A stretch of DNA of 64,000 nucleotides from Meridianimaribacter flavus. GTDB lineage: Bacteria > Bacteroidota > Bacteroidia > Flavobacteriales > Flavobacteriaceae. Below, one piece after another: positions 1 through 64,000 of this stretch (within the stretch, counting starts at the first letter, position 1; each line of letters opens with the position of its first letter). The translations under genes and the position numbers were made by a program. Below the pieces are notes generated by a model. The model was not told where the DNA came from and ran no database searches. It saw nothing but the letters and a program-made list of their open reading frames with translations. The stretch spans positions 5,001-69,000 of the forward strand of contig NZ_SOQZ01000003.1 in assembly GCF_004366715.1 (NCBI RefSeq), read 5' to 3'.

Positions 1-163
1 GGTAGCTACGTTCGGAAGGGATAAGCGCTGAAAGCATATAAGCGCGAAACCCACCACAAGATGAGATTTCTTTAAAGGGCCGTGGAAGATGACCACGTTG
101 ATAGGCTACAGGTGTAAAGGCAGTAATGTCATAGCCGAGTAGTACTAATAACCCGTAGGCTTA
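1..163 (+). rRNA. 23S ribosomal RNA, 3' end (partial)
   Basis: The first bases read as the conserved 3' end of bacterial 23S rRNA, including the stretch ending AGTACTAATA followed by the terminal helix strand CCCGTAGGCTT. The gene begins left of the window. It is on the same strand as the 5S gene that follows after a spacer of about 90 bases with no tRNA, so this is the end of an rRNA operon. The exact 3' base is uncertain by a few nucleotides. Confidence 0.93.
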
Positions 164-253
164 TTGTACGCCTGTTTTTTTAGAGTGAATTTTTAAAAAT
201 GTGTTTTTTTCAATATGTTAAAATATTAGTGCCTTATTTTAAGGACAAAGATT

Positions 254-361
<108 letters not shown>

Positions 362-366
362 TTAGA

Positions 367-399
367 AAAGCATTCATAAATCTATGAATGCTTTTTTTG
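367..399 (+). terminator. rRNA operon intrinsic terminator
   Basis: There is a perfect 12-bp stem, AAAGCATTCATA (367-378) with TATGAATGCTTT (383-394), a 4-nt loop AATC, and a T run on the plus strand. It lies six bases after the 5S 3' end, so it most likely terminates the rRNA operon. Confidence 0.9.
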
Positions 400-514
400 T
401 TTTATAGAGCTTAAGATAGGTGAGATTTGTTAAGAATAAATTATAGTATAATTACTAAAATAAATAAAGCTAGAATGCCTTTTTATAATTAAAGCTTTAT
501 TTATAGAATTGTTT

Positions 515-1111
515 TTATTTAAGCAATTCATCAAACTTTAAATTATTTATAGATTCCCAAACGGATTCTCTATTCATATTATAAGCTTTAATGTTTACAC
601 CAAACCGATCATTATATAAAAAGGAAATGTCAGAATATTGTCTGTTCTTATCATAGGCTTCAATACCTTCCATACCTCTTTTATTAAATGATTTTTCAAT
701 TTTGTAATCATTTTCGTTATCTACAGTCATATTTTTATAGAACGAGTATTGACTTAAAAGCAAAACTCCTTTCTCACCTGAGCAATCATATAATGTGATT
801 TTTATTTTTTCTTTATTATTTCCATCATAATTGGCAATTGCTCCATTAATACCATGTGTTGACATTGGGGCATTACTAGTTGTAGTTTTTTGTAAACTCA
901 TTAATTGATTAGGAAACCAATCTTGTAATGCCTCATTTGTAAGTGAAGCTGTTTCTAATAAACTTTCAGTTTTATTAATAGTTTTTATGGTATTTTTTAC
1001 AGTTTTAATTTTGGTAGAAGTGTTGTCTTGTTTTGAATTTTCACCGCATGAACTTATAACAGCTATAGTAATATTAACTAGTATTAGTCTTTTTAAAAGT
1101 ATTGTTTTCAT
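515..1111 (-). CDS. Hypothetical lipoprotein
   Basis: A 198-residue protein with an N-terminal signal ending in the lipobox-like ISSCG (Cys near residue 22), so it is probably exported and lipidated. After a Ser/Thr/Lys-rich linker the remaining 150 residues form a compact soluble domain that I do not recognise (DW near residue 65, KITLYDCSG near 105, and a C-terminal stretch ending NNLKFDELLK). It follows the DUF4412 gene by 17 bases on the same strand and is probably co-transcribed with it. No enzymatic motif is visible. Confidence 0.75.
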   Translation of the reverse strand: MKTILLKRLILVNITIAVISSCGENSKQDNTSTKIKTVKNTIKTINKTESLLETASLTNEALQDWFPNQLMSLQKTTTSNAPMSTHGINGAIANYDGNNKEKIKITLYDCSGEKGVLLLSQYSFYKNMTVDNENDYKIEKSFNKRGMEGIEAYDKNRQYSDISFLYNDRFGVNIKAYNMNRESVWESINNLKFDELLK

Positions 1112-1128
1112 ATTTGAATTTTATAAAC

Positions 1129-2820
1129 TTAGTTTTTTTTCATCCTTGCACCTGAAAATAAATCCATAGTTTTGTAATTAGCTTTTTTTATAGATGTCTT
1201 TTGTTGGTTTAATGCTTTAGCAATAATGTTTACGTTGTTTTTAGATTTCTTTTTATCAATGATATCCATTTCTAAAATTAAACCATTAGAGAATTGATCT
1301 AACACCCTCGAGTCCATATCAGGAAAATCTGATGGTTTTTGTGAACCAAAATTCAAAAAGTTTGTAAGTTTTATTTTTGTATCTAATGTGTGGTACATTT
1401 TCATTATATACCTATCATCTTCAAATTGTAGCCCTTCGCAGGTATAACCAATAATGGTTTTAGCTGGTAACTTTTTTATGTTATAATTATCTAAACTCTC
1501 TTTAGAGGATTTAACTTCTGGTATAGGATACATTTGTAAAAAACTAGTACCTTGAGCATCCATAAACATAACCATTGTACTTAAGTCCATGTCAAACAGC
1601 ATAGTTGTAGTTCCTGTATTTTTGTTGTTCCCCATAGTCATTTTTGTAGCTTGATACGATGCACTTTCATTAATTAAAAACACCATCATTATGGTCTCTT
1701 TCTTTCTTGTATTTAAGGTCATTTCTGTTTCAAGTTGCCAATTAAAGTCATAGCTTTCAGGTAAATCATTAACTGTTACTTTATGATTTTTTATTGATCT
1801 TCTTGCCGATTTTACACTTCCTTTATTATTACTGCTATCATAATCATTATCATCTATGTTGGTGTTTCCGGTATTTCCTCCTTTAACAATGTTTTCCATA
1901 ACACCTCCCATAAGTCCCTCTCCAACGGTTTTGACTTCTCTAGCTTGAGGCAGTTTGACTTCAACAGGTTTGTAATCATATACCATTAAACTTTCACCGG
2001 CTTGTCCTTGTGAACCAAAGCCATCAATAAGTTCAGCTTCTTCTGATGTTTTAGTGTAGATTTCAACTAATCTGTCTTGGTCGTCAAAAAGAACGTAACT
2101 ACCTTCATAACCAGGTTCGTTTAAATACTCAAACTTAGTATACGTTTTACCTCTTAACGTTTGGGTAGTTTCATTAAAATCATCATACCTAAAATCATCT
2201 GGCTTATATATGAATGCAAACTCTACAATTCCATTGAAAGGGTTAGCAGTCACGCCTAAATCTTGCTGTTTTTCAAATTGAGCCATAAAGGGTTCAGGTG
2301 GTAGTTTATAGGCTTCAATCATCATAGTAGGAGCCATCAAACCTTGACTTTGAAGTGCTACAATTCCTGTTTTTTGGTATTCGCCTTCGCTGTATACATA
2401 CATATAGCCTTCACTATCAATGAAACCAGGTTTAGGTTGTTTTGGATCTTCCATTCTAACAGCTACTTCATTGGCATCAAAAAACTGAGTTTGGTTTAAG
2501 TTCCCATTTTCGTGCATTTTTATGATAATATCTTCTTTGAAAAATGCTTTTTTAGCTTCAGTATTTTTAGTTAAAGCTGTGTTTGATGCTTCGAGTTCGC
2601 TGGTATATTCATCTTCTTTTTTATCAGATTTTTCTTTTTTTGAAGTTGCATCATCAATAGTTTTTTCAGTTTTTTTAGATACCACTTCATCTGTTTTATT
2701 AAGGATGGTACGTTCTGCTGCTTGTTCAGCTCTCTTTTTTAGTTTTTTTAAAAGCTGTGCTTCGGCATTTATTCCGCAAAGTAAAAATGCGCATGTTATA
2801 AAAATGAGTTTTGTTTTCAT
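1129..2820 (-). CDS. Secreted DUF4412 domain-containing protein
   Basis: A 563-residue protein with a Sec signal peptide ending near CGINAEA (residues 16-22). A Lys/Glu-rich segment follows (about 25-90), with coiled-coil character and several KK/EK pairs. The C-terminal part (about 360-560) matches DUF4412-type proteins of Bacteroidota: alternating Met-rich strands (ETEMTLN, TMLFDMDLSTMVMFMD) and the segment IIGYTCEGLQFEDD. It is expected in the periplasm or at the cell surface, and its biochemical role is unknown. The start codon overlaps the stop of a 49-codon ORF (ATGA), which suggests translational coupling. It shares a strand with the large sensor-regulator just upstream, and the paired direct repeats in the gap make it a plausible target. 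Confidence 0.82.
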   Translation of the reverse strand: MKTKLIFITCAFLLCGINAEAQLLKKLKKRAEQAAERTILNKTDEVVSKKTEKTIDDATSKKEKSDKKEDEYTSELEASNTALTKNTEAKKAFFKEDIIIKMHENGNLNQTQFFDANEVAVRMEDPKQPKPGFIDSEGYMYVYSEGEYQKTGIVALQSQGLMAPTMMIEAYKLPPEPFMAQFEKQQDLGVTANPFNGIVEFAFIYKPDDFRYDDFNETTQTLRGKTYTKFEYLNEPGYEGSYVLFDDQDRLVEIYTKTSEEAELIDGFGSQGQAGESLMVYDYKPVEVKLPQAREVKTVGEGLMGGVMENIVKGGNTGNTNIDDNDYDSSNNKGSVKSARRSIKNHKVTVNDLPESYDFNWQLETEMTLNTRKKETIMMVFLINESASYQATKMTMGNNKNTGTTTMLFDMDLSTMVMFMDAQGTSFLQMYPIPEVKSSKESLDNYNIKKLPAKTIIGYTCEGLQFEDDRYIMKMYHTLDTKIKLTNFLNFGSQKPSDFPDMDSRVLDQFSNGLILEMDIIDKKKSKNNVNIIAKALNQQKTSIKKANYKTMDLFSGARMKKN

Positions 2821-2966
2821 GATGTTTTTTTATTGATTCTTACAGATTTAACAACTTTATCGTTTAGCATTATATTTATGATATAGTTACCATGTTTTAA
2901 ATGGTCTATGCTTATATAAATATTCTGGTCGTTATTAGCTTCGTCTAATAGTTTTTCTTTTAGCAT
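2817..2966 (-). CDS. 49-codon ORF resembling the end of a T9SS sorting domain (small gene or remnant)
   Basis: The minus strand encodes 49 codons, with the start at 2966-2964 and TGA at 2819-2817 overlapping the ATG of the DUF4412 gene. The peptide contains ISIDHLKHGNYIINIMLND and KVVKSVRINKK. This looks like the last strands of a type IX secretion C-terminal domain, where an L..G.Y.V pattern is followed by a basic tail. It has no signal peptide, and an in-frame TAA lies five codons before the ATG. It may therefore be the 3' remnant of a decayed cargo gene, or a small leader ORF coupled to DUF4412. The similarity is judged by eye. Confidence 0.35.
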   Translation of the reverse strand: MLKEKLLDEANNDQNIYISIDHLKHGNYIINIMLNDKVVKSVRINKKTS

Positions 2967-3072
2967 TACTACAGTGCTTAGTTAGACGCTATTAATTGAG
3001 AGGTCAACAAAATGCATTAAAGGGATGCGTTGTTTGTTTTGTAAAGTTATGATGAGAATAAAAAGTTTGATG

Positions 3073-3107
3073 TCAATTATGTAACAAACTATATCAACTA
3101 TGTAACA
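3073..3107. promoter_or_regulatory. Paired 14-bp direct repeats, candidate HTCS operator
   Basis: TCAATTATGTAACA (3073-3086) and TCAACTATGTAACA (3094-3107) differ at one position and start 21 bp apart, two turns of B-DNA. AraC-family proteins typically bind direct repeats on one helix face with about this spacing (known for araI1/araI2). The adjacent regulator ends in an AraC-type domain. The repeats lie 22 bases past that regulator's stop and 107-141 bases upstream of the small ORF/DUF4412 start. The gap 2967-3128 also holds the palindrome AACATATGTT near 3105-3114 and no clear TAnnTTTG element. The binding assignment is inference. Confidence 0.5.
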
Positions 3108-3128
3108 TATGTTGTAAAGTTGTTGTAT

Positions 3129-6100
3129 TTATTGATTTGAAGTGAATTCTGAAGGAGTAGACTTATAAACGTCTTTAAAGCATTTTATAAAATAGGAAGG
3201 TGTATTGAAACCGACTTGATATGCGATTTCAGAAATGTTTAAGTCAGAATCTTTTAAAAGATTAACCGCTAGTTTTAAGCGTTCGTTACGGATAAACTCG
3301 GTTGTTGAAAATCCTGTTATAGCTTTTAGTTTTCTGTGTAGTTGCATTCTACTCATAGCCATTTTTTTAGATAAATCATTAGAGTTAAATGACGAGTCGG
3401 TAATATAATCGTTGAGTATAGTTTTTAGTTTAGTTAAAAATTGCTGATCAACAGGAGTTGTACTTATACTGCTGAGTTCAAAATGAGCGCTATATCTTGA
3501 TTGTAGTTTTTGCCTTATTTCTATAAGTTTTTCAACACGTATTTTAAGTTTGTTACTATTAAAAGGCTTTACAATATAATCGTCTGCTCCAGTTTCTAAT
3601 CCTTTTATTTCATTTTCGTCACCACTTTTTGCTGTGAGTAAAATTATAGGAATATGACTTGTTTTTTCGTCTTTTTTTAAAGTATTACAAAGTTCAATAC
3701 CATCAATTTTAGGCATCATTATATCGCTAATGATAATATCAGGAATGTATTTTATGGCTTTTTTAATGCCACTTTCACCATTAGGAGCTTCTTTAATGTC
3801 ATAGTCATTTTTAAAAATTGAACTTATAAATTCTCTTATATCTTTATCGTCTTCAACTATTAATAAAATAGATTTGTCCTTAGATTTATTAATAGCTTGT
3901 TCTTCAGAAGTTACTGGAGTTTCTAAGACTGTATCAAGCTCATCATTAACAACTGTTTTAGTGTCTTCGTTTATTTCAGAAATATTATAAAAAGAACGCT
4001 CAATAGGTAAAGTTACAGTAAATTGAATATCATCTGTATTCATAGTGTGCGCTACAATATTTCCATGTGATAAAATAGCTAGTTCTTTCACTAACGAAAG
4101 TCCAATGCCTACACCATCAGCATTTTTATTGTTTTGGTAATACCTTTGAAATAGTTTGCTTAACTCTTTACTAGAAATGGTATTTCCGTTATTAATAATT
4201 GTGATAATAATTTGACCGTTTTTTTCAATTGCAGCAAAGTGAATTTGACCGTTTTCTGGAGCATATTTTACTGCATTAGAAAGTAAATTTGTGGTGATTT
4301 TTTCGATAACATCTTTATCAAACCAAGCTTCATGAATTGATTGAATTTTATGTGAAAAATGTATGTTTTTGTCTTTAGCTTTATACTCAAAAGAAGCTGC
4401 TATTTGTTTGAGGAATGCTGTAATATTTCCTTTAGAAACAGAGAGTTTTAAGTTTCCTGATTCTAACTTAGATAGGTCTAGTAATTGGTTGACTAGATTC
4501 AATAATCGTTTAGAGTTGTTTTGAACTAAAGAGAGTTCTTTCTTATCATCTTCTGTTAGGTTAGACTTAGATAATTGTTTTTCAATTGGACCAGAAATAA
4601 GTGTTAATGGTGTTCGAAACTCATGAGATATATTGGTGTAAATCCTGGTTTTAAATTCATCTAATTTTTTTAAGCGTTCAGTTTCATTATGCTCAAATTG
4701 TAATTGCATTTTCATGTGCCAACGCCATTTAAAATACCTGTATAACAAATACATGCTAATCAAAAAAAGTAGTGCATAACAAACAATAGCAAGCTTGCTT
4801 AAATACCAAGGTTGTAGTATTGTGAAAGTAAATGTAGCAGGTGTAGTATTCCATACACCATCATAGTTACTTGACATTACTTTAAATGTATAATCGTTAG
4901 GAGGTAGGTTGGTATAATGTGCTGAATTATTGTTTTCTGAGTTAATCCAACTTTCATCATGATTTACGAGTTGATATTTATAAAGGTTACGTTCAGGTTG
5001 TGAGAAATGTAAACTAGAAAATGTAAAGGTTACAGTATTTTGATTGAATTTAAAGGTTGAGTTTTGTTTTAAAGGATAACCTTCAGTAAAAATCTCAAAC
5101 TTAGAAATAATGGTTTTTGGTTTAATTGGGTTAAATGTAAGTTGGTTAGGGTTAAACCAGTTGAGACCTTCAAGGCCCCCAAAATATAAGTTTTCGTTTT
5201 CGTCTTTATAGTAAGCTCCAGTGTTAAATTCCAAAGCCTGTAAACCATCATAGTTGCTGTAGTTTTCAAAAATAGTATCCTTAATGTTTAATTTACTTAT
5301 ACCATAATTAGTGCTCAACCATAAGTTGTTTTCTTTATCTGGTAGTATACCGTAAATCACATTGTTTGGTAAACCATCAACTTTGGTGTAAACATCTAAT
5401 GATCGGTTTATAGTATTATACTTTTTTAAACCTTTACCATTTGTGCCAATCCATAAGATTTCATTGTCATAATGCAATGATTTTATTTTGTCATTTAAGG
5501 ATTTGATATTGGTTATTTCATTAGTCTTTAAATTTAAATTATACAACCCTTTATCATCAGTACCAATCCAAAGTGTGTGCTCATTGCCTTTTATAGCTGT
5601 TTTAATGTCATTTGTTGATAGGGTAGAATTATCAGTATTGAATTGCTTAACAATACCTTTATCTATATCGAATAAAATAATACCATTACGTTCGGTACAC
5701 AACCAACTTTGATTATCGTTCTCTTTTATAATTCTCCAGATTGTAAGATTTGAAATTTCAGGGAATGAAATGTAATCTCCAGAGTCAGTTCTGATATTTA
5801 AACCAAATCCTTGGTGACCTATCCATAATTTATTCTTGTTATAGAGCAAACTTATTATTCTGTCGCTAGCAATTGAAGAATTGTTAACGGTATATGTTTT
5901 ATACTCATTATTATTAAAGTTGATATGTGTAAGCCCTTTACCAGATGTACCTATCCATAAATTATTATTTACATCAGTACTTATGCTTCTAACCACATCT
6001 ACATTTACATTTTTAGGGACTTGATTATTTGTGAGCACATTAAATTTTATGAGGTGAGCATCATAATAGCTCGCTCCAGTTCCGTCAGAACCTAGCCAAA

Positions 6101-7061
6101 TCACTCCTGTAGCATCTTCATATAAACATAAGATGTCATTATAATGTATGGCAAAAGGGTTGTTTTTGTCTGCTTTAAAGTTTGTAACAGTATTATTTTC
6201 AAGATTAAGAAGGTAAGCACCATTGCCATAAGTGGCAATCCATAATCTGTTTTTACTGTCTATAAGTAAGTCTTCAATGTTAAGGTCATTTGGTAATTGC
6301 GAATGTTGGTATTTTATAAAGGTTGTCTTGTTGTTTTCTTTAAAGTAAAGCCCTTGACCAAAAGTTCCTAACCATATATTGTCGTCTTTATCTTTTGTAA
6401 GCGCACTAAAGTTTGCGTTAGTGTGCGATTCAACATTAATCTCATTGTATGTGTTGTTTTTAATTTGAAATACAGCTCCTGAAGCTGCAGCTATTATAGC
6501 AGTATCAGTTTCTATAAACTCATAAATGGTTTTGAGTTTGTCATGGTCGTTTAAAACTTGTAGCGTGTCTTTAGCTGTAGTATCAATTTTGAAGAGTCCT
6601 TTACCGTAGGTTCCTATATAGTTGTGAAGTGCTTTATCCTGAAAGATTGAACTAACATTATTAAAACGTTCTAAATGCTTAAAAGTATCGGTCTTTGGGT
6701 TGTAAAGTTCTAGATTTCCTGAGTTAGTAATAATCCATAACCGATTTTGCTTATCGATATATACTTTACCAAGTTTACTAAAATTTGGTCTTGTGATGTC
6801 TTCAAATTGCTTGTCGTAGTGTTTAAAGCTTTTACCGTTATATTTATTTAAACCATCTTGTGTAGCCAACCACAAATAACCTATGCTATCTTGGGCAATA
6901 CTTATAACGCTATTTTGAGATAAACCATCATTAATGGTTAAGGTATTGAAAGAAAATGGTTTTTCGGTTATAGTTTCTTGACCGCTACAAAAAAATGAGT
7001 ATAACATTGTTAGAAAAATAACAATGAAATTGTCAACGGTTTTGTATCTCCATAACGTCAT
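3129..7061 (-). CDS. Hybrid two-component system sensor/regulator (HTCS)
   Basis: A 1310-residue one-protein two-component system. In order: N-terminal signal/membrane segment (about 8-27); periplasmic two-component-propeller repeats with recurrent LWIGT and GL.. motifs (about 30-650); a Y_Y_Y-like domain (about 690-765, NYDGVW); a membrane helix (about 768-790); HisKA with phospho-acceptor His in SHEFRTPL (about residue 813); a HATPase domain with GVGIGLSLVKEL (about 990); a receiver with IVEDDKDIREF and IISDIMMPKIDG (Asp about 1112); and a C-terminal AraC-type HTH (about 1200-1308, ISEIAYQVGFNTPSYF). All catalytic motifs appear intact. Such proteins usually sit beside SusC/SusD polysaccharide loci. 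None is present here, and the only same-strand neighbours are DUF4412 and a lipoprotein. The ligand is unknown. Confidence 0.93.
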   Translation of the reverse strand: MTLWRYKTVDNFIVIFLTMLYSFFCSGQETITEKPFSFNTLTINDGLSQNSVISIAQDSIGYLWLATQDGLNKYNGKSFKHYDKQFEDITRPNFSKLGKVYIDKQNRLWIITNSGNLELYNPKTDTFKHLERFNNVSSIFQDKALHNYIGTYGKGLFKIDTTAKDTLQVLNDHDKLKTIYEFIETDTAIIAAASGAVFQIKNNTYNEINVESHTNANFSALTKDKDDNIWLGTFGQGLYFKENNKTTFIKYQHSQLPNDLNIEDLLIDSKNRLWIATYGNGAYLLNLENNTVTNFKADKNNPFAIHYNDILCLYEDATGVIWLGSDGTGASYYDAHLIKFNVLTNNQVPKNVNVDVVRSISTDVNNNLWIGTSGKGLTHINFNNNEYKTYTVNNSSIASDRIISLLYNKNKLWIGHQGFGLNIRTDSGDYISFPEISNLTIWRIIKENDNQSWLCTERNGIILFDIDKGIVKQFNTDNSTLSTNDIKTAIKGNEHTLWIGTDDKGLYNLNLKTNEITNIKSLNDKIKSLHYDNEILWIGTNGKGLKKYNTINRSLDVYTKVDGLPNNVIYGILPDKENNLWLSTNYGISKLNIKDTIFENYSNYDGLQALEFNTGAYYKDENENLYFGGLEGLNWFNPNQLTFNPIKPKTIISKFEIFTEGYPLKQNSTFKFNQNTVTFTFSSLHFSQPERNLYKYQLVNHDESWINSENNNSAHYTNLPPNDYTFKVMSSNYDGVWNTTPATFTFTILQPWYLSKLAIVCYALLFLISMYLLYRYFKWRWHMKMQLQFEHNETERLKKLDEFKTRIYTNISHEFRTPLTLISGPIEKQLSKSNLTEDDKKELSLVQNNSKRLLNLVNQLLDLSKLESGNLKLSVSKGNITAFLKQIAASFEYKAKDKNIHFSHKIQSIHEAWFDKDVIEKITTNLLSNAVKYAPENGQIHFAAIEKNGQIIITIINNGNTISSKELSKLFQRYYQNNKNADGVGIGLSLVKELAILSHGNIVAHTMNTDDIQFTVTLPIERSFYNISEINEDTKTVVNDELDTVLETPVTSEEQAINKSKDKSILLIVEDDKDIREFISSIFKNDYDIKEAPNGESGIKKAIKYIPDIIISDIMMPKIDGIELCNTLKKDEKTSHIPIILLTAKSGDENEIKGLETGADDYIVKPFNSNKLKIRVEKLIEIRQKLQSRYSAHFELSSISTTPVDQQFLTKLKTILNDYITDSSFNSNDLSKKMAMSRMQLHRKLKAITGFSTTEFIRNERLKLAVNLLKDSDLNISEIAYQVGFNTPSYFIKCFKDVYKSTPSEFTSNQ

Positions 7062-7165
7062 AAACTACTGTATAGATTAATTTTTTTAGGGGAGATTTTA
7101 TGCTATTAACTTTACTAATATAATGAAATTTGCTTGGTTTTAGATATTTATCTTATTGTATAAAA

Positions 7166-7195
7166 AAACCCATCAAATTTTGATGGGTTTTTTAT
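7166..7195 (-). terminator. Terminator of the acyl-CoA dehydrogenase gene
   Basis: AACCCATCA and TGATGGGTT form a strong hairpin flanked by an A run on the left and a T run on the right, so it could work in both directions. It begins 15 bases past the stop of the leftward acyl-CoA dehydrogenase gene and keeps transcription from running into the HTCS gene. The rest of 7062-7209 shows no recognisable promoter element for the HTCS gene. Confidence 0.8.
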
Positions 7196-7209
7196 GAGTT
7201 GTAAGATTA

Positions 7210-8352
7210 CTATCCTTTTATAACACCTCTCGAAATTACAATTTTTTGAATTTCAGAAGTACCTTCATATATCTGAGTAATTTTGGCATCACGCATTAAT
7301 CGTTCAACATGGTATTCTTTTACAAAACCATTTCCACCATGAATTTGAACCGCTTCAACAGTTTGTTCCATAGCTACTTTACTAGCATACAATTTTGCCA
7401 TTGCACTAGACATGTCGTAGTTATTACCTTGGTCTTTATCCCAAGCAGCTTTCATTACAAGCATTCTAGCAGCTTCAATTTCGGTAGCCATATCTGCTAA
7501 TTTAAAAGCAATGGCTTGGTGGTTGCAAATTTCAGTACCAAATGCTTTACGTTCTTTAGAGTATTTAAGCGCTAACTCATAAGCTCCAGAAGCAATACCT
7601 AAAGCTTGTGACGCAATACCTATTCTACCACCAGATAATGTTTTCATAGCGAATTTAAAACCAAACCCGTCTTCACCAATTCTATTTTCTTTAGGCACTT
7701 TTACATCATTAAACTGTAATGTATGTGTGTCACTTCCTCTAATACCTAATTTATCTTCTTTAGGACCTACATCAAAACCAGGCATACCTTTTTCAACTAT
7801 AAAAGCATTAATACCTCTATGTCCTTTATCTTTATCAGTTTGTGCAATCACTAAATAAACATCACTACGACCTCCATTTGTTATCCAGTTTTTAGTACCA
7901 TTCAATAAGTAATGGTCTCCCATGTCTATAGCAGTTGTTCTTTGAGAAGTTGCATCACTACCAGCTTCTGGTTCACTTAAGCAAAATGCACCAATAAATT
8001 CTCCTGTGGCAAGTTTAGTAAGGTACTTTTGTTTTTGTTCTTCGCTACCATAAGCTTCAAGTCCATAACACACCAATGAGTTATTTACAGAAACCATAAC
8101 CGAAGCAGAAGCATCAATTTTTGATAACTCTTCCATTATAAGCACATAAGATATGGCATCCATTCCGCTTCCACCATATTTAGGGTCAACCATAATTCCC
8201 ATAAAACCAAGATCTCCCATTTTTCTAACAAGTTCTTGTGGAAATTGTTGTTTCTCATCACGTTCAATTACTCCTGGTAATAATTCGGTTTGAGCAAAAT
8301 CGCGAGCAGCATCGCGAATCATTAGATGTTCTTCTGTAAGATTAAAATCCAT
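7210..8352 (-). CDS. Acyl-CoA dehydrogenase
   Basis: A flavoprotein of 380 residues from the start used here, the usual family length. It introduces an alpha,beta double bond into acyl-CoA in fatty-acid or branched-chain amino-acid oxidation. Visible features are the N-terminal helical domain, the middle segment FCLSEPEAGSD and NGTKNWITNG, and the C-terminal domain with YEGTSEIQKIVISR, which carries the usual catalytic Glu region. An in-frame ATG 42 bases upstream (8394) gives a longer ORF. That ATG lies inside the -7 promoter element, and the extra 14 residues are not family-like, so the start MDFNLTEEH is preferred. It is divergent from anmK. The substrate chain is not resolved; a short or branched chain is most likely. 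Confidence 0.92.
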   Translation of the reverse strand: MDFNLTEEHLMIRDAARDFAQTELLPGVIERDEKQQFPQELVRKMGDLGFMGIMVDPKYGGSGMDAISYVLIMEELSKIDASASVMVSVNNSLVCYGLEAYGSEEQKQKYLTKLATGEFIGAFCLSEPEAGSDATSQRTTAIDMGDHYLLNGTKNWITNGGRSDVYLVIAQTDKDKGHRGINAFIVEKGMPGFDVGPKEDKLGIRGSDTHTLQFNDVKVPKENRIGEDGFGFKFAMKTLSGGRIGIASQALGIASGAYELALKYSKERKAFGTEICNHQAIAFKLADMATEIEAARMLVMKAAWDKDQGNNYDMSSAMAKLYASKVAMEQTVEAVQIHGGNGFVKEYHVERLMRDAKITQIYEGTSEIQKIVISRGVIKG

Positions 8353-8391
8353 ATGTAGTGATAAAATTATTGATTTGTTAAAAAATGATGT

Positions 8392-8422
8392 CAAAGATAA
8401 GTTTTTGTTAGCATTTTTTCAA
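8392..8422 (-). promoter_or_regulatory. Promoter of the acyl-CoA dehydrogenase gene
   Basis: Reading the minus strand, TTG (8422-8420), 20 bases, then TATCTTTG (8399-8392) fits the Bacteroidota -33/-7 consensus TTG...TAnnTTTG. Transcription would start near 8385, about 30 bases before the chosen ATG and downstream of the alternative upstream ATG. Confidence 0.65.
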
Positions 8423-8446
8423 TAATGATTGTTATTTTTACCATAT

Positions 8447-9511
8447 ATGATAAAAGAAACATTCAAAGTTATAGGTGTAATGTCTGGTACATCATTAGAT
8501 GGTATCGATTTAATATATGTACAGTTCAATTTTGATGAAAAATGGACCTATACTATTTATACTACAGAAACTGTTTCTTACACCCAGTATTGGGAAAATA
8601 CTTTGAAACATTTAGTTTCAAACTCTAAGCAAGAATTAAAAGACATCGATGATGGTTACACTGTATATTTAGCAGAGGTCATTAATTCGTTTATTAAAAA
8701 ACATCATATTGAAACTGTAGATGCTATATGTTCTCATGGTCATACAGCACTGCATCAACCTCAAAGCGGTATGACTTACCAAATTGGGAACTTGCCAAAA
8801 ATTTCAAAACTTTTAAAGCATACTGTTGTATGCGATTTTAGAGTGCAAGATGTTGAACTAGGAGGCCAAGGAGCACCTTTGGTTCCTATTGGAGATAAAT
8901 TGCTGTTTTCTGATTATGACTTTTGCTTAAATCTTGGTGGATTCGCTAATATTTCAACTGAAATTGATGATACAAGAATTGCCTACGATATTTGTCCTGT
9001 AAATATTGTGCTTAATCACTATGTTAAGCCATTAGGTTTTAATTATGATAATGAAGGGCAAATTGCTAAATCAGGAAAATTACATACAGAGTTGTTAAAC
9101 CAACTGAATGATTTAGATTTTTACTCAAAGAGTCACCCAAAGTCTTTGGGGTTAGAATGGGTTAAACAACTTATTTTCCCTATAATTGATGCGTATGATC
9201 TTCCAATAGAAACAATTTTAAGAACATTTACTGAGCATGTAGCTGTGCAAATTTCAAAAGAAATCAATACCAAGCACAATGCAAAAGTATTAGTAAGTGG
9301 TGGAGGTGCATACAATAAATTTCTTCTCGACTTAATTGTATCCAAAACTAAAAACAGTATAGAGTTGCCTTCAAAAGAGATTATTGAGTTTAAAGAAGCT
9401 TTAATTTTTGGATTGCTAGGAGTTTTAAAACTCAAAGGAGCTGTTAATTGTTTAAAAAGTGTAACAGGAGCAAAAAAAAATCATTCTTCTGGTAGGATTT
9501 ATTATCCATAA
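8447..9511 (+). CDS. anmK: Anhydro-N-acetylmuramic acid kinase
   Basis: Phosphorylates and opens 1,6-anhydro-MurNAc released from peptidoglycan turnover, giving MurNAc-6-phosphate for recycling in the cytoplasm. The N terminus has the diagnostic VIGVMSGTSLDGIDL. QIGNLPKI, CDFRVQDVELGGQGAPLVP and the sugar-kinase segment LNLGGFANIS follow, with VLVSGGGAYN late in the chain. From the ATG at 8447 it is 354 residues, close to family length. A start six codons upstream would only add MLFLPY before the conserved MIKETFKVIG. It is divergent from the acyl-CoA dehydrogenase gene, with a 94-base gap. Confidence 0.94.
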   Translation: MIKETFKVIGVMSGTSLDGIDLIYVQFNFDEKWTYTIYTTETVSYTQYWENTLKHLVSNSKQELKDIDDGYTVYLAEVINSFIKKHHIETVDAICSHGHTALHQPQSGMTYQIGNLPKISKLLKHTVVCDFRVQDVELGGQGAPLVPIGDKLLFSDYDFCLNLGGFANISTEIDDTRIAYDICPVNIVLNHYVKPLGFNYDNEGQIAKSGKLHTELLNQLNDLDFYSKSHPKSLGLEWVKQLIFPIIDAYDLPIETILRTFTEHVAVQISKEINTKHNAKVLVSGGGAYNKFLLDLIVSKTKNSIELPSKEIIEFKEALIFGLLGVLKLKGAVNCLKSVTGAKKNHSSGRIYYP

Positions 9512-9550
9512 AATTATTATAAAATTAATATTTAAGGATTTTTAGTTTTT

Positions 9551-9558
9551 TATATTTG
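9551..9558 (+). promoter_or_regulatory. -7 promoter element of the amino-acid dehydrogenase gene
   Basis: TATATTTG matches TAnnTTTG and lies 19 bases before the ATG at 9578. No convincing -33 TTG is seen at the usual distance. It may drive the dehydrogenase-nhaD pair. Confidence 0.55.
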
Positions 9559-9577
9559 TTGAAGAATAACTAACTAC

Positions 9578-10804
9578 ATGAAAGATTTACTTCAAAAGTA
9601 CGAAGACAAAGACCCTGAAATTATTTTTAATTGGAAAGACCCAGAAACCGAAGCTGAAGGCTGGACAGTAATAAACTCCTTAAGAGGAGGTGCAGCAGGT
9701 GGAGGAACACGTATGCGAAAAGGACTCGATATGAACGAAGTACTGTCGCTTGCAAAAACTATGGAAGTTAAGTTTACCGTTTCTGGACCAGCAATTGGAG
9801 GTGCTAAGTCAGGTATTAATTTTGACCCACAAGACCCAAGAAAAAAAGGCGTTTTAGAACGTTGGTATAAAGCCGTTTCGCCATTACTAAAAAGTTATTA
9901 TGGTACAGGAGGAGACCTAAATGTTGATGAAATACATGAGGTTATCCCAATCACTGAAGAAAGTGGTGTATGGCATCCTCAAGAAGGTGTTTTTGAAGGT
10001 CATTTTAGACCAACACAAGCCGATAAAATTAATAGAATAGGACAGTTAAGACATGGTGTTATTAAGGTTATTGAAAACCCAAAATACTCACCTAATGTAA
10101 CAAGAAAATATACTGTGGCTGATATGATTACTGGTTATGGTGTTGCTGAGGCTGTTCGTCATTTTTATGATATCCACCAAGATTCAGTTGTTGGCAAGCG
10201 TGCCATTGTTCAAGGTTTTGGTAACGTTGGTGCTGCTGCAGCTTTTTATTTAGCACAAATGGGAGCTAAAGTAGTAGGGATTATTGACAGAGTAGGTGGA
10301 TTAATAAAAGAAGAAGGGTTTACTTTTGATGAAATTACTCAGCTATATTCAAATAAGTCTGGAAATACTTTAGTGAGCGATCATTTGATTCCTTTTGATG
10401 AAATGAATGAAAAGATTTGGGCTTTAGAAACCGAGATTTTTGCACCATGTGCTGCCTCTCGATTAATTACTAAAGAGCAAATAGATAATATGATTAATAC
10501 AGGTCTTGAAGTAATTTCTTGTGGCGCAAATGTACCATTTGCTGATAAGGAGATATTTTTTGGACCAATTATGGAATATACAGACAATAAAGTAAGTCTT
10601 ATTCCAGATTTTATTTCAAATTGCGGTATGGCAAGAGTTTTTGCTTATTTTATGGAGCGCAAAGTTCAAATGACTGACGAAGCCATTTTTAATGATACCT
10701 CAAACCGTATAAAACAAGCATTAGAAAACGTACATAAAAACAACAAATCAAAAACTGGTATAAGCGCAACAGCTTTTGAGATTGCTTTAAGTCAACTTAT
10801 ATAA
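9578..10804 (+). CDS. Glu/Leu/Phe/Val family dehydrogenase
   Basis: A 408-residue NAD(P)-dependent amino-acid dehydrogenase that interconverts an L-amino acid and its 2-oxo acid plus ammonia. Seen: glycine-rich GGAAGGGTRM (about residues 37-46), the Lys-containing GPAIGGAKSGINFDP (about 71-85), YYGTGGDLNVDE (about 108-119) and a Rossmann segment VQGFGNVGAAAAF (about 209-221). The overall layout is that of the family. Substrate specificity cannot be read from these motifs, so glutamate is possible but leucine or valine is not excluded. The nhaD gene starts 13 bases after the stop, which suggests co-transcription. Confidence 0.9.
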   Translation: MKDLLQKYEDKDPEIIFNWKDPETEAEGWTVINSLRGGAAGGGTRMRKGLDMNEVLSLAKTMEVKFTVSGPAIGGAKSGINFDPQDPRKKGVLERWYKAVSPLLKSYYGTGGDLNVDEIHEVIPITEESGVWHPQEGVFEGHFRPTQADKINRIGQLRHGVIKVIENPKYSPNVTRKYTVADMITGYGVAEAVRHFYDIHQDSVVGKRAIVQGFGNVGAAAAFYLAQMGAKVVGIIDRVGGLIKEEGFTFDEITQLYSNKSGNTLVSDHLIPFDEMNEKIWALETEIFAPCAASRLITKEQIDNMINTGLEVISCGANVPFADKEIFFGPIMEYTDNKVSLIPDFISNCGMARVFAYFMERKVQMTDEAIFNDTSNRIKQALENVHKNNKSKTGISATAFEIALSQLI

Positions 10805-10817
10805 CATAACACTTAAT

Positions 10818-12212
10818 ATGGAAACACTAATTGTATTAGTATTTGTAGTAGGTTATTTAGCTATTACACTAGAACACAATTTAAAAATCGATAAACTTAT
10901 TCCTGCTTTGGTCATGATGGCCATAAGTTGGGCTTTGATAGCTTTAGGTATCGATAATTTCACACAATGGTTCGACTCAGGAAAACACGCTCTTCTAGAT
11001 AATTTTGGATTATTAGAGCACGAAGATAAAATGCACATGATGGAAGAAACGCTCTTACATCATTTAGGTAAAACAGCCGAAATTCTTGTGTTCTTACTAG
11101 GAGCAATGACTATTGTTGAAATCATTGATTATTTTGATGGATTTTCAACTATCAAAGGATTTATAAAAACAAAAAGTAAAAAACGATTGCTTTGGATTTT
11201 TGCGTTTTTAGCATTTTTCCTTTCAGCAATTATAGATAACTTAACTGCTACAATTGTATTAATATCTATACTTCAAAAACTTATTCAAGATAAAGATGTT
11301 AGAATATGGTATGCTGGTTTAATAATAATCGCTGCAAACGCTGGAGGAGCTTGGTCTCCAATTGGAGATGTAACCACAACAATGTTATGGATTGCTAAGA
11401 AAGTGTCTACTGGTCACTTATTTGTATATCTTTTTGTACCATCTCTACTTTGTATGTTGGTACCAACATTTATTGCTTCGTTTTTACCTGCTTTTAAAGG
11501 AAATTTAGAAAATGAAGACGAAAAAGAAGACAAGCCTAAAAGCAAATTTAGTTCAACAATGTTGTATTTAGGTTTAGGAGGTATTGTATCAGTGCCAATT
11601 TTTAAAACGGTAACACACTTGCCTCCATATGTAGGTATGATGTTAGCTTTAGGTGTTGTTGCTATTTTTGCTGAGATTTACAGTAACTCAAAATTTGCAT
11701 TATCTCATGCAGATGCTGAAGGAGCAGATTATCAAGGACACCACAGTCCAGTACATCATTCATTATCTAGAATTGAGATGCCAAGTATCTTATTTTTCTT
11801 AGGAATATTAATGGCTGTTGCAGCATTAGAATCTTTAGGTATCCTATTTGGTTTTGCAACTACACTACAGGACAAAATGCCTATGATGGGAACTGAGTTA
11901 CACCATGAAGGCGTTTCCGATTTAGTAGTTTTATTATTAGGAGTTGGATCTGCAATTATTGATAACGTGCCGCTTGTTGCCGCAAGTTTAGGTATGTTCT
12001 CTGAGCCTATCGATAACGAATTATGGCACTTTATTGCTTATTCGGCAGGAACAGGAGGAAGTATGTTAATTATTGGTTCGGCTGCTGGTGTAGTAGCAAT
12101 GGGAATGGAAAAAATTGACTTTTTCTGGTACTTAAAGAAAATATCTTGGTTAGCGCTTGTTGGGTTTTTAGTAGGTGCAATTGCGTTTATGTTTACAAGA
12201 ACTATATTTTAA
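10818..12212 (+). CDS. nhaD: Na+/H+ antiporter, NhaD type
   Basis: A 464-residue polytopic membrane protein that should exchange Na+ (or Li+) for protons across the inner membrane. About a dozen hydrophobic segments are visible. Polar motifs fit NhaD-type ion transporters: SAIIDNLTATIVLISIL (about 134-150), IIAANAGGAWSPIGDVTTTMLW (about 169-190, broken by charged residues), and a second repeat-like GSAIIDNVPLVAASLGM near residue 380. A hydrophilic His-rich loop (HADAEGADYQGHH, about 298) lies mid-protein. It sits 13 bases behind the amino-acid dehydrogenase. Sodium extrusion fits a marine lifestyle, which is inference. Confidence 0.9.
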   Translation: METLIVLVFVVGYLAITLEHNLKIDKLIPALVMMAISWALIALGIDNFTQWFDSGKHALLDNFGLLEHEDKMHMMEETLLHHLGKTAEILVFLLGAMTIVEIIDYFDGFSTIKGFIKTKSKKRLLWIFAFLAFFLSAIIDNLTATIVLISILQKLIQDKDVRIWYAGLIIIAANAGGAWSPIGDVTTTMLWIAKKVSTGHLFVYLFVPSLLCMLVPTFIASFLPAFKGNLENEDEKEDKPKSKFSSTMLYLGLGGIVSVPIFKTVTHLPPYVGMMLALGVVAIFAEIYSNSKFALSHADAEGADYQGHHSPVHHSLSRIEMPSILFFLGILMAVAALESLGILFGFATTLQDKMPMMGTELHHEGVSDLVVLLLGVGSAIIDNVPLVAASLGMFSEPIDNELWHFIAYSAGTGGSMLIIGSAAGVVAMGMEKIDFFWYLKKISWLALVGFLVGAIAFMFTRTIF

Positions 12213-12260
12213 TTTATACTTTAGGTAGAAAATTAACGTTATAAAAAAAATTAACACTTT

Positions 12261-12962
12261 ATGCTAAATATGTTATTACAAACTACTCCTGAAGAAGCTG
12301 AGGTTTTAACTGATGGAGAATCTGTTGAAAAAACGCTTTCTATCATTGAATTGATTTTTAGTGGTGGTACAGCAGGAATGCTAATTATAGGTATATTATT
12401 TGTACTCTTAGTTGTTGCTATTTATATTTATTTTGAAAGACTTTTTGCTATCAAAGCAGCTTCAAAAATAGATTCCAATTTTATGAATCAAATTAAAGAC
12501 CATGTTTCTAATGGTAAAATTGATTCGGCACAAATGCTTTGTGCTCAAGTAAACTCTCCAGTTTCTAGATTAATTAATAAAGGAATTACCAGAATTGGAA
12601 AACCATTGGAAGATATTAATACAGCTATTGAAAATGCAGGACGTTTAGAGGTTTATAATCTAGAAAAAAACGTAAGTATTTTGGCTACAATTTCAGGTGC
12701 AGCTCCAATGATTGGATTTCTTGGTACAGTAATTGGAATGATTTTATCAATATTTGAAATTGCTAATTCAGGAGGTCAAATTGATATTAAACTTCTAGCT
12801 GATGGATTATATACAGCAATGACTACAACAGTTGCAGGACTTATTGTAGGTATTGTTGGTTACATCGCTTACAACCATTTAGTGGTAAGAACTGATAAAG
12901 TTGTTTACCAAATGGAAGCAAATTCGCTAGAATTTTTAGACCACTTAAACGAGCCTATTTAA
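12261..12962 (+). CDS. exbB: MotA/TolQ/ExbB proton channel family protein
   Basis: A 233-residue inner-membrane protein with three predicted helices: about residues 35-58, 124-150 (ATISGAAPMIGFLGTVIGMILS, split here) and 170-195. The GTVIGM and TTTVAGLIVGI segments are hallmarks of ExbB/TolQ channels that couple the proton gradient to TonB or TolA. The gene stop overlaps the start of exbD by one base (TAATG), and a TonB-like gene follows, so it belongs to an energiser for outer-membrane transport. A second ATG three codons in is equally possible as start. A Tol-type role instead of Ton cannot be excluded. Confidence 0.9.
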   Translation: MLNMLLQTTPEEAEVLTDGESVEKTLSIIELIFSGGTAGMLIIGILFVLLVVAIYIYFERLFAIKAASKIDSNFMNQIKDHVSNGKIDSAQMLCAQVNSPVSRLINKGITRIGKPLEDINTAIENAGRLEVYNLEKNVSILATISGAAPMIGFLGTVIGMILSIFEIANSGGQIDIKLLADGLYTAMTTTVAGLIVGIVGYIAYNHLVVRTDKVVYQMEANSLEFLDHLNEPI

Positions 12963-13354
12963 TGAATATTAGAGGAAGAAATAAAGTTACACCAGAATTC
13001 AACATGTCTTCAATGACAGATATCGTATTTCTGTTATTGATATTCTTTATGTTGGCCTCTACTTTAGTGACTACAAATGCTATTGATATCTTATTGCCTA
13101 AGGCTAGTGGAAAAACCGAAAATAAAAAATCGGTCGCTGTTAGTATTACCAAAGACTTAAGATATTATATAGACCAAAAATTAGTTGGAGAAAGTGTATT
13201 GGAAAATCAATTACTATCAGCACTTTCAGGACAAGATCAACCTACCATTGTGCTTAGAGCAGAAAAATCTGTTCCTGTAGATAATGTGGTAAAGGTAATG
13301 GATATAGCTAATAGAAATAAGTTTAAAGTAATTTTGGCGGTCAAACCTAATTAA
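12962..13354 (+). CDS. exbD: ExbD/TolR family biopolymer transporter
   Basis: A 130-residue protein with one N-terminal transmembrane helix (about 19-38) containing the conserved Asp of SMTDIVFLLLIFFM, which carries protons in this family, and a periplasmic C-terminal domain. It overlaps exbB by one base and the downstream TonB-like gene by one base. Such tight packing implies translation coupling and stoichiometric assembly of the complex. Confidence 0.92.
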   Translation: MNIRGRNKVTPEFNMSSMTDIVFLLLIFFMLASTLVTTNAIDILLPKASGKTENKKSVAVSITKDLRYYIDQKLVGESVLENQLLSALSGQDQPTIVLRAEKSVPVDNVVKVMDIANRNKFKVILAVKPN

Positions 13355-14202
13355 TGAAATATTTTGAAACCATACACGAACGTAATTCGGCAAAAATCAC
13401 AACTTTAATTGTGGTGATTTTGATTTTGCTGCTGTTTGTTGTTGGTCATTCATATATGGATCCACCAGAAGAATATGGTGTAGCTGTTAATTTTGGAAAT
13501 TCAGAAGTTGGTAGCGGAAATATCCAGCCAACTGAACCTGTTAAATCGCAACCAAGGGAAGTTGTGGAACAGCCAAAAGTAGAAGAAACGCAACCACAGG
13601 AAACAACTTCGTCTTCTGCTAAAACAGAAGATGTACTTACCCAAGAGTCTCCTGAAGCTATTGCAATAAGAAAGCAAAAAGAGGCTGAAGCAAAAGCTAA
13701 GGCAGAGGCTGAACGTGTTGAGCGTGAGAAACGACAAGCTGAAGAAAAAAAGAGACTTGAAGAAGAGAAAAAGAAAAAGGAGCTTGATGCTTTAATAGGT
13801 GGTGTAAGTAACTCCGAAGGCACTCAAACAGGTGGCGAAGGACCAGATAATACTGGAGGAGATAAAGGACAGCTAGATGGTAACCCTTATGCACCTAGCT
13901 ATTTTGGAGACCCAGGAAGTGGTAATGGAGGAAAAGGATACGGTTTAAATGGTAGAGGTTCGGCGACGTATAATAAAGTGATTCCAGATTGTCAAGAAGA
14001 AGGAAGAGTTGTGGTCGAAATTCATGTTGACCGTTCAGGTAAAGTAATTAAAGCTATTCCAGGAAAAAGAGGAACAACAGGCGATGCTTGTTTGTATCAA
14101 GCTGCTAAAGAAACTGCATTGTCTCATAGATGGAAAGCAGATTCTAAAGCACCAGCTACACAAATAGGCTGGGTTAAAATTGATTTTAGTTTAGGTCAAT
14201 AA
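13354..14202 (+). CDS. TonB-like energy transducer
   Basis: A 282-residue protein with an N-terminal membrane anchor (about residues 17-35). The middle is a long charged segment rich in Pro, Glu, Lys and Ala (about 50-150; AKAEAERVEREKR is typical) that would span the periplasm. A glycine-rich linker follows (about 150-205). The C-terminal domain (about 210-282, VVVEIHVDRSGKVI and GWVKIDFSLGQ) matches TonB-type domains. It should pass energy from the ExbB/ExbD pair to TonB-dependent receptors, although TolA-like use is possible. It starts on the last base of exbD, and folC follows four bases after its stop. Confidence 0.85.
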   Translation: MKYFETIHERNSAKITTLIVVILILLLFVVGHSYMDPPEEYGVAVNFGNSEVGSGNIQPTEPVKSQPREVVEQPKVEETQPQETTSSSAKTEDVLTQESPEAIAIRKQKEAEAKAKAEAERVEREKRQAEEKKRLEEEKKKKELDALIGGVSNSEGTQTGGEGPDNTGGDKGQLDGNPYAPSYFGDPGSGNGGKGYGLNGRGSATYNKVIPDCQEEGRVVVEIHVDRSGKVIKAIPGKRGTTGDACLYQAAKETALSHRWKADSKAPATQIGWVKIDFSLGQ

Positions 14203-14206
14203 CAAT

Positions 14207-15424
14207 ATGAACTACCAAGATACTATCAACTGGGTGTTTTCGCAACTTCCAATGTATCAACGACAAGGTAAGTCGGCTTATAAAGTAGATTTACATAATA
14301 CTCAGGTTTTAGCAGAACACCTTAATCATCCAGAATTCAAGTTTAAAACTGTTCATGTTGGTGGTACCAATGGAAAAGGATCAACAAGTCATATGTTGGC
14401 GTCTGTGCTTCAAGAAGCAGGTTATAAAGTTGGGTTATATACTTCACCACATTTAAAAGATTTTAGAGAGCGTATTAAGATTAACGGAAAAGAAGTCAGT
14501 AAACAGTTTGTTATAAGTTTTATTAAAAAGCACAAACCGTTTTTTGAGCAACATACACTTTCTTTTTTTGAAATGACTGTTGGGATGGCTTTTGACTATT
14601 TTTCAAAGAAAAAAGTTGATATAGCTATTATTGAAGTAGGGCTTGGTGGTCGTTTAGATTCAACAAATATAATTTCACCACTCGTTTCTGTGATAACTAA
14701 TATTGGTTTAGACCACACGCAGTTTTTAGGAGATACATTAGAAAAAATAGCAGTCGAAAAAGCAGGAATCATTAAACCTAATATTCCTGTTGTTATTGGA
14801 GAAACACAAATTGAAACCAAAAGTGTTTTTACTGAAACAGCTAAAAACAATAATTCAGAAATTTATTTTGCAGACCAAAATATAACTTCAATTTTAGATA
14901 GTGACTTAAAAGGAAGTTATCAGCAAAAAAATATAAAAACCGTTTTACAAACTTTACAGATCCTAAAGCAAAACAATTTTAATATCTCACAAAAGAATAT
15001 TGCTTTAGGACTTAATTCGGTTGTTTCTAATACAGGTTTAAAAGGTAGATGGCAGATTTTACAAGAATCTCCAAAAGTAATTTGTGATACAGCTCATAAT
15101 AAAGAAGGGTTAACATATGTGGTTAATCAATTAAAAACTGAGGTCTATAATAAGCTTCATATCGTTTTTGGGGTTGTAAGTGACAAAGATTTATCAACCA
15201 TAATTGCAATTTTGCCTAAAAAAGCTACATATTATTTTTGCAGACCAAATATTTCAAGAGGATTAGATGAAAATAATATTAAACACACATTTAAAGCTCA
15301 TGGCTTTGTGGGTAAGTCGTATTCTAGTGTAAATGAAGCATTAAGCAATGCGAAAAAAAGTGCAAAACCAGAAGATTTAATTTATGTTGGAGGAAGTACT
15401 TTTGTAGTTGCAGAAATAATTTAA
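14207..15424 (+). CDS. folC: Folylpolyglutamate synthase / dihydrofolate synthase
   Basis: A Mur-ligase-fold ATP enzyme of 405 residues that adds glutamate to (dihydro)folates, and in most bacteria also makes dihydrofolate from dihydropteroate. Seen: P-loop VGGTNGKGSTSHML (about 51-64), YTSPHLKDFRERI (about 80-92), EVGLGGRLDSTN (about 143-154) and the C-terminal CDTAHNKEGL (about 294). It is the last gene of the exbB-exbD-tonB string. Nothing obvious links folate to Ton function, so this is probably positional. Confidence 0.92.
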   Translation: MNYQDTINWVFSQLPMYQRQGKSAYKVDLHNTQVLAEHLNHPEFKFKTVHVGGTNGKGSTSHMLASVLQEAGYKVGLYTSPHLKDFRERIKINGKEVSKQFVISFIKKHKPFFEQHTLSFFEMTVGMAFDYFSKKKVDIAIIEVGLGGRLDSTNIISPLVSVITNIGLDHTQFLGDTLEKIAVEKAGIIKPNIPVVIGETQIETKSVFTETAKNNNSEIYFADQNITSILDSDLKGSYQQKNIKTVLQTLQILKQNNFNISQKNIALGLNSVVSNTGLKGRWQILQESPKVICDTAHNKEGLTYVVNQLKTEVYNKLHIVFGVVSDKDLSTIIAILPKKATYYFCRPNISRGLDENNIKHTFKAHGFVGKSYSSVNEALSNAKKSAKPEDLIYVGGSTFVVAEII

Positions 15425-15442
15425 ATTTTTTTCAAAAAAGCT

Positions 15443-15472
15443 TTTGGGATATCAAAAACTAATTTATATTTG
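15443..15472 (+). promoter_or_regulatory. Promoter of tRNA-Val
   Basis: TTTG (15443-15446), 18 bases, then TATATTTG (15465-15472) is a textbook Bacteroidota promoter. Transcription would begin near 15480, a few bases before the mature tRNA. Confidence 0.8.
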
Positions 15473-15487
15473 CAATCCAATTACAGA

Positions 15488-15562
15488 GGGCGCGTAGCTC
15501 AGTTGGTTCAGAGCACTTGGTTTACACCCAAGGGGTCAGGGGTTCGAATCCCTTCGCGCCCA
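15488..15562 (+). tRNA. tRNA-Val (anticodon UAC)
   Basis: It folds as a full cloverleaf. The acceptor stem is GGGCGCG (15488-15494) with CGCGCCC (15555-15561). The D arm contains AGCTCAGTTGGTT, the anticodon stem-loop is CTTGG-TTTACAC-CCAAG with anticodon TAC at 15523-15525, and the T arm contains GGTTCGAATCC. The discriminator base is A, and the 3' CCA is not encoded (ACA follows). It has its own promoter and terminator and is a single-gene unit. Confidence 0.96.
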
Positions 15563-15570
15563 CAGAAATT

Positions 15571-15601
15571 AAACCCTAGAGAACTTCTCTAGGGTTTTTT
15601 T
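15571..15601 (+). terminator. tRNA-Val terminator
   Basis: AAACCCTAGAGA (15571-15582) pairs perfectly with TCTCTAGGGTTT (15586-15597) and is followed by a T run. The palindrome begins nine bases after the tRNA. Confidence 0.9.
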
Positions 15602-15690
15602 ATACCTCAAAGTTTAGCCCTATTTACATTATCTTTCTTATTTTTATAATTCAAATAATTAACTATAGCTAATCTTCTTCTTAAAGTTTT

Positions 15691-16461
15691 ATGATATTAG
15701 GAAACATTAAAAACCTCTACAAAGATATTTTTAAGTCTTACGATAGTCCAACTTTAGAAAAACACATTGAAAAGATTGTTGAACTTGATGTTTACTTACC
15801 ACATAGTTCTACGTTTTTCTGTATTACCAATACGCAGGAATTAGGATTTGAATACATTAGTAAGAATATGTTTTCTTGTTTGCATATTGACCCTTTAAAG
15901 CTGAAACAAGAAGCTATGCGTTATTATTGGAGTAGAATACATCCAGAAGACGTTGAATATTGGTTACAAGCTTTAAATGCATTAATGGAGTACACTCTTG
16001 ATGAAATTTCAGAAGATGAAAGACATAAAATGAGTTACACCTGGAACTATAGGTTTAAAAACGGAAGAGATGAGTATGTAAACATTATTCAAAATACTAC
16101 GCCTTTAGAGTTCGATTCATTTATGAAGCCTATAATAGGTTTGGCGCATTATACTGTTGTAGATTCAAGAGTAAAACTTGGTGTGACAGCTACGGCTAAA
16201 TATTTAAATGAAAATGATGAATACGAAACCAAGTATTTCAATAACTTTTCTCAGAAACTATTAACTAACGATATTACAAATAGAGAGCGTGATATTATAC
16301 GTTTATTAGTTTTGAATTACTCTAGCAAGGAAATTGGAATAAAACTAAATATAAGCCCTAATACTGTAGATACACATAGACGGAACATCCTAAAAAAACT
16401 AAATATTACGTCAACAGGAGAACTTATTGGGATGTTAAAAATGAATAAAACCCTATTTTAA
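15691..16461 (+). CDS. LuxR-type transcriptional regulator with PAS-like sensor domain
   Basis: A 256-residue cytoplasmic protein. The N-terminal half (about 30-165) has PAS-like features: FEYISKNM, HPEDVEYW and YRFKNGRDEYV match the usual pattern of a PAS domain with PAC motif. The last 65 residues (about 192-252) are a LuxR/GerE helix-turn-helix: LTNRERDIIRLL is changed here to ITNRERDIIRLL, followed by SSKEIGIKLNISPNTVDTHR. There is no receiver Asp domain, so it is probably a direct small-ligand or redox sensor rather than a phospho-regulator. It stands alone between the tRNA and murF, and the target genes are unknown. Confidence 0.88.
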   Translation: MILGNIKNLYKDIFKSYDSPTLEKHIEKIVELDVYLPHSSTFFCITNTQELGFEYISKNMFSCLHIDPLKLKQEAMRYYWSRIHPEDVEYWLQALNALMEYTLDEISEDERHKMSYTWNYRFKNGRDEYVNIIQNTTPLEFDSFMKPIIGLAHYTVVDSRVKLGVTATAKYLNENDEYETKYFNNFSQKLLTNDITNRERDIIRLLVLNYSSKEIGIKLNISPNTVDTHRRNILKKLNITSTGELIGMLKMNKTLF

Positions 16462-16547
16462 TTAAAAACTACTCAAATTGAGTATTGTGTAGCTTTGAAA
16501 AAAATAAGAATTTTACATCGCTATTAGTTAATTACAAAGGGAAAAAT

Positions 16548-16589
16548 AGTGTCTATAATATTTATATAATATCAATAGGCACTTTTTTT
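16548..16589. terminator. Bidirectional terminator between the LuxR gene and murF
   Basis: AGTGTCTAT (16548-16556) pairs with ATAGGCACT (16575-16583) through one G-U, with an 18-nt loop. A T run on the plus strand reaches into the murF stop codon, and an A run lies on the left. The two genes converge here. A shorter perfect palindrome TACTCAA-A-TTGAGTA at 16470-16484, just after the LuxR gene, has no T run. Confidence 0.55.
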
Positions 16590-17877
16590 ATTTTATTAAG
16601 TCTAATATTCGCTCTAAAGCCATACCTCTAGATCCTTTTATGAGCATGAGCTTATCTTTAAAAGTTAGAGTATCGAAGTGGATAGCTAAATCATTAAAAC
16701 TTCTGAACTTTTTTATAAATCCATTAGTGTTTTTTAATTGTGTGCTGTAAAAATTCTCGCCAATTAAATAAGTGTTAGCATTGAAATTATCTTCAATGAA
16801 GTTTACAATGTTTTGATGTTCATTATGCGCAGTTGATCCTAACTCAAACATATCTCCTAAAAACAATACTTTGTTATCTCTCTTGTATTGTAAAAAGTTC
16901 TCTAAAGCAGCCATCATACTTGTTGGGTTTGCATTGTAAGCGTCTAGGATAATTTCGTTTGAACCAACATTAATTACTTGAGATCTGTTGTTTTTAGGGA
17001 AATAATTTTCAATAGCTTTCTTAATGTTTTTGTTCTCAATTTTGAAGTAAGTTCCAATAGCAATTGCATAAGCAATATTACTGAAGTTATATTTTCCTGT
17101 TAAGTTGCTAGCAATTATTGTGTCTTTTAATTTTACTTCAACATTAGGTTGAGCACCTATAAATTCAATTTTTAGAAGATCGCTTGTAGTTCCAAACTTT
17201 ATGGTGTTGGTATAACTCCCTATTTGGTTTATTTGTTTTACATCATCTTCATTCACAAAAATTGTCTTGTTGTGCTGTTTTAAATGATCATACAATTCAG
17301 ATTTTGCTTTAACAACACCTTCAATACTTCCAAAACCTTCAAGATGAGCTTTACCAAAGTTAGTGATAAGCCCATAATCAGGTAATGCTATACTGCTTAA
17401 AAAAGCTATTTCTTTAGGATGATTAGCTCCCATTTCAACAATGCCAATTTCAGTTTGATTATTCATTGACAGTAATGTTAGTGGAACACCTATATGGTTG
17501 TTTAAATTCCCTAATGTGGCTGTAGTGTTATATTGCTGACTTAAAACAGCATTAATAAGCTCTTTTGTGGTTGTTTTTCCATTGCTGCCAGTTAATGCAA
17601 TAATTGGGATGCCTAGTTTGCCTCTGTGATATGTTGCAAGTTCTTGTAGTGTTTTTAATACATCATCCACAAGAATGATATTATCATTTATAGCGTATTC
17701 CTTTTCGTCTACTATAGCATATTTAGAACCTTGTTCTATTGCTTGGAGCGCAAACATGTTGCCATTAAAATTTTCGCCTTTTAAAGAGAAAAACATTGAG
17801 TTTTTTGTGATTTTTCGAGTGTCAGTAGTGACTGATTTACACTCAAGAAAGCAATTGTAAATTTGTGTGATATTCAT
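16588..17877 (-). CDS. murF: UDP-N-acetylmuramoyl-tripeptide--D-alanyl-D-alanine ligase
   Basis: Adds D-Ala-D-Ala to UDP-MurNAc-tripeptide, the last cytoplasmic step of the peptidoglycan precursor. It is 429 residues, normal for MurF. Seen: the N-terminal MurF-type domain with SVTTDTRKITKNSMFFSLKG (about 15-34), ATP loop ALTGSNGKTTTKEL (about 93-106), EMGANHPKEI (about 147-156) and LDAYNANPTSM (about 308-318). It is downstream of gldJ on the same strand but separated by a terminator, so probably expressed separately. Confidence 0.94.
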   Translation of the reverse strand: MNITQIYNCFLECKSVTTDTRKITKNSMFFSLKGENFNGNMFALQAIEQGSKYAIVDEKEYAINDNIILVDDVLKTLQELATYHRGKLGIPIIALTGSNGKTTTKELINAVLSQQYNTTATLGNLNNHIGVPLTLLSMNNQTEIGIVEMGANHPKEIAFLSSIALPDYGLITNFGKAHLEGFGSIEGVVKAKSELYDHLKQHNKTIFVNEDDVKQINQIGSYTNTIKFGTTSDLLKIEFIGAQPNVEVKLKDTIIASNLTGKYNFSNIAYAIAIGTYFKIENKNIKKAIENYFPKNNRSQVINVGSNEIILDAYNANPTSMMAALENFLQYKRDNKVLFLGDMFELGSTAHNEHQNIVNFIEDNFNANTYLIGENFYSTQLKNTNGFIKKFRSFNDLAIHFDTLTFKDKLMLIKGSRGMALERILDLIK

Positions 17878-17895
17878 AAATTAAATGTAATAAAA

Positions 17896-17921
17896 AAGTC
17901 CTAACATTACTGCTAGGACTT
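17896..17921 (-). terminator. gldJ terminator
   Basis: AAGTCCTA (17896-17903) and TAGGACTT (17914-17921) form a hairpin with a 10-nt loop. On the minus strand a T run follows. It lies 24 bases past the gldJ stop and immediately before murF. Confidence 0.75.
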
Positions 17922-17944
17922 TATATTTTTAAATTAATCTAGAA

Positions 17945-19615
17945 TTAATTTTTAGTCTTGTTTTTTCCTTTAGATTTTGAACCTACTCTAGACATAGCAC
18001 ATCTAAACCCGATATAGTCTGTTGCCATATCTTGAGGGAAGAATCTACGTTGAGCTGGATCTAACCAGTAGTCTCTATCTTTCCAAGAACCACCTTTGTA
18101 CACTCTTACTTTATCATTGATTAAAGAGGTTCTGTCGTTTGACTTATCGTATTCTTTAATTAAGTTACCTGAAGAATCTCTCTCAATATTATGCTTTGGA
18201 GAGTTGTACATTTTTCTAGTATTAGCAGTTTCTTCTTCGTCAAAACTTTCGTTATAGTAGCGAGAAGATCTAGCGTCACCATCTCTGTAGTTTCTGTTGT
18301 CACTAGTATCAAAATTTGTTCTTAAGTAAGTTTCGTTTTCGTCAACTGGAACTTGTAAAATTTCACCAGGTAAGTTTCTTGCAACAAGTTTACCATTACT
18401 TAAAGTATCATATACTACTTCTTCAGGAGTTACAATTTTAACTGTACCATCATCATTAATTGCGTTTTTAGTATAAACATTACCACGATAGTAGTTAAAG
18501 TCATTAAATTCATCATCTACAATTGGTCTGTATACGTCGGCAACCCATTCTGCAACGTTACCAGCCATATCGTATAATCCATAATCGTTAGCTTCGTAAG
18601 ACATAACTTGCGCAGTGATATCAGCACCATCGTCAGACCATCCTGCAATTCCACCGTAATCACCTTTTCCTTGCTTGAAGTTAGCTAATTGATCACCTCT
18701 AGACTTTCTTTTTCCAGAACGTGTGTATTGACCATTCCAAGGATATTTTTTTCTACCTCTGTAAGTGTTGTAGTTTCTTAATTCACTCATCCCAAGAGCA
18801 GCATATTCCCACTCTGCTTCAGATGGTAAACGGTATTTTGGAGAAATTACTCCAGTTTCTCTACTAGCGTAAACATTTATTTCGTTACCCTCAGCATCTG
18901 TTCTAGCTTTTCTTTTACCTCCTTTGAGTACTTCTTCGTTACCTCCAAAAGTTTCAGTTGGAGCAGTAATATAAGTGTCAGTGTTAAAGTTGCTATCAGC
19001 AGATGTATCAGTTAAGTGAGAATCTCTTTTTAAATAACCAGCATCTTGTAAGTACATTTCATTTACTCTATCTGTTCTCCAGTTAGCAAATTCAACGGCT
19101 TGAATCCAACTAACACCTACAACAGGGTATTCAGCATAACCAGGATGACGTAAATAGTTTTCAGTCATCATTTCAGCATATCCAAGACGGTTTCTCCAAA
19201 CTAATGTATCAGGAAGAGCTCCATCATAAATAAGTCTAAAGTTAGGATCGTCTGGTGGGTAAACTCTTTTAATCCAATCAAGATACTCTAAGTACATCAT
19301 GTTGGTTACCTCAGTTTCATCCATGTAAAAAGATTGTACATGTTGTTGGTTTGGGCTATTATTCCAATCATGCATAACATCATCTTGTACTTTACCCATG
19401 GTAAATGTACCTCCTTCTATAAAAACTAATCCAGGAGCAGTTTCTTGTTCTTTAAAGTTAGTATTGTACTGAAAACCTCCATTTTTGTCGTTGATGTTCC
19501 AGCCAGTGGCTCTAGAACTGTTCTTTGACGAAGAAGATTTCTTACAACTAAACATGGCTAAAGATAGCGTTAGGGCTAAAATTATCCGTAGGTTAAATAC
19601 ATTTTTCATATACAT
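17945..19615 (-). CDS. gldJ: Gliding motility lipoprotein GldJ
   Basis: A 556-residue outer-membrane-associated lipoprotein needed, in studied Flavobacterium, for gliding motility and for stability of the T9SS motor protein GldK. It has a signal peptide with lipobox AMFSC (Cys about residue 24). A formylglycine-generating-enzyme/sulfatase-modifying-factor fold follows: FIEGGTFTMG near residue 55, DETEVTN near 98, PVVGVSWIQAVEFANW near 165, LPSEAEWEYAALG near 262, DMAGNVAEWVADVY near 345, and YKGGSWKDRDYW and YIGFRCA close to the end. The family uses this fold structurally and not as an oxidase. The start may be Met1 or Met3. The gene is divergent from porU-porV, the conserved flavobacterial arrangement. 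Confidence 0.95.
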   Translation of the reverse strand: MYMKNVFNLRIILALTLSLAMFSCKKSSSSKNSSRATGWNINDKNGGFQYNTNFKEQETAPGLVFIEGGTFTMGKVQDDVMHDWNNSPNQQHVQSFYMDETEVTNMMYLEYLDWIKRVYPPDDPNFRLIYDGALPDTLVWRNRLGYAEMMTENYLRHPGYAEYPVVGVSWIQAVEFANWRTDRVNEMYLQDAGYLKRDSHLTDTSADSNFNTDTYITAPTETFGGNEEVLKGGKRKARTDAEGNEINVYASRETGVISPKYRLPSEAEWEYAALGMSELRNYNTYRGRKKYPWNGQYTRSGKRKSRGDQLANFKQGKGDYGGIAGWSDDGADITAQVMSYEANDYGLYDMAGNVAEWVADVYRPIVDDEFNDFNYYRGNVYTKNAINDDGTVKIVTPEEVVYDTLSNGKLVARNLPGEILQVPVDENETYLRTNFDTSDNRNYRDGDARSSRYYNESFDEEETANTRKMYNSPKHNIERDSSGNLIKEYDKSNDRTSLINDKVRVYKGGSWKDRDYWLDPAQRRFFPQDMATDYIGFRCAMSRVGSKSKGKNKTKN

Positions 19616-19806
19616 ACTTTTAAGTAAGCTAGTTTATTTTAGTGACGCAATATAGTAATTAAAGAAAAAATAACAACGTTTTTTTGTAATTTATATCAAA
19701 AAAAAAGTGCATTTCATCCTTTTTTTTGTACACGATATCGGATTTTTGCTCTTTTTATCGATGTAATTTGTTACCAATTAACGAACAAATAAATTAAATA
19801 TTGTTG

Positions 19807-19814
19807 TAATTTTG
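19807..19814 (+). promoter_or_regulatory. Candidate -7 element of porU
   Basis: TAATTTTG fits TAnnTTTG and lies 53 bases before the porU ATG. No TTG sits at the expected -33 distance. The 252-base gldJ-porU divergent gap is strongly AT-rich with several homopolymer A and T runs. I see no clear promoter for gldJ on the minus strand and no other structure. Confidence 0.4.
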
Positions 19815-19867
19815 AATAAAAAATTGAAAAGCTATAATAACATATCTGTACTAACGTTTATTATACT

Positions 19868-22800
19868 ATGAAAAAACACTTACTCTTACTTTTTGTATTA
19901 CTGCCTTTTATAGGGTTTTCTCAACAAAAAACATTTCAAATTAATTGGGAAGGAGAAAAAACATTAAGGGCTGATTCTTCAATTGTTACTGTTCCATATT
20001 TTAATAAGGACAACTTTAATTTTAGTAATACTGATGGATTGAAGTTTTTTGCACATTGGAAAACCAACAACTATATCAATGAAAGCTCTGTTCAATTAGC
20101 TAATGTTTCATACTCAACTATTAGTGCAACAGATTTAAAAGGAGTTCCAATTAATACCATTTCTAATTCACCTGAATTAAAACTATCAAATGCAATAGCA
20201 AGAGATGATGTGTCTGCTTATTTAGAGTTGAAACCTATTGTTAAACAAAATGGAGTGTATAAAAAAATTACTTCATTTACCGTAAGCTACAGCACAACTA
20301 ATAGTTCTAGTGCTTTAGGAAGATCTTCTAGCTCTATGTTGCAAACAAACGCAGTTACAAACTCTGTGTTGGCTTCTGGGAGTTGGTATAGGTTTTATGT
20401 AGATACTACAGGTGTTTTTAGACTAACTAAAAGTTTTTTAAATCAGTTAGGTGTTAATACAAACTCGGTGGATCCTAGAAATATTAAAGTCTATGGAAAT
20501 GGAGGAGCAATGTTGCCTAAAGAAAACTCAGTTTTTTATCCAATTGACTTAACTGAGAATGCTATCAAGTTTGTTGGTGAAGAAGATGGTGATTTTGATA
20601 ATGACGATTATATATTGTTTTATGCAGAAGGACCAAGAGGCTATAATGAAGAGAGTAATACCAATATAAACGCATATACCGATAAATCTTATTACTATAT
20701 TAATATTAGTAGTGGAATGGGAAAAAGAATCCCGGAAGCTACTCAGCCAAACGATGATGCAGATTTTGAAGTAAACACATTTCAGGATTATCAATTTCAT
20801 GAAATAGACCAATATAATTTAGTGAAAGTAGGTAGGCGATGGTTTGGAGATAGGTTTGATATCGAAAATGAAAAAGAGTTTACTTTTACATTTCCAAATT
20901 TAGTGACTTCTGAACCTGCTAGAGTGAGGGTTTATGCTGCTGCAGTTTCTGAAATTGGAACATCAATGGAAGTAAAGCTTAATGGAAATACAATCTCAAA
21001 TTTTACTTTTGCAGCAATTGATAATCCAACTCTAGCTTCTGGAGGGTTTTTTAATAGTGATTTAATGCTTAACTCTCCTGATGTTGTATTTAACTTAAAG
21101 TATAATAACAATAATAATCCTGCTTCTTTAGGGTACTTAGATTATATTTCTGTAGAAGCTACCAGAGAGCTGAGTTTTGAAGGAGGTCAGTTTACTTTTA
21201 AAAATGCTAATGTGGCAACCTCTGCTGGAATAGCTCAATACAATTTGGCTAATGCAGCTAACGTTTCAGAAGTATGGGATATAACAGATAAGTATAATGT
21301 AGTAGGCTATACAAATTTTGATCAAAGTTCAAACTTTAGTTTTAAAACTACAGCAGGTACTTCAAAAATATATTTGGCAGTTACACCTTCAGATTATTTT
21401 CAACCACTAAGAGAAAGTGTTACTACAATTGCGAACCAAAATATAAAAGGAACAATATTTAATAATAGTTCAGGAGAGTTTGAAGATATAGACTATTTAA
21501 TAATTTCACCAAATGCACTAGCGTCACAAGCTGAAAGACTAGCGCAAATCAATAGAGATCAATATGGGTTAACTGTTAAAGTTGTGACCTTAAATGAAAT
21601 TTATAACGAATTTAGTTCAGGTAATGTTGATGTTACTGCAATAAGGAACCTTGTTAGATATGTGTACCATAATGCAAGTGCTCCAGATAAAAGACTCAAG
21701 TATTTATGTTTATTTGGTGATGCATCTTATGATCATAAAGAACGTATAGCGCCTAAAACAGATGTAGTACCATCATGGCATTCTTATGCTAGTTTTAGTC
21801 TTACAGACTCTTTTGTGTCTGATGATTACTATGGGTTGATGGACGAAAATGAAGGTAATATGGCAAGCAACAACTTATTAGATATTGCAGTTGGAAGAAT
21901 TTTGGCTCAAGATTTACAAAGTGCGACTGAGCTAGTGGATAAAATTGACTCTTATCATAAAACTGCATCTTTTGGTAGTTGGAGAAATAATTGCATCTTT
22001 ATTTCAGATGATGTTGATGAAGCTTGGGAAAGAATTTTACAGGAAACAACAGATGAAATTGCAGATTTAGTCACTGAAGAAAAACCATTCATTAACGCTA
22101 TAAAAATTCATTCCGACTCTTATCAACAAGAATCGACATCGAGTGGAGATAGTAATCCTTCAGTTAATAAAGCTATTAGAGACGCGATAGATGTAGGTGC
22201 GTTAGTCGTGAATTACTTCGGTCATGGAGGAGAAGATGGGCTTTCAGGTGAAAGAATTTTTGATAAAATTGATTCTCAAGAAGTAAATAACACCTGTAAG
22301 TATAACTGTTTTGTTACTGTAACATGCGAGTACACAAGGTTTGATGATCCATTAAGACCAACAGCAGGAGAATATACCTATTGGAATAAAGAAGGAGGAG
22401 CTATAGGGTTGATTACTACAACTAGGCAAATTTTTGTTAGTGTGGGTGTATCATTTAATATAAAGTTAACCGAATATATGTTTGCTTTTGGTTCTAATGA
22501 ATACCCTTCAATTGCTGAAGCCTTGAGGTTAACAAAAACACACCCTACAATTTCAGGTATATCACAAAAACGTTTGGTGTTTTATATTGGAGATCCAGCA
22601 ATGAAGCTAGCATTTCCTAAACCAGATATTAGATTAACAGCAGTTAACGATGTTTCAATTGATCAAGAAACAGACGTTTTAAAAGCATTAGATAAGGTTA
22701 AATTATCTGGAGAAGTAGTTGATGAATCAGGTAACCTTATTCCAAATTATAATGGTGTATTAACAGCAACAGTTTTTGATAAAAATATAGAAAGACAAAC

Positions 22801-23740
22801 ATTAGGTAATGATGGTACTACTGAAAACGGTCAACTCATTATCATGGATTTTGAAACATTAGGAGAAATTATTTTTAAAGGACAAGCAACTGTAGAAAAC
22901 GGTCAGTTTGACTTTGAGTTTGTGGTGCCTAGAGATATTAGTATTCCTGTAGGTAATGGTAAGGTTAGTTTTTATGCACAAACTGAAAATCCTGCACAAG
23001 ACCAAACAGGAGCAAGTTTTGATATTCAAGTTGGAGGTATTAACGAAAATGCAGAAGAAGATAATATTGGACCAGTTATAAACCTTTATATGAATGATGA
23101 AAACTTCGTTTCAGGAGGAATAACTAACGAAGCTCCAACACTTTTAGCAAAACTTCAAGATGATAATGGTATTAATACATCAAGTGGAGTAGGACATGAT
23201 ATTGTTGCTATTATTGATGGAGATGAAGCAAACCCTTATATTTTAAACGATTATTATCAAGCTAACGTTGATGATTACCAAAATGGAGAGGTGACTTATC
23301 CATTTAGAGATTTAGAACCAGGTTTGCATACATTAACCTTAAAAGCTTGGGATGTTTACAACAATTCATCAACTTCTGAAATACAGTTTGTAGTTCATGA
23401 TAAAGATGAAAAACTAGTTATTACTAACGTACTTAACTATCCAAATCCGTTTGTAAACTACACTGAATTTTGGTTCAATCACAATAGTTCAGATAATTTA
23501 GACGTTTCTATACAGATATTTACGGTTTCAGGGAAACTAGTAAGAACTTTAAACGGTCAAACCAATTCCGAAGGATGCTGTAATAATGGAACATCTTCGT
23601 TATCAAGAAGCATTGTTTGGGATGGAAGAGACGATTTTGGAGATAAAATAGGAAAAGGGGTTTATATTTATAAGCTAAAAGTGCGATCAAACCAATTAAA
23701 CAAACAGGTAGAAAAAATTCAAAAACTTGTAATACTATAA
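19868..23740 (+). CDS. porU: Type IX secretion system sortase PorU
   Basis: A 1290-residue outer-membrane-attached gingipain-like (C25) protease. It removes the C-terminal sorting signal of T9SS cargo and links the cargo to the cell surface. A signal peptide ends near GFSQQ (residues 16-20). The catalytic dyad is visible as His786 in NYFGHGGEDGL and Cys820 in VTVTCEYTRFDDP. Upstream are the pro/immunoglobulin-like regions, and downstream are beta domains. The end (about 1185-1290) is itself a sorting-type domain: NYPNPFVNYTEFWFNH, FTVSGKLVRTL, and WDGRDDFGDKIGKGVYIYK. porV follows after 65 bases. The length is typical. Confidence 0.95.
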   Translation: MKKHLLLLFVLLPFIGFSQQKTFQINWEGEKTLRADSSIVTVPYFNKDNFNFSNTDGLKFFAHWKTNNYINESSVQLANVSYSTISATDLKGVPINTISNSPELKLSNAIARDDVSAYLELKPIVKQNGVYKKITSFTVSYSTTNSSSALGRSSSSMLQTNAVTNSVLASGSWYRFYVDTTGVFRLTKSFLNQLGVNTNSVDPRNIKVYGNGGAMLPKENSVFYPIDLTENAIKFVGEEDGDFDNDDYILFYAEGPRGYNEESNTNINAYTDKSYYYINISSGMGKRIPEATQPNDDADFEVNTFQDYQFHEIDQYNLVKVGRRWFGDRFDIENEKEFTFTFPNLVTSEPARVRVYAAAVSEIGTSMEVKLNGNTISNFTFAAIDNPTLASGGFFNSDLMLNSPDVVFNLKYNNNNNPASLGYLDYISVEATRELSFEGGQFTFKNANVATSAGIAQYNLANAANVSEVWDITDKYNVVGYTNFDQSSNFSFKTTAGTSKIYLAVTPSDYFQPLRESVTTIANQNIKGTIFNNSSGEFEDIDYLIISPNALASQAERLAQINRDQYGLTVKVVTLNEIYNEFSSGNVDVTAIRNLVRYVYHNASAPDKRLKYLCLFGDASYDHKERIAPKTDVVPSWHSYASFSLTDSFVSDDYYGLMDENEGNMASNNLLDIAVGRILAQDLQSATELVDKIDSYHKTASFGSWRNNCIFISDDVDEAWERILQETTDEIADLVTEEKPFINAIKIHSDSYQQESTSSGDSNPSVNKAIRDAIDVGALVVNYFGHGGEDGLSGERIFDKIDSQEVNNTCKYNCFVTVTCEYTRFDDPLRPTAGEYTYWNKEGGAIGLITTTRQIFVSVGVSFNIKLTEYMFAFGSNEYPSIAEALRLTKTHPTISGISQKRLVFYIGDPAMKLAFPKPDIRLTAVNDVSIDQETDVLKALDKVKLSGEVVDESGNLIPNYNGVLTATVFDKNIERQTLGNDGTTENGQLIIMDFETLGEIIFKGQATVENGQFDFEFVVPRDISIPVGNGKVSFYAQTENPAQDQTGASFDIQVGGINENAEEDNIGPVINLYMNDENFVSGGITNEAPTLLAKLQDDNGINTSSGVGHDIVAIIDGDEANPYILNDYYQANVDDYQNGEVTYPFRDLEPGLHTLTLKAWDVYNNSSTSEIQFVVHDKDEKLVITNVLNYPNPFVNYTEFWFNHNSSDNLDVSIQIFTVSGKLVRTLNGQTNSEGCCNNGTSSLSRSIVWDGRDDFGDKIGKGVYIYKLKVRSNQLNKQVEKIQKLVIL

Positions 23741-23756
23741 TAAAGATTTATATTTG
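23727..23756 (+). promoter_or_regulatory. Candidate internal promoter for porV
   Basis: TTG (23727-23729), 19 bases, TATATTTG (23749-23756) fits the consensus. It starts within the last porU codons and ends 49 bases before porV. It would let porV be expressed more strongly than porU, which is plausible because PorV is the abundant shuttle. Confidence 0.6.
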
Positions 23757-23805
23757 CTAAATATTTTAGTGGTTTATAATCACTAAGTTGAATACTTAAT
23801 AACAC

Positions 23806-25026
23806 ATGAAAAAATACACAATTGCCCTAATTACTTTATTAGTTTTTAATATTTCAAATGCACAGGAAGAAACTGTTGTTTTTGATAATCAATCATCAGT
23901 AATTACAACAGGCGTTCCTTTTTTACTTATAGCATCTGATGCTCGTGCAGCAGGTATGGGAGATATGGGAGTAGCAACATCAGCCGATGCGTATTCACAA
24001 CAATGGAATCCAGCAAAATATGCATTTTCTGAAACCAAATCAGGTATTGGAGTAAGTTATACGCCTTATTTAAGTAAACTTGTAAATGACATCTTTTTAG
24101 GGAATATTACGTATTTCAACCGAATTAACGAAGGAAGTGCTTTCGCTGCAAGTTTTAAATACTTTAGCCTTGGTGAAATTGAAATTGTACAAGATGAATT
24201 TTCTGAAGCTTTAATAGAAAAACCAAACGAACTTACTGTAGATGTATCTTACTCTTTACGTTTAGCAGATCAGTTTTCAATGGCAGTGGCTTTAAGATAT
24301 TTGCGTTCAGATTTAAGAATTCAAGCAGTTGATGCTAATGCAAGTGCTGCAAGCTCAATAGGAGTTGATATTGCAGGATATTATCAAAGTGAAGAAGAAG
24401 CATATAACGATTTTAACGGTCGTTGGAGAGCAGGATTTGCAATTCAAAACCTTGGTCCAAAAATTAAATATGACGATGCTGGAAGAGAAAACTTTATTCC
24501 TACCAACCTAAAACTTGGTGGTGGATTCGATTTTATTTTTGACGATTATAATAAACTGTCAGTTACTGCAGAAGTTAACAAGTTATTAGTACCAACACCT
24601 CCAGTCTTAGGTTTTGTTGATACTGTTCAAGAAGGAGATACTGAGCCTAATGGGCAGCAAGATGCTAATGAACCAACAATAATTGTTGAAGGTAAAGATA
24701 ACGATGTAAGTTTTGTAAAAGGTATTTTTCAATCTTTTAGTGATGCACCAGGAGGATTTAGCGAAGAGTTAAAAGAGTTTACATGGGCTTTAGGAGCTGA
24801 GTATAAATACCAAGACTCATTTGCGTTTAGAGCAGGTTACTTTAATGAAAGCGAAGATAAAGGAGCAAGAAAGTTTTTTGCTTTAGGAGCAGGATTTAAA
24901 TACTCTGCAATAGATATTGACATGTCATATCTGTTTTCAGCATCAAAAGTACAAAGTCCATTAGAGAACACGTTGCGTTTCTCATTAACGTTTAACTTTG
25001 GAGATGGTGAATATGATGAATATTAG
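23806..25026 (+). CDS. porV: Type IX secretion system outer-membrane protein PorV (LptO)
   Basis: A 406-residue FadL-like beta-barrel that receives cargo from the SprA translocon and brings it to PorU. The signal peptide ends near SNAQE (residues 16-20). The conserved N-terminal hatch segment LLIASDARAAGMGDMGVATSADAY lies at about 41-64, with QQWNPAKYAF next. Alternating aromatic strands continue to a C-terminal LRFSLTFNFGDGEYDEY, as expected for a barrel end. An acidic loop at about 270-300 (EGDTEPNGQQDANEP) is probably surface-exposed. It follows porU in the standard order. Confidence 0.95.
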   Translation: MKKYTIALITLLVFNISNAQEETVVFDNQSSVITTGVPFLLIASDARAAGMGDMGVATSADAYSQQWNPAKYAFSETKSGIGVSYTPYLSKLVNDIFLGNITYFNRINEGSAFAASFKYFSLGEIEIVQDEFSEALIEKPNELTVDVSYSLRLADQFSMAVALRYLRSDLRIQAVDANASAASSIGVDIAGYYQSEEEAYNDFNGRWRAGFAIQNLGPKIKYDDAGRENFIPTNLKLGGGFDFIFDDYNKLSVTAEVNKLLVPTPPVLGFVDTVQEGDTEPNGQQDANEPTIIVEGKDNDVSFVKGIFQSFSDAPGGFSEELKEFTWALGAEYKYQDSFAFRAGYFNESEDKGARKFFALGAGFKYSAIDIDMSYLFSASKVQSPLENTLRFSLTFNFGDGEYDEY

Positions 25027-25050
25027 ACATTCATTTTTAATAAACAAACT

Positions 25051-25081
25051 AAAAACTATTGTTAACAGCAATAGTTTTTTT
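25051..25081 (+). terminator. porU-porV terminator
   Basis: AAAAACTATTG (25051-25061) pairs with CAATAGTTTTT (25069-25079) around a 7-nt loop, followed by a T run, 24 bases after the porV stop. Confidence 0.88.
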
Positions 25082-25122
25082 GTCTAAAATAGTTTTATAC
25101 CTTTATTAAGTAAAATATAAAA

Positions 25123-25605
25123 GTGAAAGAAGTAAAGATAGAATCCGTTTTGACGGTTTACGATAATATAGAAGAGCTTTCCAAAGATGTGATAAGCTTA
25201 ATGGAAAAAGCTATGGAAGCACGACAAAATGCTTACGCTCCTTATTCAAAGTTCAATGTTGGTGCTGCTTTACTTCTAGATAATGGAGAAGTTGTTACAG
25301 GCAGTAACCAAGAAAACGCATCTTATCCTTCTGGGCTTTGTGCAGAGCGAACAGCCATTTATTATGCAGGCGCAAAATATCCCAAAGCTAAAATTGTTCA
25401 AATGGCAATAATAGCAGGTTCTACAATAAAACAAACAATGTCACCAATTCCACCTTGTGGTGCGTGTAGACAGGCAATAGCTGAGTATGAAGTAAAACAA
25501 GATGCACCTATTGAAATCTATTTTATGGGAGAAACAGGAAAGGTTGTAAAGTCAAATTCATTGGCAAATCTTCTGCCTTTAGTTTTTGATAAATCATTTC
25601 TATAA
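25123..25605 (+). CDS. cdd: Cytidine deaminase
   Basis: Hydrolyses cytidine or deoxycytidine to (deoxy)uridine and ammonia in pyrimidine salvage. It is 160 residues, the size of homotetrameric enzymes. Zinc and catalytic motifs are SGLCAERTAIYYAG (CAE, about residues 70-83) and PIPPCGACRQ (PCxxC, about 109-118). It starts with GTG, read as MKEVKIES. No ATG lies in frame before residue 27, and the GTG start keeps the N-terminal helix. It stands alone between terminators and the pdhA promoter. Confidence 0.94.
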   Translation: MKEVKIESVLTVYDNIEELSKDVISLMEKAMEARQNAYAPYSKFNVGAALLLDNGEVVTGSNQENASYPSGLCAERTAIYYAGAKYPKAKIVQMAIIAGSTIKQTMSPIPPCGACRQAIAEYEVKQDAPIEIYFMGETGKVVKSNSLANLLPLVFDKSFL

Positions 25606-25658
25606 CGTTTTCGGTAAAAATTTACGAATTACTGTTTTTTCATTAATATGTAAAGTGT

Positions 25659-25666
25659 TACTTTTG
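25659..25666 (+). promoter_or_regulatory. Candidate -7 element for pdhA-pdhC
   Basis: TACTTTTG matches TAnnTTTG and is 61 bases before the pdhA ATG. No good -33 TTG is seen. Confidence 0.4.
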
Positions 25667-25727
25667 TTATTCGCTTGTGTCAATTTTATTAGGACACGCA
25701 TTGTTTTTCTTTTATAAATTAAGTTAA

Positions 25728-26726
25728 ATGCAAAAAGTAACAAAAGAAGTTTACCTTAAATGGTATGAAGACATGTTATTCTGGAGAAAGTTTGAAGACA
25801 AACTAGCTGCAGTTTATATCCAACAAAAAGTAAGAGGATTTCTTCACTTGTACAATGGTCAAGAAGCAGTGTTAGCAGGAGCGCTACACGCTATGGACTT
25901 GACTAAAGATAAAATGATAACCGCATATCGTAACCACGTACAACCAATTGGTATGGGTGTAGATCCAAAACGTGTTATGGCAGAATTATATGGTAAAGCA
26001 ACAGGTACCTCTCAAGGTCTTGGTGGTTCAATGCATATTTTTTCTAAAGAACACCGTTTTTATGGTGGTCATGGTATTGTAGGTGGTCAAATTCCTCTAG
26101 GTGCTGGTATTGCATTTGGTGATAAATATCATGGTAGTGATGCTGTAACACTTTGCTGCTTTGGTGATGGTGCTGCAAGACAAGGTTCACTTCACGAAAC
26201 GTTCAACTTGGCAATGTTATGGAAATTACCAGTAGTATTTGTTTGTGAAAACAACGGTTATGCTATGGGAACATCTGTAGAGCGCACTGCAAACCATACA
26301 GATATCTGGAAACTAGGTTTAGGGTACGAAATGCCTTCTGGACCTGTTGATGGTATGAATCCTGTAAAAGTTGCTGAAGCCTTTGATGAAGCAATTCAAA
26401 GAGCTAGACGCGGTGATGGACCAACATTTTTAGAATTAAAAACATACCGTTACAGAGGGCACTCAATGTCTGATGCACAACACTACAGAACAAAAGAAGA
26501 AGTTGAAGAGTACAAGAAAATAGATCCTATTACACAAGTAAAAGATATTATCTTGGAAAACAAATATGCAACTGAAGCTGATATAAAAGTTATTGACAAG
26601 CGCGTAAAAGATTTAGTAAGCGAATGCGAAAAATTTGCTGAAGAATCTCCATTCCCAGAAAAGAATGTTATGTACGATGCGGTTTACGAGCAACAAGATT
26701 ATCCATTTATACAACACAAACTATAA
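25728..26726 (+). CDS. pdhA: Pyruvate dehydrogenase E1 component, alpha subunit
   Basis: A 332-residue thiamine-diphosphate-dependent subunit that decarboxylates pyruvate and passes the acetyl group to lipoyl-E2. Seen: FLHLYNGQEAV (about 38-48), GGSMHIFSKEHRFYGGHGIVGGQ (about 100-122, two conserved stretches), the ThDP site GDGAARQGSLHETFNLA ending in VCENNGYAMGT (about 146-182), and the phosphorylation-loop-like YRYRGHSMSDAQHYR (about 240-254). The E2 gene starts six bases after its stop. The partner E1 beta gene is not next to it and must be elsewhere. Confidence 0.95.
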   Translation: MQKVTKEVYLKWYEDMLFWRKFEDKLAAVYIQQKVRGFLHLYNGQEAVLAGALHAMDLTKDKMITAYRNHVQPIGMGVDPKRVMAELYGKATGTSQGLGGSMHIFSKEHRFYGGHGIVGGQIPLGAGIAFGDKYHGSDAVTLCCFGDGAARQGSLHETFNLAMLWKLPVVFVCENNGYAMGTSVERTANHTDIWKLGLGYEMPSGPVDGMNPVKVAEAFDEAIQRARRGDGPTFLELKTYRYRGHSMSDAQHYRTKEEVEEYKKIDPITQVKDIILENKYATEADIKVIDKRVKDLVSECEKFAEESPFPEKNVMYDAVYEQQDYPFIQHKL

Positions 26727-26732
26727 TAAGAT

Positions 26733-28352
26733 ATGGCAGAAGTAATAAACATGCCTCGTTTGAGCGACACTATGGAAGAAGGTACTGTCGCAACTTGGTT
26801 GAAAAAAGTTGGTGATAAAGTAGAAGAAGGAGATATCCTAGCCGAAATAGAAACAGACAAAGCAACTATGGAGTTTGAGTCTTTCTATGAAGGTACACTA
26901 TTACACATAGGTGTTCAAGAAGGTGAAACTACAAAAGTAGATGAGCTTTTAGCTATTATAGGAGAAGAAGGAGAAGATATTTCTGGTTTATTAAATGGAA
27001 GTGCTACTCAAGATTCAAAAGAAGAAGAAACACCAAAAGAAGAAAAAGAAGAAGCAACTAGCGAGCCAGCAACAGAAGCTGTAGATATTCCTGAAGGTGT
27101 TACAGTGGTAACAATGCCACGTTTAAGTGATACTATGGAGGAAGGAACTGTTGCAACATGGTTGAAAAAAGTTGGCGATGCCGTTGAAGAAGGTGATATT
27201 TTAGCCGAAATTGAAACAGACAAAGCTACTATGGAGTTTGAGTCTTTTCAATCAGGTACATTATTACACGTAGGATTGCAAGAAGGAGAATCTGCAAAAG
27301 TAGATGCACTTTTAGCTATTTTAGGTCCTAAAGGAACTGATGTTGCAAACATTGCAAAGAATTTCAAAGCATCATCAGGTGAAAAAGCAGAAGCTCCAAA
27401 AGAAGAAGCTCCAAAAGCAGCTTCTAAACCAGAGCCAAAAGCTGAAACTTCTAAAAAAGAAACGCCTAAAGTTTCTGCTCCAGCATCAACATCATCTTCA
27501 GATAGAGTATTTGTATCACCATTAGCTAAAAAAATGGCTGATGAAAAAGGTATTAATTTATCTCAAGTAACAGGTTCAGGTGAGAATGGTCGTATTATAA
27601 AACGCGATATAGAAAACTTCACACCAGGAACATCTGCCGCTGCAGTAGGTAAATTTGTACCAACAGGTCAAGAAGATTTTGAAGAAGTAAACAATTCGCA
27701 AATGCGTAAAGTGATTGCAAAGCGTTTAGCAGAATCTAAATTTACAGCACCTCATTATTACTTAAATGTAGAGTTTGATATGGAAAATGCTATAGCTTTC
27801 CGTGCGCAGTTTAACTCTATTCCTGATACTAAAATATCATACAATGATATGATTGTTAAAGCATGTGCTTTAGCGTTAAAACAACATCCGCAAGTAAACT
27901 CACAATGGTCTGCAGATAAGATGCGTTTAAATCACCATGTGCATATTGGTGTAGCAGTTGCAGTTCCTGACGGATTGGTAGTTCCTGTAGTGCGTTTTGC
28001 TAATGAGCAATCATTACCGCAAATAGGTGCTGAAGTTAAAGAACTTGCAGGTAAAGCTAGAAACAAGAAATTAACGCCTCAAGAAATGGAAGGTAGTACG
28101 TTTACTGTATCTAATTTAGGAATGTTTGGTATAGATAGTTTTACATCTATCATCAACCAGCCTAACTCTGCAATTCTTTCAGTAGGAAATATTGTTGAAA
28201 AACCTGTAGTTAAAAATGGTCAAATAGTAGTAGGACATACCATGAAGTTATGTTTAGCTTGTGACCATAGAACTGTAGATGGAGCAACTGGAGCACAATT
28301 CCTTCAAACATTAAAAGGATATATTGAAAACCCAGTTACAATGTTAGTATAG
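26733..28352 (+). CDS. pdhC: Pyruvate dehydrogenase E2, dihydrolipoamide acetyltransferase
   Basis: A 539-residue core of the pyruvate dehydrogenase complex, transferring acetyl groups to CoA. It has two N-terminal lipoyl domains with lipoylated Lys43 and Lys164 in ETDKATMEF, joined by flexible Glu/Lys/Ala/Pro linkers. A peripheral-subunit-binding domain (VSPLAKKMADEKGINLSQV and GRIIKRDIE, about 262-292) and the C-terminal catalytic domain with DHRTVDGATGAQFL (about 510-523) follow. Residue order and length are typical of a two-lipoyl E2. It is co-transcribed with pdhA. Confidence 0.95.
   Translation: MAEVINMPRLSDTMEEGTVATWLKKVGDKVEEGDILAEIETDKATMEFESFYEGTLLHIGVQEGETTKVDELLAIIGEEGEDISGLLNGSATQDSKEEETPKEEKEEATSEPATEAVDIPEGVTVVTMPRLSDTMEEGTVATWLKKVGDAVEEGDILAEIETDKATMEFESFQSGTLLHVGLQEGESAKVDALLAILGPKGTDVANIAKNFKASSGEKAEAPKEEAPKAASKPEPKAETSKKETPKVSAPASTSSSDRVFVSPLAKKMADEKGINLSQVTGSGENGRIIKRDIENFTPGTSAAAVGKFVPTGQEDFEEVNNSQMRKVIAKRLAESKFTAPHYYLNVEFDMENAIAFRAQFNSIPDTKISYNDMIVKACALALKQHPQVNSQWSADKMRLNHHVHIGVAVAVPDGLVVPVVRFANEQSLPQIGAEVKELAGKARNKKLTPQEMEGSTFTVSNLGMFGIDSFTSIINQPNSAILSVGNIVEKPVVKNGQIVVGHTMKLCLACDHRTVDGATGAQFLQTLKGYIENPVTMLV
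26751..27248 (+). repeat. Duplicated lipoyl-domain coding segment within pdhC
   Basis: Segments 26751-26885 and 27114-27248 (45 codons each) encode lipoyl cores that differ almost only at Lys/Ala in GDKVEEG versus GDAVEEG and at Tyr/Gln just after. The DNA differs at many third positions. This fits an old duplication kept alike by selection on the protein rather than a recent copy or gene conversion. Confidence 0.8.
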
Positions 28353-28387
28353 AAACTTCTGCATAAGCAGAACATACATTATAATAT

Positions 28388-28424
28388 AATCCTGATTTGA
28401 TTTTTTCCAATCAGGATTTTTTTA
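28388..28424 (+). terminator. pdhA-pdhC terminator
   Basis: AATCCTGATT (28388-28397) and AATCAGGATT (28409-28418) form a stem with an 11-nt loop and a T run. It is 35 bases after the pdhC stop. Confidence 0.88.
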
Positions 28425-28456
28425 TCTTTAAGCTTTAATACAATCAATCAAAAATT

Positions 28457-29413
28457 ATGAAAAAACTATTAGCACTTATCATTGTTGTTTTAGCGTTTAG
28501 CTGTAAAAATGAACCTAAAGTAGAAGTAGGACCAAAAATTACTATTACAAGTGATGAGTTAAAAGAGGCTGTGACTTATTTGTCTTCAGATGAACTACTA
28601 GGTCGTGACACTGGTACGCAAGGAATAGATGATGCAGCAACATATATTGAAAAACAATTTGAAAGCTATGGTGTAAAACCTTATTTTGAAACTTTTAGGG
28701 ATAATTTTAAGCTTGATAGTTTAGATGCTTTTAATGTGGTTGGAGTTATTGAAGGTGTGGATGAAACGTTAAAAAATGAATATATAGTTATAGGTGCTCA
28801 TTATGACCACATAGGTTATGGAAAACCTGTTGAAAATGACTCAATTGCTAATGGGGCTAATGACAATGCTACCGGAACAGCTGGCGTAATGGCAATGGCT
28901 AAATATTTTGCAACTAGAAAAAACAATAAGCGTAGCATTTTATTTGCACTTTTTACTGCTGAAGAAAGAGGACTTTTAGGTTCAAAGCATCTTGCTGAAC
29001 GTTTAAAGAGTGATAGCTTAAATGTATATACAATGGTTAATCTTGAAATGATAGGTGTACCTTTTAAGGATAGAGATTATCAAGCGTTTTTAACAGGCTA
29101 TGAGTTATCTAATATGGCTGAGAAAATGAATGCTTACGCAGGAAGTAAGCTGATAGGTTTTTCTGAAGTTTCTAAAAAATACAGACTTTTTATGCGTTCA
29201 GATAATTACCCGTTTTACAATCAGTTTAAGGCACCTTGTCAAACATTATCAAGCTGTGATTTAACTAATTTTGATTTTTATCATCATGTTGATGATGAAA
29301 TTGAACTTATGGACTTTAATTTCATGGCAAACCTTATCAACTCTACAATTCCTGTTATTGAAACTATGAGTAATACGCCAACTAAAGAGATTGTAATGCA
29401 TGAAGCAGAGTAA
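28457..29413 (+). CDS. M28 family metallopeptidase, lipoprotein
   Basis: A 318-residue zinc aminopeptidase-type protein with an N-terminal lipoprotein signal (LAFSCKN, Cys about residue 16). It is probably anchored at the periplasmic or outer face. Metal and catalytic residues of clan MH are visible: IGAHYDHIG (His, about 113-121), GANDNATGTAGV (Asp, about 134-145), FTAEERGLLGS (Glu-Glu, about 170-180), NLEMIG (acidic, about 194-199) and FYHHVDDEIE (His near the end). It likely trims peptides. The next gene starts inside its last codons (14-base overlap), so the two are translationally coupled. Confidence 0.92.
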   Translation: MKKLLALIIVVLAFSCKNEPKVEVGPKITITSDELKEAVTYLSSDELLGRDTGTQGIDDAATYIEKQFESYGVKPYFETFRDNFKLDSLDAFNVVGVIEGVDETLKNEYIVIGAHYDHIGYGKPVENDSIANGANDNATGTAGVMAMAKYFATRKNNKRSILFALFTAEERGLLGSKHLAERLKSDSLNVYTMVNLEMIGVPFKDRDYQAFLTGYELSNMAEKMNAYAGSKLIGFSEVSKKYRLFMRSDNYPFYNQFKAPCQTLSSCDLTNFDFYHHVDDEIELMDFNFMANLINSTIPVIETMSNTPTKEIVMHEAE

Positions 29414-30089
29414 AAATATTATTATTACAGGAACCAGTAGAGGTATTGGTTTTGAGCTGGTTCATCTTTTTGCTAATCAAGGACACAATGTGTTGGCACT
29501 ATCAAGAAATGCACAACCAGTAAATAACCTTCATTTTGATAATATTACATCCTTTTCTTTTGATTTATGTAATGATGATGACTATCAAAAAGTAGAGCAA
29601 TTCATAAAAAATGAATGGAACCATGTTGATATTCTAATCAACAATGCAGGAGCATTGCTTAACAAGCCTTTTTCAGAAACTACAATGGATGATTTTGAGC
29701 ATGTTTATAAAACTAATGTTTTTGGTGTAGCTGAAATGACTAGAGTGGTTCTGCCATTTATGAAAAGAGATGGACACGTTGTAACCATAAGCTCTATGGG
29801 AGGGATTCAAGGAAGTATGAAATTTCCAGGACTAGCTGCATATAGTTCTAGCAAAGGAGCAGTTATTACATTAACCGAATTGTTGGCTGAAGAATACAAA
29901 AATTCTGGTCCGCAATTCAACGTGTTAGCTTTAGGAGCAGTACAAACCGAAATGCTTGCCGAAGCTTTTCCAGGTTATGAGGCTCCAACTACAGCATTGC
30001 AAATGGCTGAGTATATTGCAGACTTTTCGCTTAACGGAAATAAATATTACAACGGAAAAGCATTGCAAGTATCTAATTCTACTCCTTAA
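29400..30089 (+). CDS. SDR family oxidoreductase
   Basis: A 229-residue short-chain dehydrogenase. NAD(P) site TGTSRGIGFEL (about 11-21), NNAGALLNKPF (about 80-90) and catalytic SSM...YSSSKGA (Tyr about 149, Lys about 153) are present. The substrate is unknown. It overlaps the M28 gene by 14 bases and the next HAD gene by one base, so the three form one operon. Confidence 0.9.
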   Translation: MKQSKNIIITGTSRGIGFELVHLFANQGHNVLALSRNAQPVNNLHFDNITSFSFDLCNDDDYQKVEQFIKNEWNHVDILINNAGALLNKPFSETTMDDFEHVYKTNVFGVAEMTRVVLPFMKRDGHVVTISSMGGIQGSMKFPGLAAYSSSKGAVITLTELLAEEYKNSGPQFNVLALGAVQTEMLAEAFPGYEAPTTALQMAEYIADFSLNGNKYYNGKALQVSNSTP

Positions 30090-30727
30090 TGATGTCTAAA
30101 TACAAGTGTATTATTTTTGACTGTGATGGTGTGTTAGTCGATAGCGAGCCAATTGGCAATCAGGTGTTGGTTGATATGGCTAATGGTTATGGAGCTGATA
30201 TAGATTTAGATTATGCGTTTAAGCATTTTAAAGGAGGTTCAATATATACTTGTCGAGATAAAATTCAAGCGTTGGTAAATCAACCATTATCTCAAGGTTT
30301 TATAGCAGAATATAGAAGACGAAGTTACAATGCATTTAAAGAACAAATTCAACCTGTAGAAGGTGTAAAAGAGGTGATTGAGTCATTGTCTATCCCTTTT
30401 TGTGTAGCTTCAAGTGGGCCAACTGAAAAAATACGCCTTAACCTAGAACTTACTGGTTTGCTACCTTACTTTGAAGACAACATCTTTAGTTGTTATACTA
30501 TCGAAAAATGGAAGCCAGAACCTGATGTGTTTATTTGGGCTGCAAAAACTATGGGTTTTAAACCTGAAGACTGCGTAGTGATTGAAGATAGCTTAACAGG
30601 AATACAAGCTGCTAAAGCAGGTGGTTTTGATGTTTTTGGATTTACTGCTCATGATTATAATAACGAGTTAGAAGCAGAAGCAACTACTACCTTTAATTCA
30701 ATGGAAAAACTATTGGAATTAATCTAA
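30089..30727 (+). CDS. HAD-IA family phosphatase/phosphomutase
   Basis: A 212-residue haloacid-dehalogenase-like hydrolase. Motif I FDCDGVLVDSEP (about 9-20), motif II Ser in VASSGPTEKI (about 109-118), motif III Lys in WKPEPDVF (about 139-146), and motif IV VIEDSLTGIQAAKAGG (about 159-174). The cap inserted after motif I fits the beta-phosphoglucomutase/phosphoglycolate group, so a small phosphorylated sugar or glycol is a likely substrate. It starts with ATGATG. Its stop overlaps the stop of the convergent lipoprotein gene, leaving no space for a terminator. Confidence 0.88.
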   Translation: MMSKYKCIIFDCDGVLVDSEPIGNQVLVDMANGYGADIDLDYAFKHFKGGSIYTCRDKIQALVNQPLSQGFIAEYRRRSYNAFKEQIQPVEGVKEVIESLSIPFCVASSGPTEKIRLNLELTGLLPYFEDNIFSCYTIEKWKPEPDVFIWAAKTMGFKPEDCVVIEDSLTGIQAAKAGGFDVFGFTAHDYNNELEAEATTTFNSMEKLLELI

Positions 30728-31212
30728 TTGTTTTTTTCGAACTTTACTTTTGTAGCCGTAAGTTCAGCGTTGTCAATAGTTATTTTTTCTGAACGTATAA
30801 TTGCAGTTATTGAATCTTTTTGTGAACCTCTATCAGTAATAATATCAAAAGCAAGGTGTAGTTTAGAAACAGAATCAGAAAGTGTTTCGGTATTCACTTT
30901 AGTTACGTTTTCAATATGTACTTGTCTTGTAGTGTTGGGTAAGCTAACAGAGTTGTTAGAAAGGTTTTCAATTTGCTTAGCGATGTCCACTTCAAATTCA
31001 GGATGATGTTTTAATAGTAAAGACAAATCATAAAGCTCTTGAAGTTTTTGAGAAGCCACAGTTTGATATTCAAAGTCTTCTTGAGTGCTCAAATAATTAT
31101 CAAGATCACCAATTACTGATTCAGCAGCGACATTGTTCTCATTAAAAGTTTTTGTTTCATTAGCGCATGAAACAAAAAGTAATACCCAAAAGCCTATTAA
31201 TATCCTTTTCAT
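30724..31212 (-). CDS. Hypothetical lipoprotein
   Basis: A 162-residue protein with lipobox FVSCAN (Cys about residue 16). The rest is mostly helical (KLQELYDLSLLLKHHP, about 60-75) and then beta-rich, with no recognised family. It starts within the stop of the larger upstream gene (ATGA overlap at 31209-31212), so the two proteins are made together and may work together. Confidence 0.7.
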   Translation of the reverse strand: MKRILIGFWVLLFVSCANETKTFNENNVAAESVIGDLDNYLSTQEDFEYQTVASQKLQELYDLSLLLKHHPEFEVDIAKQIENLSNNSVSLPNTTRQVHIENVTKVNTETLSDSVSKLHLAFDIITDRGSQKDSITAIIRSEKITIDNAELTATKVKFEKNN

Positions 31213-32099
31213 TTTACAATAAATTTAAGCATTACAATTTTACCATTAACCAGTCGCTTGTCAAGAATTTCAATGGATTTTAAGCTGCTAGTAGGTATGG
31301 TTAATGTTCTTATAAACTTGTCTTTGGTATAAAGCTCCACACCAATATTATTTGCAAACAATTGGTAAATTTTTGCATTGTCAGCTATTAAATTATTAAG
31401 CTGTGTTTTATGTGTAGTCCAATCTTTAATATTACCATTGGTATAGTAGTGGAGCATTAACGCATAATCATCAGGAGCTAATTTGACAGTTTGGTTTTTG
31501 TTTGAGTCAATTGACCTTACTATGGTATCAGTTTTATGATATGGAGATTGTACAACAAAAGTGATGATTTTTTCTTTTGTGGTAAATTTAAAACACCCAA
31601 GACTATCTGTTTTAAAATGTAAAGGGGATTCTCCGTTTTGTAGTATTTTAATATCCAAAGGTGTTTTTGTGATGGCTTCATTTTTAATCTCATCAACAAA
31701 ACAAAAGTGAAATTCATTTTTCAAACTCTTACTATAAAAAATAAGCATAATTATAGGTAGTGCTGTAAGCCAATATAGCTGCTTTTTGTTTTTCTTTTTT
31801 GTTGAAATTGAGAATACATGCGCTTCTTTAAAAGCGTGCCAATTGTTAAAACCAACATACTGACTTAAGAGATTAAGCATGTCTATTCGAGGTAGCTTTT
31901 CAGGTTCGTTTTTAAAATAGGTATAAAACCATTTTTCGCTAACCTTTGCTTTTACCTTGCTAAATAAATCTTCTTGAAAGGCAACAATGTCTTCTCCTTT
32001 CCATTCTTCAATAGTATTAGGCGCACTATAATGCTGCAAAAAAGTGGTTGCAACAGTCTGTTTTAAAAGATTAAAATGATATGAATGTTCAGGATTCAA
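31209..32099 (-). CDS. Membrane protein of unknown function
   Basis: A 296-residue protein. The first about 95 residues are a soluble helical region (DIVAFQEDLFSKVKAKVSEKW, about 36-56, and RIDMLNLLSQYVGFNNWHAF, about 70-89) of a type I have seen upstream of membrane segments in Flavobacteriaceae proteins but cannot name. One transmembrane helix (about 107-123) and a periplasmic region of about 170 residues follow. The layout, cytoplasmic head-helix-periplasmic tail, resembles a sensor or anti-sigma-like protein, but no known domain is visible. It is coupled to the downstream lipoprotein. Confidence 0.65.
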   Translation of the reverse strand: MNPEHSYHFNLLKQTVATTFLQHYSAPNTIEEWKGEDIVAFQEDLFSKVKAKVSEKWFYTYFKNEPEKLPRIDMLNLLSQYVGFNNWHAFKEAHVFSISTKKKNKKQLYWLTALPIIMLIFYSKSLKNEFHFCFVDEIKNEAITKTPLDIKILQNGESPLHFKTDSLGCFKFTTKEKIITFVVQSPYHKTDTIVRSIDSNKNQTVKLAPDDYALMLHYYTNGNIKDWTTHKTQLNNLIADNAKIYQLFANNIGVELYTKDKFIRTLTIPTSSLKSIEILDKRLVNGKIVMLKFIVK

Positions 32100-32231
32100 A
32101 TAGTGTAAACTGCTGTTTTTCAGTGTTGTTTTTAATTGTAAAATAGTTTACAAAAGCTTTTCTACAGCTTTACAATATAAAAATGGTATTGCTTAATAGG
32201 TTTGCTATGTAAATTTTAAAAATATAAAATT

Positions 32232-33071
32232 ATGAACGCAAATCCATTAAAATCAGTATTTAAAATTATAATTATTAGTTTATTTGTTATGCTGCTTTCA
32301 GCATGTCAAAATGAAAGTTATAAAGAAAATGTATCAGTAGCAGATACTGCTGTGTCAGAAGAGTATGAGGCAGTAACTTCAAAAACCGAACCATCAACAA
32401 GTGCAATTCCCAACAACCTAAAAATTATTAAGTCGGCAAATGCCAGATATAAGGTAAAGCATGTAAAGGTTGCAACGAAGAAAATAAAGCAAATTGCTTT
32501 AAACTTTGACGCTTATATTTCCGACTTAAGATTTCAAAACGATTTATACAGAATCGAAAACAGGTTTACTGTAAAAGTGCCTCAGCAGCATTTTGATGCT
32601 ATGATGGACTCCATAAGTGCAATTGTTGAATTTATAGAGTATGAGAACATTACCACACAAGATGTTACCGAAGAGTACATTGATATTGAAACCAGGTTAA
32701 AAACCAAACTAGAAGTAAAACAGAGGTATGAAACCATATTACGACAAAAAGCCAAAACAGTTGAAGAAATTCTAGCAACCGAAGAAAAGCTTCGTGTGAT
32801 ACAAGAAGAGATTGAAAGCGAACAAGGACGACTTAAATACTTAACCAACAAAGTAGCTTACAGTACCATACAAATAGATTTATATGAAACGGTTGATTAC
32901 AAAGAAGAGCCAACGAGTTATAAAAAATCATTTTGGAGCAAAACTAAAGAAGGCTTAGTTTTTGGTTGGAATTTTATAGAAACCATTGTGTTAGGAATCA
33001 TTCATATTTGGCCGCTTATTATTTTAGGTAGTTTATTATTCTTTGTGATTAAAAAAAGAATAAAAAAATAA
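32232..33071 (+). CDS. DUF4349 domain-containing lipoprotein
   Basis: A 279-residue protein with a lipobox in LLSACQN (Cys about 24). A DUF4349-like region (about 60-220) includes YISDLRFQND, an extended helical pair (TRLKTKLEVKQRYETILRQK, about 155-174) and LRVIQEEIESEQGRLKYL. A C-terminal transmembrane helix (about 252-270) ends with KKRIKK. It is thus tethered by lipid and helix. The function is unknown. It is a monocistronic gene with its own terminator. Confidence 0.85.
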   Translation: MNANPLKSVFKIIIISLFVMLLSACQNESYKENVSVADTAVSEEYEAVTSKTEPSTSAIPNNLKIIKSANARYKVKHVKVATKKIKQIALNFDAYISDLRFQNDLYRIENRFTVKVPQQHFDAMMDSISAIVEFIEYENITTQDVTEEYIDIETRLKTKLEVKQRYETILRQKAKTVEEILATEEKLRVIQEEIESEQGRLKYLTNKVAYSTIQIDLYETVDYKEEPTSYKKSFWSKTKEGLVFGWNFIETIVLGIIHIWPLIILGSLLFFVIKKRIKK

Positions 33072-33077
33072 AAAGGT

Positions 33078-33109
33078 AAGTCCTCTAGAAAATACCTAGA
33101 GGACTTTTC
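33078..33109. terminator. Bidirectional terminator
   Basis: AAGTCCTCTAG (33078-33088) pairs with CTAGAGGACTT (33096-33106), with a 7-nt loop, an A run before and a T run after. It serves the converging DUF4349 and DUF4256 genes and touches the latter's stop codon. Confidence 0.82.
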
Positions 33110-33666
33110 TACACTTTTAAACAACCACGAAATCCTCTTGCTGCATAATAAGATTGTGCTCCATTGTGATAAACAAAAACAGTATCATAACGAAAATCAG
33201 CAAAAAGAGCACCTCCAAGTTTTCTTATGTTTTCAGGAGTTTGTATCCAACTAGATGTTTTGGTGTCAAAATTTCCTAACTCTTGTAAAGCTCTATATTG
33301 TGTTTCGGTTAATAATTCAATTCCCATTGCTTTGGCTACATCAATGGCATTGTTTTCTGGTTTAAATTTCTTGCGAGATTCTTGAGCTTCAAAGTCGTAG
33401 CAATAGCTTCTACGTTCATTAGGGCTTTCAGTTGAGCAGTCAAAAAACAAATATTCATTTGTTTTGGAGTCAAAATCTACAACATCAGGTTCGCCACCTG
33501 TTTGTTCCATTTGCTGTATGGACCATAGTTTTTCAGGGTTTTCTTCAAGTCGTTTTTGTACACTGTCCCATTCAATACTATTATGTCTGTGCATATTTTT
33601 TTCAAAACGTAGTTTGAGAATTTTAAGTAGTTGATCGCTGTCGTTCGTTGTCAATTGTTTTTTCAT
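33109..33666 (-). CDS. DUF4256 domain-containing protein
   Basis: A 185-residue cytoplasmic protein with the family pattern: RFEKNMHRHNSIEW (about 21-34), MEQTGGEPDVVDFD (about 54-67), YLFFDCSTESPNERRSYCYD (about 73-92) and the C-terminal FVYHNGAQSYYAARGFRG. The function is not established. No partner gene is adjacent on the same strand. Confidence 0.9.
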   Translation of the reverse strand: MKKQLTTNDSDQLLKILKLRFEKNMHRHNSIEWDSVQKRLEENPEKLWSIQQMEQTGGEPDVVDFDSKTNEYLFFDCSTESPNERRSYCYDFEAQESRKKFKPENNAIDVAKAMGIELLTETQYRALQELGNFDTKTSSWIQTPENIRKLGGALFADFRYDTVFVYHNGAQSYYAARGFRGCLKV

Positions 33667-33779
33667 GTAAAAGCAGCTTTTAAATCAGAACAAGAAAATT
33701 AATGGTTTTATCAGATAATGACGAATTTATGTCTTTATTTTTTTTAAAAACTAAATACAAATCCTTTATTTTTGTTGCG

Positions 33780-34376
33780 ATGCAAAACACACTTCAAAAT
33801 TATATTCCAGAAAGTGCACTCCCAAAAGTTTTAGAGCTTTTAGACCATGACCATTTAACCGTAAAGGTGAAGAATGAACGTAAAAACAGACATGGAGATT
33901 ATAAACGTTTACCAAATGGAACACATCAAATTACTGTAAACTCTAATTTGAATAGGTTTAGGTTTTTAATTACACTTATTCATGAAATAGCACATTTTGA
34001 AGCATACAAAGAATTTGGACGCTTTATAAAACCTCATGGAGTAGAGTGGAAGCACACCTTTCAGCAATTGATGTTACCGTTTTTAAATCCTAACGTTTTC
34101 CCAAATGAGCTTTTACCTCTATTAGCAAAACACTTTAAAAACCCAAAAGCATCTAGCGATACAGATGCACCATTGGCCTTAGCATTAAAGCAATTTGACG
34201 AACCTAATGATAAAACATTTGTTTTTGAAGTACCTTTGGGTAAAACATTTAAGCTTTACAATGGCAGGATGTTTTTAAAAGGAGAAAAGCGCAGAAAGCG
34301 TTTTGAGTGTGTTGAGGTAAAATCAGGAAAAGTATATCTTTTTAATCCAAACGCAGAAGTAGAATTACTAAACTAA
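33780..34376 (+). CDS. SprT-like zinc-metalloprotease-fold protein
   Basis: 198 residues from the ATG at 33780. The zinc-binding signature LIHEIAHFEAY (HExxH, about residues 66-76) and the following HGVEWKHTF with a third His fit SprT-like proteins. The C-terminal part (FKLYNGRMFLKGEKRRKRFECV) would be the ribbon-like domain, but its Cys pairs are mostly absent. An upstream in-frame ATG (33702) would add 26 residues not expected in the family. The -7-like TATTTTTG (33767-33774) ends five bases before the chosen ATG, so transcription probably starts at or near it. It is followed six bases later by the guanylyltransferase gene. Confidence 0.82.
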   Translation: MQNTLQNYIPESALPKVLELLDHDHLTVKVKNERKNRHGDYKRLPNGTHQITVNSNLNRFRFLITLIHEIAHFEAYKEFGRFIKPHGVEWKHTFQQLMLPFLNPNVFPNELLPLLAKHFKNPKASSDTDAPLALALKQFDEPNDKTFVFEVPLGKTFKLYNGRMFLKGEKRRKRFECVEVKSGKVYLFNPNAEVELLN

Positions 34377-34381
34377 TTACA

Positions 34382-35461
34382 ATGAATAAGAATTATTATG
34401 CAATATTAATGGCTGGTGGAGTTGGTTCCAGATTTTGGCCTGTAAGTACTCAAGAGTATCCAAAACAATTTCATGATATGTTAGGTACAGGTGATACGCT
34501 TATACAAAAAACATTTAATAGATTGTCTGAGCTTATTCCAAAAGAAAATATTTTTATTCTTACCAATGAGCGTTACAATGATTTGGTGTTTCAGCAGTTG
34601 CCAGATGTTACAAAACGTCAAGTAGTTTTAGAACCTGCAATGCGAAATACAGCACCTTGTATTTTATATGCATCTTTAAAAATTCAAAAGGAAAATCCTG
34701 ATGCAGTAATGATTGTTGCACCAAGTGACCATTGGATAGAAGACGAAAACGCATTTACACAAAATGTAAAGCAAACCTTTGAGTTTTGTGAACAAAACGA
34801 TGCCTTAATGACTTTAGGTATTCAACCTACTTTTCCAAATACAGGATATGGTTATATAGAGTTTGATAAATCGTCTAATCAAGATATAAAACCAGTAAAT
34901 CAGTTTAGAGAAAAACCAGATTATGAAACTGCCAAATCATTCATAGCACAAGGAAATTTCCTATGGAATGCAGGTATTTTTATGTGGAGTGCAAAAAGTG
35001 TGATTAAAGCCTTTAAAAGCAATCAACCAGAATTGTATAGTTTATTTGAAGCAGGAATTGAGGCTTATAATACCGATTTGGAAGATGGTTTTATTCAAGA
35101 AAATTATGCCAAGGCAGAGAATATTTCAGTGGATTATGCCATAATGGAAAAAAGCGAAAATGTGTTTGTGCTACCAGCTACTTTTGATTGGAACGACCTT
35201 GGTACTTGGGGAAGTCTTTATGATAAACTAGATAAAGATTCTGATAATAATGCAGTTGTGAATGCTAAAACTTTGACTGAAGATGCTACAGGAAATATGA
35301 TTAGAAGTAAAAAAGATAAAATTGTAGTTGTTGATGGTTTAAAAGATTATATAATTGTTGATAAAGACGAAGTTTTGCTTATCTTCCCTAAAGCAAAAGA
35401 ACAAGACATCAAAAAGGTACTTCAAAATGTGAAAGAAAAATTTGGAGAGACCTATGGTTAA
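34382..35461 (+). CDS. manC: Mannose-1-phosphate guanylyltransferase
   Basis: A 359-residue GDP-mannose-forming enzyme for polysaccharide and glycan synthesis. The nucleotidyltransferase motif ILMAGGVGSRFWPVS (about residues 8-22) is diagnostic, with FREKPDYETAKSF (about 178-190), LWNAGIFMW (about 197-205) and ATFDWNDLGTWGSLY (about 261-275). There is no C-terminal isomerase domain, so it is the monofunctional type. The gene stops 57 bases before the DUF389 gene. Confidence 0.93.
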   Translation: MNKNYYAILMAGGVGSRFWPVSTQEYPKQFHDMLGTGDTLIQKTFNRLSELIPKENIFILTNERYNDLVFQQLPDVTKRQVVLEPAMRNTAPCILYASLKIQKENPDAVMIVAPSDHWIEDENAFTQNVKQTFEFCEQNDALMTLGIQPTFPNTGYGYIEFDKSSNQDIKPVNQFREKPDYETAKSFIAQGNFLWNAGIFMWSAKSVIKAFKSNQPELYSLFEAGIEAYNTDLEDGFIQENYAKAENISVDYAIMEKSENVFVLPATFDWNDLGTWGSLYDKLDKDSDNNAVVNAKTLTEDATGNMIRSKKDKIVVVDGLKDYIIVDKDEVLLIFPKAKEQDIKKVLQNVKEKFGETYG

Positions 35462-35518
35462 TTGTTCATAAAGTAATTATTTTAGATCAAATTATTACAA
35501 GGTTGGAATTTTAAAGAT

Positions 35519-36997
35519 ATGAGCAACGAAAGTAAATTTAACTTCTCTGAAGACGAGCAAATACAAAAAGATAAAGACAAAGCTGTAGAAGAGAAAAAAG
35601 AAGCAGTTAGAAAAGATGCAAAAGGTCTTTTTGCTAGTATATCTAACTTTTTAAGTGAGCTTCTAGACTTTAGAGATGATACAGATAGAGATGCAACTAT
35701 TGCTGCTATAAAAGCCGATATTCCTTTTAAAGGCGCTACGGCTTGGATTTTGGTGTGCTCAATAATGGTAGCTTCAGTAGGACTAAATGCTGATTCTCCT
35801 GCTGTTGTTATTGGTGCCATGTTAATTTCTCCATTAATGGGTCCTATTTTAGGCATTGGTATGTCTATTGCGCTCAACGATATTGATACACTTAAGAAAT
35901 CATTGATAAACTTAGCGATAATGATTGTGTTAAGTTTACTCACAGCCTTTTTGTTTTTTAAATTCTTTCCAACTGCTGATATACAAACCAATGAGATTTT
36001 TGGACGTACCAAACCAGATATTAGAGATGTGTTAATCGCTTTTTTTGGTGGAGCAGCTTTAATTATAGCTAGGACTAAAAAAGGAACAATAGCATCAGTT
36101 ATTTTTGGTGTTGCTATTGCAACAGCTTTAATGCCTCCTTTATGTACAGCAGGTTATGGACTAGCACATAACTGGGAGTTTTTCTTAGGAGCAATGAACC
36201 TGTTTACCATTAATACTATATTTATTGCTCTTGCCACTTTTATAGTGTTAAAAGTGTTGCGCTTTCCTATGCTTAGATATGCAAACTCTAAAAAGAGGAA
36301 ACGTATTGCTCAGTTAGCGTCGTTAATTGCTATAGTAGTAATGATTTGGCCAACATTAAGTTTTATAGATTTTATTACAGAGACAAGGTTAAAAGGAGAT
36401 TATGAGAGTTTTATTGAAAATGAGGTAAAATCTAATAATGACCTTTGGTATCAAAAAGGAATACCTCATTATACTGATAAAAAAATAACACTATACTTTA
36501 ATGGTGAAATTTCTGAAGCTACTGAAACTGACTTAAGAAACGAGTTGAAACAATATAATAACATTAGTGATTTTACACTTGAGTTCTTTGGAAACAAAAA
36601 CAGAAGCTTTGATAAATTATCTGATGCTTACGATAGAGCTATTAATGAACTAGATAGAAAAGACATGATTATTTCTGGTCTAGAACAAGAGATAAGAGAA
36701 TTACAGCAAACCATTTCTGGGTTAAATGGTCAGTTAGAAACTAATAACACTTCAAATGCGGTTGCATTTTCTAGTTTAGCTAAAGATGCTAAAATTAAGT
36801 TTTCTGATTTAGACTATTTTGGATATTCAAAAAGACTAGAGTCTAAAGACTTTATAAAAGTAGATACAGTAACAATTGCTAATATTAAATGGAAAACCAA
36901 CGTTAGTGATAGTATTGCTTTAGTAAAAGAAGGTGAGTTGCTAGCTTGGTTAAAGCAAACTCTTAAAACTGAAAAAATAAGTGTAAAGAGAGAATAG
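35519..36997 (+). CDS. DUF389 family membrane protein
   Basis: A 492-residue protein. A cytoplasmic N terminus rich in Lys/Glu is followed by a six-helix-like DUF389 region (about 75-290), with GAMLISPLMGPILGIGMSIAL (about 99-119, two stretches) and TALMPPLCTAGYGLA as hallmarks. A long soluble C-terminal region (about 295-492) includes a coiled-coil segment (NELDRKDMIISGLEQEIREL). Function unproven; a transporter or envelope-stress role has been suggested for the family by others. It converges with the ABC gene five bases away. Confidence 0.9.
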   Translation: MSNESKFNFSEDEQIQKDKDKAVEEKKEAVRKDAKGLFASISNFLSELLDFRDDTDRDATIAAIKADIPFKGATAWILVCSIMVASVGLNADSPAVVIGAMLISPLMGPILGIGMSIALNDIDTLKKSLINLAIMIVLSLLTAFLFFKFFPTADIQTNEIFGRTKPDIRDVLIAFFGGAALIIARTKKGTIASVIFGVAIATALMPPLCTAGYGLAHNWEFFLGAMNLFTINTIFIALATFIVLKVLRFPMLRYANSKKRKRIAQLASLIAIVVMIWPTLSFIDFITETRLKGDYESFIENEVKSNNDLWYQKGIPHYTDKKITLYFNGEISEATETDLRNELKQYNNISDFTLEFFGNKNRSFDKLSDAYDRAINELDRKDMIISGLEQEIRELQQTISGLNGQLETNNTSNAVAFSSLAKDAKIKFSDLDYFGYSKRLESKDFIKVDTVTIANIKWKTNVSDSIALVKEGELLAWLKQTLKTEKISVKRE

Positions 36998-37015
36998 TTT
37001 TTTTAGCTATTCTCT
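36989..37015. repeat. Inverted repeat joining two convergent stop codons
   Basis: AGAGAATAG (36989-36997) and CTATTCTCT (37007-37015) form a 9-bp stem with a T-rich 9-nt loop. The left arm is the end of the DUF389 gene and the right arm the end of the ABC ATPase gene. It may act as a terminator for both, but no T run follows either arm. Confidence 0.45.
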
Positions 37016-37770
37016 TCTAAGTACATTTTTCGTACTTTTTTAAATAATTCAGAAGAATATACAAAGTTTGTTACTGCTTCATTGTCAGTTTTAAAAATAG
37101 TGTCTTTAGAGCCTTCCCATTCTTTTAGTCCGTTTTTAAGAAACACAATTTTTTCACCTATTTCCATCACTGAGTTCATATCATGGGAGTTTATTACAGT
37201 AGTAATGTTGTACTCGTCAGTAATTTCTTGTATCAAGTTGTCAATAACAATTGCAGTTTTAGGATCTAAACCAGAGTTAGGTTCGTCGCAAAATAAATAT
37301 TTAGGATTGTTTACAATAGCACGAGCAATGGCAACACGCTTTTGCATTCCACCACTAGCTTCACTTGGCATTTTATTGTGAGCATCGTCAAGATTAACAC
37401 GCTTAAGCACAAAATCTACACGATCTTGCATTTCACTTTTACTTTGTTTAGTAAACATACGTAATGGGAACATTACATTTTCGGCAATCGTCATAGAATC
37501 AAAAAGTGCACTCCCTTGAAATACCATGCCTATTTCGGCTCTTAAATTTCGTTTTTCATCAGGACTTAGCTTGCTAAATATTTTTCCTTCGTAAGCAATA
37601 GAGCCTTCTTCATAATCAAATAAACCCAACAAACATTTTAAAAAAACTGTTTTACCAGAACCACTTTGCCCAATAATAAGATTGGTTTTGCCTTTTTCAA
37701 AAGAGGTTGTAATTCCTTTTAAAATATGAGCTTCTCCAAACGATTTATGTAAATTTTTAACTTCTATCAT
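37003..37770 (-). CDS. ABC transporter ATP-binding protein, MlaF type
   Basis: A 255-residue ATPase of a phospholipid/organic-solvent-tolerance type transporter that moves lipid between membranes. Walker A IGQSGSGKTVFLK (about 33-45), Q-loop MVFQGSALF (about 82-90), signature SGGMQKRVAIARA (about 139-151), Walker B YLFCDEPNSGLDP (about 159-171) and H-loop NSHDM. It overlaps the permease gene by one base and is co-transcribed. The usual MlaD/MCE partner is not adjacent. Confidence 0.92.
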   Translation of the reverse strand: MIEVKNLHKSFGEAHILKGITTSFEKGKTNLIIGQSGSGKTVFLKCLLGLFDYEEGSIAYEGKIFSKLSPDEKRNLRAEIGMVFQGSALFDSMTIAENVMFPLRMFTKQSKSEMQDRVDFVLKRVNLDDAHNKMPSEASGGMQKRVAIARAIVNNPKYLFCDEPNSGLDPKTAIVIDNLIQEITDEYNITTVINSHDMNSVMEIGEKIVFLKNGLKEWEGSKDTIFKTDNEAVTNFVYSSELFKKVRKMYLEENS

Positions 37771-38507
37771 TAGCCTAATAACAAACTGGTTAGTAAAAAG
37801 TTTAAGAGAATAATTACAACACTAGTCCAAACAAATGAGGTTGTGCTGGCTTTACCTACTTCAAGAGCGCCACCTTTCATGTAATATCCATAAAATGAAG
37901 GTATGGTTGCTAAAATAAAAGCAAAAACTATAGTCTTTATAAACGCATATGTAATATGGAAAGGAATAAAATCTGTTTGAATACCTATAACGTAATCTTC
38001 TAAAGTACCATAACCACCATACACACATGCAGCCATACCACCAAGAACGCCTAAGAACATAGCAATGGAAATCACAAAAGGATAAAGCATAAGCGAAATG
38101 AATTTAGGGAAAACAAGATAGTTTAACGAGTTAATTCCCATAACTTCTAGAGCATCAATTTGCTCGGTTACACGCATAGTTCCAATGCTTGAGGTAATAA
38201 AAGAGCCCACTTTACCAGCCATAATAATAGAGATAAACGTTGGAGCAAATTCTAGCACTATCGATTGTCGAGTAGCAAAACCAACAAGGTATTTTGGTAT
38301 TAAAGGGTTGTTGATGTTTAATGACGTTTGTATTGCAACAACGCCTCCAACAAAAAAGGCTATAAATGCAACAATACCTAAAGAGCCAATAACCAAATCG
38401 TCAATGTCTTTTAATATCAACTGCTTCATTACGCTCCACTTCGTAGGCTTGCGGAACATTTCAGCAATCATCAAAAAATATTTACCAATATTATGAAGGT
38501 ACGTCAT
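37770..38507 (-). CDS. ABC transporter permease, MlaE family
   Basis: A 245-residue inner-membrane permease with about five hydrophobic segments. The MlaE hallmark around GKVGSFITSSIGTMRVTEQI and DALEVMGINSLNYL (about residues 98-130) is clear. It pairs with the ATPase just downstream. The role in keeping outer-membrane lipid asymmetry is from the family and not shown here. Confidence 0.92.
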   Translation of the reverse strand: MTYLHNIGKYFLMIAEMFRKPTKWSVMKQLILKDIDDLVIGSLGIVAFIAFFVGGVVAIQTSLNINNPLIPKYLVGFATRQSIVLEFAPTFISIIMAGKVGSFITSSIGTMRVTEQIDALEVMGINSLNYLVFPKFISLMLYPFVISIAMFLGVLGGMAACVYGGYGTLEDYVIGIQTDFIPFHITYAFIKTIVFAFILATIPSFYGYYMKGGALEVGKASTTSFVWTSVVIILLNFLLTSLLLG

Positions 38508-38587
38508 AGTATAATTTGTTACTGCTAAAGTAAAAAAAACTTACAGGTATTTAACCTTAATTTTAAATTATGATGTTTTAAAATCTG

Positions 38588-38595
38588 TATTTTTG
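38588..38595 (+). promoter_or_regulatory. Candidate -7 element of the phosphatase gene
   Basis: TATTTTTG fits TAnnTTTG and lies 23 bases before the ATG at 38619. No convincing -33 TTG is found. It would drive the phosphatase and nuclease genes. Confidence 0.5.
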
Positions 38596-38618
38596 GGCTT
38601 CGTTTACAAATCACAACA

Positions 38619-40283
38619 ATGAAAAGACATTTAACACTATTAGTATTATTAGCAATTACTCTATCATGTAAAGCCCAACATGAAATTACAGAGATAGAAA
38701 CTCAGTATGAGCATGATTTAACTTCAAGACCAAAATTGGTTGTAGGTATTGTAGTTGACCAAATGAGATATGATTACTTAACACGTTTTTATAATCGTTT
38801 TGGAGAAGGTGGATTTAAACGAATGATAAACGAAGGGTTTAACTGTAAGAACAACCATTTCAACTACATTCCGACAAAAACAGGACCAGGACATGCATCG
38901 GTTTATACAGGAACTACACCAAAATATCATGGTATAATTGCTAATGATTGGTATGATAAAGACGCTAAACAAATGGTGTACTGTGCAGGAGATGACACGG
39001 TGGAATCAGTAGGGACAACAAGTTCTTCAGGCAAAATGTCACCACAACGCATGTTAACTACCAGTTTTGCTGATGAAAATAGATTGTTTACTCAAATGCG
39101 AGGAAAGACCATTGGTATTTCAATGAAAGATAGAGGAGCAATTTTGCCTGCAGGACATACTGCTAATGCTGCATATTGGTTTCATGGTAAAAATGAAGGA
39201 AAATGGATATCGAGTACTTTTTATTTGAACGATCTTCCGCAATGGGTTAAGGATTTTAATAAGTCAAATGTTGCGCAATCTTATTTTAAAGTTTGGAATA
39301 CCTTATACGATATCAATACTTATATTGAAAGCGGTAGCGATTTAAACAATTTTGAAGGAGGGTTTAAAGGTAAGGAAACAGCAACTTTTCCTTATGACTT
39401 GGCTGCTTTAAAAGACTCTAATGGAGGTTTTGATATCCTTAAAGGAACTGCTTATGGAAACGACCTTACTACAGATTTTGCTTTAGCTGCAATTGATGGA
39501 GAACAATTGGGTAAAGATAGTATCACTGATGTTTTGGCTTTAAGTTACTCAAGTACTGATTATGTTGGGCACAATTTTGGTGTGAATTCTAAAGAAGTTC
39601 AAGATACATACCTTAGACTAGATAAAGACTTAGAGCGATTATTTAATCACTTAGATGCAACAGTTGGTAAAGGAGAATACACTGTGTTTTTAACAGCAGA
39701 CCATGGAGCTGTTGATGTGCCTTCATATTTACAATCGGTTAAAATTCCTGCTGGGTATTTAAATAACTCAAAAACTAAAGCTGATTTTAATGAGTTTATG
39801 ACTGCTACGTTTGGAGCGTCTGATTTAGTTGAAAATGTAAGCAACGACCAAATATTTTTAAATAGAGAGAAAATAAAGACTCTAGATTTAGACTTAGATG
39901 ATGTACAAGAGGCTATCGTTGATGAGTTAATTACTTATGAAAATGTATATAAAGTGTATTCATCTAAAACAATGAGTACAATGTCGTTTGACTCAGGAGT
40001 AGAGAAATTACTTCAAAAAGGTTATAATCAAAGACGTTCTGGAGATATTTTGGTAGTGCCAAATCCAGCACATATTTCATACAGTAAAACAGGTTCAACT
40101 CATGGTAGTGGGTTAAATTATGATACACATGTGCCTTTATTATTCTTCGGAAAAGGAATTAAGCATGGAGAAACATTTCAAAAAACCGTAATACCAGATA
40201 TTGCACCAACAATTTCGGCATTTTTAGGTATTAGTTTTCCTAATGGTGCAACAGGACAACCTTTAGGGTTTGTTTTAGATTAG
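38619..40283 (+). CDS. pafA: PafA-type alkaline phosphatase
   Basis: A 554-residue secreted or periplasmic phosphomonoesterase of the alkaline phosphatase superfamily, with a signal peptide that may be lipid-modified at LSCKAQ (about 15-20). The catalytic Thr lies in PTKTGPGHASVYTG (about 85-98). Metal residues include GIVVDQMRYD (about 42-51), TDYVGHNFG (Asp/His, about 312-320) and LTADHGAVDVP (Asp/His, about 358-368). This is the single-Thr PafA group known from Bacteroidota. It sits one base before a nuclease gene, so phosphate could be released from nucleic acids outside the cell. Phosphate control is not visible. Confidence 0.92.
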   Translation: MKRHLTLLVLLAITLSCKAQHEITEIETQYEHDLTSRPKLVVGIVVDQMRYDYLTRFYNRFGEGGFKRMINEGFNCKNNHFNYIPTKTGPGHASVYTGTTPKYHGIIANDWYDKDAKQMVYCAGDDTVESVGTTSSSGKMSPQRMLTTSFADENRLFTQMRGKTIGISMKDRGAILPAGHTANAAYWFHGKNEGKWISSTFYLNDLPQWVKDFNKSNVAQSYFKVWNTLYDINTYIESGSDLNNFEGGFKGKETATFPYDLAALKDSNGGFDILKGTAYGNDLTTDFALAAIDGEQLGKDSITDVLALSYSSTDYVGHNFGVNSKEVQDTYLRLDKDLERLFNHLDATVGKGEYTVFLTADHGAVDVPSYLQSVKIPAGYLNNSKTKADFNEFMTATFGASDLVENVSNDQIFLNREKIKTLDLDLDDVQEAIVDELITYENVYKVYSSKTMSTMSFDSGVEKLLQKGYNQRRSGDILVVPNPAHISYSKTGSTHGSGLNYDTHVPLLFFGKGIKHGETFQKTVIPDIAPTISAFLGISFPNGATGQPLGFVLD

Positions 40284-40284
40284 T

Positions 40285-41094
40285 TTGAATAAAAGACAAT
40301 TATATACCATTATTGTTGTACTTATTGTCATAGGTATTTATGGCTACGAGCACTTTTTAAAAGAACAAGAAGTAGCCGAAATAGTATCTGAAGGAGAAAC
40401 TGTAAAAACAGATACTAACGAATACTTTTTGCCAACAAGCACAACAGGACAAATAGTACATCATGAAGGTTACTCGCTATCTTACAGTGAACCTCACGAG
40501 CAAGCTGAATGGGTGGCTTATGAGTTGAAAAAATCGCATTTATCAAACACTAATTTTAAACGACCATATTTTGAAATTGATAAAGCTGTAAAAACTGGAG
40601 CAGCACATTGGCGCAATTATAAAAAGTCAGGTTATGATCGAGGGCATTTATGTCCTGCAGGAGATAGAAAATACAGTAAATATGCTCATGATGAAACATT
40701 TTTAACCAGTAATATTAGTCCGCAAGAACATGCGTTTAATTCTGGTATTTGGAATACTTTAGAGCAAAAAGTGCGTTATTGGGCTAGTAAGTATGATGGC
40801 CTATATGTGGTTTCTGGAGGTGTGCTAAAAGGTAATTTAAAAACTATAGGAGAAGAGCGCGTAGCGGTTCCTAATCAGTTTTACAAAGTGCTTATTGATA
40901 ATAATACTGGTAATACAAAAATGATAGCGTTTTTGATGTCTCATGAAAACTCTAATAAACCATTGTATGAGTTTGTGGTTTCGGTAGATTCTTTAGAAGC
41001 GTTAACAGGAATTGATTTTTTTCCAGAACTAGATGACGCTATTGAAAATAGGTTAGAGGCTTCAAGTAGTTACAAAGCGTGGAGTTTTGATTAA
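40285..41094 (+). CDS. DNA/RNA non-specific endonuclease, membrane-anchored
   Basis: A 269-residue nuclease with an N-terminal membrane segment (about 5-20). The beta-beta-alpha-metal motif YDRGHLCPAGDRKYS (about residues 117-131, catalytic His), NISPQEHAFNSGIWNTLE (about 145-162) and VSGGV are diagnostic of the Serratia/EndoG type, which cuts DNA and RNA with Mg2+. The start is TTG one base after the phosphatase stop. No ATG lies in frame before residue about 217, and the TTG is needed to include the anchor. It is probably periplasmic. The pairing with PafA suggests nucleic-acid phosphate scavenging, which is inference. Confidence 0.88.
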   Translation: MNKRQLYTIIVVLIVIGIYGYEHFLKEQEVAEIVSEGETVKTDTNEYFLPTSTTGQIVHHEGYSLSYSEPHEQAEWVAYELKKSHLSNTNFKRPYFEIDKAVKTGAAHWRNYKKSGYDRGHLCPAGDRKYSKYAHDETFLTSNISPQEHAFNSGIWNTLEQKVRYWASKYDGLYVVSGGVLKGNLKTIGEERVAVPNQFYKVLIDNNTGNTKMIAFLMSHENSNKPLYEFVVSVDSLEALTGIDFFPELDDAIENRLEASSSYKAWSFD

Positions 41095-41136
41095 AAATTG
41101 TCTTTTGTGTTGTTGTAATACCTACTTTTTCTAAGT

Positions 41137-41988
41137 TTATTGTTTGAGTTTGCCTATTATTCCTTTCCAACGAAGTTGTCGTATAAATTTCCCTTCATCT
41201 TTAGAAACTAAGAACGCTTTACGTGCTTTTTTTGCTTTAAAATAGCCTACTAAGTAATTTTTAAATAGAGCAAAACTTCTTTTTTTATAAGATAGTTTTA
41301 ATGCCGAAATTAATGTAATTACAAAACCATAACGCATTTTATACATGGCTTCACCTTGTAAGTATTTAGAAGCTTTATTGTAACTGTTTCCTGTAGGTTT
41401 TAAATGCTTTACACAAAGCGACTCGTCTACAACCACTTTCCAATTATGGTATTTAGCAAGTAAAGTATCTACAGTGTCCCAACCAATCGATGGTTTTAAA
41501 CCACCAATAGCTTTAAAGCAAGCTTTTCGGTAAGCTTTAAATGGTCCTCGAACATGCGTTTTGTTGGCAATGTTTTCATAAACCCATTCATGCTCTTTTT
41601 TTATATAGGCTAAACCTCCAGCAATTCCAACAGATTTATCACTTTTTAAAACCATTTTTATACGCTCTAAATAATTGGTAGGAAGAATAATATCTGCATC
41701 AAACTTACAAATTACATCGTAGTTATCGTCTAGCGTGTTGTAGCCTTGGTAAAAGGCGTTTATTACTTTTGAACCTGGAAGATGAGTGTTAGAAGATTTG
41801 TAATTTACAAGGGTTATCCAAGAGTGTTTTGAGCAAAAAGAAGAGACTATCGCTTCAGTCTTGTCTGTAGAGTTATCGTTAACTACAACCACTTTTTTAG
41901 GTAAAACCGATTGATTTACTAACGACTCTAAAGTTTGCGCTATGCAATCTTCTTCATTATGAGCTGGTATGACGATATAAAAGTTCAA
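41137..41988 (-). CDS. Family 2 glycosyltransferase
   Basis: A 283-residue GT-A enzyme. VIPAHNEEDCIAQTLESL (about 5-22), VVVVNDNSTDKTEA (about 33-46) and metal site CKFDADIILP (DxD, about 89-98) are visible, and the acceptor side has KPSIGWDTVDTL (about 166-177). It has no membrane helix and lacks the processive-synthase QxxRW motif, so it probably adds one sugar to an unknown acceptor. It is third in a leftward cluster after the KAS III and methyltransferase genes. Confidence 0.88.
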   Translation of the reverse strand: MNFYIVIPAHNEEDCIAQTLESLVNQSVLPKKVVVVNDNSTDKTEAIVSSFCSKHSWITLVNYKSSNTHLPGSKVINAFYQGYNTLDDNYDVICKFDADIILPTNYLERIKMVLKSDKSVGIAGGLAYIKKEHEWVYENIANKTHVRGPFKAYRKACFKAIGGLKPSIGWDTVDTLLAKYHNWKVVVDESLCVKHLKPTGNSYNKASKYLQGEAMYKMRYGFVITLISALKLSYKKRSFALFKNYLVGYFKAKKARKAFLVSKDEGKFIRQLRWKGIIGKLKQ

Positions 41989-42014
41989 AAATTTGAAATA
42001 TTAAGTATTCAAAG

Positions 42015-42551
42015 TTAAACTCTTTCAGCATAAACAATGTAATATCTTGGCGTAAACCAACGTAATATGGGTCTAATACCTATCTTTTTTGTTGGATTGG
42101 TCCATTTTTTAGAGTCAATAATTTTCCAACCTGTTTTTTCTAATAACCAATCAAACTGCCAATCTTCAAACTCATGGTAATGACGATCTCTCATATCGGT
42201 TTTACTTCTGTAAGCAGAAGCAAACCATAATTTTAAAGGAATGCTAGCTACTAATTTATCTGATTTTATAGACTTTAAAACAGTATAAGGTGAAAGCAAA
42301 TGTTCAAAAATTTCAAAAGCAGTTACCACATCAGTATTGGTGTTTTCAATTTCAGAAGTGTCTTCGTCTAAATCAATACCAGAAGTGTTTTCAACAGAAA
42401 ACCCATTTGCTTTCATAATTTCTGTAAATGGGTTTTCTACACCTAAATCCAAAACAGAAGCAGGTGTTTTAATATGCTTTTTTAAGAACTCTAAAGTTAT
42501 TTTATATCTCTTGTGTGGAAATTTTCCTTCGTACATAGCTTCTTTCCACAA
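42015..42551 (-). CDS. Class I SAM-dependent methyltransferase
   Basis: A 178-residue protein. Motif I SVLDLGVENPFTE (about 38-50), the acidic SGIDLDEDT (about 64-72) and TAFEIFEHLLSPYTVL (about 84-99) match the fold. The C-terminal part is aromatic-rich (HYHEFEDWQFDWLL). The acceptor is unknown. It lies 14 bases after the KAS III gene and 26 bases before the glycosyltransferase gene. Confidence 0.85.
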   Translation of the reverse strand: MWKEAMYEGKFPHKRYKITLEFLKKHIKTPASVLDLGVENPFTEIMKANGFSVENTSGIDLDEDTSEIENTNTDVVTAFEIFEHLLSPYTVLKSIKSDKLVASIPLKLWFASAYRSKTDMRDRHYHEFEDWQFDWLLEKTGWKIIDSKKWTNPTKKIGIRPILRWFTPRYYIVYAERV

Positions 42552-42565
42552 CAGTGGAAGTATTA

Positions 42566-43624
42566 TTAATATTTGTAAACAATAGCGTTAATGTGCATTC
42601 CTGCACCAACACTTGCAAACATAATAATATCTCCTTTTGTAAGACTATGATTTTCTAATTTATTGTTCTTTACCAAGTCAAAAAGTGTAGGTACAGTTGC
42701 AACAGAACTATTACCTAATTTTTGAATGTTCATAGGCATAATGCCTTCAGGAATATCGGTTTTGTAGAGTCTGTAAAAGCGTTTTAATATGGCTTCGTCC
42801 ATTTTTTCATTAGCTTGATGGATGAATATTTTTTTCACCTCTTTAATGTCAATTCCGCTTTTATCTAAGCAGGCTTTCATTGCACTTGGAACATTGCTTA
42901 AAGCAAATTCGTAAATTTTACGACCATCCATTTTAATGTAACGTGTGTCTCTACAAAGGTCTTGATTGTTTGAGTTTCCGAAGAATAAATAGTAAGCTTC
43001 ATCATAAGTAAAACTAGCACTTTCGTGTGCTAAAATTCCGCCTTCATCATTAGTAGCTTCTATAATTGTTGCTCCAGCTCCATCGCTGTAAATCATAGAG
43101 TCTCTATCGTGCTTATCAACCACTCTCGATAAAGTTTCAGCTCCTATAACTAAGCAACGTTTTGCAATACCAGCCTTAATAAATGCATTAGCTTGTATAA
43201 CACCTTCTACCCAACCAGGACAACCAAAAAGAATGTCATAGGCAACGCATTTTGGGTTTTTAATACGCAAGCTGTGTTTTATTCTTGCTGCTAAACATGG
43301 TAAAATGTCACTTTGAATGGTGTTGTGTTTAACATCGCCAAAATTGTGTGATACTATGATATAATCTAGAGTTTCAGGGTCTATGTTTGCGTTAGCAATA
43401 GCTTTTTCGGCAGCAAAGAACCCAAGGTCTGATGCTGTTAAATGGTGTTTTGCATATCTACGTTCAGAAATACCAGTTATGGCTTTAAATTTATCAACAA
43501 TAACTTCGTTAGGATGATTAATTTCTGAGCCATCAGTGTTTAAAAACTGGTGTTGGTGAAAGTTTTCATTTTTTTCAATGGTATCAGGAATATAGCTTCC
43601 AGTACCTGTAATTTTTATATTCAT
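42566..43624 (-). CDS. 3-oxoacyl-ACP synthase III family protein
   Basis: A 352-residue thiolase-fold condensing enzyme. The FabH-like triad is visible: Cys in ILFGCPGWVEGV (about 131-142), His in KIFIHQANEKMDEA (about 261-274) and Asn in LGNSSVATVPTLFDL (about 301-315). It differs from housekeeping FabH in an extended N terminus (SYIPDTIEKNENFHQHQFLN). It probably condenses an unusual acyl or methyl starter, and sits upstream of a methyltransferase and a glycosyltransferase, which suggests a small lipid or glycolipid pathway. Confidence 0.88.
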   Translation of the reverse strand: MNIKITGTGSYIPDTIEKNENFHQHQFLNTDGSEINHPNEVIVDKFKAITGISERRYAKHHLTASDLGFFAAEKAIANANIDPETLDYIIVSHNFGDVKHNTIQSDILPCLAARIKHSLRIKNPKCVAYDILFGCPGWVEGVIQANAFIKAGIAKRCLVIGAETLSRVVDKHDRDSMIYSDGAGATIIEATNDEGGILAHESASFTYDEAYYLFFGNSNNQDLCRDTRYIKMDGRKIYEFALSNVPSAMKACLDKSGIDIKEVKKIFIHQANEKMDEAILKRFYRLYKTDIPEGIMPMNIQKLGNSSVATVPTLFDLVKNNKLENHSLTKGDIIMFASVGAGMHINAIVYKY

Positions 43625-43635
43625 AAAAGAAAAAA

Positions 43636-43686
43636 GCCTTTAATTTTTACTAATATAACAAATATACTAGCTGTAAATTAAAGGCG
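43636..43686 (-). terminator. Long-loop hairpin with nested -7 element between gcvP and the KAS III gene
   Basis: On the minus strand GCCTTTAATTT (43686-43676) pairs perfectly with AAATTAAAGGC (43646-43636), followed by a T run. It reads as the gcvP terminator. The 29-nt loop contains TATATTTG (43666-43659), a full match to the -7 consensus, suited to start transcription of the KAS III gene 30 bases later. Terminator and promoter thus seem nested. Confidence 0.55.
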
Positions 43687-43725
43687 TCTTTATTATCTGA
43701 TTATTTTACGATGTTCAACATCGTA

Positions 43726-46575
43726 TTATGCATCCATATATTCTTCAATTGGAGCGCAAGTGCATATTAAATTACGGTCTCCATAAGCATCGTCAACACG
43801 TCTTACAGAAGGCCAAAATTTATTGTCTTTTACATAGTCCAAAGGAAAAGCAGCTTTCTCTCTAGAGTAAGGTAGTAACCACTCGTCTGAGGTAACTAAC
43901 TCTAAAGTGTGAGGTGCATTTTTTAAGACATTATTGTCGTCTTCTTTAGAAACTTCGCTAATTTCTTTTCTAATAGAAATCATAGCGTCACAAAAGCGGT
44001 CCATTTCAGCTTTGCTTTCACTTTCAGTAGGTTCAATCATCATTGTTCCTGCCACAGGAAAAGATACTGTTGGTGCATGGAACCCATAATCCATTAAACG
44101 TTTTGCAATGTCAACCACTTCAATTCCGTTGGCTTTAAATGCTCTACAGTCTACAATCATTTCATGAGCTGCTCTACCACGTTCACCAGAATACAGTGTA
44201 TCAAAACTTCCTTGTAAACGGTGTTTGATATAATTGGCATTTAAAATGGCAATTTTGGTAGCTTGAGTTAAACCTTCTGCACCAAGCATTTTAATATATC
44301 CATAAGAAATTAAGCATGCTAACGCAGAACCAAAAGGTGCAGCCGAAATAGCTGTAATAGCTTTTTTACCACCAGTTTTTACTATTGGATTTCCTGGTAA
44401 GAAAGGTACAAGTTGTTTAGCAACACAAATTGGTCCAACTCCAGGACCTCCACCACCATGAGGAATAGCAAACGTTTTATGAAGGTTAAGGTGACATACA
44501 TCTGCACCAATATTTCCAGGGTTTGTTAACCCTACTTGAGCGTTCATGTTTGCTCCATCCATATAAACTTGTCCGCCATTATCATGGATGATTTTAGTAA
44601 TTTCTTTTATGGCAGATTCGTAAACACCATGTGTTGAAGGGTAAGTAACCATTAAACAAGACAAATTGTCTTTGTGTAATTCGGCTTTTTCACGTAAATC
44701 ATCAACATCAATATTACCTTCATCAGTAGACTTAGTAACTACAACTTTCATTCCTGCCATTACTGCACTTGCAGGATTGGTGCCATGTGCAGACGACGGA
44801 ATTAAACAAATGTTTCTGTGATGATCACCACGAGATTCGTGATATGCTTTTATAACCATAAGTCCAGCAAACTCACCTTGAGCACCAGAGTTTGGTTGTA
44901 AGGAAGTGGCTGCAAAACCAGTAATTTCAGTAAGTTGATCTTCTAGTTCTTTTAAAACCGTAAGATAACCTTCAGCTTGTTTTTTAGGAACAAAAGGATG
45001 AATATTTGCCCATTTAAAAATACTTAAAGGCAGCATTTCAGCAGCTGCATTAAGTTTCATGGTACAAGAACCTAAAGAAATCATAGAGTGGTTTAATGAT
45101 AAATCTTTACGCTCTAAAGATTTTATATAACGCATCAACTCGGTTTCTGAGTGATAAGTGTTAAAAACATCTAACGATAAAAAGTCTGACTGTCTTTGTA
45201 AATCTTCAGCAATATTAACGTCTTCAGAAATTGAAGAAATTTCGAAAGCCTCTTTTTTAGCAGCTTTTGCAAAAACAGCAATAATATAATTTAAATCTCT
45301 TACTGATGTTGTTTCGTTTAACGCAATAGTTACTGTGTTATCATCAGGATAGAAGAAATTTACTTTTTTCTCTTTGGCAATCTTTCTAAGTTTTTTAGCA
45401 TCAGTTTTTATTTGAAGTGTATCAAAGTAAGAAGTATTAGCTTGCTTATAACCTAATTTTTTTAATGCCTTTTCTAGTGTTGAAGCTGAATTGTGAACTT
45501 TGTTAGCAATAAATTTAAGCCCTTTAGGGCCATGATATACTGCATACATTCCAGCCATAACAGCTAATAATACTTGAGCAGTACAAATGTTTGATGTTGC
45601 CTTGTCACGCTTAATGTGTTGCTCACGTGTTTGTAATGCCATACGTAAAGCTCTGTTGCCATTAGTGTCTTTTGTTACACCAATAATACGACCAGGAATA
45701 TCACGTTTATAGGCTTCTTTAGTTGCAAAAAATGCTGCGTGTGGTCCACCATAACCCATTGGGATTCCAAAACGTTGGGTAGTACCTACAACAACATCAG
45801 CTCCAAATTGCCCAGGAGCTTCCAGTTTAACTAAACTTAAAATATCAGCAGCTACAGCTACTTTAATTTGGTTTTCGTTAGCTTTAGAAATGAAAGATTT
45901 TATGTCAGTAACCTCTCCGTTTTTTCCAGGATATTGAAGGATAGCTCCAAAAAATTCCGAAGAAAAATCAAACTCATCTTCATTACCTACTACAATTTCT
46001 ACACCAATAGGAGTGGATCTTGTTTCTAGTAATGATAGTGTTTGCGGTAAAATATTTTCAGAAACAAAAAATTTGTTAACACCTTGTTTTTTTTGGTCGC
46101 GTTCTCTTACTGCAAATAACAAACTCATAGCTTCAGCAGCAGCAGTACTTTCGTCAAGTAAAGATGCATTTGCTATTTCCATACCTGTAAGGTCTGTAAC
46201 CATGGTTTGGAAATTTAATAAAGCCTCTAGACGACCTTGAGCAATTTCGGCTTGGTAAGGTGTGTAAGCTGTATACCAACCTGGATTTTCTAAAATATTA
46301 CGCTGAATAACTGCAGGTAAAATAGTTGGGTGGTATCCTAAACCTATGTATGTTTTATAAACCTTATTCTTTTTTGATAATTCGTGAATATGAATATTGT
46401 ATTCATGTTCAGTCATTGGTTCATCTAGATTCAATTCTTTTTTTAAGCGAATATCATCAGGAATGGTTTCGTAAATTAGTTGTTCTAAAGAGTCAACACC
46501 AAGGGTTTTTAGCATCTCTTTTTGGTCATCTTCTCTAGGACCAATATGACGAAGTGCGAAAGCGTTTGTATTCAT
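43726..46575 (-). CDS. gcvP: Glycine dehydrogenase (decarboxylating), P-protein
   Basis: A 949-residue single-chain P-protein of the glycine cleavage system. It decarboxylates glycine on PLP and loads aminomethyl on GcvH. Both halves are present: the N half (FALRHIGPREDDQKEML) and the C half with the PLP site CHLNLHKTFAIPHGGGGPG, about residues 698-716, whose Lys forms the Schiff base. NSGAQGEFAGL and SAHGTNPASA are further signature stretches. The standard single-chain length shows it is not split. No glycine riboswitch is visible upstream. Confidence 0.96.
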   Translation of the reverse strand: MNTNAFALRHIGPREDDQKEMLKTLGVDSLEQLIYETIPDDIRLKKELNLDEPMTEHEYNIHIHELSKKNKVYKTYIGLGYHPTILPAVIQRNILENPGWYTAYTPYQAEIAQGRLEALLNFQTMVTDLTGMEIANASLLDESTAAAEAMSLLFAVRERDQKKQGVNKFFVSENILPQTLSLLETRSTPIGVEIVVGNEDEFDFSSEFFGAILQYPGKNGEVTDIKSFISKANENQIKVAVAADILSLVKLEAPGQFGADVVVGTTQRFGIPMGYGGPHAAFFATKEAYKRDIPGRIIGVTKDTNGNRALRMALQTREQHIKRDKATSNICTAQVLLAVMAGMYAVYHGPKGLKFIANKVHNSASTLEKALKKLGYKQANTSYFDTLQIKTDAKKLRKIAKEKKVNFFYPDDNTVTIALNETTSVRDLNYIIAVFAKAAKKEAFEISSISEDVNIAEDLQRQSDFLSLDVFNTYHSETELMRYIKSLERKDLSLNHSMISLGSCTMKLNAAAEMLPLSIFKWANIHPFVPKKQAEGYLTVLKELEDQLTEITGFAATSLQPNSGAQGEFAGLMVIKAYHESRGDHHRNICLIPSSAHGTNPASAVMAGMKVVVTKSTDEGNIDVDDLREKAELHKDNLSCLMVTYPSTHGVYESAIKEITKIIHDNGGQVYMDGANMNAQVGLTNPGNIGADVCHLNLHKTFAIPHGGGGPGVGPICVAKQLVPFLPGNPIVKTGGKKAITAISAAPFGSALACLISYGYIKMLGAEGLTQATKIAILNANYIKHRLQGSFDTLYSGERGRAAHEMIVDCRAFKANGIEVVDIAKRLMDYGFHAPTVSFPVAGTMMIEPTESESKAEMDRFCDAMISIRKEISEVSKEDDNNVLKNAPHTLELVTSDEWLLPYSREKAAFPLDYVKDNKFWPSVRRVDDAYGDRNLICTCAPIEEYMDA

Positions 46576-46600
46576 TAAAATTATGTTGTGTTTTGAAGCG

Positions 46601-46608
46601 CAAAATTA
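46601..46608 (-). promoter_or_regulatory. -7 element of gcvP
   Basis: On the minus strand TAATTTTG (46608-46601) fits TAnnTTTG. Its 3' edge is 25 bases before the gcvP ATG. No clear -33 TTG. Confidence 0.45.
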
Positions 46609-46694
46609 CGGAATTATTCATGTTTTTTTGTTAATGAAAATGAAAGTTTTTAACCAAATACAACTGTTATTAACACTTTGACTATTTTTGTTAT

Positions 46695-47537
46695 ATGAAG
46701 GTTTTGAAGCGTATTTTTGATTTTTATATCAATAGCAGTATTCATGTGGCTTTATCAGTGTTTTCGTTAGCGTGGATTACACTTTTAGAGTTTGAATTGC
46801 CTTATGATAAAAATGTCCTTTTTTTCATCTTCTTTGCTTCAATTACAGGATATAATTTTGTGAAGTTTTTTGGCTTAGCAAAGTTTCACCATAGAAGTTT
46901 GGCAACGTGGTTGAAATATATTCAATTATTCTCGTTGGTTTGTTTTTTATTGATGTGTTATTATGTCTTGCGGCTGGAGCAAACAACATTAGTCTATATT
47001 TCTGTTTTTGGAGTTGTTACATTTTTATATGCAATCCCATTTTTACCCAAAAAGATTTTTCTTGATGAGAAACAAAACTTAAGAAGTTTAAGTGGTCTTA
47101 AGGTGTATGTGATAGCTTTAGTTTGGTGTGGTGTTACTGTGTTTTTGCCGCTTGCGAATGCAGATTTTTTAATGAATTGGGATGTGAGTATTACAGCAAT
47201 TCAGCGTTTTGTATTTGTCCTCGTGTTGATGTTACCATTTGAAATAAGAGATTTACAGTATGATAGTGTAAAGCTAGCAACAATTCCGCAGCAAATAGGA
47301 GTTAAAAAAACTAAATTGATAGGTGTGTTGTTACTTATGGTGTTCTTCTTTTTGGACTATTTAAAAGATGATATGCAGTTAATGAATCTACTAGTTTTAT
47401 TGGCAATTACTGCAATTACTTTGCTAAGTGTTGTGTTGGCTAAAAAAGAACAATCAAAATATTACAGTGCCTTTTTTGTAGAAGGCATTCCTGTTTTGTG
47501 GTTGCTATTAGTTTTGGTTTTTCAACTGCTGACTTAA
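46695..47537 (+). CDS. Polytopic membrane protein, UbiA-prenyltransferase-like
   Basis: A 280-residue protein with about eight hydrophobic segments. The motif LPFEIRDLQYD (about 180-190) resembles the second Asp-rich DxxxD motif of UbiA-type prenyltransferases, and the spacing of helices fits the superfamily. The first NDxxDxxxD motif is degenerate (YNFVKFFG near residue 53), so activity is uncertain. A -7-like TATTTTTG (46683-46690) ends four bases before the ATG. Its 3' end overlaps the convergent small gene by 30 bases. Confidence 0.6.
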   Translation: MKVLKRIFDFYINSSIHVALSVFSLAWITLLEFELPYDKNVLFFIFFASITGYNFVKFFGLAKFHHRSLATWLKYIQLFSLVCFLLMCYYVLRLEQTTLVYISVFGVVTFLYAIPFLPKKIFLDEKQNLRSLSGLKVYVIALVWCGVTVFLPLANADFLMNWDVSITAIQRFVFVLVLMLPFEIRDLQYDSVKLATIPQQIGVKKTKLIGVLLLMVFFFLDYLKDDMQLMNLLVLLAITAITLLSVVLAKKEQSKYYSAFFVEGIPVLWLLLVLVFQLLT

Positions 47538-47765
47538 TTGATCTTTGAGTGCTTGACGTTCTTCTTTTTTTAAGCATTCCACATCCGAAAACTTTATGGT
47601 TTTTGTAAGCGATTTATTTCGTTTTGTATAAGCTCTTGTTACTCTACACCATGATAAGCGTATTGTAAGCTTTATTCTTTCCCAAAAAGTAGCATCTCCA
47701 TATTGTGATTTATCACAAATTTGTTTTGCTTCTTCGCACGATATAAACAGTACACTTTTTTTCAT
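47508..47765 (-). CDS. Small anti-sigma-like protein
   Basis: An 85-residue basic protein. The start VLFISCEEAKQICDKSQYG is the pattern of small zinc-finger-like proteins placed next to sigma factors in Bacteroidota. The later region LSWCRVTRAY would be the zinc HxxxCxxC site, but here the His is Arg and the second Cys is Thr, so zinc binding through that site is doubtful. It follows the sigma gene by nine bases. It may be a regulator of that sigma factor, or may have lost the role. No membrane helix. Confidence 0.65.
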   Translation of the reverse strand: MKKSVLFISCEEAKQICDKSQYGDATFWERIKLTIRLSWCRVTRAYTKRNKSLTKTIKFSDVECLKKEERQALKDQLSQQLKNQN

Positions 47766-47774
47766 TTGTTGTTA

Positions 47775-48326
47775 TTATAACCAATTTTCTTCTAAACATT
47801 CAGCCATAGCATTTCTGGCTCTATGGATAATTACCCAAAGGTTAGACGCAGTAATGTTTAATTCATTACAAATAGTTTCAGTATCTAATCCTTCTATGGT
47901 TTTCATTTTAAAAACATTAGCTTGTTTTTCAGGAAGTTTACCTAAACAGTTGTAAATAGCATCGCCTAACTCCTCGTTTTCAAGTTTGTCTTCCGCTGTT
48001 TTATCAAATGGATCCGAAACACGTTCTTCAAGCCAATCGCCTTCAGCTTCATCGGAGTTGTAAGACATACGCACTTCAGCTTGTCCTTTTTTAGAGTTTA
48101 TCTTGCGGTAATGGTCAATGATTTTTCGCTTTAAAATAGCAATAAGCCATGTGCGTTCGTTGGCATCGCCTTTAAAGTTTTTCATTGATTTTAATGCGGC
48201 AAAAAAAGTGTCTTGAACCAAATCCTTAGCCATTTCACGGTCGTTTACACGCGATATGGTATAGTTAAAAAGATAATCGGAATAGTTGTCAATCCAATTA
48301 TCAGGATTTAGTGTATGGTTAGGCAT
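47775..48326 (-). CDS. ECF-like sigma-70 family RNA polymerase sigma factor
   Basis: A 183-residue sigma factor with region 2 (DYLFNYTISRVNDREMAKDLVQDTF, about 15-39, in two conserved blocks; RTWLIAILKRKIIDHYRK, about 58-75) and region 4 (LPEKQANVFKMKTIEGLDTETI, about 133-154). There is no region 3 or 1.1, so it is a group IV member. It is the first gene of a two-gene operon with the small Cys protein. Target promoters are unknown. Confidence 0.92.
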   Translation of the reverse strand: MPNHTLNPDNWIDNYSDYLFNYTISRVNDREMAKDLVQDTFFAALKSMKNFKGDANERTWLIAILKRKIIDHYRKINSKKGQAEVRMSYNSDEAEGDWLEERVSDPFDKTAEDKLENEELGDAIYNCLGKLPEKQANVFKMKTIEGLDTETICNELNITASNLWVIIHRARNAMAECLEENWL

Positions 48327-48348
48327 GTTTCTTTTTCAAGTATTTAGT

Positions 48349-48356
48349 CAAAAATA
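48349..48356 (-). promoter_or_regulatory. -7 element of the sigma factor gene
   Basis: On the minus strand TATTTTTG (48356-48349) fits TAnnTTTG, 22 bases before the sigma-factor ATG. No -33 match; the gap of 46 bases to the upstream gene has no clear terminator. Confidence 0.4.
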
Positions 48357-48372
48357 GCTAAAAATTTTATTT

Positions 48373-48777
48373 CTATCCCTTATTCATGTAATATGTTAGT
48401 AAGAAGGTAAGGCAAAAATATAGCCACATAAATGAAAACAAGATGTGAATTGTGGTTTCGAATTTTTTTCCCTTCCACAATTTTGAGGAATAGACAAAGA
48501 ATTGAAACAATAGTCTGATACTCCAAAATATTCCTAACCCTAATGTAATTTTTTTACCTAAAGTAGTTTCTGTTAACTCTAATGCTGAGGTAGTGCATAA
48601 TAATCCTATTAAACCAACAGTGAGTGCTATAAAAAATGTGTGTGTTTGCATCATTTGGTTATTAATTAAACTCAAATGTTTTAGCTCTTTATCCCAATTA
48701 AAATACTTTGGAAAAACAACGTGAATGCAAGCTAATACAAGCATGAGGTAACCGACAATTTTTAGATGAATTATCAT
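48373..48777 (-). CDS. Small integral membrane protein
   Basis: 134 residues from the ATG at 48777, with four hydrophobic segments (about 5-22, 47-67, 75-95 and 108-130). Upstream in-frame Met codons would force a long overlap with the methyltransferase gene, so MIIHLKIVGY is preferred, ten bases after that gene's stop. The family is not recognised. It is last in the GbsR-controlled operon. Confidence 0.72.
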   Translation of the reverse strand: MIIHLKIVGYLMLVLACIHVVFPKYFNWDKELKHLSLINNQMMQTHTFFIALTVGLIGLLCTTSALELTETTLGKKITLGLGIFWSIRLLFQFFVYSSKLWKGKKFETTIHILFSFMWLYFCLTFLLTYYMNKG

Positions 48778-48787
48778 AATATATTTA

Positions 48788-49540
48788 TTAAGATTGGTAG
48801 TTGAATACTGACATAAACTGTGTGAACTTTGTTTCATTGAATGTTTCAAAACCAGCAGTTTTAAAAGCTTCTTCCCAATGATTTTTTGAAAAGAAATGTG
48901 TGAACCCAATAGAAAATGCCAAAAAGTTTGGAAAATCCCGTAAGTGTTCTACCATAATAACTTTTCCGTTAGGTTTGCAAACTCTGTGACACTCTTTTAG
49001 CAATTGAACTTTCCCATCAAAAGAACGAATTTCATGAGCTGCTGAAAGTAGAAAAACATAATCAACCGAATCGGTTTTAAGCGGCATGTGATTGGTTTTT
49101 ATTTGTAACGTGTTAGGGTAGGTTAGGCTTACTTTTCTAGCTCTAACAATTGCTGGCTCTGTATGTTGTTCAGCATTATAAAAATCGAATACTTGAAGTT
49201 TTGATTTAGGGAGATTTTTTTTCAGAATATAACTGGTTTCATCAAAACCTGCATTGATATTTAACACTAGTTTTTCTTCTGAATCTTTAAGTTGTAAAGG
49301 CTTTAGCCAATCAAAATTATAGTAACCTGAAAAATCATATACGTAAGCCGAAACTATCAGTGGCATCAATAATCCATATAAAAACACACCTATGATTACC
49401 CATAATAGTGATTGTGACCATTGAAAGTATAATTGGCTTGATATTATAATTAATAGTGTTGTAATTCCAACAACATAAAAATGCCTGTTAAAGCTTAAAA
49501 TGTTAAGGACGCCTTGAAATTTTCTTCGTTTTGTTTCCAT
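48788..49540 (-). CDS. Membrane-anchored class I methyltransferase
   Basis: A 250-residue protein. Two N-terminal transmembrane helices (about 19-36 and 44-66) are followed by a cytoplasmic SAM-methyltransferase fold: VLNINAGFDETSYIL (motif I is degenerate at the usual GxGxG), a late acidic-to-hydrophobic strand VDYVFLLSAAHEIRSF (about 160-175) and ECHRVCKPNGKVIMVEHLRD (about 183-202). The modified molecule may be a lipid or quinone, because the enzyme sits on the membrane. The gene overlaps the DUF2071 gene by 46 bases. Confidence 0.75.
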   Translation of the reverse strand: METKRRKFQGVLNILSFNRHFYVVGITTLLIIISSQLYFQWSQSLLWVIIGVFLYGLLMPLIVSAYVYDFSGYYNFDWLKPLQLKDSEEKLVLNINAGFDETSYILKKNLPKSKLQVFDFYNAEQHTEPAIVRARKVSLTYPNTLQIKTNHMPLKTDSVDYVFLLSAAHEIRSFDGKVQLLKECHRVCKPNGKVIMVEHLRDFPNFLAFSIGFTHFFSKNHWEEAFKTAGFETFNETKFTQFMSVFNYQS

Positions 49541-50271
49541 AATTCTTTTCTTCCTTTTTTCCAGTAATATGGTATTTGTTCAATGATAAATGCGTTTGCT
49601 AGTTTGTGGTTTTTTAATTTTAGAGTATTGATAAATTCGAAGTTATGATCATTGACTTTGAGTGGTTTTGGCTTCCAGTTTTGTCTTACACCTTCAATGA
49701 TTAAGACTTCTTTTTTGTCTTCGTTATAAGTGAATGTAAAGGGTAGTGGTCCAGCAAATCGTCGCGCTTCTTTCCAGTTTAAAAATGGTGAATATTTAGG
49801 TAAACTAACCGCTTCATTATCTTTACTATAACTGATTTTAAAATTTGATTTTTTAGAGTTGATTTCAATTTTGCTATTGTCACTTGTTCTTGTAATATCA
49901 GTAGTTGTATAGTTGTAATGGGTGAATATGTTGCCCATAAAAGTCATTTTTTTCTTATCGGTTTCTGATTTTATAATGTACAATCCACGTAAGCGTTTTC
50001 CTTGGTTTGTAGTGTAGCGAACAAAAATGCGGTAACCTATTAAGAAGAAATCATTGCCTAAAAACTTTGGAAATCCTTTAGGTCGTAAATTTTTGGTTTG
50101 CACCATAGCGACAGCTACAAAAGCCCATCTATCTTGCAATGTATCTAACTGTAAACAATCAGGAATTAATGGCTCCAACTGTTCTTTAGGTACAGCAAAT
50201 GTCAATACAACCGAGCTTTCAAAAAAGGCTTCTACACCAAAAGGGTGATTTTTAAGATTTGATAAGTTCAT
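49495..50271 (-). CDS. DUF2071 (YqjF-like) family protein
   Basis: A 258-residue protein. The family signature is visible: VLTFAVPKEQLEPLIPDCLQLDTLQDRWAF (about 22-51, two stretches), KFLGNDFFLIGYRIFVRY (about 69-86) and GLYIIKSETD (about 96-105). It resembles acetoacetate-decarboxylase-like beta barrels, with function unproven. It overlaps its upstream DoxX gene by 20 bases and the downstream methyltransferase by 46 bases, a sign of strong co-translation. Confidence 0.85.
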   Translation of the reverse strand: MNLSNLKNHPFGVEAFFESSVVLTFAVPKEQLEPLIPDCLQLDTLQDRWAFVAVAMVQTKNLRPKGFPKFLGNDFFLIGYRIFVRYTTNQGKRLRGLYIIKSETDKKKMTFMGNIFTHYNYTTTDITRTSDNSKIEINSKKSNFKISYSKDNEAVSLPKYSPFLNWKEARRFAGPLPFTFTYNEDKKEVLIIEGVRQNWKPKPLKVNDHNFEFINTLKLKNHKLANAFIIEQIPYYWKKGRKELWKQNEENFKASLTF

Positions 50272-50632
50272 GATGTGTTTTATTAAAGTGAAATTGATTG
50301 TAGTAAATAATAATGATTAAGATACAGGCAAAAAAAGCATTGAGTTTTCCCCAAAGTAATAGTTCTGGAGTGATGACGAATTCTAAAATGTTCATACTTG
50401 CAATGATTACAATTTGTACAACAGCATTCAATTTTGAGTATTTATTGGATAGAATCCAAAATGCCATAGCAATTTCTAAACATCCTATCGTTAAAATTAG
50501 AGGTCTAGAATAGTCTCCACTCAAAATGTTTGCAACAATTTGTTCATGTCTAGGTACTAGGTTTAAAACCTTACAAAACAGTCCGTTTATAAACCAGATA
50601 CCTGCTAAAGCTATATTTATAATTTTGTACAT
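50252..50632 (-). CDS. DoxX-like membrane protein
   Basis: A 126-residue protein with four hydrophobic segments (ALAGIWFINGLF, LILTIGCLEIAMAFWIL, VVQIVIIASMNILEF and AFFACILIIIIYY). The pattern fits the DoxX-like family, often found with redox or quinone functions. It is the first gene after the GbsR palindrome, 14 bases before its ATG. Confidence 0.8.
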   Translation of the reverse strand: MYKIINIALAGIWFINGLFCKVLNLVPRHEQIVANILSGDYSRPLILTIGCLEIAMAFWILSNKYSKLNAVVQIVIIASMNILEFVITPELLLWGKLNAFFACILIIIIYYNQFHFNKTHHELIKS

Positions 50633-50645
50633 TTTAATATTTTAA

Positions 50646-50669
50646 AACTTTCAGTAATCTTTGAAAGTA
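50646..50669. promoter_or_regulatory. GbsR-type operator upstream of the DoxX operon
   Basis: AACTTTCA (50646-50653), 8 bases, TGAAAGTA (50662-50669) is a near-perfect palindrome in the 52-base gap between the gbsR stop and the DoxX ATG. The same 8-8-8 palindrome is in front of gbsR. I see no exact -7 element below it, so the DoxX promoter itself is not defined. Confidence 0.65.
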
Positions 50670-50683
50670 TGTTTTAAATTTTT

Positions 50684-51187
50684 TTATTTAAAGAGTTTAA
50701 GTAACGACTTTGTTAACCAATTTTGTTGTTGGTTTACCACTTTGTTTATCATAGTGTCCATTGTGTCGGTTAGTTCATGTAATGCTTTGGTTTGTTTTAT
50801 AAGTTCTTTAGTTTTTTCAGTACCATCATCTTTTATAGATGATACATCTTTTAGTATCTTAACGACTGGTTTAATTTCACGTCTGCTACGTTCTTTAGCG
50901 ACAATTCGTGCTAACTCTTGTACGTCTTTTTCGGTAGTGAAATATTCTTTACGCTCACCAGGAATAATTTCTTTGGTTACAATTCCCCAATCCATTAATT
51001 GTCTTAAATTCATACTAGTGTTGCCTCTAGAAATCTTAAGTTCGTCCATGATGTCTTCCATAGACAAGGGTTTTGTGGAAATAAAAAGCAATGCTTGAAT
51101 TTGAGCCATAGCTTTATTTATTCCCCAGAGCGAACCCAAACTTCCCCAAGTGCTAATAAATTTTTCTTTTGCTTCTTGATATTCCAT
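50684..51187 (-). CDS. GbsR/MarR family transcriptional regulator
   Basis: A 167-residue winged-helix regulator. The GbsR pattern is visible: FISTWGSLGSLWGINKAMAQI (about 10-30, in two blocks), AQIQALLFISTKPLSMEDIM (about 28-47) and ELKISRGNTSMNLRQLMDWG (about 49-68, recognition helix). A coiled C terminus with many Lys residues follows. It precedes the DoxX operon and has an identical operator in front of its own start, so it is probably autoregulated and acts as a repressor of the operon. The ligand is unknown. Confidence 0.9.
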   Translation of the reverse strand: MEYQEAKEKFISTWGSLGSLWGINKAMAQIQALLFISTKPLSMEDIMDELKISRGNTSMNLRQLMDWGIVTKEIIPGERKEYFTTEKDVQELARIVAKERSRREIKPVVKILKDVSSIKDDGTEKTKELIKQTKALHELTDTMDTMINKVVNQQQNWLTKSLLKLFK

Positions 51188-51191
51188 AGAG

Positions 51192-51235
51192 CAAATATAT
51201 AAAATATTTTAAACTTTCAAAAATTATTGAAAGTT
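51192..51235 (-). promoter_or_regulatory. Promoter and operator of gbsR
   Basis: On the minus strand TTTG (51221-51218), 18 bases, TATATTTG (51199-51192) fits the full consensus, ending four bases before the ATG. The palindrome AACTTTCA (51212-51219), 8 bases, TGAAAGTT (51228-51235) surrounds the -33 TTTG, so a bound dimer would block polymerase. The right arm overlaps the stop codon of the preceding gene by two bases. Confidence 0.75.
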
Positions 51236-52013
51236 AATTTATTTGCAAATGAATATGATCATCATGTCTTACGGCTTGACAACCATGAAATCGGATTTTT
51301 GAATAATTCTGCAACTGCAATTGTTGCTTCAAATATGGCTCAATGAAGATTTTTTGAGTATTGGAGTTGTTGACCAACTCTAACACTAGAGCTCTAGTGT
51401 TTTTTTCATCTAGAGTTAATTCATTTAATTTTCCAAAGGATAAGTATTTTGGAAAGTCGTATTGCCAATAGCCTTCATATTTGCATTTTTCTGATGTTTG
51501 ATTTGTTGAATTGACATAAACTCCATATCCCGAAATAGAAGGTTTTTTATTGGTAGGCATTCCTTCATTATCTAAATATTGAAATGAAATATCAATTTTT
51601 TTACCGTCATTATGGCTTAAATGTGGTAGCAACGGAAATCCATTTAAAAAAGGAAAGTTAGCATCTAGATAAGTAATTGAAATGTTGCTGGGTTTTAAAT
51701 CTGCAGCTGAAGTTATTAACAGATTACTTAATTCAGGAGTTGCATAATTTCTAAAAAGTAAAGGGTATGCTATATTTCTTGGTTTAAGTTCTGAACTGAA
51801 AATAGGTAACTTTTCACGACCAAATATTTTAGCAATTGGCGGAACAACTAAAAGGTTAAAGACTAAATATAAAAGTGGAAATGTATAGCGCTTTTTAGTT
51901 TTTATCTTTTTTGAAACAAAAACAGATAAGAGCCATACAATTCCACCAACTTGTGTAATTACAGTTAGAAATAGAATAACGCAGATATGTCCTAAAAGCT
52001 TTAAAAACTTCAT
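51234..52013 (-). CDS. Membrane protein with LAS-peptidase-like motif
   Basis: A 259-residue protein with two hydrophobic helices (about 6-32 and 44-62) and a periplasmic domain. LSHNDGKKIDISF (about 132-144, His and Asp) and HDDHIHLQIN at the very end (HxH) match the His-Asp-His-x-His metal arrangement of LAS-type peptidoglycan peptidases such as MepA. It may cut peptidoglycan cross-links, or it may be a relative without activity. It lies 26 bases after the M3 peptidase gene on the same strand and upstream of gbsR. Confidence 0.6.
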   Translation of the reverse strand: MKFLKLLGHICVILFLTVITQVGGIVWLLSVFVSKKIKTKKRYTFPLLYLVFNLLVVPPIAKIFGREKLPIFSSELKPRNIAYPLLFRNYATPELSNLLITSAADLKPSNISITYLDANFPFLNGFPLLPHLSHNDGKKIDISFQYLDNEGMPTNKKPSISGYGVYVNSTNQTSEKCKYEGYWQYDFPKYLSFGKLNELTLDEKNTRALVLELVNNSNTQKIFIEPYLKQQLQLQNYSKIRFHGCQAVRHDDHIHLQIN

Positions 52014-52039
52014 AAAACAACAACGTTATTTAATCATAA

Positions 52040-54076
52040 TTATTTCTCAATTAAACCAGCACGTTTTAGTAGTGCTTCTGGTTGAGGTTCTTTTCCACGG
52101 AAACGTTTGTAAAGCGTCATTGGATCTTCAGTTCCGCCTTGTGAAAGTACATTGTCTTTAAATTTCTGTGCAACATTTTTACTAAAAATGCCTTCTTCTT
52201 TAAAAAACTCAAAAGCATCAGCATCTAATACTTCAGCCCATTTGTAACTGTAATAACCAGATGAATATCCACCTTGGAAAATGTGAGAGAATGAGGTGCT
52301 CATACAATTTTCAGCAACATCAGGATAAAGTTTAGTATTCTCAAATGCTTTTTGTTCGTGTGCTTTTACAGAAGTTATTGTTTCTGGAGCTTCATTAGCA
52401 TGCCAACTCATATCCAGTAACCCAAAACTTAACTGACGTAAAGTTTGCATACCTTCATGAAATGTAGCTGAAGCTTTTATTTTTTCAATTAAATCCATTG
52501 GGATCACTTCTCCAGTTTCATAATGTGTTGCAAACAGCTCTAAAGCTTCTTTCTCGTAACACCAGTTTTCTAATACCTGACTTGGTAATTCTACAAAGTC
52601 CCAAAACACACTTGTGCCAGATATACTTGGGTAGGTAGTGTTGGCTAACATACCATGTAAAGCGTGACCAAACTCGTGAAAAAGTGTGGTGACTTCATTA
52701 AAGGTTAGAAGTGAAGGTTTGGTTTTTGTAGGTTTGGTAAAGTTGCAAACTATAGAAATGTGTGGTCTACTATTTTCGCCATTTTTCACATACTGTGGTT
52801 TGTAAACAGTCATCCACGCACCATTACGTTTTCCTGCTCTTGGGAAAAAGTCAGCGTAAAAAATCGAAATGTAATTACCGTCGCTATCAGTTACTTTGTA
52901 AGTAAGCACATCGTCGTGGTATTTATCAATCGTGTTGATTTCTTCAAACTGTAAACCGTATAATTTTTCGGCAATGGTAAACACACCATTAATAACGTTT
53001 TCAAGCTTGAAATATGGTTTTAGCTTTTCGTCATCTAAATCGAATAGCTTTTGTTTTAATTTTTCAGAATAATAACCACCATCCCATTTTTGTAATTGCT
53101 CAATACCATCTAGTTTTTTGGCAAAATCGCTTAATGTTTTAAATTCACGTTCGGCAGCTGGTTTAGCCTTTTCTAATAAATCGTTTAAAAAAGTGTTTAC
53201 AGTTTCAGGATTTTTTGCCATACGCTCTTCTAAAACAAAATGCGCATGCGTTTTGTATCCTAATAAGTTAGCACGTTGATGGCGTAGTTTGGCAATTTTT
53301 AAAACAATGTCTTGATTGTCTAATGCATCATTGTTAAACCCTTTTGCTCCAAAAGCTAAAGCTAGTTTTTTACGCAGCTCACGATTTTTAGCATAGGTCA
53401 TAAACGGTATGTAGCTTGGATACTGTAAGGTAATCATCCAACCGTCTTTACCTTTTTGTTCGGCAGTTTGTTTAGCTTCTTCTTTAGCGCTTTCTGGTAA
53501 ACCGTCTAAATCAGCTTCATTAGTAATATGAAGTTCGTATTTGTTGGTTTCGGCCAATACGTTTTCGCCAAATTTTAGTTTTAGTTTACTTAATTCTTTA
53601 TCAATGTCACGAAGCTGTTGCTTTTTATCTTCAGGTAAATTAGCTCCATTTCTAGAAAACCCTTTATATTTTTTATTAAGAAGTGTTAACTGTTCGGTTG
53701 TTAAATCTAAACTGTCTTTAGCATCGTAAACGGCTTTAACACGTTTAAATAACGTTTCGTTTAAAGTGATATCATTACTGAATTCAGATAATAAAGGTGA
53801 AACTTCTTGAGCAATCTTTTGAATTTCGTCGTTGGTTTCAGCAGAATTTAAATTGAAGAATATACTTGATATTCTATCTAACTGTTCACCTGAAAAATCT
53901 AAAGCTTCAATAGTATTTTGAAATGTTGGTGCTTCCGTATTGTTGGTTATGGCATCAATTTCTGCTTTTGCATCTTCAATGCCTTTTTTAATTGCTGGAA
54001 GAAAATCCTCGTTCTTTATTTTTGAAAACGGAGCAGTATGAAATTGAGTGTCAAAGGGTTTGTTTAAAATATTCAT
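52040..54076 (-). CDS. M3 family oligopeptidase (Dcp/PrlC-like)
   Basis: A 678-residue zinc endopeptidase or dipeptidyl carboxypeptidase, normal in size. The zinc motif TTLFHEFGHALHGMLA (about residues 463-478) with the downstream Glu in FVELPSQVLENWCYE (about 494-508) is complete. No signal peptide, so it is cytoplasmic. It degrades peptides, and substrate length cannot be predicted. Its promoter is not clear in 54077-54181. Confidence 0.94.
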   Translation of the reverse strand: MNILNKPFDTQFHTAPFSKIKNEDFLPAIKKGIEDAKAEIDAITNNTEAPTFQNTIEALDFSGEQLDRISSIFFNLNSAETNDEIQKIAQEVSPLLSEFSNDITLNETLFKRVKAVYDAKDSLDLTTEQLTLLNKKYKGFSRNGANLPEDKKQQLRDIDKELSKLKLKFGENVLAETNKYELHITNEADLDGLPESAKEEAKQTAEQKGKDGWMITLQYPSYIPFMTYAKNRELRKKLALAFGAKGFNNDALDNQDIVLKIAKLRHQRANLLGYKTHAHFVLEERMAKNPETVNTFLNDLLEKAKPAAEREFKTLSDFAKKLDGIEQLQKWDGGYYSEKLKQKLFDLDDEKLKPYFKLENVINGVFTIAEKLYGLQFEEINTIDKYHDDVLTYKVTDSDGNYISIFYADFFPRAGKRNGAWMTVYKPQYVKNGENSRPHISIVCNFTKPTKTKPSLLTFNEVTTLFHEFGHALHGMLANTTYPSISGTSVFWDFVELPSQVLENWCYEKEALELFATHYETGEVIPMDLIEKIKASATFHEGMQTLRQLSFGLLDMSWHANEAPETITSVKAHEQKAFENTKLYPDVAENCMSTSFSHIFQGGYSSGYYSYKWAEVLDADAFEFFKEEGIFSKNVAQKFKDNVLSQGGTEDPMTLYKRFRGKEPQPEALLKRAGLIEK

Positions 54077-54181
54077 TTTAAGTGCTATTAATTGTTAAAG
54101 TCAGTGTGATATTTTTCCTACTAAGAAATTGAAATACTGAATATTAACTTTTTTTTTAGGTTTTTATTTAAAATATAATTT

Positions 54182-54284
54182 TATCTTTGCGGCAGATTTT
54201 TCATAAGAGTTTTAAAGAGAGCTCTTTAAAGAAATAATTGATTAATAGCGTTAAAAACCTCGGCTTTCTGTCGAGGTTTTTTTG
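54182..54284 (+). ncRNA. Candidate small RNA between purE and the M3 peptidase gene
   Basis: On the plus strand TATCTTTG (54182-54189) is a consensus -7 element with no ORF behind it. About 90 bases later a strong terminator ends. A palindrome TTTAAAGAG-AG-CTCTTTAAA lies around 54210-54230, so the transcript would fold into one hairpin plus the terminator hairpin. Both flanking genes are on the other strand, so this would be an independent transcript. The -33 element is weak. Confidence 0.35.
54253..54284. terminator. Bidirectional terminator at the purE 3' end
   Basis: AAAAACCTCG (54253-54262) pairs with CGAGGTTTTT (54272-54281), 9-nt loop, with a run of seven T on the plus strand and five T on the minus strand. 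It ends the purK-purE operon directly after the purE stop, and on the plus strand would end the candidate sRNA. Confidence 0.85.
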
Positions 54285-54764
54285 TTATAAATCTTTAGCA
54301 GATTCTATTACCTTGGCTTTCAGACCTTCTTTGTAAACCATTATTTTATCTAAAACACATTGGTCGGAGCTACCAATAATTTGAGCAGCTAAAATTCCTG
54401 CATTTTTTGCACCATTTAAAGCCACAGTTGCAACAGGAACACCACCAGGCATTTGAAGAATAGATAAAACAGAATCCCAACCATCAATAGAGTTGCTGCT
54501 TTTTACAGGAACACCAATAACAGGTAGTGGAGATAAAGAAGCTACCATACCAGGTAAGTGTGCTGCACCACCAGCTCCAGCAATAATTACTGAGATGCCT
54601 CTTGTATGTGCGTTTTTACCGTAATCGAACAGTTTTTCAGGTGTACGATGAGCCGAAACAATATCAACTTCTATATCTATATCAAATCCTTTTAGTATAT
54701 CAATAGCGTCTTGCATAACAGGCAAATCGCTTTTACTTCCCATAATGATTCCTACTTTGCTCAT
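54285..54764 (-). CDS. purE: N5-carboxyaminoimidazole ribonucleotide mutase
   Basis: Converts N5-CAIR to CAIR in purine synthesis, forming an octamer. It is 159 residues. GIIMGSKSDLPVMQDA (about 5-20), VSAHRTPEKLFDYG (about 38-51) and AGAGGAAHLPGM (about 63-74) are the hallmarks of PurE. Three bases separate it from purK, so the two are made together. Confidence 0.95.
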   Translation of the reverse strand: MSKVGIIMGSKSDLPVMQDAIDILKGFDIDIEVDIVSAHRTPEKLFDYGKNAHTRGISVIIAGAGGAAHLPGMVASLSPLPVIGVPVKSSNSIDGWDSVLSILQMPGGVPVATVALNGAKNAGILAAQIIGSSDQCVLDKIMVYKEGLKAKVIESAKDL

Positions 54765-54767
54765 AGT

Positions 54768-55922
54768 TTATTTGCTTATAACTTTAATGGTTTTCTTTAC
54801 TTGTTCAGCTACACGTCTTGCTTCGTTTATATCTTCATTTACAATGGTTACGTGTCCCATTTTTCTAAACGGACGTGTTTGTTTTTTTCCGTATATATGA
54901 GGTGTAACACCTTCTAGTTTCATTATTTCAGCAATGTTTTCATAAACAACACCTCCTGTATGACCTTCGGCTCCTACCAAATTTACCATAATTCCACCAA
55001 CTTTACTATCTGTTTGTCCTAATGGTAAATTAAGAATAGCACGTAAGTGTTGTTCAAACTGTGAGGTATAACTCGCTTCAATAGTTTGATGCCCCGAATT
55101 GTGAGGTCTTGGTGCTACTTCGTTAACCAAAATCTCGTCGTTTTTAGTCTGAAACATTTCAACCGCTAAAAGCCCAACATGGTTAAATGCTTTTGAAACA
55201 TTTAAAGCCACTTCACGAGCTTTTTGCGCAACAGTGTCATCAATTCGTGCAGGACAAATAACATATTCGACTTGGTTGGCTTCAGGATGAAATTCCATTT
55301 CAACTACTGGATACGTTTTGATATCACCATCAACATTTCTAGCCACAATAACTGCGAGTTCATTTTTAAACGGAATCATGTCTTCTGCAATACACTCAAC
55401 ATTTGGCAAACCTTCTAAATCCTTTATAGTTCTTACAACTTTTACACCATTACCATCATAACCAAACTGTGCGCTTTTCCATACAAAAGGGAGTTGTAAG
55501 CCTCCATTGTGAATAGCTTCTTTAATTTCAGAAGTGTAAGCGAATCGAGTAAAATCGGCTGTAGGGATGTTATGGTCTTTATAAAACAGTTTTTGTGTTG
55601 CTTTATTTTGAATGGTTCTCAAAGTTTTTGAAGAAGGATATACTTTTACGCCTTCTTTTTCTAGAGCTTCAAGTGCATTTGTGTTTACGTTTTCAATCTC
55701 AAAGGTTAAAACGTCAACCTGTTTTCCAAAATTGTAAACCGCATCAAAATCCATTAAATCACCAAGTTGAAACTCGTTGCATGCAATTTTACAAGGTGCT
55801 TCGTTGCTAGCATCCAGTACTTTAGTGTGGATGTCAAATTTTCTGGTATTGTAAAGCATCATTTTACCAAGTTGTCCACCACCAAGAATACCTAGCTTAA
55901 ATTCTGAAGAGAAAAAATTCAT
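54768..55922 (-). CDS. purK: N5-carboxyaminoimidazole ribonucleotide synthase
   Basis: An ATP-grasp enzyme that carboxylates AIR to N5-CAIR. From the ATG at 55922 it is 384 residues, starting MNFFSSEFKLGILGGGQLG. Seen: VLTFEIENVN (about 70-79), PFVWKSAQFGYDGNGVKVV (about 143-161), the ATP-grasp metal site LLAVEMFQTKNDEILVNEVAPRPHNSGH (about 257-284, two stretches) and SQFEQHLRAI. An ATG 18 bases further up would precede the -7 element's likely transcription start. Confidence 0.95.
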   Translation of the reverse strand: MNFFSSEFKLGILGGGQLGKMMLYNTRKFDIHTKVLDASNEAPCKIACNEFQLGDLMDFDAVYNFGKQVDVLTFEIENVNTNALEALEKEGVKVYPSSKTLRTIQNKATQKLFYKDHNIPTADFTRFAYTSEIKEAIHNGGLQLPFVWKSAQFGYDGNGVKVVRTIKDLEGLPNVECIAEDMIPFKNELAVIVARNVDGDIKTYPVVEMEFHPEANQVEYVICPARIDDTVAQKAREVALNVSKAFNHVGLLAVEMFQTKNDEILVNEVAPRPHNSGHQTIEASYTSQFEQHLRAILNLPLGQTDSKVGGIMVNLVGAEGHTGGVVYENIAEIMKLEGVTPHIYGKKQTRPFRKMGHVTIVNEDINEARRVAEQVKKTIKVISK

Positions 55923-55937
55923 TGTGTTGATTTTCCA

Positions 55938-55945
55938 CAAAAGTA
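55938..55945 (-). promoter_or_regulatory. -7 element of purK-purE
   Basis: On the minus strand TACTTTTG (55945-55938) fits TAnnTTTG and lies 15 bases before the purK ATG at 55922. It supports that start. No -33 match is clear. Confidence 0.5.
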
Positions 55946-56019
55946 CAAATCAAAACCCTCTGAAAAAACTAAAATCTTAACAATCTAAACGAGAATTCGC
56001 AAAACGTTAATCAAATGAT

Positions 56020-56027
56020 TATCTTTG
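56020..56027 (+). promoter_or_regulatory. -7 element of the Hpt-Adk gene
   Basis: TATCTTTG fits the -7 consensus, 21 bases before the GTG start at 56049. There is no good TTG at the -33 distance. Confidence 0.55.
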
Positions 56028-56048
56028 CATTTCTAAAATTAAAAACAA

Positions 56049-57158
56049 GTGATAAAGCTTCACGATTTACATTTTAAACCGTTTATTTCTGAAGACGAAA
56101 TTCAAGCGACTGTACAACACATGGTTACTGCCATTGCAGACGATTTGCAAGATGAAGTGCCAGTGTTTGTTGGGATCTTAAATGGGTCGTTTATGTTTGT
56201 AAGCGATTTTGTAAAGAAATACCCAAAACCTTGTGAAGTTACTTTTATAAAACTAGCGTCTTATGAAGGTTTAAAATCTACTGACGATATTCAGCGTCTA
56301 GTAGGTTTAACACAAGATTTAACAGGTAGAACAGTTGTAATTTTAGAAGACATTATCGACTCTGGTAAAACACTGGCTGAAGTTCATAGAATTTTCAAAA
56401 ACGAAAATGTAAAAGAACTTAAAATAGCGACCTTGTTTTATAAACCAGAAGCCTATAAGAAAGATTTTAAACTACATTATGTTGGTATGGAAATTCCTAA
56501 TAAATTCATAGTTGGTTACGGACTTGACTATGATGGATTAGGTAGAGATTTGCCAGCGATATATCAATTAAAAACCACACAACACATGACTAATTTTGTC
56601 CTATTTGGACCTCCAGGAGCAGGAAAAGGCACACAAGCCGAATTTTTAAAAGAAAAATACAGTTTAGTACACATTTCTACAGGTGATGTGTTTAGATTCA
56701 ATATTAAAAATGAAACTGCTCTTGGCATGTTAGCAAAATCATACATGGACAAAGGAGAATTGGTTCCTGACCAAGTAACTATTGATATGCTTAATGCTGA
56801 AGTAGAAAAAAATGCTGATGCTAAAGGGTTTATTTTTGATGGTTTTCCGCGTACCAATGCACAGGCTGAAGCATTAGATAAATTAATGGATCAAAAGGAC
56901 TCTCAAATTAATGCTATGATTGCTCTTGAAGTTGATGATGAAGTTTTAGTACAACGTTTATTAGAGCGTGGTAAAACTAGTGGTAGAGCTGATGATGCTG
57001 ATGAAAACATTATTAGAAACCGAATTAAAGAATACTACAAAAAAACAGCTATACTTAAAGATTACTATTCTGCACAAGACAAATATTATGGTGTAGATGG
57101 TGTTGGTAGTATTGAAGATATTACTGAGCGATTAAGTGCTGTTATAGATTCGTTATAA
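56049..57158 (+). CDS. Fused hypoxanthine phosphoribosyltransferase-adenylate kinase
   Basis: A 369-residue bifunctional purine enzyme. Residues about 1-175 are a Hpt-type phosphoribosyltransferase with the PRPP-binding VVILEDIIDSGKTLAE (about 97-112) and PNKFIVGYGLDYDGLGRDLP (about 150-169). Residues about 180-369 form a full adenylate kinase: P-loop FGPPGAGKGTQAEFL (about 186-200), STGDVFRF, FDGFPRTNAQAEALD (about 262-276) and LLERGKTSGRADDADENI with the short LID. There is no stop or frameshift between them, and both catalytic cores look whole. The start is GTG (M in the product). It would salvage hypoxanthine/guanine and balance AMP/ADP/ATP. Confidence 0.92.
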   Translation: MIKLHDLHFKPFISEDEIQATVQHMVTAIADDLQDEVPVFVGILNGSFMFVSDFVKKYPKPCEVTFIKLASYEGLKSTDDIQRLVGLTQDLTGRTVVILEDIIDSGKTLAEVHRIFKNENVKELKIATLFYKPEAYKKDFKLHYVGMEIPNKFIVGYGLDYDGLGRDLPAIYQLKTTQHMTNFVLFGPPGAGKGTQAEFLKEKYSLVHISTGDVFRFNIKNETALGMLAKSYMDKGELVPDQVTIDMLNAEVEKNADAKGFIFDGFPRTNAQAEALDKLMDQKDSQINAMIALEVDDEVLVQRLLERGKTSGRADDADENIIRNRIKEYYKKTAILKDYYSAQDKYYGVDGVGSIEDITERLSAVIDSL

Positions 57159-57215
57159 TTTTATTTGGGTTTAAAAATTTATAACTTTTAAACTTTCAAC
57201 TTTTAAACTCATACA

Positions 57216-58229
57216 ATGACTGAAGGTAATTTTGTCGATTACGTAAAACTACATGTTGCTTCCGGAAATGGAGGTAAAGGTTCTGCGCATTTACATCGTG
57301 AAAAATATATAGAAAAAGGAGGTCCAGATGGAGGTGATGGTGGACGAGGAGGTCACGTTATTATTCGTGGTAATGCTAACCTATGGACTTTGTATACCTA
57401 TAAATTTAAAAGGCATTTTAGAGCTGAACATGGTGAGCATGGAGGTAAGAGTAGAAGCACAGGAGCCGATGGAGCAGATGTGTACATGGATGTGCCACTA
57501 GGAACTGTAATTAGAGACAAAGAAACTAACGAAATCCTTTTTGAAATTACCGAAAATGGCGAGGAAAAAATCATTGCCAAAGGTGGAATGGGAGGACGTG
57601 GAAACTGGCATTTTAAAAGTTCTACTAATCAAACACCACGATATGCGCAATCTGGAATTCCAGGAGAAGATCGTGACATTATTCTTGAGCTTAAAATTTT
57701 AGCTGATGTTGGTTTAGTGGGTTTCCCTAATGCTGGAAAATCTACACTACTTTCAGTGGTTACAGCTGCTAAACCTAAAATTGCCGATTACGAGTTTACA
57801 ACCTTAAAACCTAACCTAGGTATTGTAGAGTATAGAGATCATCAATCATTTGTAATTGCTGACATTCCTGGAATTATCGAAGGTGCTGCAGAAGGAAAAG
57901 GACTTGGACATTATTTCCTTCGTCATATTGAGCGTAACTCAGTATTGTTGTTTTTAATTCCTGCGGATGCTGATGATATTAAAAAACAGTATGATATTTT
58001 ACTGGATGAATTAAAGCGCTACAATCCTGAAATTTTAGATAAAGAACGTTTTATAGCTATCTCTAAAAGTGATATGCTGGATGACGAGTTAAAAGCAGAG
58101 CTTAAAGAAGAATTAGATAACGAACTCCCAGTAGACTATATGTTTATGTCTTCAGTAGCGCAACAAGGTCTTCAAGAGCTTAAAGATAAACTTTGGCAAA
58201 TGCTTAACGCAAAACCTGCTGATGAGTAA
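57216..58229 (+). CDS. obgE: GTPase Obg
   Basis: A 337-residue ribosome-associated GTPase of large-subunit assembly and growth control. The N-terminal Obg fold is glycine-rich ([19 protein letters not shown], and [14 protein letters not shown], about 11-50). The G domain starts near residue 160 with [14 protein letters not shown] (G1), FTTLKPNLG (G2), [16 protein letters not shown] (G3) and ISKSDM (G4). No C-terminal extension is present. It follows the Hpt-Adk gene by 57 bases. Confidence 0.96.
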
Positions 58230-58258
58230 TTAATTTCGTAACTTTAAATAAAAAAGTT

Positions 58259-58777
58259 ATGAGATATTTATCATTAATAGTTGTACTGTTTTTGGTGTCT
58301 TGCGCTCCAATTAGAGTGAATTACGACTACGAAACTGCAATCGACTTTACAACTTATAAAACCTATAATTATTACGCAAATATCCAATCAGGGTTAAGCG
58401 AACTGGATACTAACCGTTTAATGAACGCTTTAGACGAAGAGCTTCAAAGCAAAGGACTTACTTTGTCTGAAACACCAGACTTCTTTATAGATATTAAAAG
58501 CGATGAGTTTCAAGAAGCAAACCGAAGTTCGGTTGGTGTTGGTCTAGGTGGAGGAGGACGTAATGTAGGAGGAGGCGTTTCTATTGGAATTCCTGTTGGA
58601 CAATCAAATCTCAATCGTCAAATTATTATCGATTTTGTTGATGAAAACGGTGTTGGTTTGTTTTGGCAAGCTGTAAGTGAAGACAGTTTTAATCCAAATG
58701 CAAAACCAGATAAACGCGAAGCTAAGTTTAAAGCTATTGTGGTAAAGATTTTAGAAAATTATCCACCAAAAAAATAA
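58259..58777 (+). CDS. DUF4136 domain-containing lipoprotein
   Basis: A 172-residue lipoprotein with lipobox FLVSCAP (Cys about residue 15). The DUF4136 pattern is seen: AIDFTTYKTYNYY (about 28-40), LSETPDFFIDIKSDE (about 73-87), a Gly-rich GVGLGGGGRNVGGGVSIGIP (about 94-113) and the C-terminal LFWQAVSEDSF...REAKFKAIVVKILENYPPK. Function unknown. It lies 29 bases after obgE. Confidence 0.9.
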   Translation: MRYLSLIVVLFLVSCAPIRVNYDYETAIDFTTYKTYNYYANIQSGLSELDTNRLMNALDEELQSKGLTLSETPDFFIDIKSDEFQEANRSSVGVGLGGGGRNVGGGVSIGIPVGQSNLNRQIIIDFVDENGVGLFWQAVSEDSFNPNAKPDKREAKFKAIVVKILENYPPKK

Positions 58778-58784
58778 TATATAT

Positions 58785-59504
58785 ATGTTACAAAATAAAG
58801 TTGCACTCATTACAGGAGGCACAAAAGGTATTGGCTATGGCATTGCTAAATGTTTAATGGATCAAGGTGTTCATGTTGCCATAACCAGCAGAAGTAGTGC
58901 AAGGTCACATGAAATTGCAGGTAAATTAAACGCGTCAAGTAAAGCAGGCGCAAAAGCTATTGGACTCAAAGCCGATGTTACTGATTTTAAAAGTCAACAA
59001 GACGCTGTAAAAGATGTGGTCTCTCAGTTTGGACAGTTAGATGTTGTGATTGCTAATGCAGGTGTTGGTCATTTTGCAAGTATTGAAGATATTACGTTAC
59101 AGCAATGGCAAGATACTATTGATACTAACCTTACAGGAGCATTTTATACCATTAAAGCAAGTGTTGATGCTTTAAAAAATAGTCAAGGCTACTATATTTC
59201 TATTTCAAGTCTAGCAGGAACCAATTTCTTTGCTAATGGTTCTGCTTATAATGCCAGTAAATTTGGTGTTACAGGTTTTACACAAGCGGTTATGTTAGAT
59301 TTGCGTAAGTATGGTATTAAAGTAAGTACTATTATGCCAGGATCAGTATCTACACATTTTAATGGTAATGAACCTGATGCTTCTGATGCTTGGAAGATTC
59401 AAAGTGAAGATATTGGAGAATTGGTTGTTGATTTATTAAAAATGAATCCAAGAACCTTACCTAGTAAAATAGAGGTTAGGCCAACAACGCCACCAAGTAA
59501 ATAA
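58785..59504 (+). CDS. SDR family oxidoreductase
   Basis: A 239-residue short-chain dehydrogenase. Cofactor site TGGTKGIGYGIAK (about 10-22), NAGVGHFAS (about 91-99), and SSLAG...YNASKFGV (Tyr about 153, Lys about 157) are visible. Substrate unknown. It starts seven bases after the DUF4136 gene. Confidence 0.9.
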   Translation: MLQNKVALITGGTKGIGYGIAKCLMDQGVHVAITSRSSARSHEIAGKLNASSKAGAKAIGLKADVTDFKSQQDAVKDVVSQFGQLDVVIANAGVGHFASIEDITLQQWQDTIDTNLTGAFYTIKASVDALKNSQGYYISISSLAGTNFFANGSAYNASKFGVTGFTQAVMLDLRKYGIKVSTIMPGSVSTHFNGNEPDASDAWKIQSEDIGELVVDLLKMNPRTLPSKIEVRPTTPPSK

Positions 59505-59505
59505 T

Positions 59506-59537
59506 AAAAAAGGCTTCAAATTTTTGAAGCCTTTTTT
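59506..59537. terminator. Bidirectional terminator between converging genes
   Basis: AAAAAAGGCTTCAAA (59506-59520) pairs with TTTGAAGCCTTTTTT (59523-59537), with A and T runs on both outer sides. It lies between the SDR gene and the leftward alpha-2-macroglobulin gene. Confidence 0.9.
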
Positions 59538-59539
59538 AT

Positions 59540-62500
59540 TTAATTATTAACTGAAATTCTCACGCCTTCACTATGGCTACTAAACTCTGGTGCATACATA
59601 CTTTGAATGGTTGTAATACCATTACTCATATCTCCAGAATTGTTTACACGTAAGTCGTATTCAAACACATAAATTCCTTTTGGCAAGTAATCAAAGAAGA
59701 AATTTGTACTTGCATCTTTGGTTGCTTCATAGTAACCTAATCCATCTTGCCATTTGTATTGCGACATTACATTAACAGGTTCTAATCCTGCTGCTCGCAT
59801 ATCTTTCATGTGAACAAATTCCATAGCGCGATCACTACGTAATTCTATACGTACACGAACCAAATCGCCAACTTCTAAATGAGTTTCAGAAGTAATTTCT
59901 GTAAGCTCTTCACCAGTATCAGTATTGTTCTTTTTAAATAATTTCTTCTGAAGTTTTAAAGGTGTTTCAGCAGAAGTAATCTTATCTAAATCTTCAAAAT
60001 ATTGCCAGTATAAACTTCCCCAAGCAATGCCGTTTCCTTTTTTGGTGAGTTTTACTTCTGCCATTTCAGGTTTAATTTCGGTAGTGTTCCAAGATGTTTT
60101 ATAATAACCAGTTCCTGCTTCAACTTTTACGGTTTCTAATTTTGAAGGCTCAATAGATTTATTACCTAAAACAACATCAACCATTTCGGTAACGCTTAAC
60201 CAATCGCTGCCTTGTAATAGCAATGCGTAAACTGCTTCGGTAGTTGCTTTTGTGGTTTTCCACTGATTGGTTTGCTTGTTTTTAAGTAACCATATTTTTA
60301 GGTTGTCTACAGTTTTGGTGTCATTTTCAATCTCTGAAAACGCTTCAATCAGCAACGCTTGTGTTTCAATAGGAGCTTGATACCAATACCAAGAGCTTGT
60401 GTTTTCTTTCCAGTACATACCTAATTCTTCTGAAGTAATACTGTTTTCTTTCAATGACTTTAAGATTTTAGAAGCTGTTTTATCATCTTCCATTCTATGT
60501 GTAATTAAAGCCATTAATCCTTTAGCATACAACGAACGTGACAACCAATATTTTTGTATTTGTGTGTGGTAATATTTGGTAATGTCATCAACTTCTTTTG
60601 ATGTTTTAATTTCAGGGAAAAAGCTACGCATATACAAATAGTGCAATTGTGTAAAGCTTAAATGGTCTTTACTTAAATCTACTTTGCTGTTGTATTTTTT
60701 AAGGTCTTTATACTCTTTTACAAATTCAGTATCTAGATATTCTATAGCATGTTCTATCATAGATTGCTCTTCAAAACTAGAATTTACATTTAAGTGTTTT
60801 AAATGCCCAAAACCAGTAATAATATGCTGCGTAATGTAACGGTTTTCGCGACCGCCTTTAAACCAAGACCAAGCACCATTGCTCATTTGGTTTTGTTGTA
60901 GTTTACGTAAGGCAGATTGCAATTCGTTGTTCATTTTATTCATGTCAAACAACAAAGCGATACGTTTCTTTTGTTCGGTTTCACTTAGCGCATCACGTAA
61001 CCAAGGCGTTTCTTGAATAAGAATAGATTTTAATTCTTCATTTTTTTCAAGATTGCTGATTAATGCATCTGTGTTTTTCCACTGATTGAAAACCTCTTGT
61101 ATTCTAGGATTGCTGTTTGCAATATGACTTGCCAACGCATTTGCGTAGTAACGACTAAAGGTTTGCTCATTACAATCATACGGATATTCCATAAGGTAAG
61201 GCAATGCTTGAACAGCATACCACGCAGGATTAGAGGTCATCTCTAAAGTAAGCTTATGATGTTTTAAGGATGTAGATGCGTTGTTTTTAAGCTTGTCTAA
61301 AGTAAACGTTCTGGTTTCGTTACTTTTTATCCACATCGGTAATGTTTCGGTGACTAACATTCTGTTGGTTAGCACAGGTAATGCACTTTGTTCACCATCA
61401 CTAAAATCACCAGATTTTGCTATAATTTTATATTGAATAGCACTCACATTATCTGGAATGTTTAGCGTCCATGACACTTGGGTGTTACCTTTTGCATCTA
61501 CTGAAAAGGTCTCGACTGCGCTCGACCTGACAAGTGTTTGTGTGATATCTTTCCCAGAAATAGCATCTGTTAACTCTAATTTAGCTTGTCCTGAAAGCGC
61601 TTGTTCAGTAAGATTAGCAATTTTGGTGCTAATGGTAATAACATCACCTTGACGTAAAAAGCGAGGTGCATTTGGTAACACCATTAACTCTTTTTGAGTT
61701 ACGGTTTCAAAACTACTTACAGCACTATGAAGCGTTTTGGTATGTGCTAAAAGTTGCAATTTCCATTTGGTTAAGGCTTCTGGTGTTGTGAAATTAAAAC
61801 TCACATTTCCGTTTTCGTCAGTTTGTAACTGCGGAAAGAAAAAAGCGGTTTCTTGAAGGTTTTTTCTAATTTGAATATTATCAGTATTAAGGCTTTCTGT
61901 TTTTTCTAAATCACCTGCTTTACCTACTAATACTTGACCTAAAGAATCTGGTGTTTGTTCTATATCTTCAGCTGTAATAGTTTGAATTGAAGATGTTACG
62001 TTTGATTTTTTTTCATAACCATAAGCAATTGTAACAACTTCATCTAATTCCATCTCTTCAGCAGAAAAAGTTCTCATGGATTCTTCTCGTAACTCTAAAC
62101 CAGCAACTCGTCCTCGTAACATGTGATAATTACTTCCAAAAGACAACCCAAACCAATTAAGTTGGTCGTACTGTTGCTGCTCAAAACGTTTATGAATTAG
62201 TGAAGGGTTAAACACTCTAAAACCTTGTGAGCCAAAACTACGAGACGCATTTCGGTTATGGTTGGAGTAATAGATTGGTTGTTGTATTGGGTTAAACGTC
62301 CAGTTGTGAGCTTTAAATTGGTCTAAAGAGGCATCGTACATGCTTGCCAACAACTCAGAACTTACTTTTTCACCTTTAGAACCTTTAATTTTAAAACTCC
62401 AAGTTTCATCAGCTCCAGGTTGTAGCTTATCTCTAAAGGTTAGGGTTTCTATCTCTAAATCGGTTTTAGGATATGGTACAGCAATAGGCAATGTTGAACT

Positions 62501-64000
62501 CGCAAAACTGTTGTAAGCCGCAAAACTATAATGAATAGCAAAACCACCAATGTCATCACTAGTTACAGGAATAGTAACGGTTTTTTTAGTGTTGCTTAAC
62601 GGAATAATAAATGTCTTGATGATGTCTTGGTCTTTCTCAACTTCAAGCGTTACAATTATATCTTCAGCAGCTGAACCTAAAGTGACCAATACATTTTGAT
62701 TGGCATTATAAGTTGACTTGTCTGTTGTAATACTGAATAGCTGATTGTCTGCCAGGGTTTTGTCTTTATCACTAAACAATGTAGTTTTAGCTTGGTCTTT
62801 TACCAATTGACCAAACTTGTCTTCACTTTCTAAAACAATAATGTATTGACCAGATTCCCATCTTTTAATTGTACCCAGTTTAACCTCTTTTAAGGTTTCG
62901 GTATCAAATGATTTGGTCAACACAAGTGTTCCTTTTTCCCAATTATCTGGATTATGTTCGTTACTATAAGCTTCATGTGGAAACTTGCTTATAAATTCTT
63001 CTTTAGAAATTACTTGATAATCAGGTGCATCCCATGTACGCTGTCTTAAAACTCTGTCAGGAGCATTTAATTTATATACTTTAAGTGTTCCTTTAGCAGC
63101 AACAAATTCACCATTAAGGTTTTTGGTATCAATACTAATAGTGTGGTCTTTTTTGTTCTTGTCTAATGTGTCATCAACCAAAATGGAAGCCATTAATGCA
63201 TGGTAGCCTACATTAACAATAGTTGTGGCACTGCGAGTTTCACCATTTAAGTCGGTAACATCAGCAGTAATTTCATAATTGAAAACAGGTAAACTACTTT
63301 TATCAACACTTTCATCAGGAAGTGCTTCAAAGGTGATTTCAAATTCACCTTTGCTGTTGGTTATACTTTCACCATGTGTTATTTCTTGAGGTTCGCTATT
63401 AAACCAAGGACGATACCAATAGTACCAATCAGGATATTGTACTTTTCGATGTACACGATAAACCACTTTAGCATCAGTAATGTTGCTTCCTGCATAAGCT
63501 AAAGCAGTTCCTTTTACAGTTACCGAGTCGTTTACTTTGTAAGTTTCGGTAACAGGATTAAACTTGGTTTCAAACTTAGGACGTTTGTATTCTTCAACCG
63601 AAATTGAACTTGAAGCATGAATATCGTTGCTGCTAGCTTCTAAATCAAGTGAATAATGACCAGTAAGTCCGTTACTAGGTATTATAAATTCTCCTGAAAC
63701 AGAACCAAACTCATTGGTTTTGAGTTCCAGTTCTTTTACAACTTCATAGTTGGTATCATACAGTACAACGCTTAATTTTTCATTTGTTAAAACCTCAGAT
63801 TTTCCATCTTTGGCTTTCATGGCTATGCTCTTAAAATAAACGGTTTGTCCTGGTCTGTATATACTTCTATCAGTAAATAAAAATGCTCGGTAAGTGGTTA
63901 TGATATCATCACTCCAACCATAATTTCTTAAATAAAATCCGTTAAAAAAAGCGATTTCGCCTTTGCGTTCAGCATAAATACTAAGGTCATAGAAGAAATC
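59540..64000 (-). CDS. Alpha-2-macroglobulin family protein with plug-like insert (partial, runs off window)
   Basis: The reading frame is open to the window edge, so at least 1487 residues are present and the N terminus lies outside. An internal Met at 63820 is not the start. The frame between 63821 and 64000 encodes FLFTDRSIYRPGQTVYFKS, the typical MG2-domain motif. The bait/thioester part has YPYDCNEQTFSRYY (61163-61174 encodes CNEQ), the thioester CxEQ motif. A2M-type proteins are thought to trap proteases in the periplasm or at the surface. At about 61860-62065 the frame encodes VVTIAYGYEKKSNV and SSIQTITAEDIEQTPD, similar to the plug start of SusC-like receptors. This insert is unusual for classical A2M and is seen in Bacteroidota proteins. 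Confidence 0.9.
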   Translation of the reverse strand, partial: DFFYDLSIYAERKGEIAFFNGFYLRNYGWSDDIITTYRAFLFTDRSIYRPGQTVYFKSIAMKAKDGKSEVLTNEKLSVVLYDTNYEVVKELELKTNEFGSVSGEFIIPSNGLTGHYSLDLEASSNDIHASSSISVEEYKRPKFETKFNPVTETYKVNDSVTVKGTALAYAGSNITDAKVVYRVHRKVQYPDWYYWYRPWFNSEPQEITHGESITNSKGEFEITFEALPDESVDKSSLPVFNYEITADVTDLNGETRSATTIVNVGYHALMASILVDDTLDKNKKDHTISIDTKNLNGEFVAAKGTLKVYKLNAPDRVLRQRTWDAPDYQVISKEEFISKFPHEAYSNEHNPDNWEKGTLVLTKSFDTETLKEVKLGTIKRWESGQYIIVLESEDKFGQLVKDQAKTTLFSDKDKTLADNQLFSITTDKSTYNANQNVLVTLGSAAEDIIVTLEVEKDQDIIKTFIIPLSNTKKTVTIPVTSDDIGGFAIHYSFAAYNSFASSTLPIAVPYPKTDLEIETLTFRDKLQPGADETWSFKIKGSKGEKVSSELLASMYDASLDQFKAHNWTFNPIQQPIYYSNHNRNASRSFGSQGFRVFNPSLIHKRFEQQQYDQLNWFGLSFGSNYHMLRGRVAGLELREESMRTFSAEEMELDEVVTIAYGYEKKSNVTSSIQTITAEDIEQTPDSLGQVLVGKAGDLEKTESLNTDNIQIRKNLQETAFFFPQLQTDENGNVSFNFTTPEALTKWKLQLLAHTKTLHSAVSSFETVTQKELMVLPNAPRFLRQGDVITISTKIANLTEQALSGQAKLELTDAISGKDITQTLVRSSAVETFSVDAKGNTQVSWTLNIPDNVSAIQYKIIAKSGDFSDGEQSALPVLTNRMLVTETLPMWIKSNETRTFTLDKLKNNASTSLKHHKLTLEMTSNPAWYAVQALPYLMEYPYDCNEQTFSRYYANALASHIANSNPRIQEVFNQWKNTDALISNLEKNEELKSILIQETPWLRDALSETEQKKRIALLFDMNKMNNELQSALRKLQQNQMSNGAWSWFKGGRENRYITQHIITGFGHLKHLNVNSSFEEQSMIEHAIEYLDTEFVKEYKDLKKYNSKVDLSKDHLSFTQLHYLYMRSFFPEIKTSKEVDDITKYYHTQIQKYWLSRSLYAKGLMALITHRMEDDKTASKILKSLKENSITSEELGMYWKENTSSWYWYQAPIETQALLIEAFSEIENDTKTVDNLKIWLLKNKQTNQWKTTKATTEAVYALLLQGSDWLSVTEMVDVVLGNKSIEPSKLETVKVEAGTGYYKTSWNTTEIKPEMAEVKLTKKGNGIAWGSLYWQYFEDLDKITSAETPLKLQKKLFKKNNTDTGEELTEITSETHLEVGDLVRVRIELRSDRAMEFVHMKDMRAAGLEPVNVMSQYKWQDGLGYYEATKDASTNFFFDYLPKGIYVFEYDLRVNNSGDMSNGITTIQSMYAPEFSSHSEGVRISVNN
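61508..61527. repeat. Short palindromic element inside the alpha-2-macroglobulin gene
   Basis: GGTCTCGACTGCGCTCGACC, with core TCGA-CTGCGC-TCGA, is GC-rich compared with its AT-rich surroundings. It resembles short interspersed palindromes I recall from Flavobacteriaceae genomes (variants of CGACTGCGCT). It stays in frame and encodes about RSSAVET in the protein. It is a single copy in this window, so its repeat nature cannot be confirmed here. Confidence 0.45.

Follow-up and report, generated by a model that had tools for sequence, protein, structure and literature searches.

Two conserved palindromes as predicted operators of a GbsR-type regulator ahead of an exchangeable operon in Meridianimaribacter flavus and its relatives

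In Meridianimaribacter flavus (Flavobacteriaceae; assembly GCF_004366715.1, contig NZ_SOQZ01000003.1), a gene for a GbsR-type regulator of the MarR family lies between two similar palindromes, one over its own promoter (O1) and one between its stop codon and the start of a doxX gene (O2), which raises the question of whether both are operators of this regulator and what they would control. Within the window, that is, the whole stretch of 64,000 nucleotides analysed (contig positions 5,001 to 69,000), the pattern AACTTTCA-N8-TGAAAGT is matched with zero mismatches at 50646-50668 and 51212-51234. A preliminary description of this DNA had placed one palindrome ahead of gbsR, wrapped around a -33 TTTG, and one ahead of the DoxX operon, with no further copy in the window. 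Both copies are present, O1 overlaps a -33-like TTTG on the minus strand (51218-51221), and the two are the sole exact matches in the 64 kb window and also in the 3,217,707-base genome (14 contigs). At up to two mismatches, the genome-wide counts are 12+13 for the motif and 27+25 for a reversed control pattern, while eleven matches with up to three mismatches in the window compare with 8.9 expected, so that only the exact and near-exact copies exceed chance. A chance origin of the palindromes is ruled out by the genome scan together with the family-wide association with gbsR given below.

On the minus strand, the order of features is dcp-like peptidase, 259-aa ORF, O1, gbsR, O2, doxX, DUF2071, methyltransferase, small membrane protein, ECF sigma factor and anti-sigma-like gene (Table 1); the flanking-gene names dcp, purE and gcvP are presumptive assignments from their sequences. 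The ORFs between gbsR and the sigma gene, here termed the payload, were grouped across loci into 49 clusters (c0-c48), and one representative each of twenty-three of these was scanned. The start of payload gene 4 was picked from its likeness to cluster c10, and 19/20 members of the cluster of payload gene 3, the methyltransferase, have two hydrophobic stretches. The 259-aa ORF (51234-52013) has no Pfam or NCBIfam match, and its stop codon reaches into the edge of O1. A homolog of this ORF occurs up to 1.2 kb upstream of gbsR in just 33/141 loci, and the left side of the locus thus varies too.

Table 1. Positions of the features of the gbsR locus in the window
Feature	Position	Strand	Basis
gbsR, GbsR-type MarR-family regulator, 167 aa	50684..51187	-	ORF list, Pfam MarR_2, 1KU9 by profile and fold
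O1, palindrome over the gbsR promoter, AACTTTCA-N8-TGAAAGTT, predicted operator	51212..51235	.	Sequence, motif scan, conservation
-33-like TTTG inside O1	51218..51221	-	Sequence
-7 box TATATTTG of gbsR	51192..51199	-	Sequence; 18 bp beyond TTTG, 4 nt ahead of ATG
O2, second palindrome, between gbsR stop and doxX start, without -7 box	50646..50669	.	Sequence, conservation
A/T linker, gbsR stop codon to O2	50670..50686	-	Resembles TAAAAAAATTTAAA in many relatives
Payload gene 1, DoxX_3 family membrane protein	50252..50632	-	ORF list, Pfam
Payload gene 2, DUF2071	49495..50271	-	ORF list, Pfam
Payload gene 3, SAM-dependent methyltransferase	48788..49540	-	ORF list, Pfam
Payload gene 4, membrane protein, about 134 aa	48373..48777	-	ORF list; no Pfam match
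ECF sigma factor, bounding the variable slot on the right, outside the payload	47775..48326	-	Domain scans; downstream conservation

The gbsR product incorporates a winged helix-turn-helix at about residues 25-90 and matches Pfam MarR_2. A profile of eighteen orthologs has 1KU9 (MJ223) as its best PDB match (E 1.1e-22, positions 3-152), and 1ku9_A is likewise the best Foldseek match of the predicted model (mean pLDDT 79, weakest at residues 141-167, with the C-terminal part at lower confidence), with a VIA-align Z of 15.3 and an rmsd of 1.4 over 90 residues of the N-terminal domain. As MJ223 ranks first by both profile and fold, and also serves as the template for GbsR models (PMC6207618), the regulator can be classed as GbsR-type, with the 1KU9-like winged helix-turn-helix and helical dimerisation part of that group. 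The window protein contains no cysteine and no aromatic residue at 88-112, an interval approximated by the authors from quoted OpuAR positions; F, W and Y are absent from this interval in 139/144 orthologs, and cysteine from 140/144 orthologs altogether. This makes a choline-type cage or a thiol switch unlikely. Membership of the osmostress GbsR/OpuAR/OpcR group is not indicated, with no aromatic cage found near the linker and no gbsAB or opu transporter genes among the neighbours (window and representatives of 23/49 slot clusters, c0-c14 included). Similarly, no cytochrome bd genes, as would be expected for the CydE/CioR group, were found in the window operon or the 23/49 slot clusters scanned, and the CudC model (NF047500) gave 48.4 bits against a cut-off of 218.

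Using an author-chosen cut-off of E below 1e-30, gbsR orthologs were found in 59/299 genomes of the family. The exact 22-mer ACTTTCA-N8-TGAAAGT occurs in 49/59 genomes with an ortholog, being missing from ten, as against 11/240 genomes without one (Fisher p 2.6e-35), while the reversed control pattern occurs in 2/59 and 10/240, respectively. A second search contributed 80 named loci, and 145 loci were analysed overall, with the window counted twice (as itself and as L011). L011 is included in the 145 loci of the core-mismatch count and left out of most other counts, six loci without gbsR (L155-L160) are left out of the locus counts, and L161-L174 are left out of the analysis; other duplicates exist among the 145 loci, in which 128 distinct gbsR sequences with O1 can be distinguished. 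The 12-base core of O1 (CTTTCA...TGAAAG) has no mismatch in 124/144 loci, at most one in 139/144 and two in 5/144. For O2 the core is intact in 102/145 loci, within one mismatch in 134/145 and has two to four mismatches in 11/145. None of the random windows from the same loci (725 of 100 bp and 725 of 175 bp) reached one mismatch to the core. Furthermore, losses of the outer C/G coincide in O1 and O2 (p 1.1e-4 across 128 loci, kinship being ignored), and both sites are kept in L147 and L148, where GbsR is 38 % identical. The genome and its relatives were scanned for the motif as the preliminary description had advised, and its refuting condition, palindromes that are not kept alongside gbsR in relatives, was not borne out.

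The preliminary description had also regarded the regulon as self-contained. This agrees with the genome scan, which yielded no second target, and with the location of 78/82 exact copies in the 49 genomes at the gbsR locus. Fifteen exact copies lie elsewhere, four in ortholog genomes and eleven in others; ten of the fourteen examined (the G083 copy was left out) fall within ORFs of 100 aa or more. Those in ortholog genomes comprise two terminator-like hairpins and two copies inside ORFs. The L158 and L159 copies look like terminators behind a 529-aa gene, which is presumably release-factor-like, the L249 copy is also terminator-like, and the L254 copy is an intergenic hairpin. Additional regulon members were thus rejected, as all fourteen copies are ORF-internal, terminator-like or hairpins. 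At the locus itself, the two palindromes look like predicted GbsR binding sites.

The DoxX module serves as a control for the alternative that the palindromes belong to some other regulator and merely adjoin gbsR. A doxX gene is present in 24/299 genomes, near gbsR in twelve and without gbsR in the other twelve. All twelve genomes with both genes have a palindrome (at most two mismatches) between them; in ten the site has up to one mismatch and lies no more than 400 bp from doxX, and in three other genes separate O2 from doxX. In the twelve loci without gbsR, doxX is followed in every case by DUF2071 and methyltransferase genes. No palindrome was found in the upstream stretch in 11/12 of these genomes, and the 1-mismatch match in the twelfth falls inside a coding ORF. 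Given that the DoxX module without gbsR has no such site, the palindrome would belong to gbsR and not to the DoxX operon. Against the alternative of another regulator, the presence or absence of the palindromes follows gbsR genome by genome, also in other families and other surroundings, and the DoxX module without gbsR has none; this alternative is therefore considered very improbable. The fourth gene of the module was also present in both of the gbsR-less loci examined for it (L219 and L220), one of which lies directly behind genes presumed to resemble those of pyrimidine degradation.

Despite their common half-sites, O1 and O2 are not equivalent. An exact TAnnTTTG box at 20-58 bases from the start of the core is found at 135/143 O1 sites (7.0 in shuffles) and at 0/144 O2 sites (1.7 in shuffles). 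Upstream of O2 no -7 box exceeds chance, and in none of 144 loci does the combination TTG-N16-24-TAnnTTTG occur between the gbsR interior and a point 60 bp beyond O2. Two further promoter forms, the sigma-54-like pair and TATAAT, are respectively absent from the 144 O2 sites and at shuffle level in them. The same applies to two forms taken from PMC9723704, with TAnnTTGY (SM5-type) absent from all 144 sites and CGT at shuffle level. TTG occupies the -33 place in 117/144 O1 sites, and its counterpart is CTG in 118/145 O2 sites. While the O1 spacer is near-symmetric (ATAATTAT), that of O2 is polar (ATaTTTTC), conserved and non-palindromic, with C replacing the first T of the TTG of O1; this conserved spacer is unexplained by plain dimer binding. 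O2 begins 15-25 nt past the gbsR stop in 129/145 loci, the linker being TAAAAAAATTTAAA-like in most but not all of 25 sampled sequences, and a conserved, short A/T-rich gap (median 17 nt in 140 loci) separates its end from the next ATG. The identical architecture ascribed to the two copies in the preliminary description thus extends to the half-sites, but not to the -7 box, which the DoxX-side copy lacks, nor to the spacer, which is conserved differently.

At O1, the -7 box of gbsR ends 4 nt before the ATG and transcription starts 4-5 nt after such boxes (PMC6847099), so that the gbsR mRNA is probably leaderless or has a very short leader. Considering that the -33 element of Flavobacterium promoters is generally weak (PMC6847099), covering this element may matter less than the general position of O1. 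Autorepression through O1 on the gbsR promoter is plausible on the basis of this arrangement. For O2, the preliminary description had pictured a promoter operator like O1. It could lie over a second promoter, serving the payload, whose -7 box departs from the consensus, and GbsR would then occlude two promoters. This would be in keeping with the shared half-sites and the preserved A/T-rich gap to the start codon, and not all Flavobacterium promoters fit the consensus (PMC9723704). Furthermore, an exact -7 box within 130 bp is found in just 2/12 DoxX modules of gbsR-less genomes, and with 10/12 likewise lacking it, one O2 without an exact box is weak evidence. The complete absence of TAnnTTTG, TAnnTTGY and the sigma-54-like pair across 144 O2 sites, CGT and TATAAT at no more than shuffle level, and the change of TTG to CTG nevertheless make a second promoter unlikely.

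The presence of a -7 box at O1 and its absence at O2 point instead to occlusion at the former and a roadblock at the latter. A dimer of the GbsR-type MarR repressor would bind both sites. At O1 it would overlie the upstream section of the gbsR promoter and shut off the unit of gbsR and payload, which would form one transcript. At O2, 566 bp downstream and promoter-free, bound repressor would most likely block the elongating polymerase, and the genes behind this roadblock would thereby be controlled more tightly than gbsR. An inducer, which would not be sensed by cysteine and is judged not to be choline-like, would release the repressor, while the genes behind O2 would form a payload open to exchange, comprising membrane proteins as well as lipid-modifying or redox enzymes. 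The probability of this reading as a whole, with O1 occlusion and an O2 roadblock by an inducer-released GbsR ahead of an exchangeable payload, is estimated at about 0.68.

Two other roles for O2 have to be weighed against a roadblock. GbsR bound to O1 and O2 might loop the DNA, with O2 assisting as an accessory site in the control of the O1 promoter. Such a loop would suit the presence of two strong sites of the same type, 562-678 bp from each other, and of an A/T linker adjoining O2, but the spacing groups near 566, 573, 585 and 656 bp share no single helical phase. As the spacing is not phase-locked, looping is a second choice and is regarded as quite unlikely. Alternatively, O2 could act in the RNA as a hairpin affecting processing or stability, or as a weak terminator, given that it lies inside the proposed transcript and its sequence can pair. 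However, the single changes in the O2 core comprise twenty-five unpaired and three G-T, and the double changes two paired, one G-T and seven unpaired. These changes mostly break pairing and thus speak for a DNA site, and O1, which lies ahead of the start, has these half-sites as well. A function as RNA therefore retains very little probability.

The proposed roadblock would act on a highly variable set of genes. The scanned clusters include TIGR01777 oxidoreductases, CMAS-like methyltransferases, fatty-acid desaturases, and DCC1-like, DUF2071, DoxX, UbiE-like and PEMT-like proteins. Several others are small proteins that contain hydrophobic stretches but match nothing in Pfam, while c12 and c14, also without a Pfam match, are presumed from inspection to be SRPBCC-like. 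Among 99 complete slots with distinct gbsR, 815-4165 nt in length, 59 gene orders could be distinguished, forty of them single occurrences, although these orders rest on automatic ORF calls with fragments counted as families. The DoxX four-gene operon, taken in the preliminary description as the defining target, is just one of these 59 orders. At the borders, the peptidase gene was found upstream in 118/140 loci and the sigma gene downstream in 96 of the 111 loci whose downstream sequence exceeds 3.5 kb. In close relatives homology returns just before the sigma gene, and in the middle 90 % of 90 loci the interval from sigma to anti-sigma gene measures 554-594 nt; the gap before gbsR also varies. 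On a gbsR tree of 125 tips, the label of the first payload gene changes 62 times (82.7 in shuffles, minimum 77). Presence is near-random for c2 (27 changes; 28.4 shuffled) and c4 (20; 20.8), less so for c5 (12; 15.1), c0 (21; 25.0) and c9 (8; 9.6), while tree signal is kept for c1 (20; 31.2), c3 (19; 27.1) and c8 (11; 16.7), all these counts being rough as the tree is weakly resolved (49/122 inner branches open).

Close relatives about 90-93 % identical in their flanks can carry unrelated payloads. For example, G293 and G090 belong to the same genus and share 91.8 % identity as far as 580 nt beyond the gbsR start, and 90.6 % from 30 nt ahead of the sigma gene onward; the former has doxX-DUF2071-methyltransferase-c10 and the latter c2-c3. 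L218 and L097 share blocks of 89.7-93.4 % identity and differ in payload (c2-c1 and c4-c3). The Algibacter strains A. pectinivorans DSM 25730 (L060) and A. amylolyticus DSM 29199 (L091), with only the left flank compared, are 95.3 % identical up to +555, beyond which both have a c2-family gene first, in unalignable versions, followed by c1 or c5-c6-c7-c10. L073 and L076 have c8 and c1 in common (92-94 %), and differ by c2, c0-c0 and c11. In the compared relative pairs, O2 belongs to the left block that both members share. Judged by GbsR, the closest named relative is Hanstruepera flava (L041; 98 %), which has c2-c1 in place of the window operon; H. neustonica (GbsR 95 %) does have that operon. 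Fourfold-site identity of gbsR and its flanks is mostly saturated (six near-duplicates left out); in the Hanstruepera trio it is 0.68-0.77 for gbsR and 0.37-0.46 for the flanks, which fits exchange or constraint alike.

Inside some payloads, O2-like palindromes occur after c9 at +844 to +850 from the gbsR start (L016, L087, L088, L113, L115 and L153, some of these rows being near-duplicates) and after c1 at +1818 (L024), as if copied along with the payload. Decayed pieces are also observed, including a c1 remnant with many stops in G050 and fragments of c3. TIGR01777 proteins score above cut-off in 79/80 genomes scanned, forty of which lack gbsR; 16/17 genomes with one at the gbsR locus have a second copy elsewhere, and G167 has the locus copy only. 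As regards a phage-defence reading, PADLOC matched one of ten proteins, a CMAS-like methyltransferase that was related to a Mads component, as a general likeness among methyltransferases would lead one to expect. The payload presumably also bears a resemblance to light and singlet-oxygen regulons (ChrR, LitR). On this point PMC5241685, in the text available, supports only the induction of a CFA synthase gene by blue light. The common theme of the named payload families would be membrane or lipid remodelling, and the swapping of these genes suggests that local conditions or other organisms exert selection.

Beyond the family, forty further loci, a non-random choice made by the author from homology matches, were compared for the 10-base core TTTCA-N8-TGAAA within one mismatch, a level reached by 7/870 (80 bp) and 10/870 (120 bp) background windows. 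Both sites were found in 17/23 loci from other families of the same class, in 3/3 additional loci of the same family and in 1/3 well-scoring loci of genomes labelled as other classes; across these twenty-nine loci, O1 is present in 27 and both sites in 21. Among eleven lower-scoring homologs from other classes, one has O1 and none has O2. Slots outside the family also contain c0, c1, c2, c8, c9, c11, c12 and c14. In L179 and L190, which are outside the family, genes of this pool lie behind gbsR, yet no recognisable O2 was found. The palindrome pair is absent from L202-L212, which are GbsR homologs from other classes, and a short ORF downstream of some of them is presumably YraN-like. It is tentatively proposed, as a possibility short of a favoured view, that O1-gbsR-O2 forms a control socket across this class of Bacteroidota, behind which cassettes are recombined and so come under one signal. 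The pool (small membrane proteins, fatty-acid desaturases, cyclopropane-synthase-like and other methyltransferases, DUF2071, DoxX, DCC and SRPBCC-like proteins) would be swapped between close relatives fast enough to resemble an arms race or a membrane niche trait, with O2-like sites sometimes copied along. Replacement-type flexible genomic islands also have fixed flanks and exchanged contents, as at the gbsR slot. What sets the slot apart from these islands is its content, a small operon with genes for small membrane proteins and lipid enzymes, and its position after a conserved regulator with a putative operator pair.

Among known systems, the closest parallels are with GbsR and OpcR of Bacillus subtilis (PMC7396694), GbsR-type MarR repressors with A/T-rich inverted-repeat operators at gbsAB, opuB and opuC. 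A roadblock is reported there for GbsR and -35 occlusion for OpcR, and O2 is placed like the former and O1 like the -35 cover, so that the mechanism proposed here would combine both modes (PMC7396694). The two systems differ in that the half-sites of B. subtilis GbsR are 4 bp apart, as against 8 bp between TTTCA and TGAAA here, and in that its targets are osmoprotection genes with a choline-type inducer (PMC7396694). CioR of Chromobacterium violaceum and CydE of Alishewanella are GbsR-type regulators encoded within the operon they repress, as is proposed here for gbsR, and CydE similarly lacks an aromatic cage; their target is cytochrome bd in place of a variable payload (PMC11837568, PMC6207618). 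For Bacteroidetes GbsR homologs, which probably include the subgroup studied here, Ronzheimer et al. (2018, PMC6207618) assigned no function, as their neighbourhoods gave no consistent picture; variation of the payload may explain this inconsistency. The suggestion that such a regulator-operator pair had not been described for this family holds in part, with GbsR-type operators described in Bacillus (PMC7396694), although they differ, and neither operators nor a slot found for the Bacteroidetes homologs in the text available of PMC6207618. No other paper describing an operator for this subgroup was found in the mainly open-access literature, and the words GbsR and MarR are absent from the main text of the F. 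psychrophilum start-site paper (PMC9723704).

The constant part of this locus can thus be identified as the regulator and two putative operators, one on its own promoter and one ahead of a changing payload. This gives a short DNA fragment for binding tests, and an operon as the readout for an inducer. It also delimits a set of about fifteen exchanged gene families, which should share one purpose.
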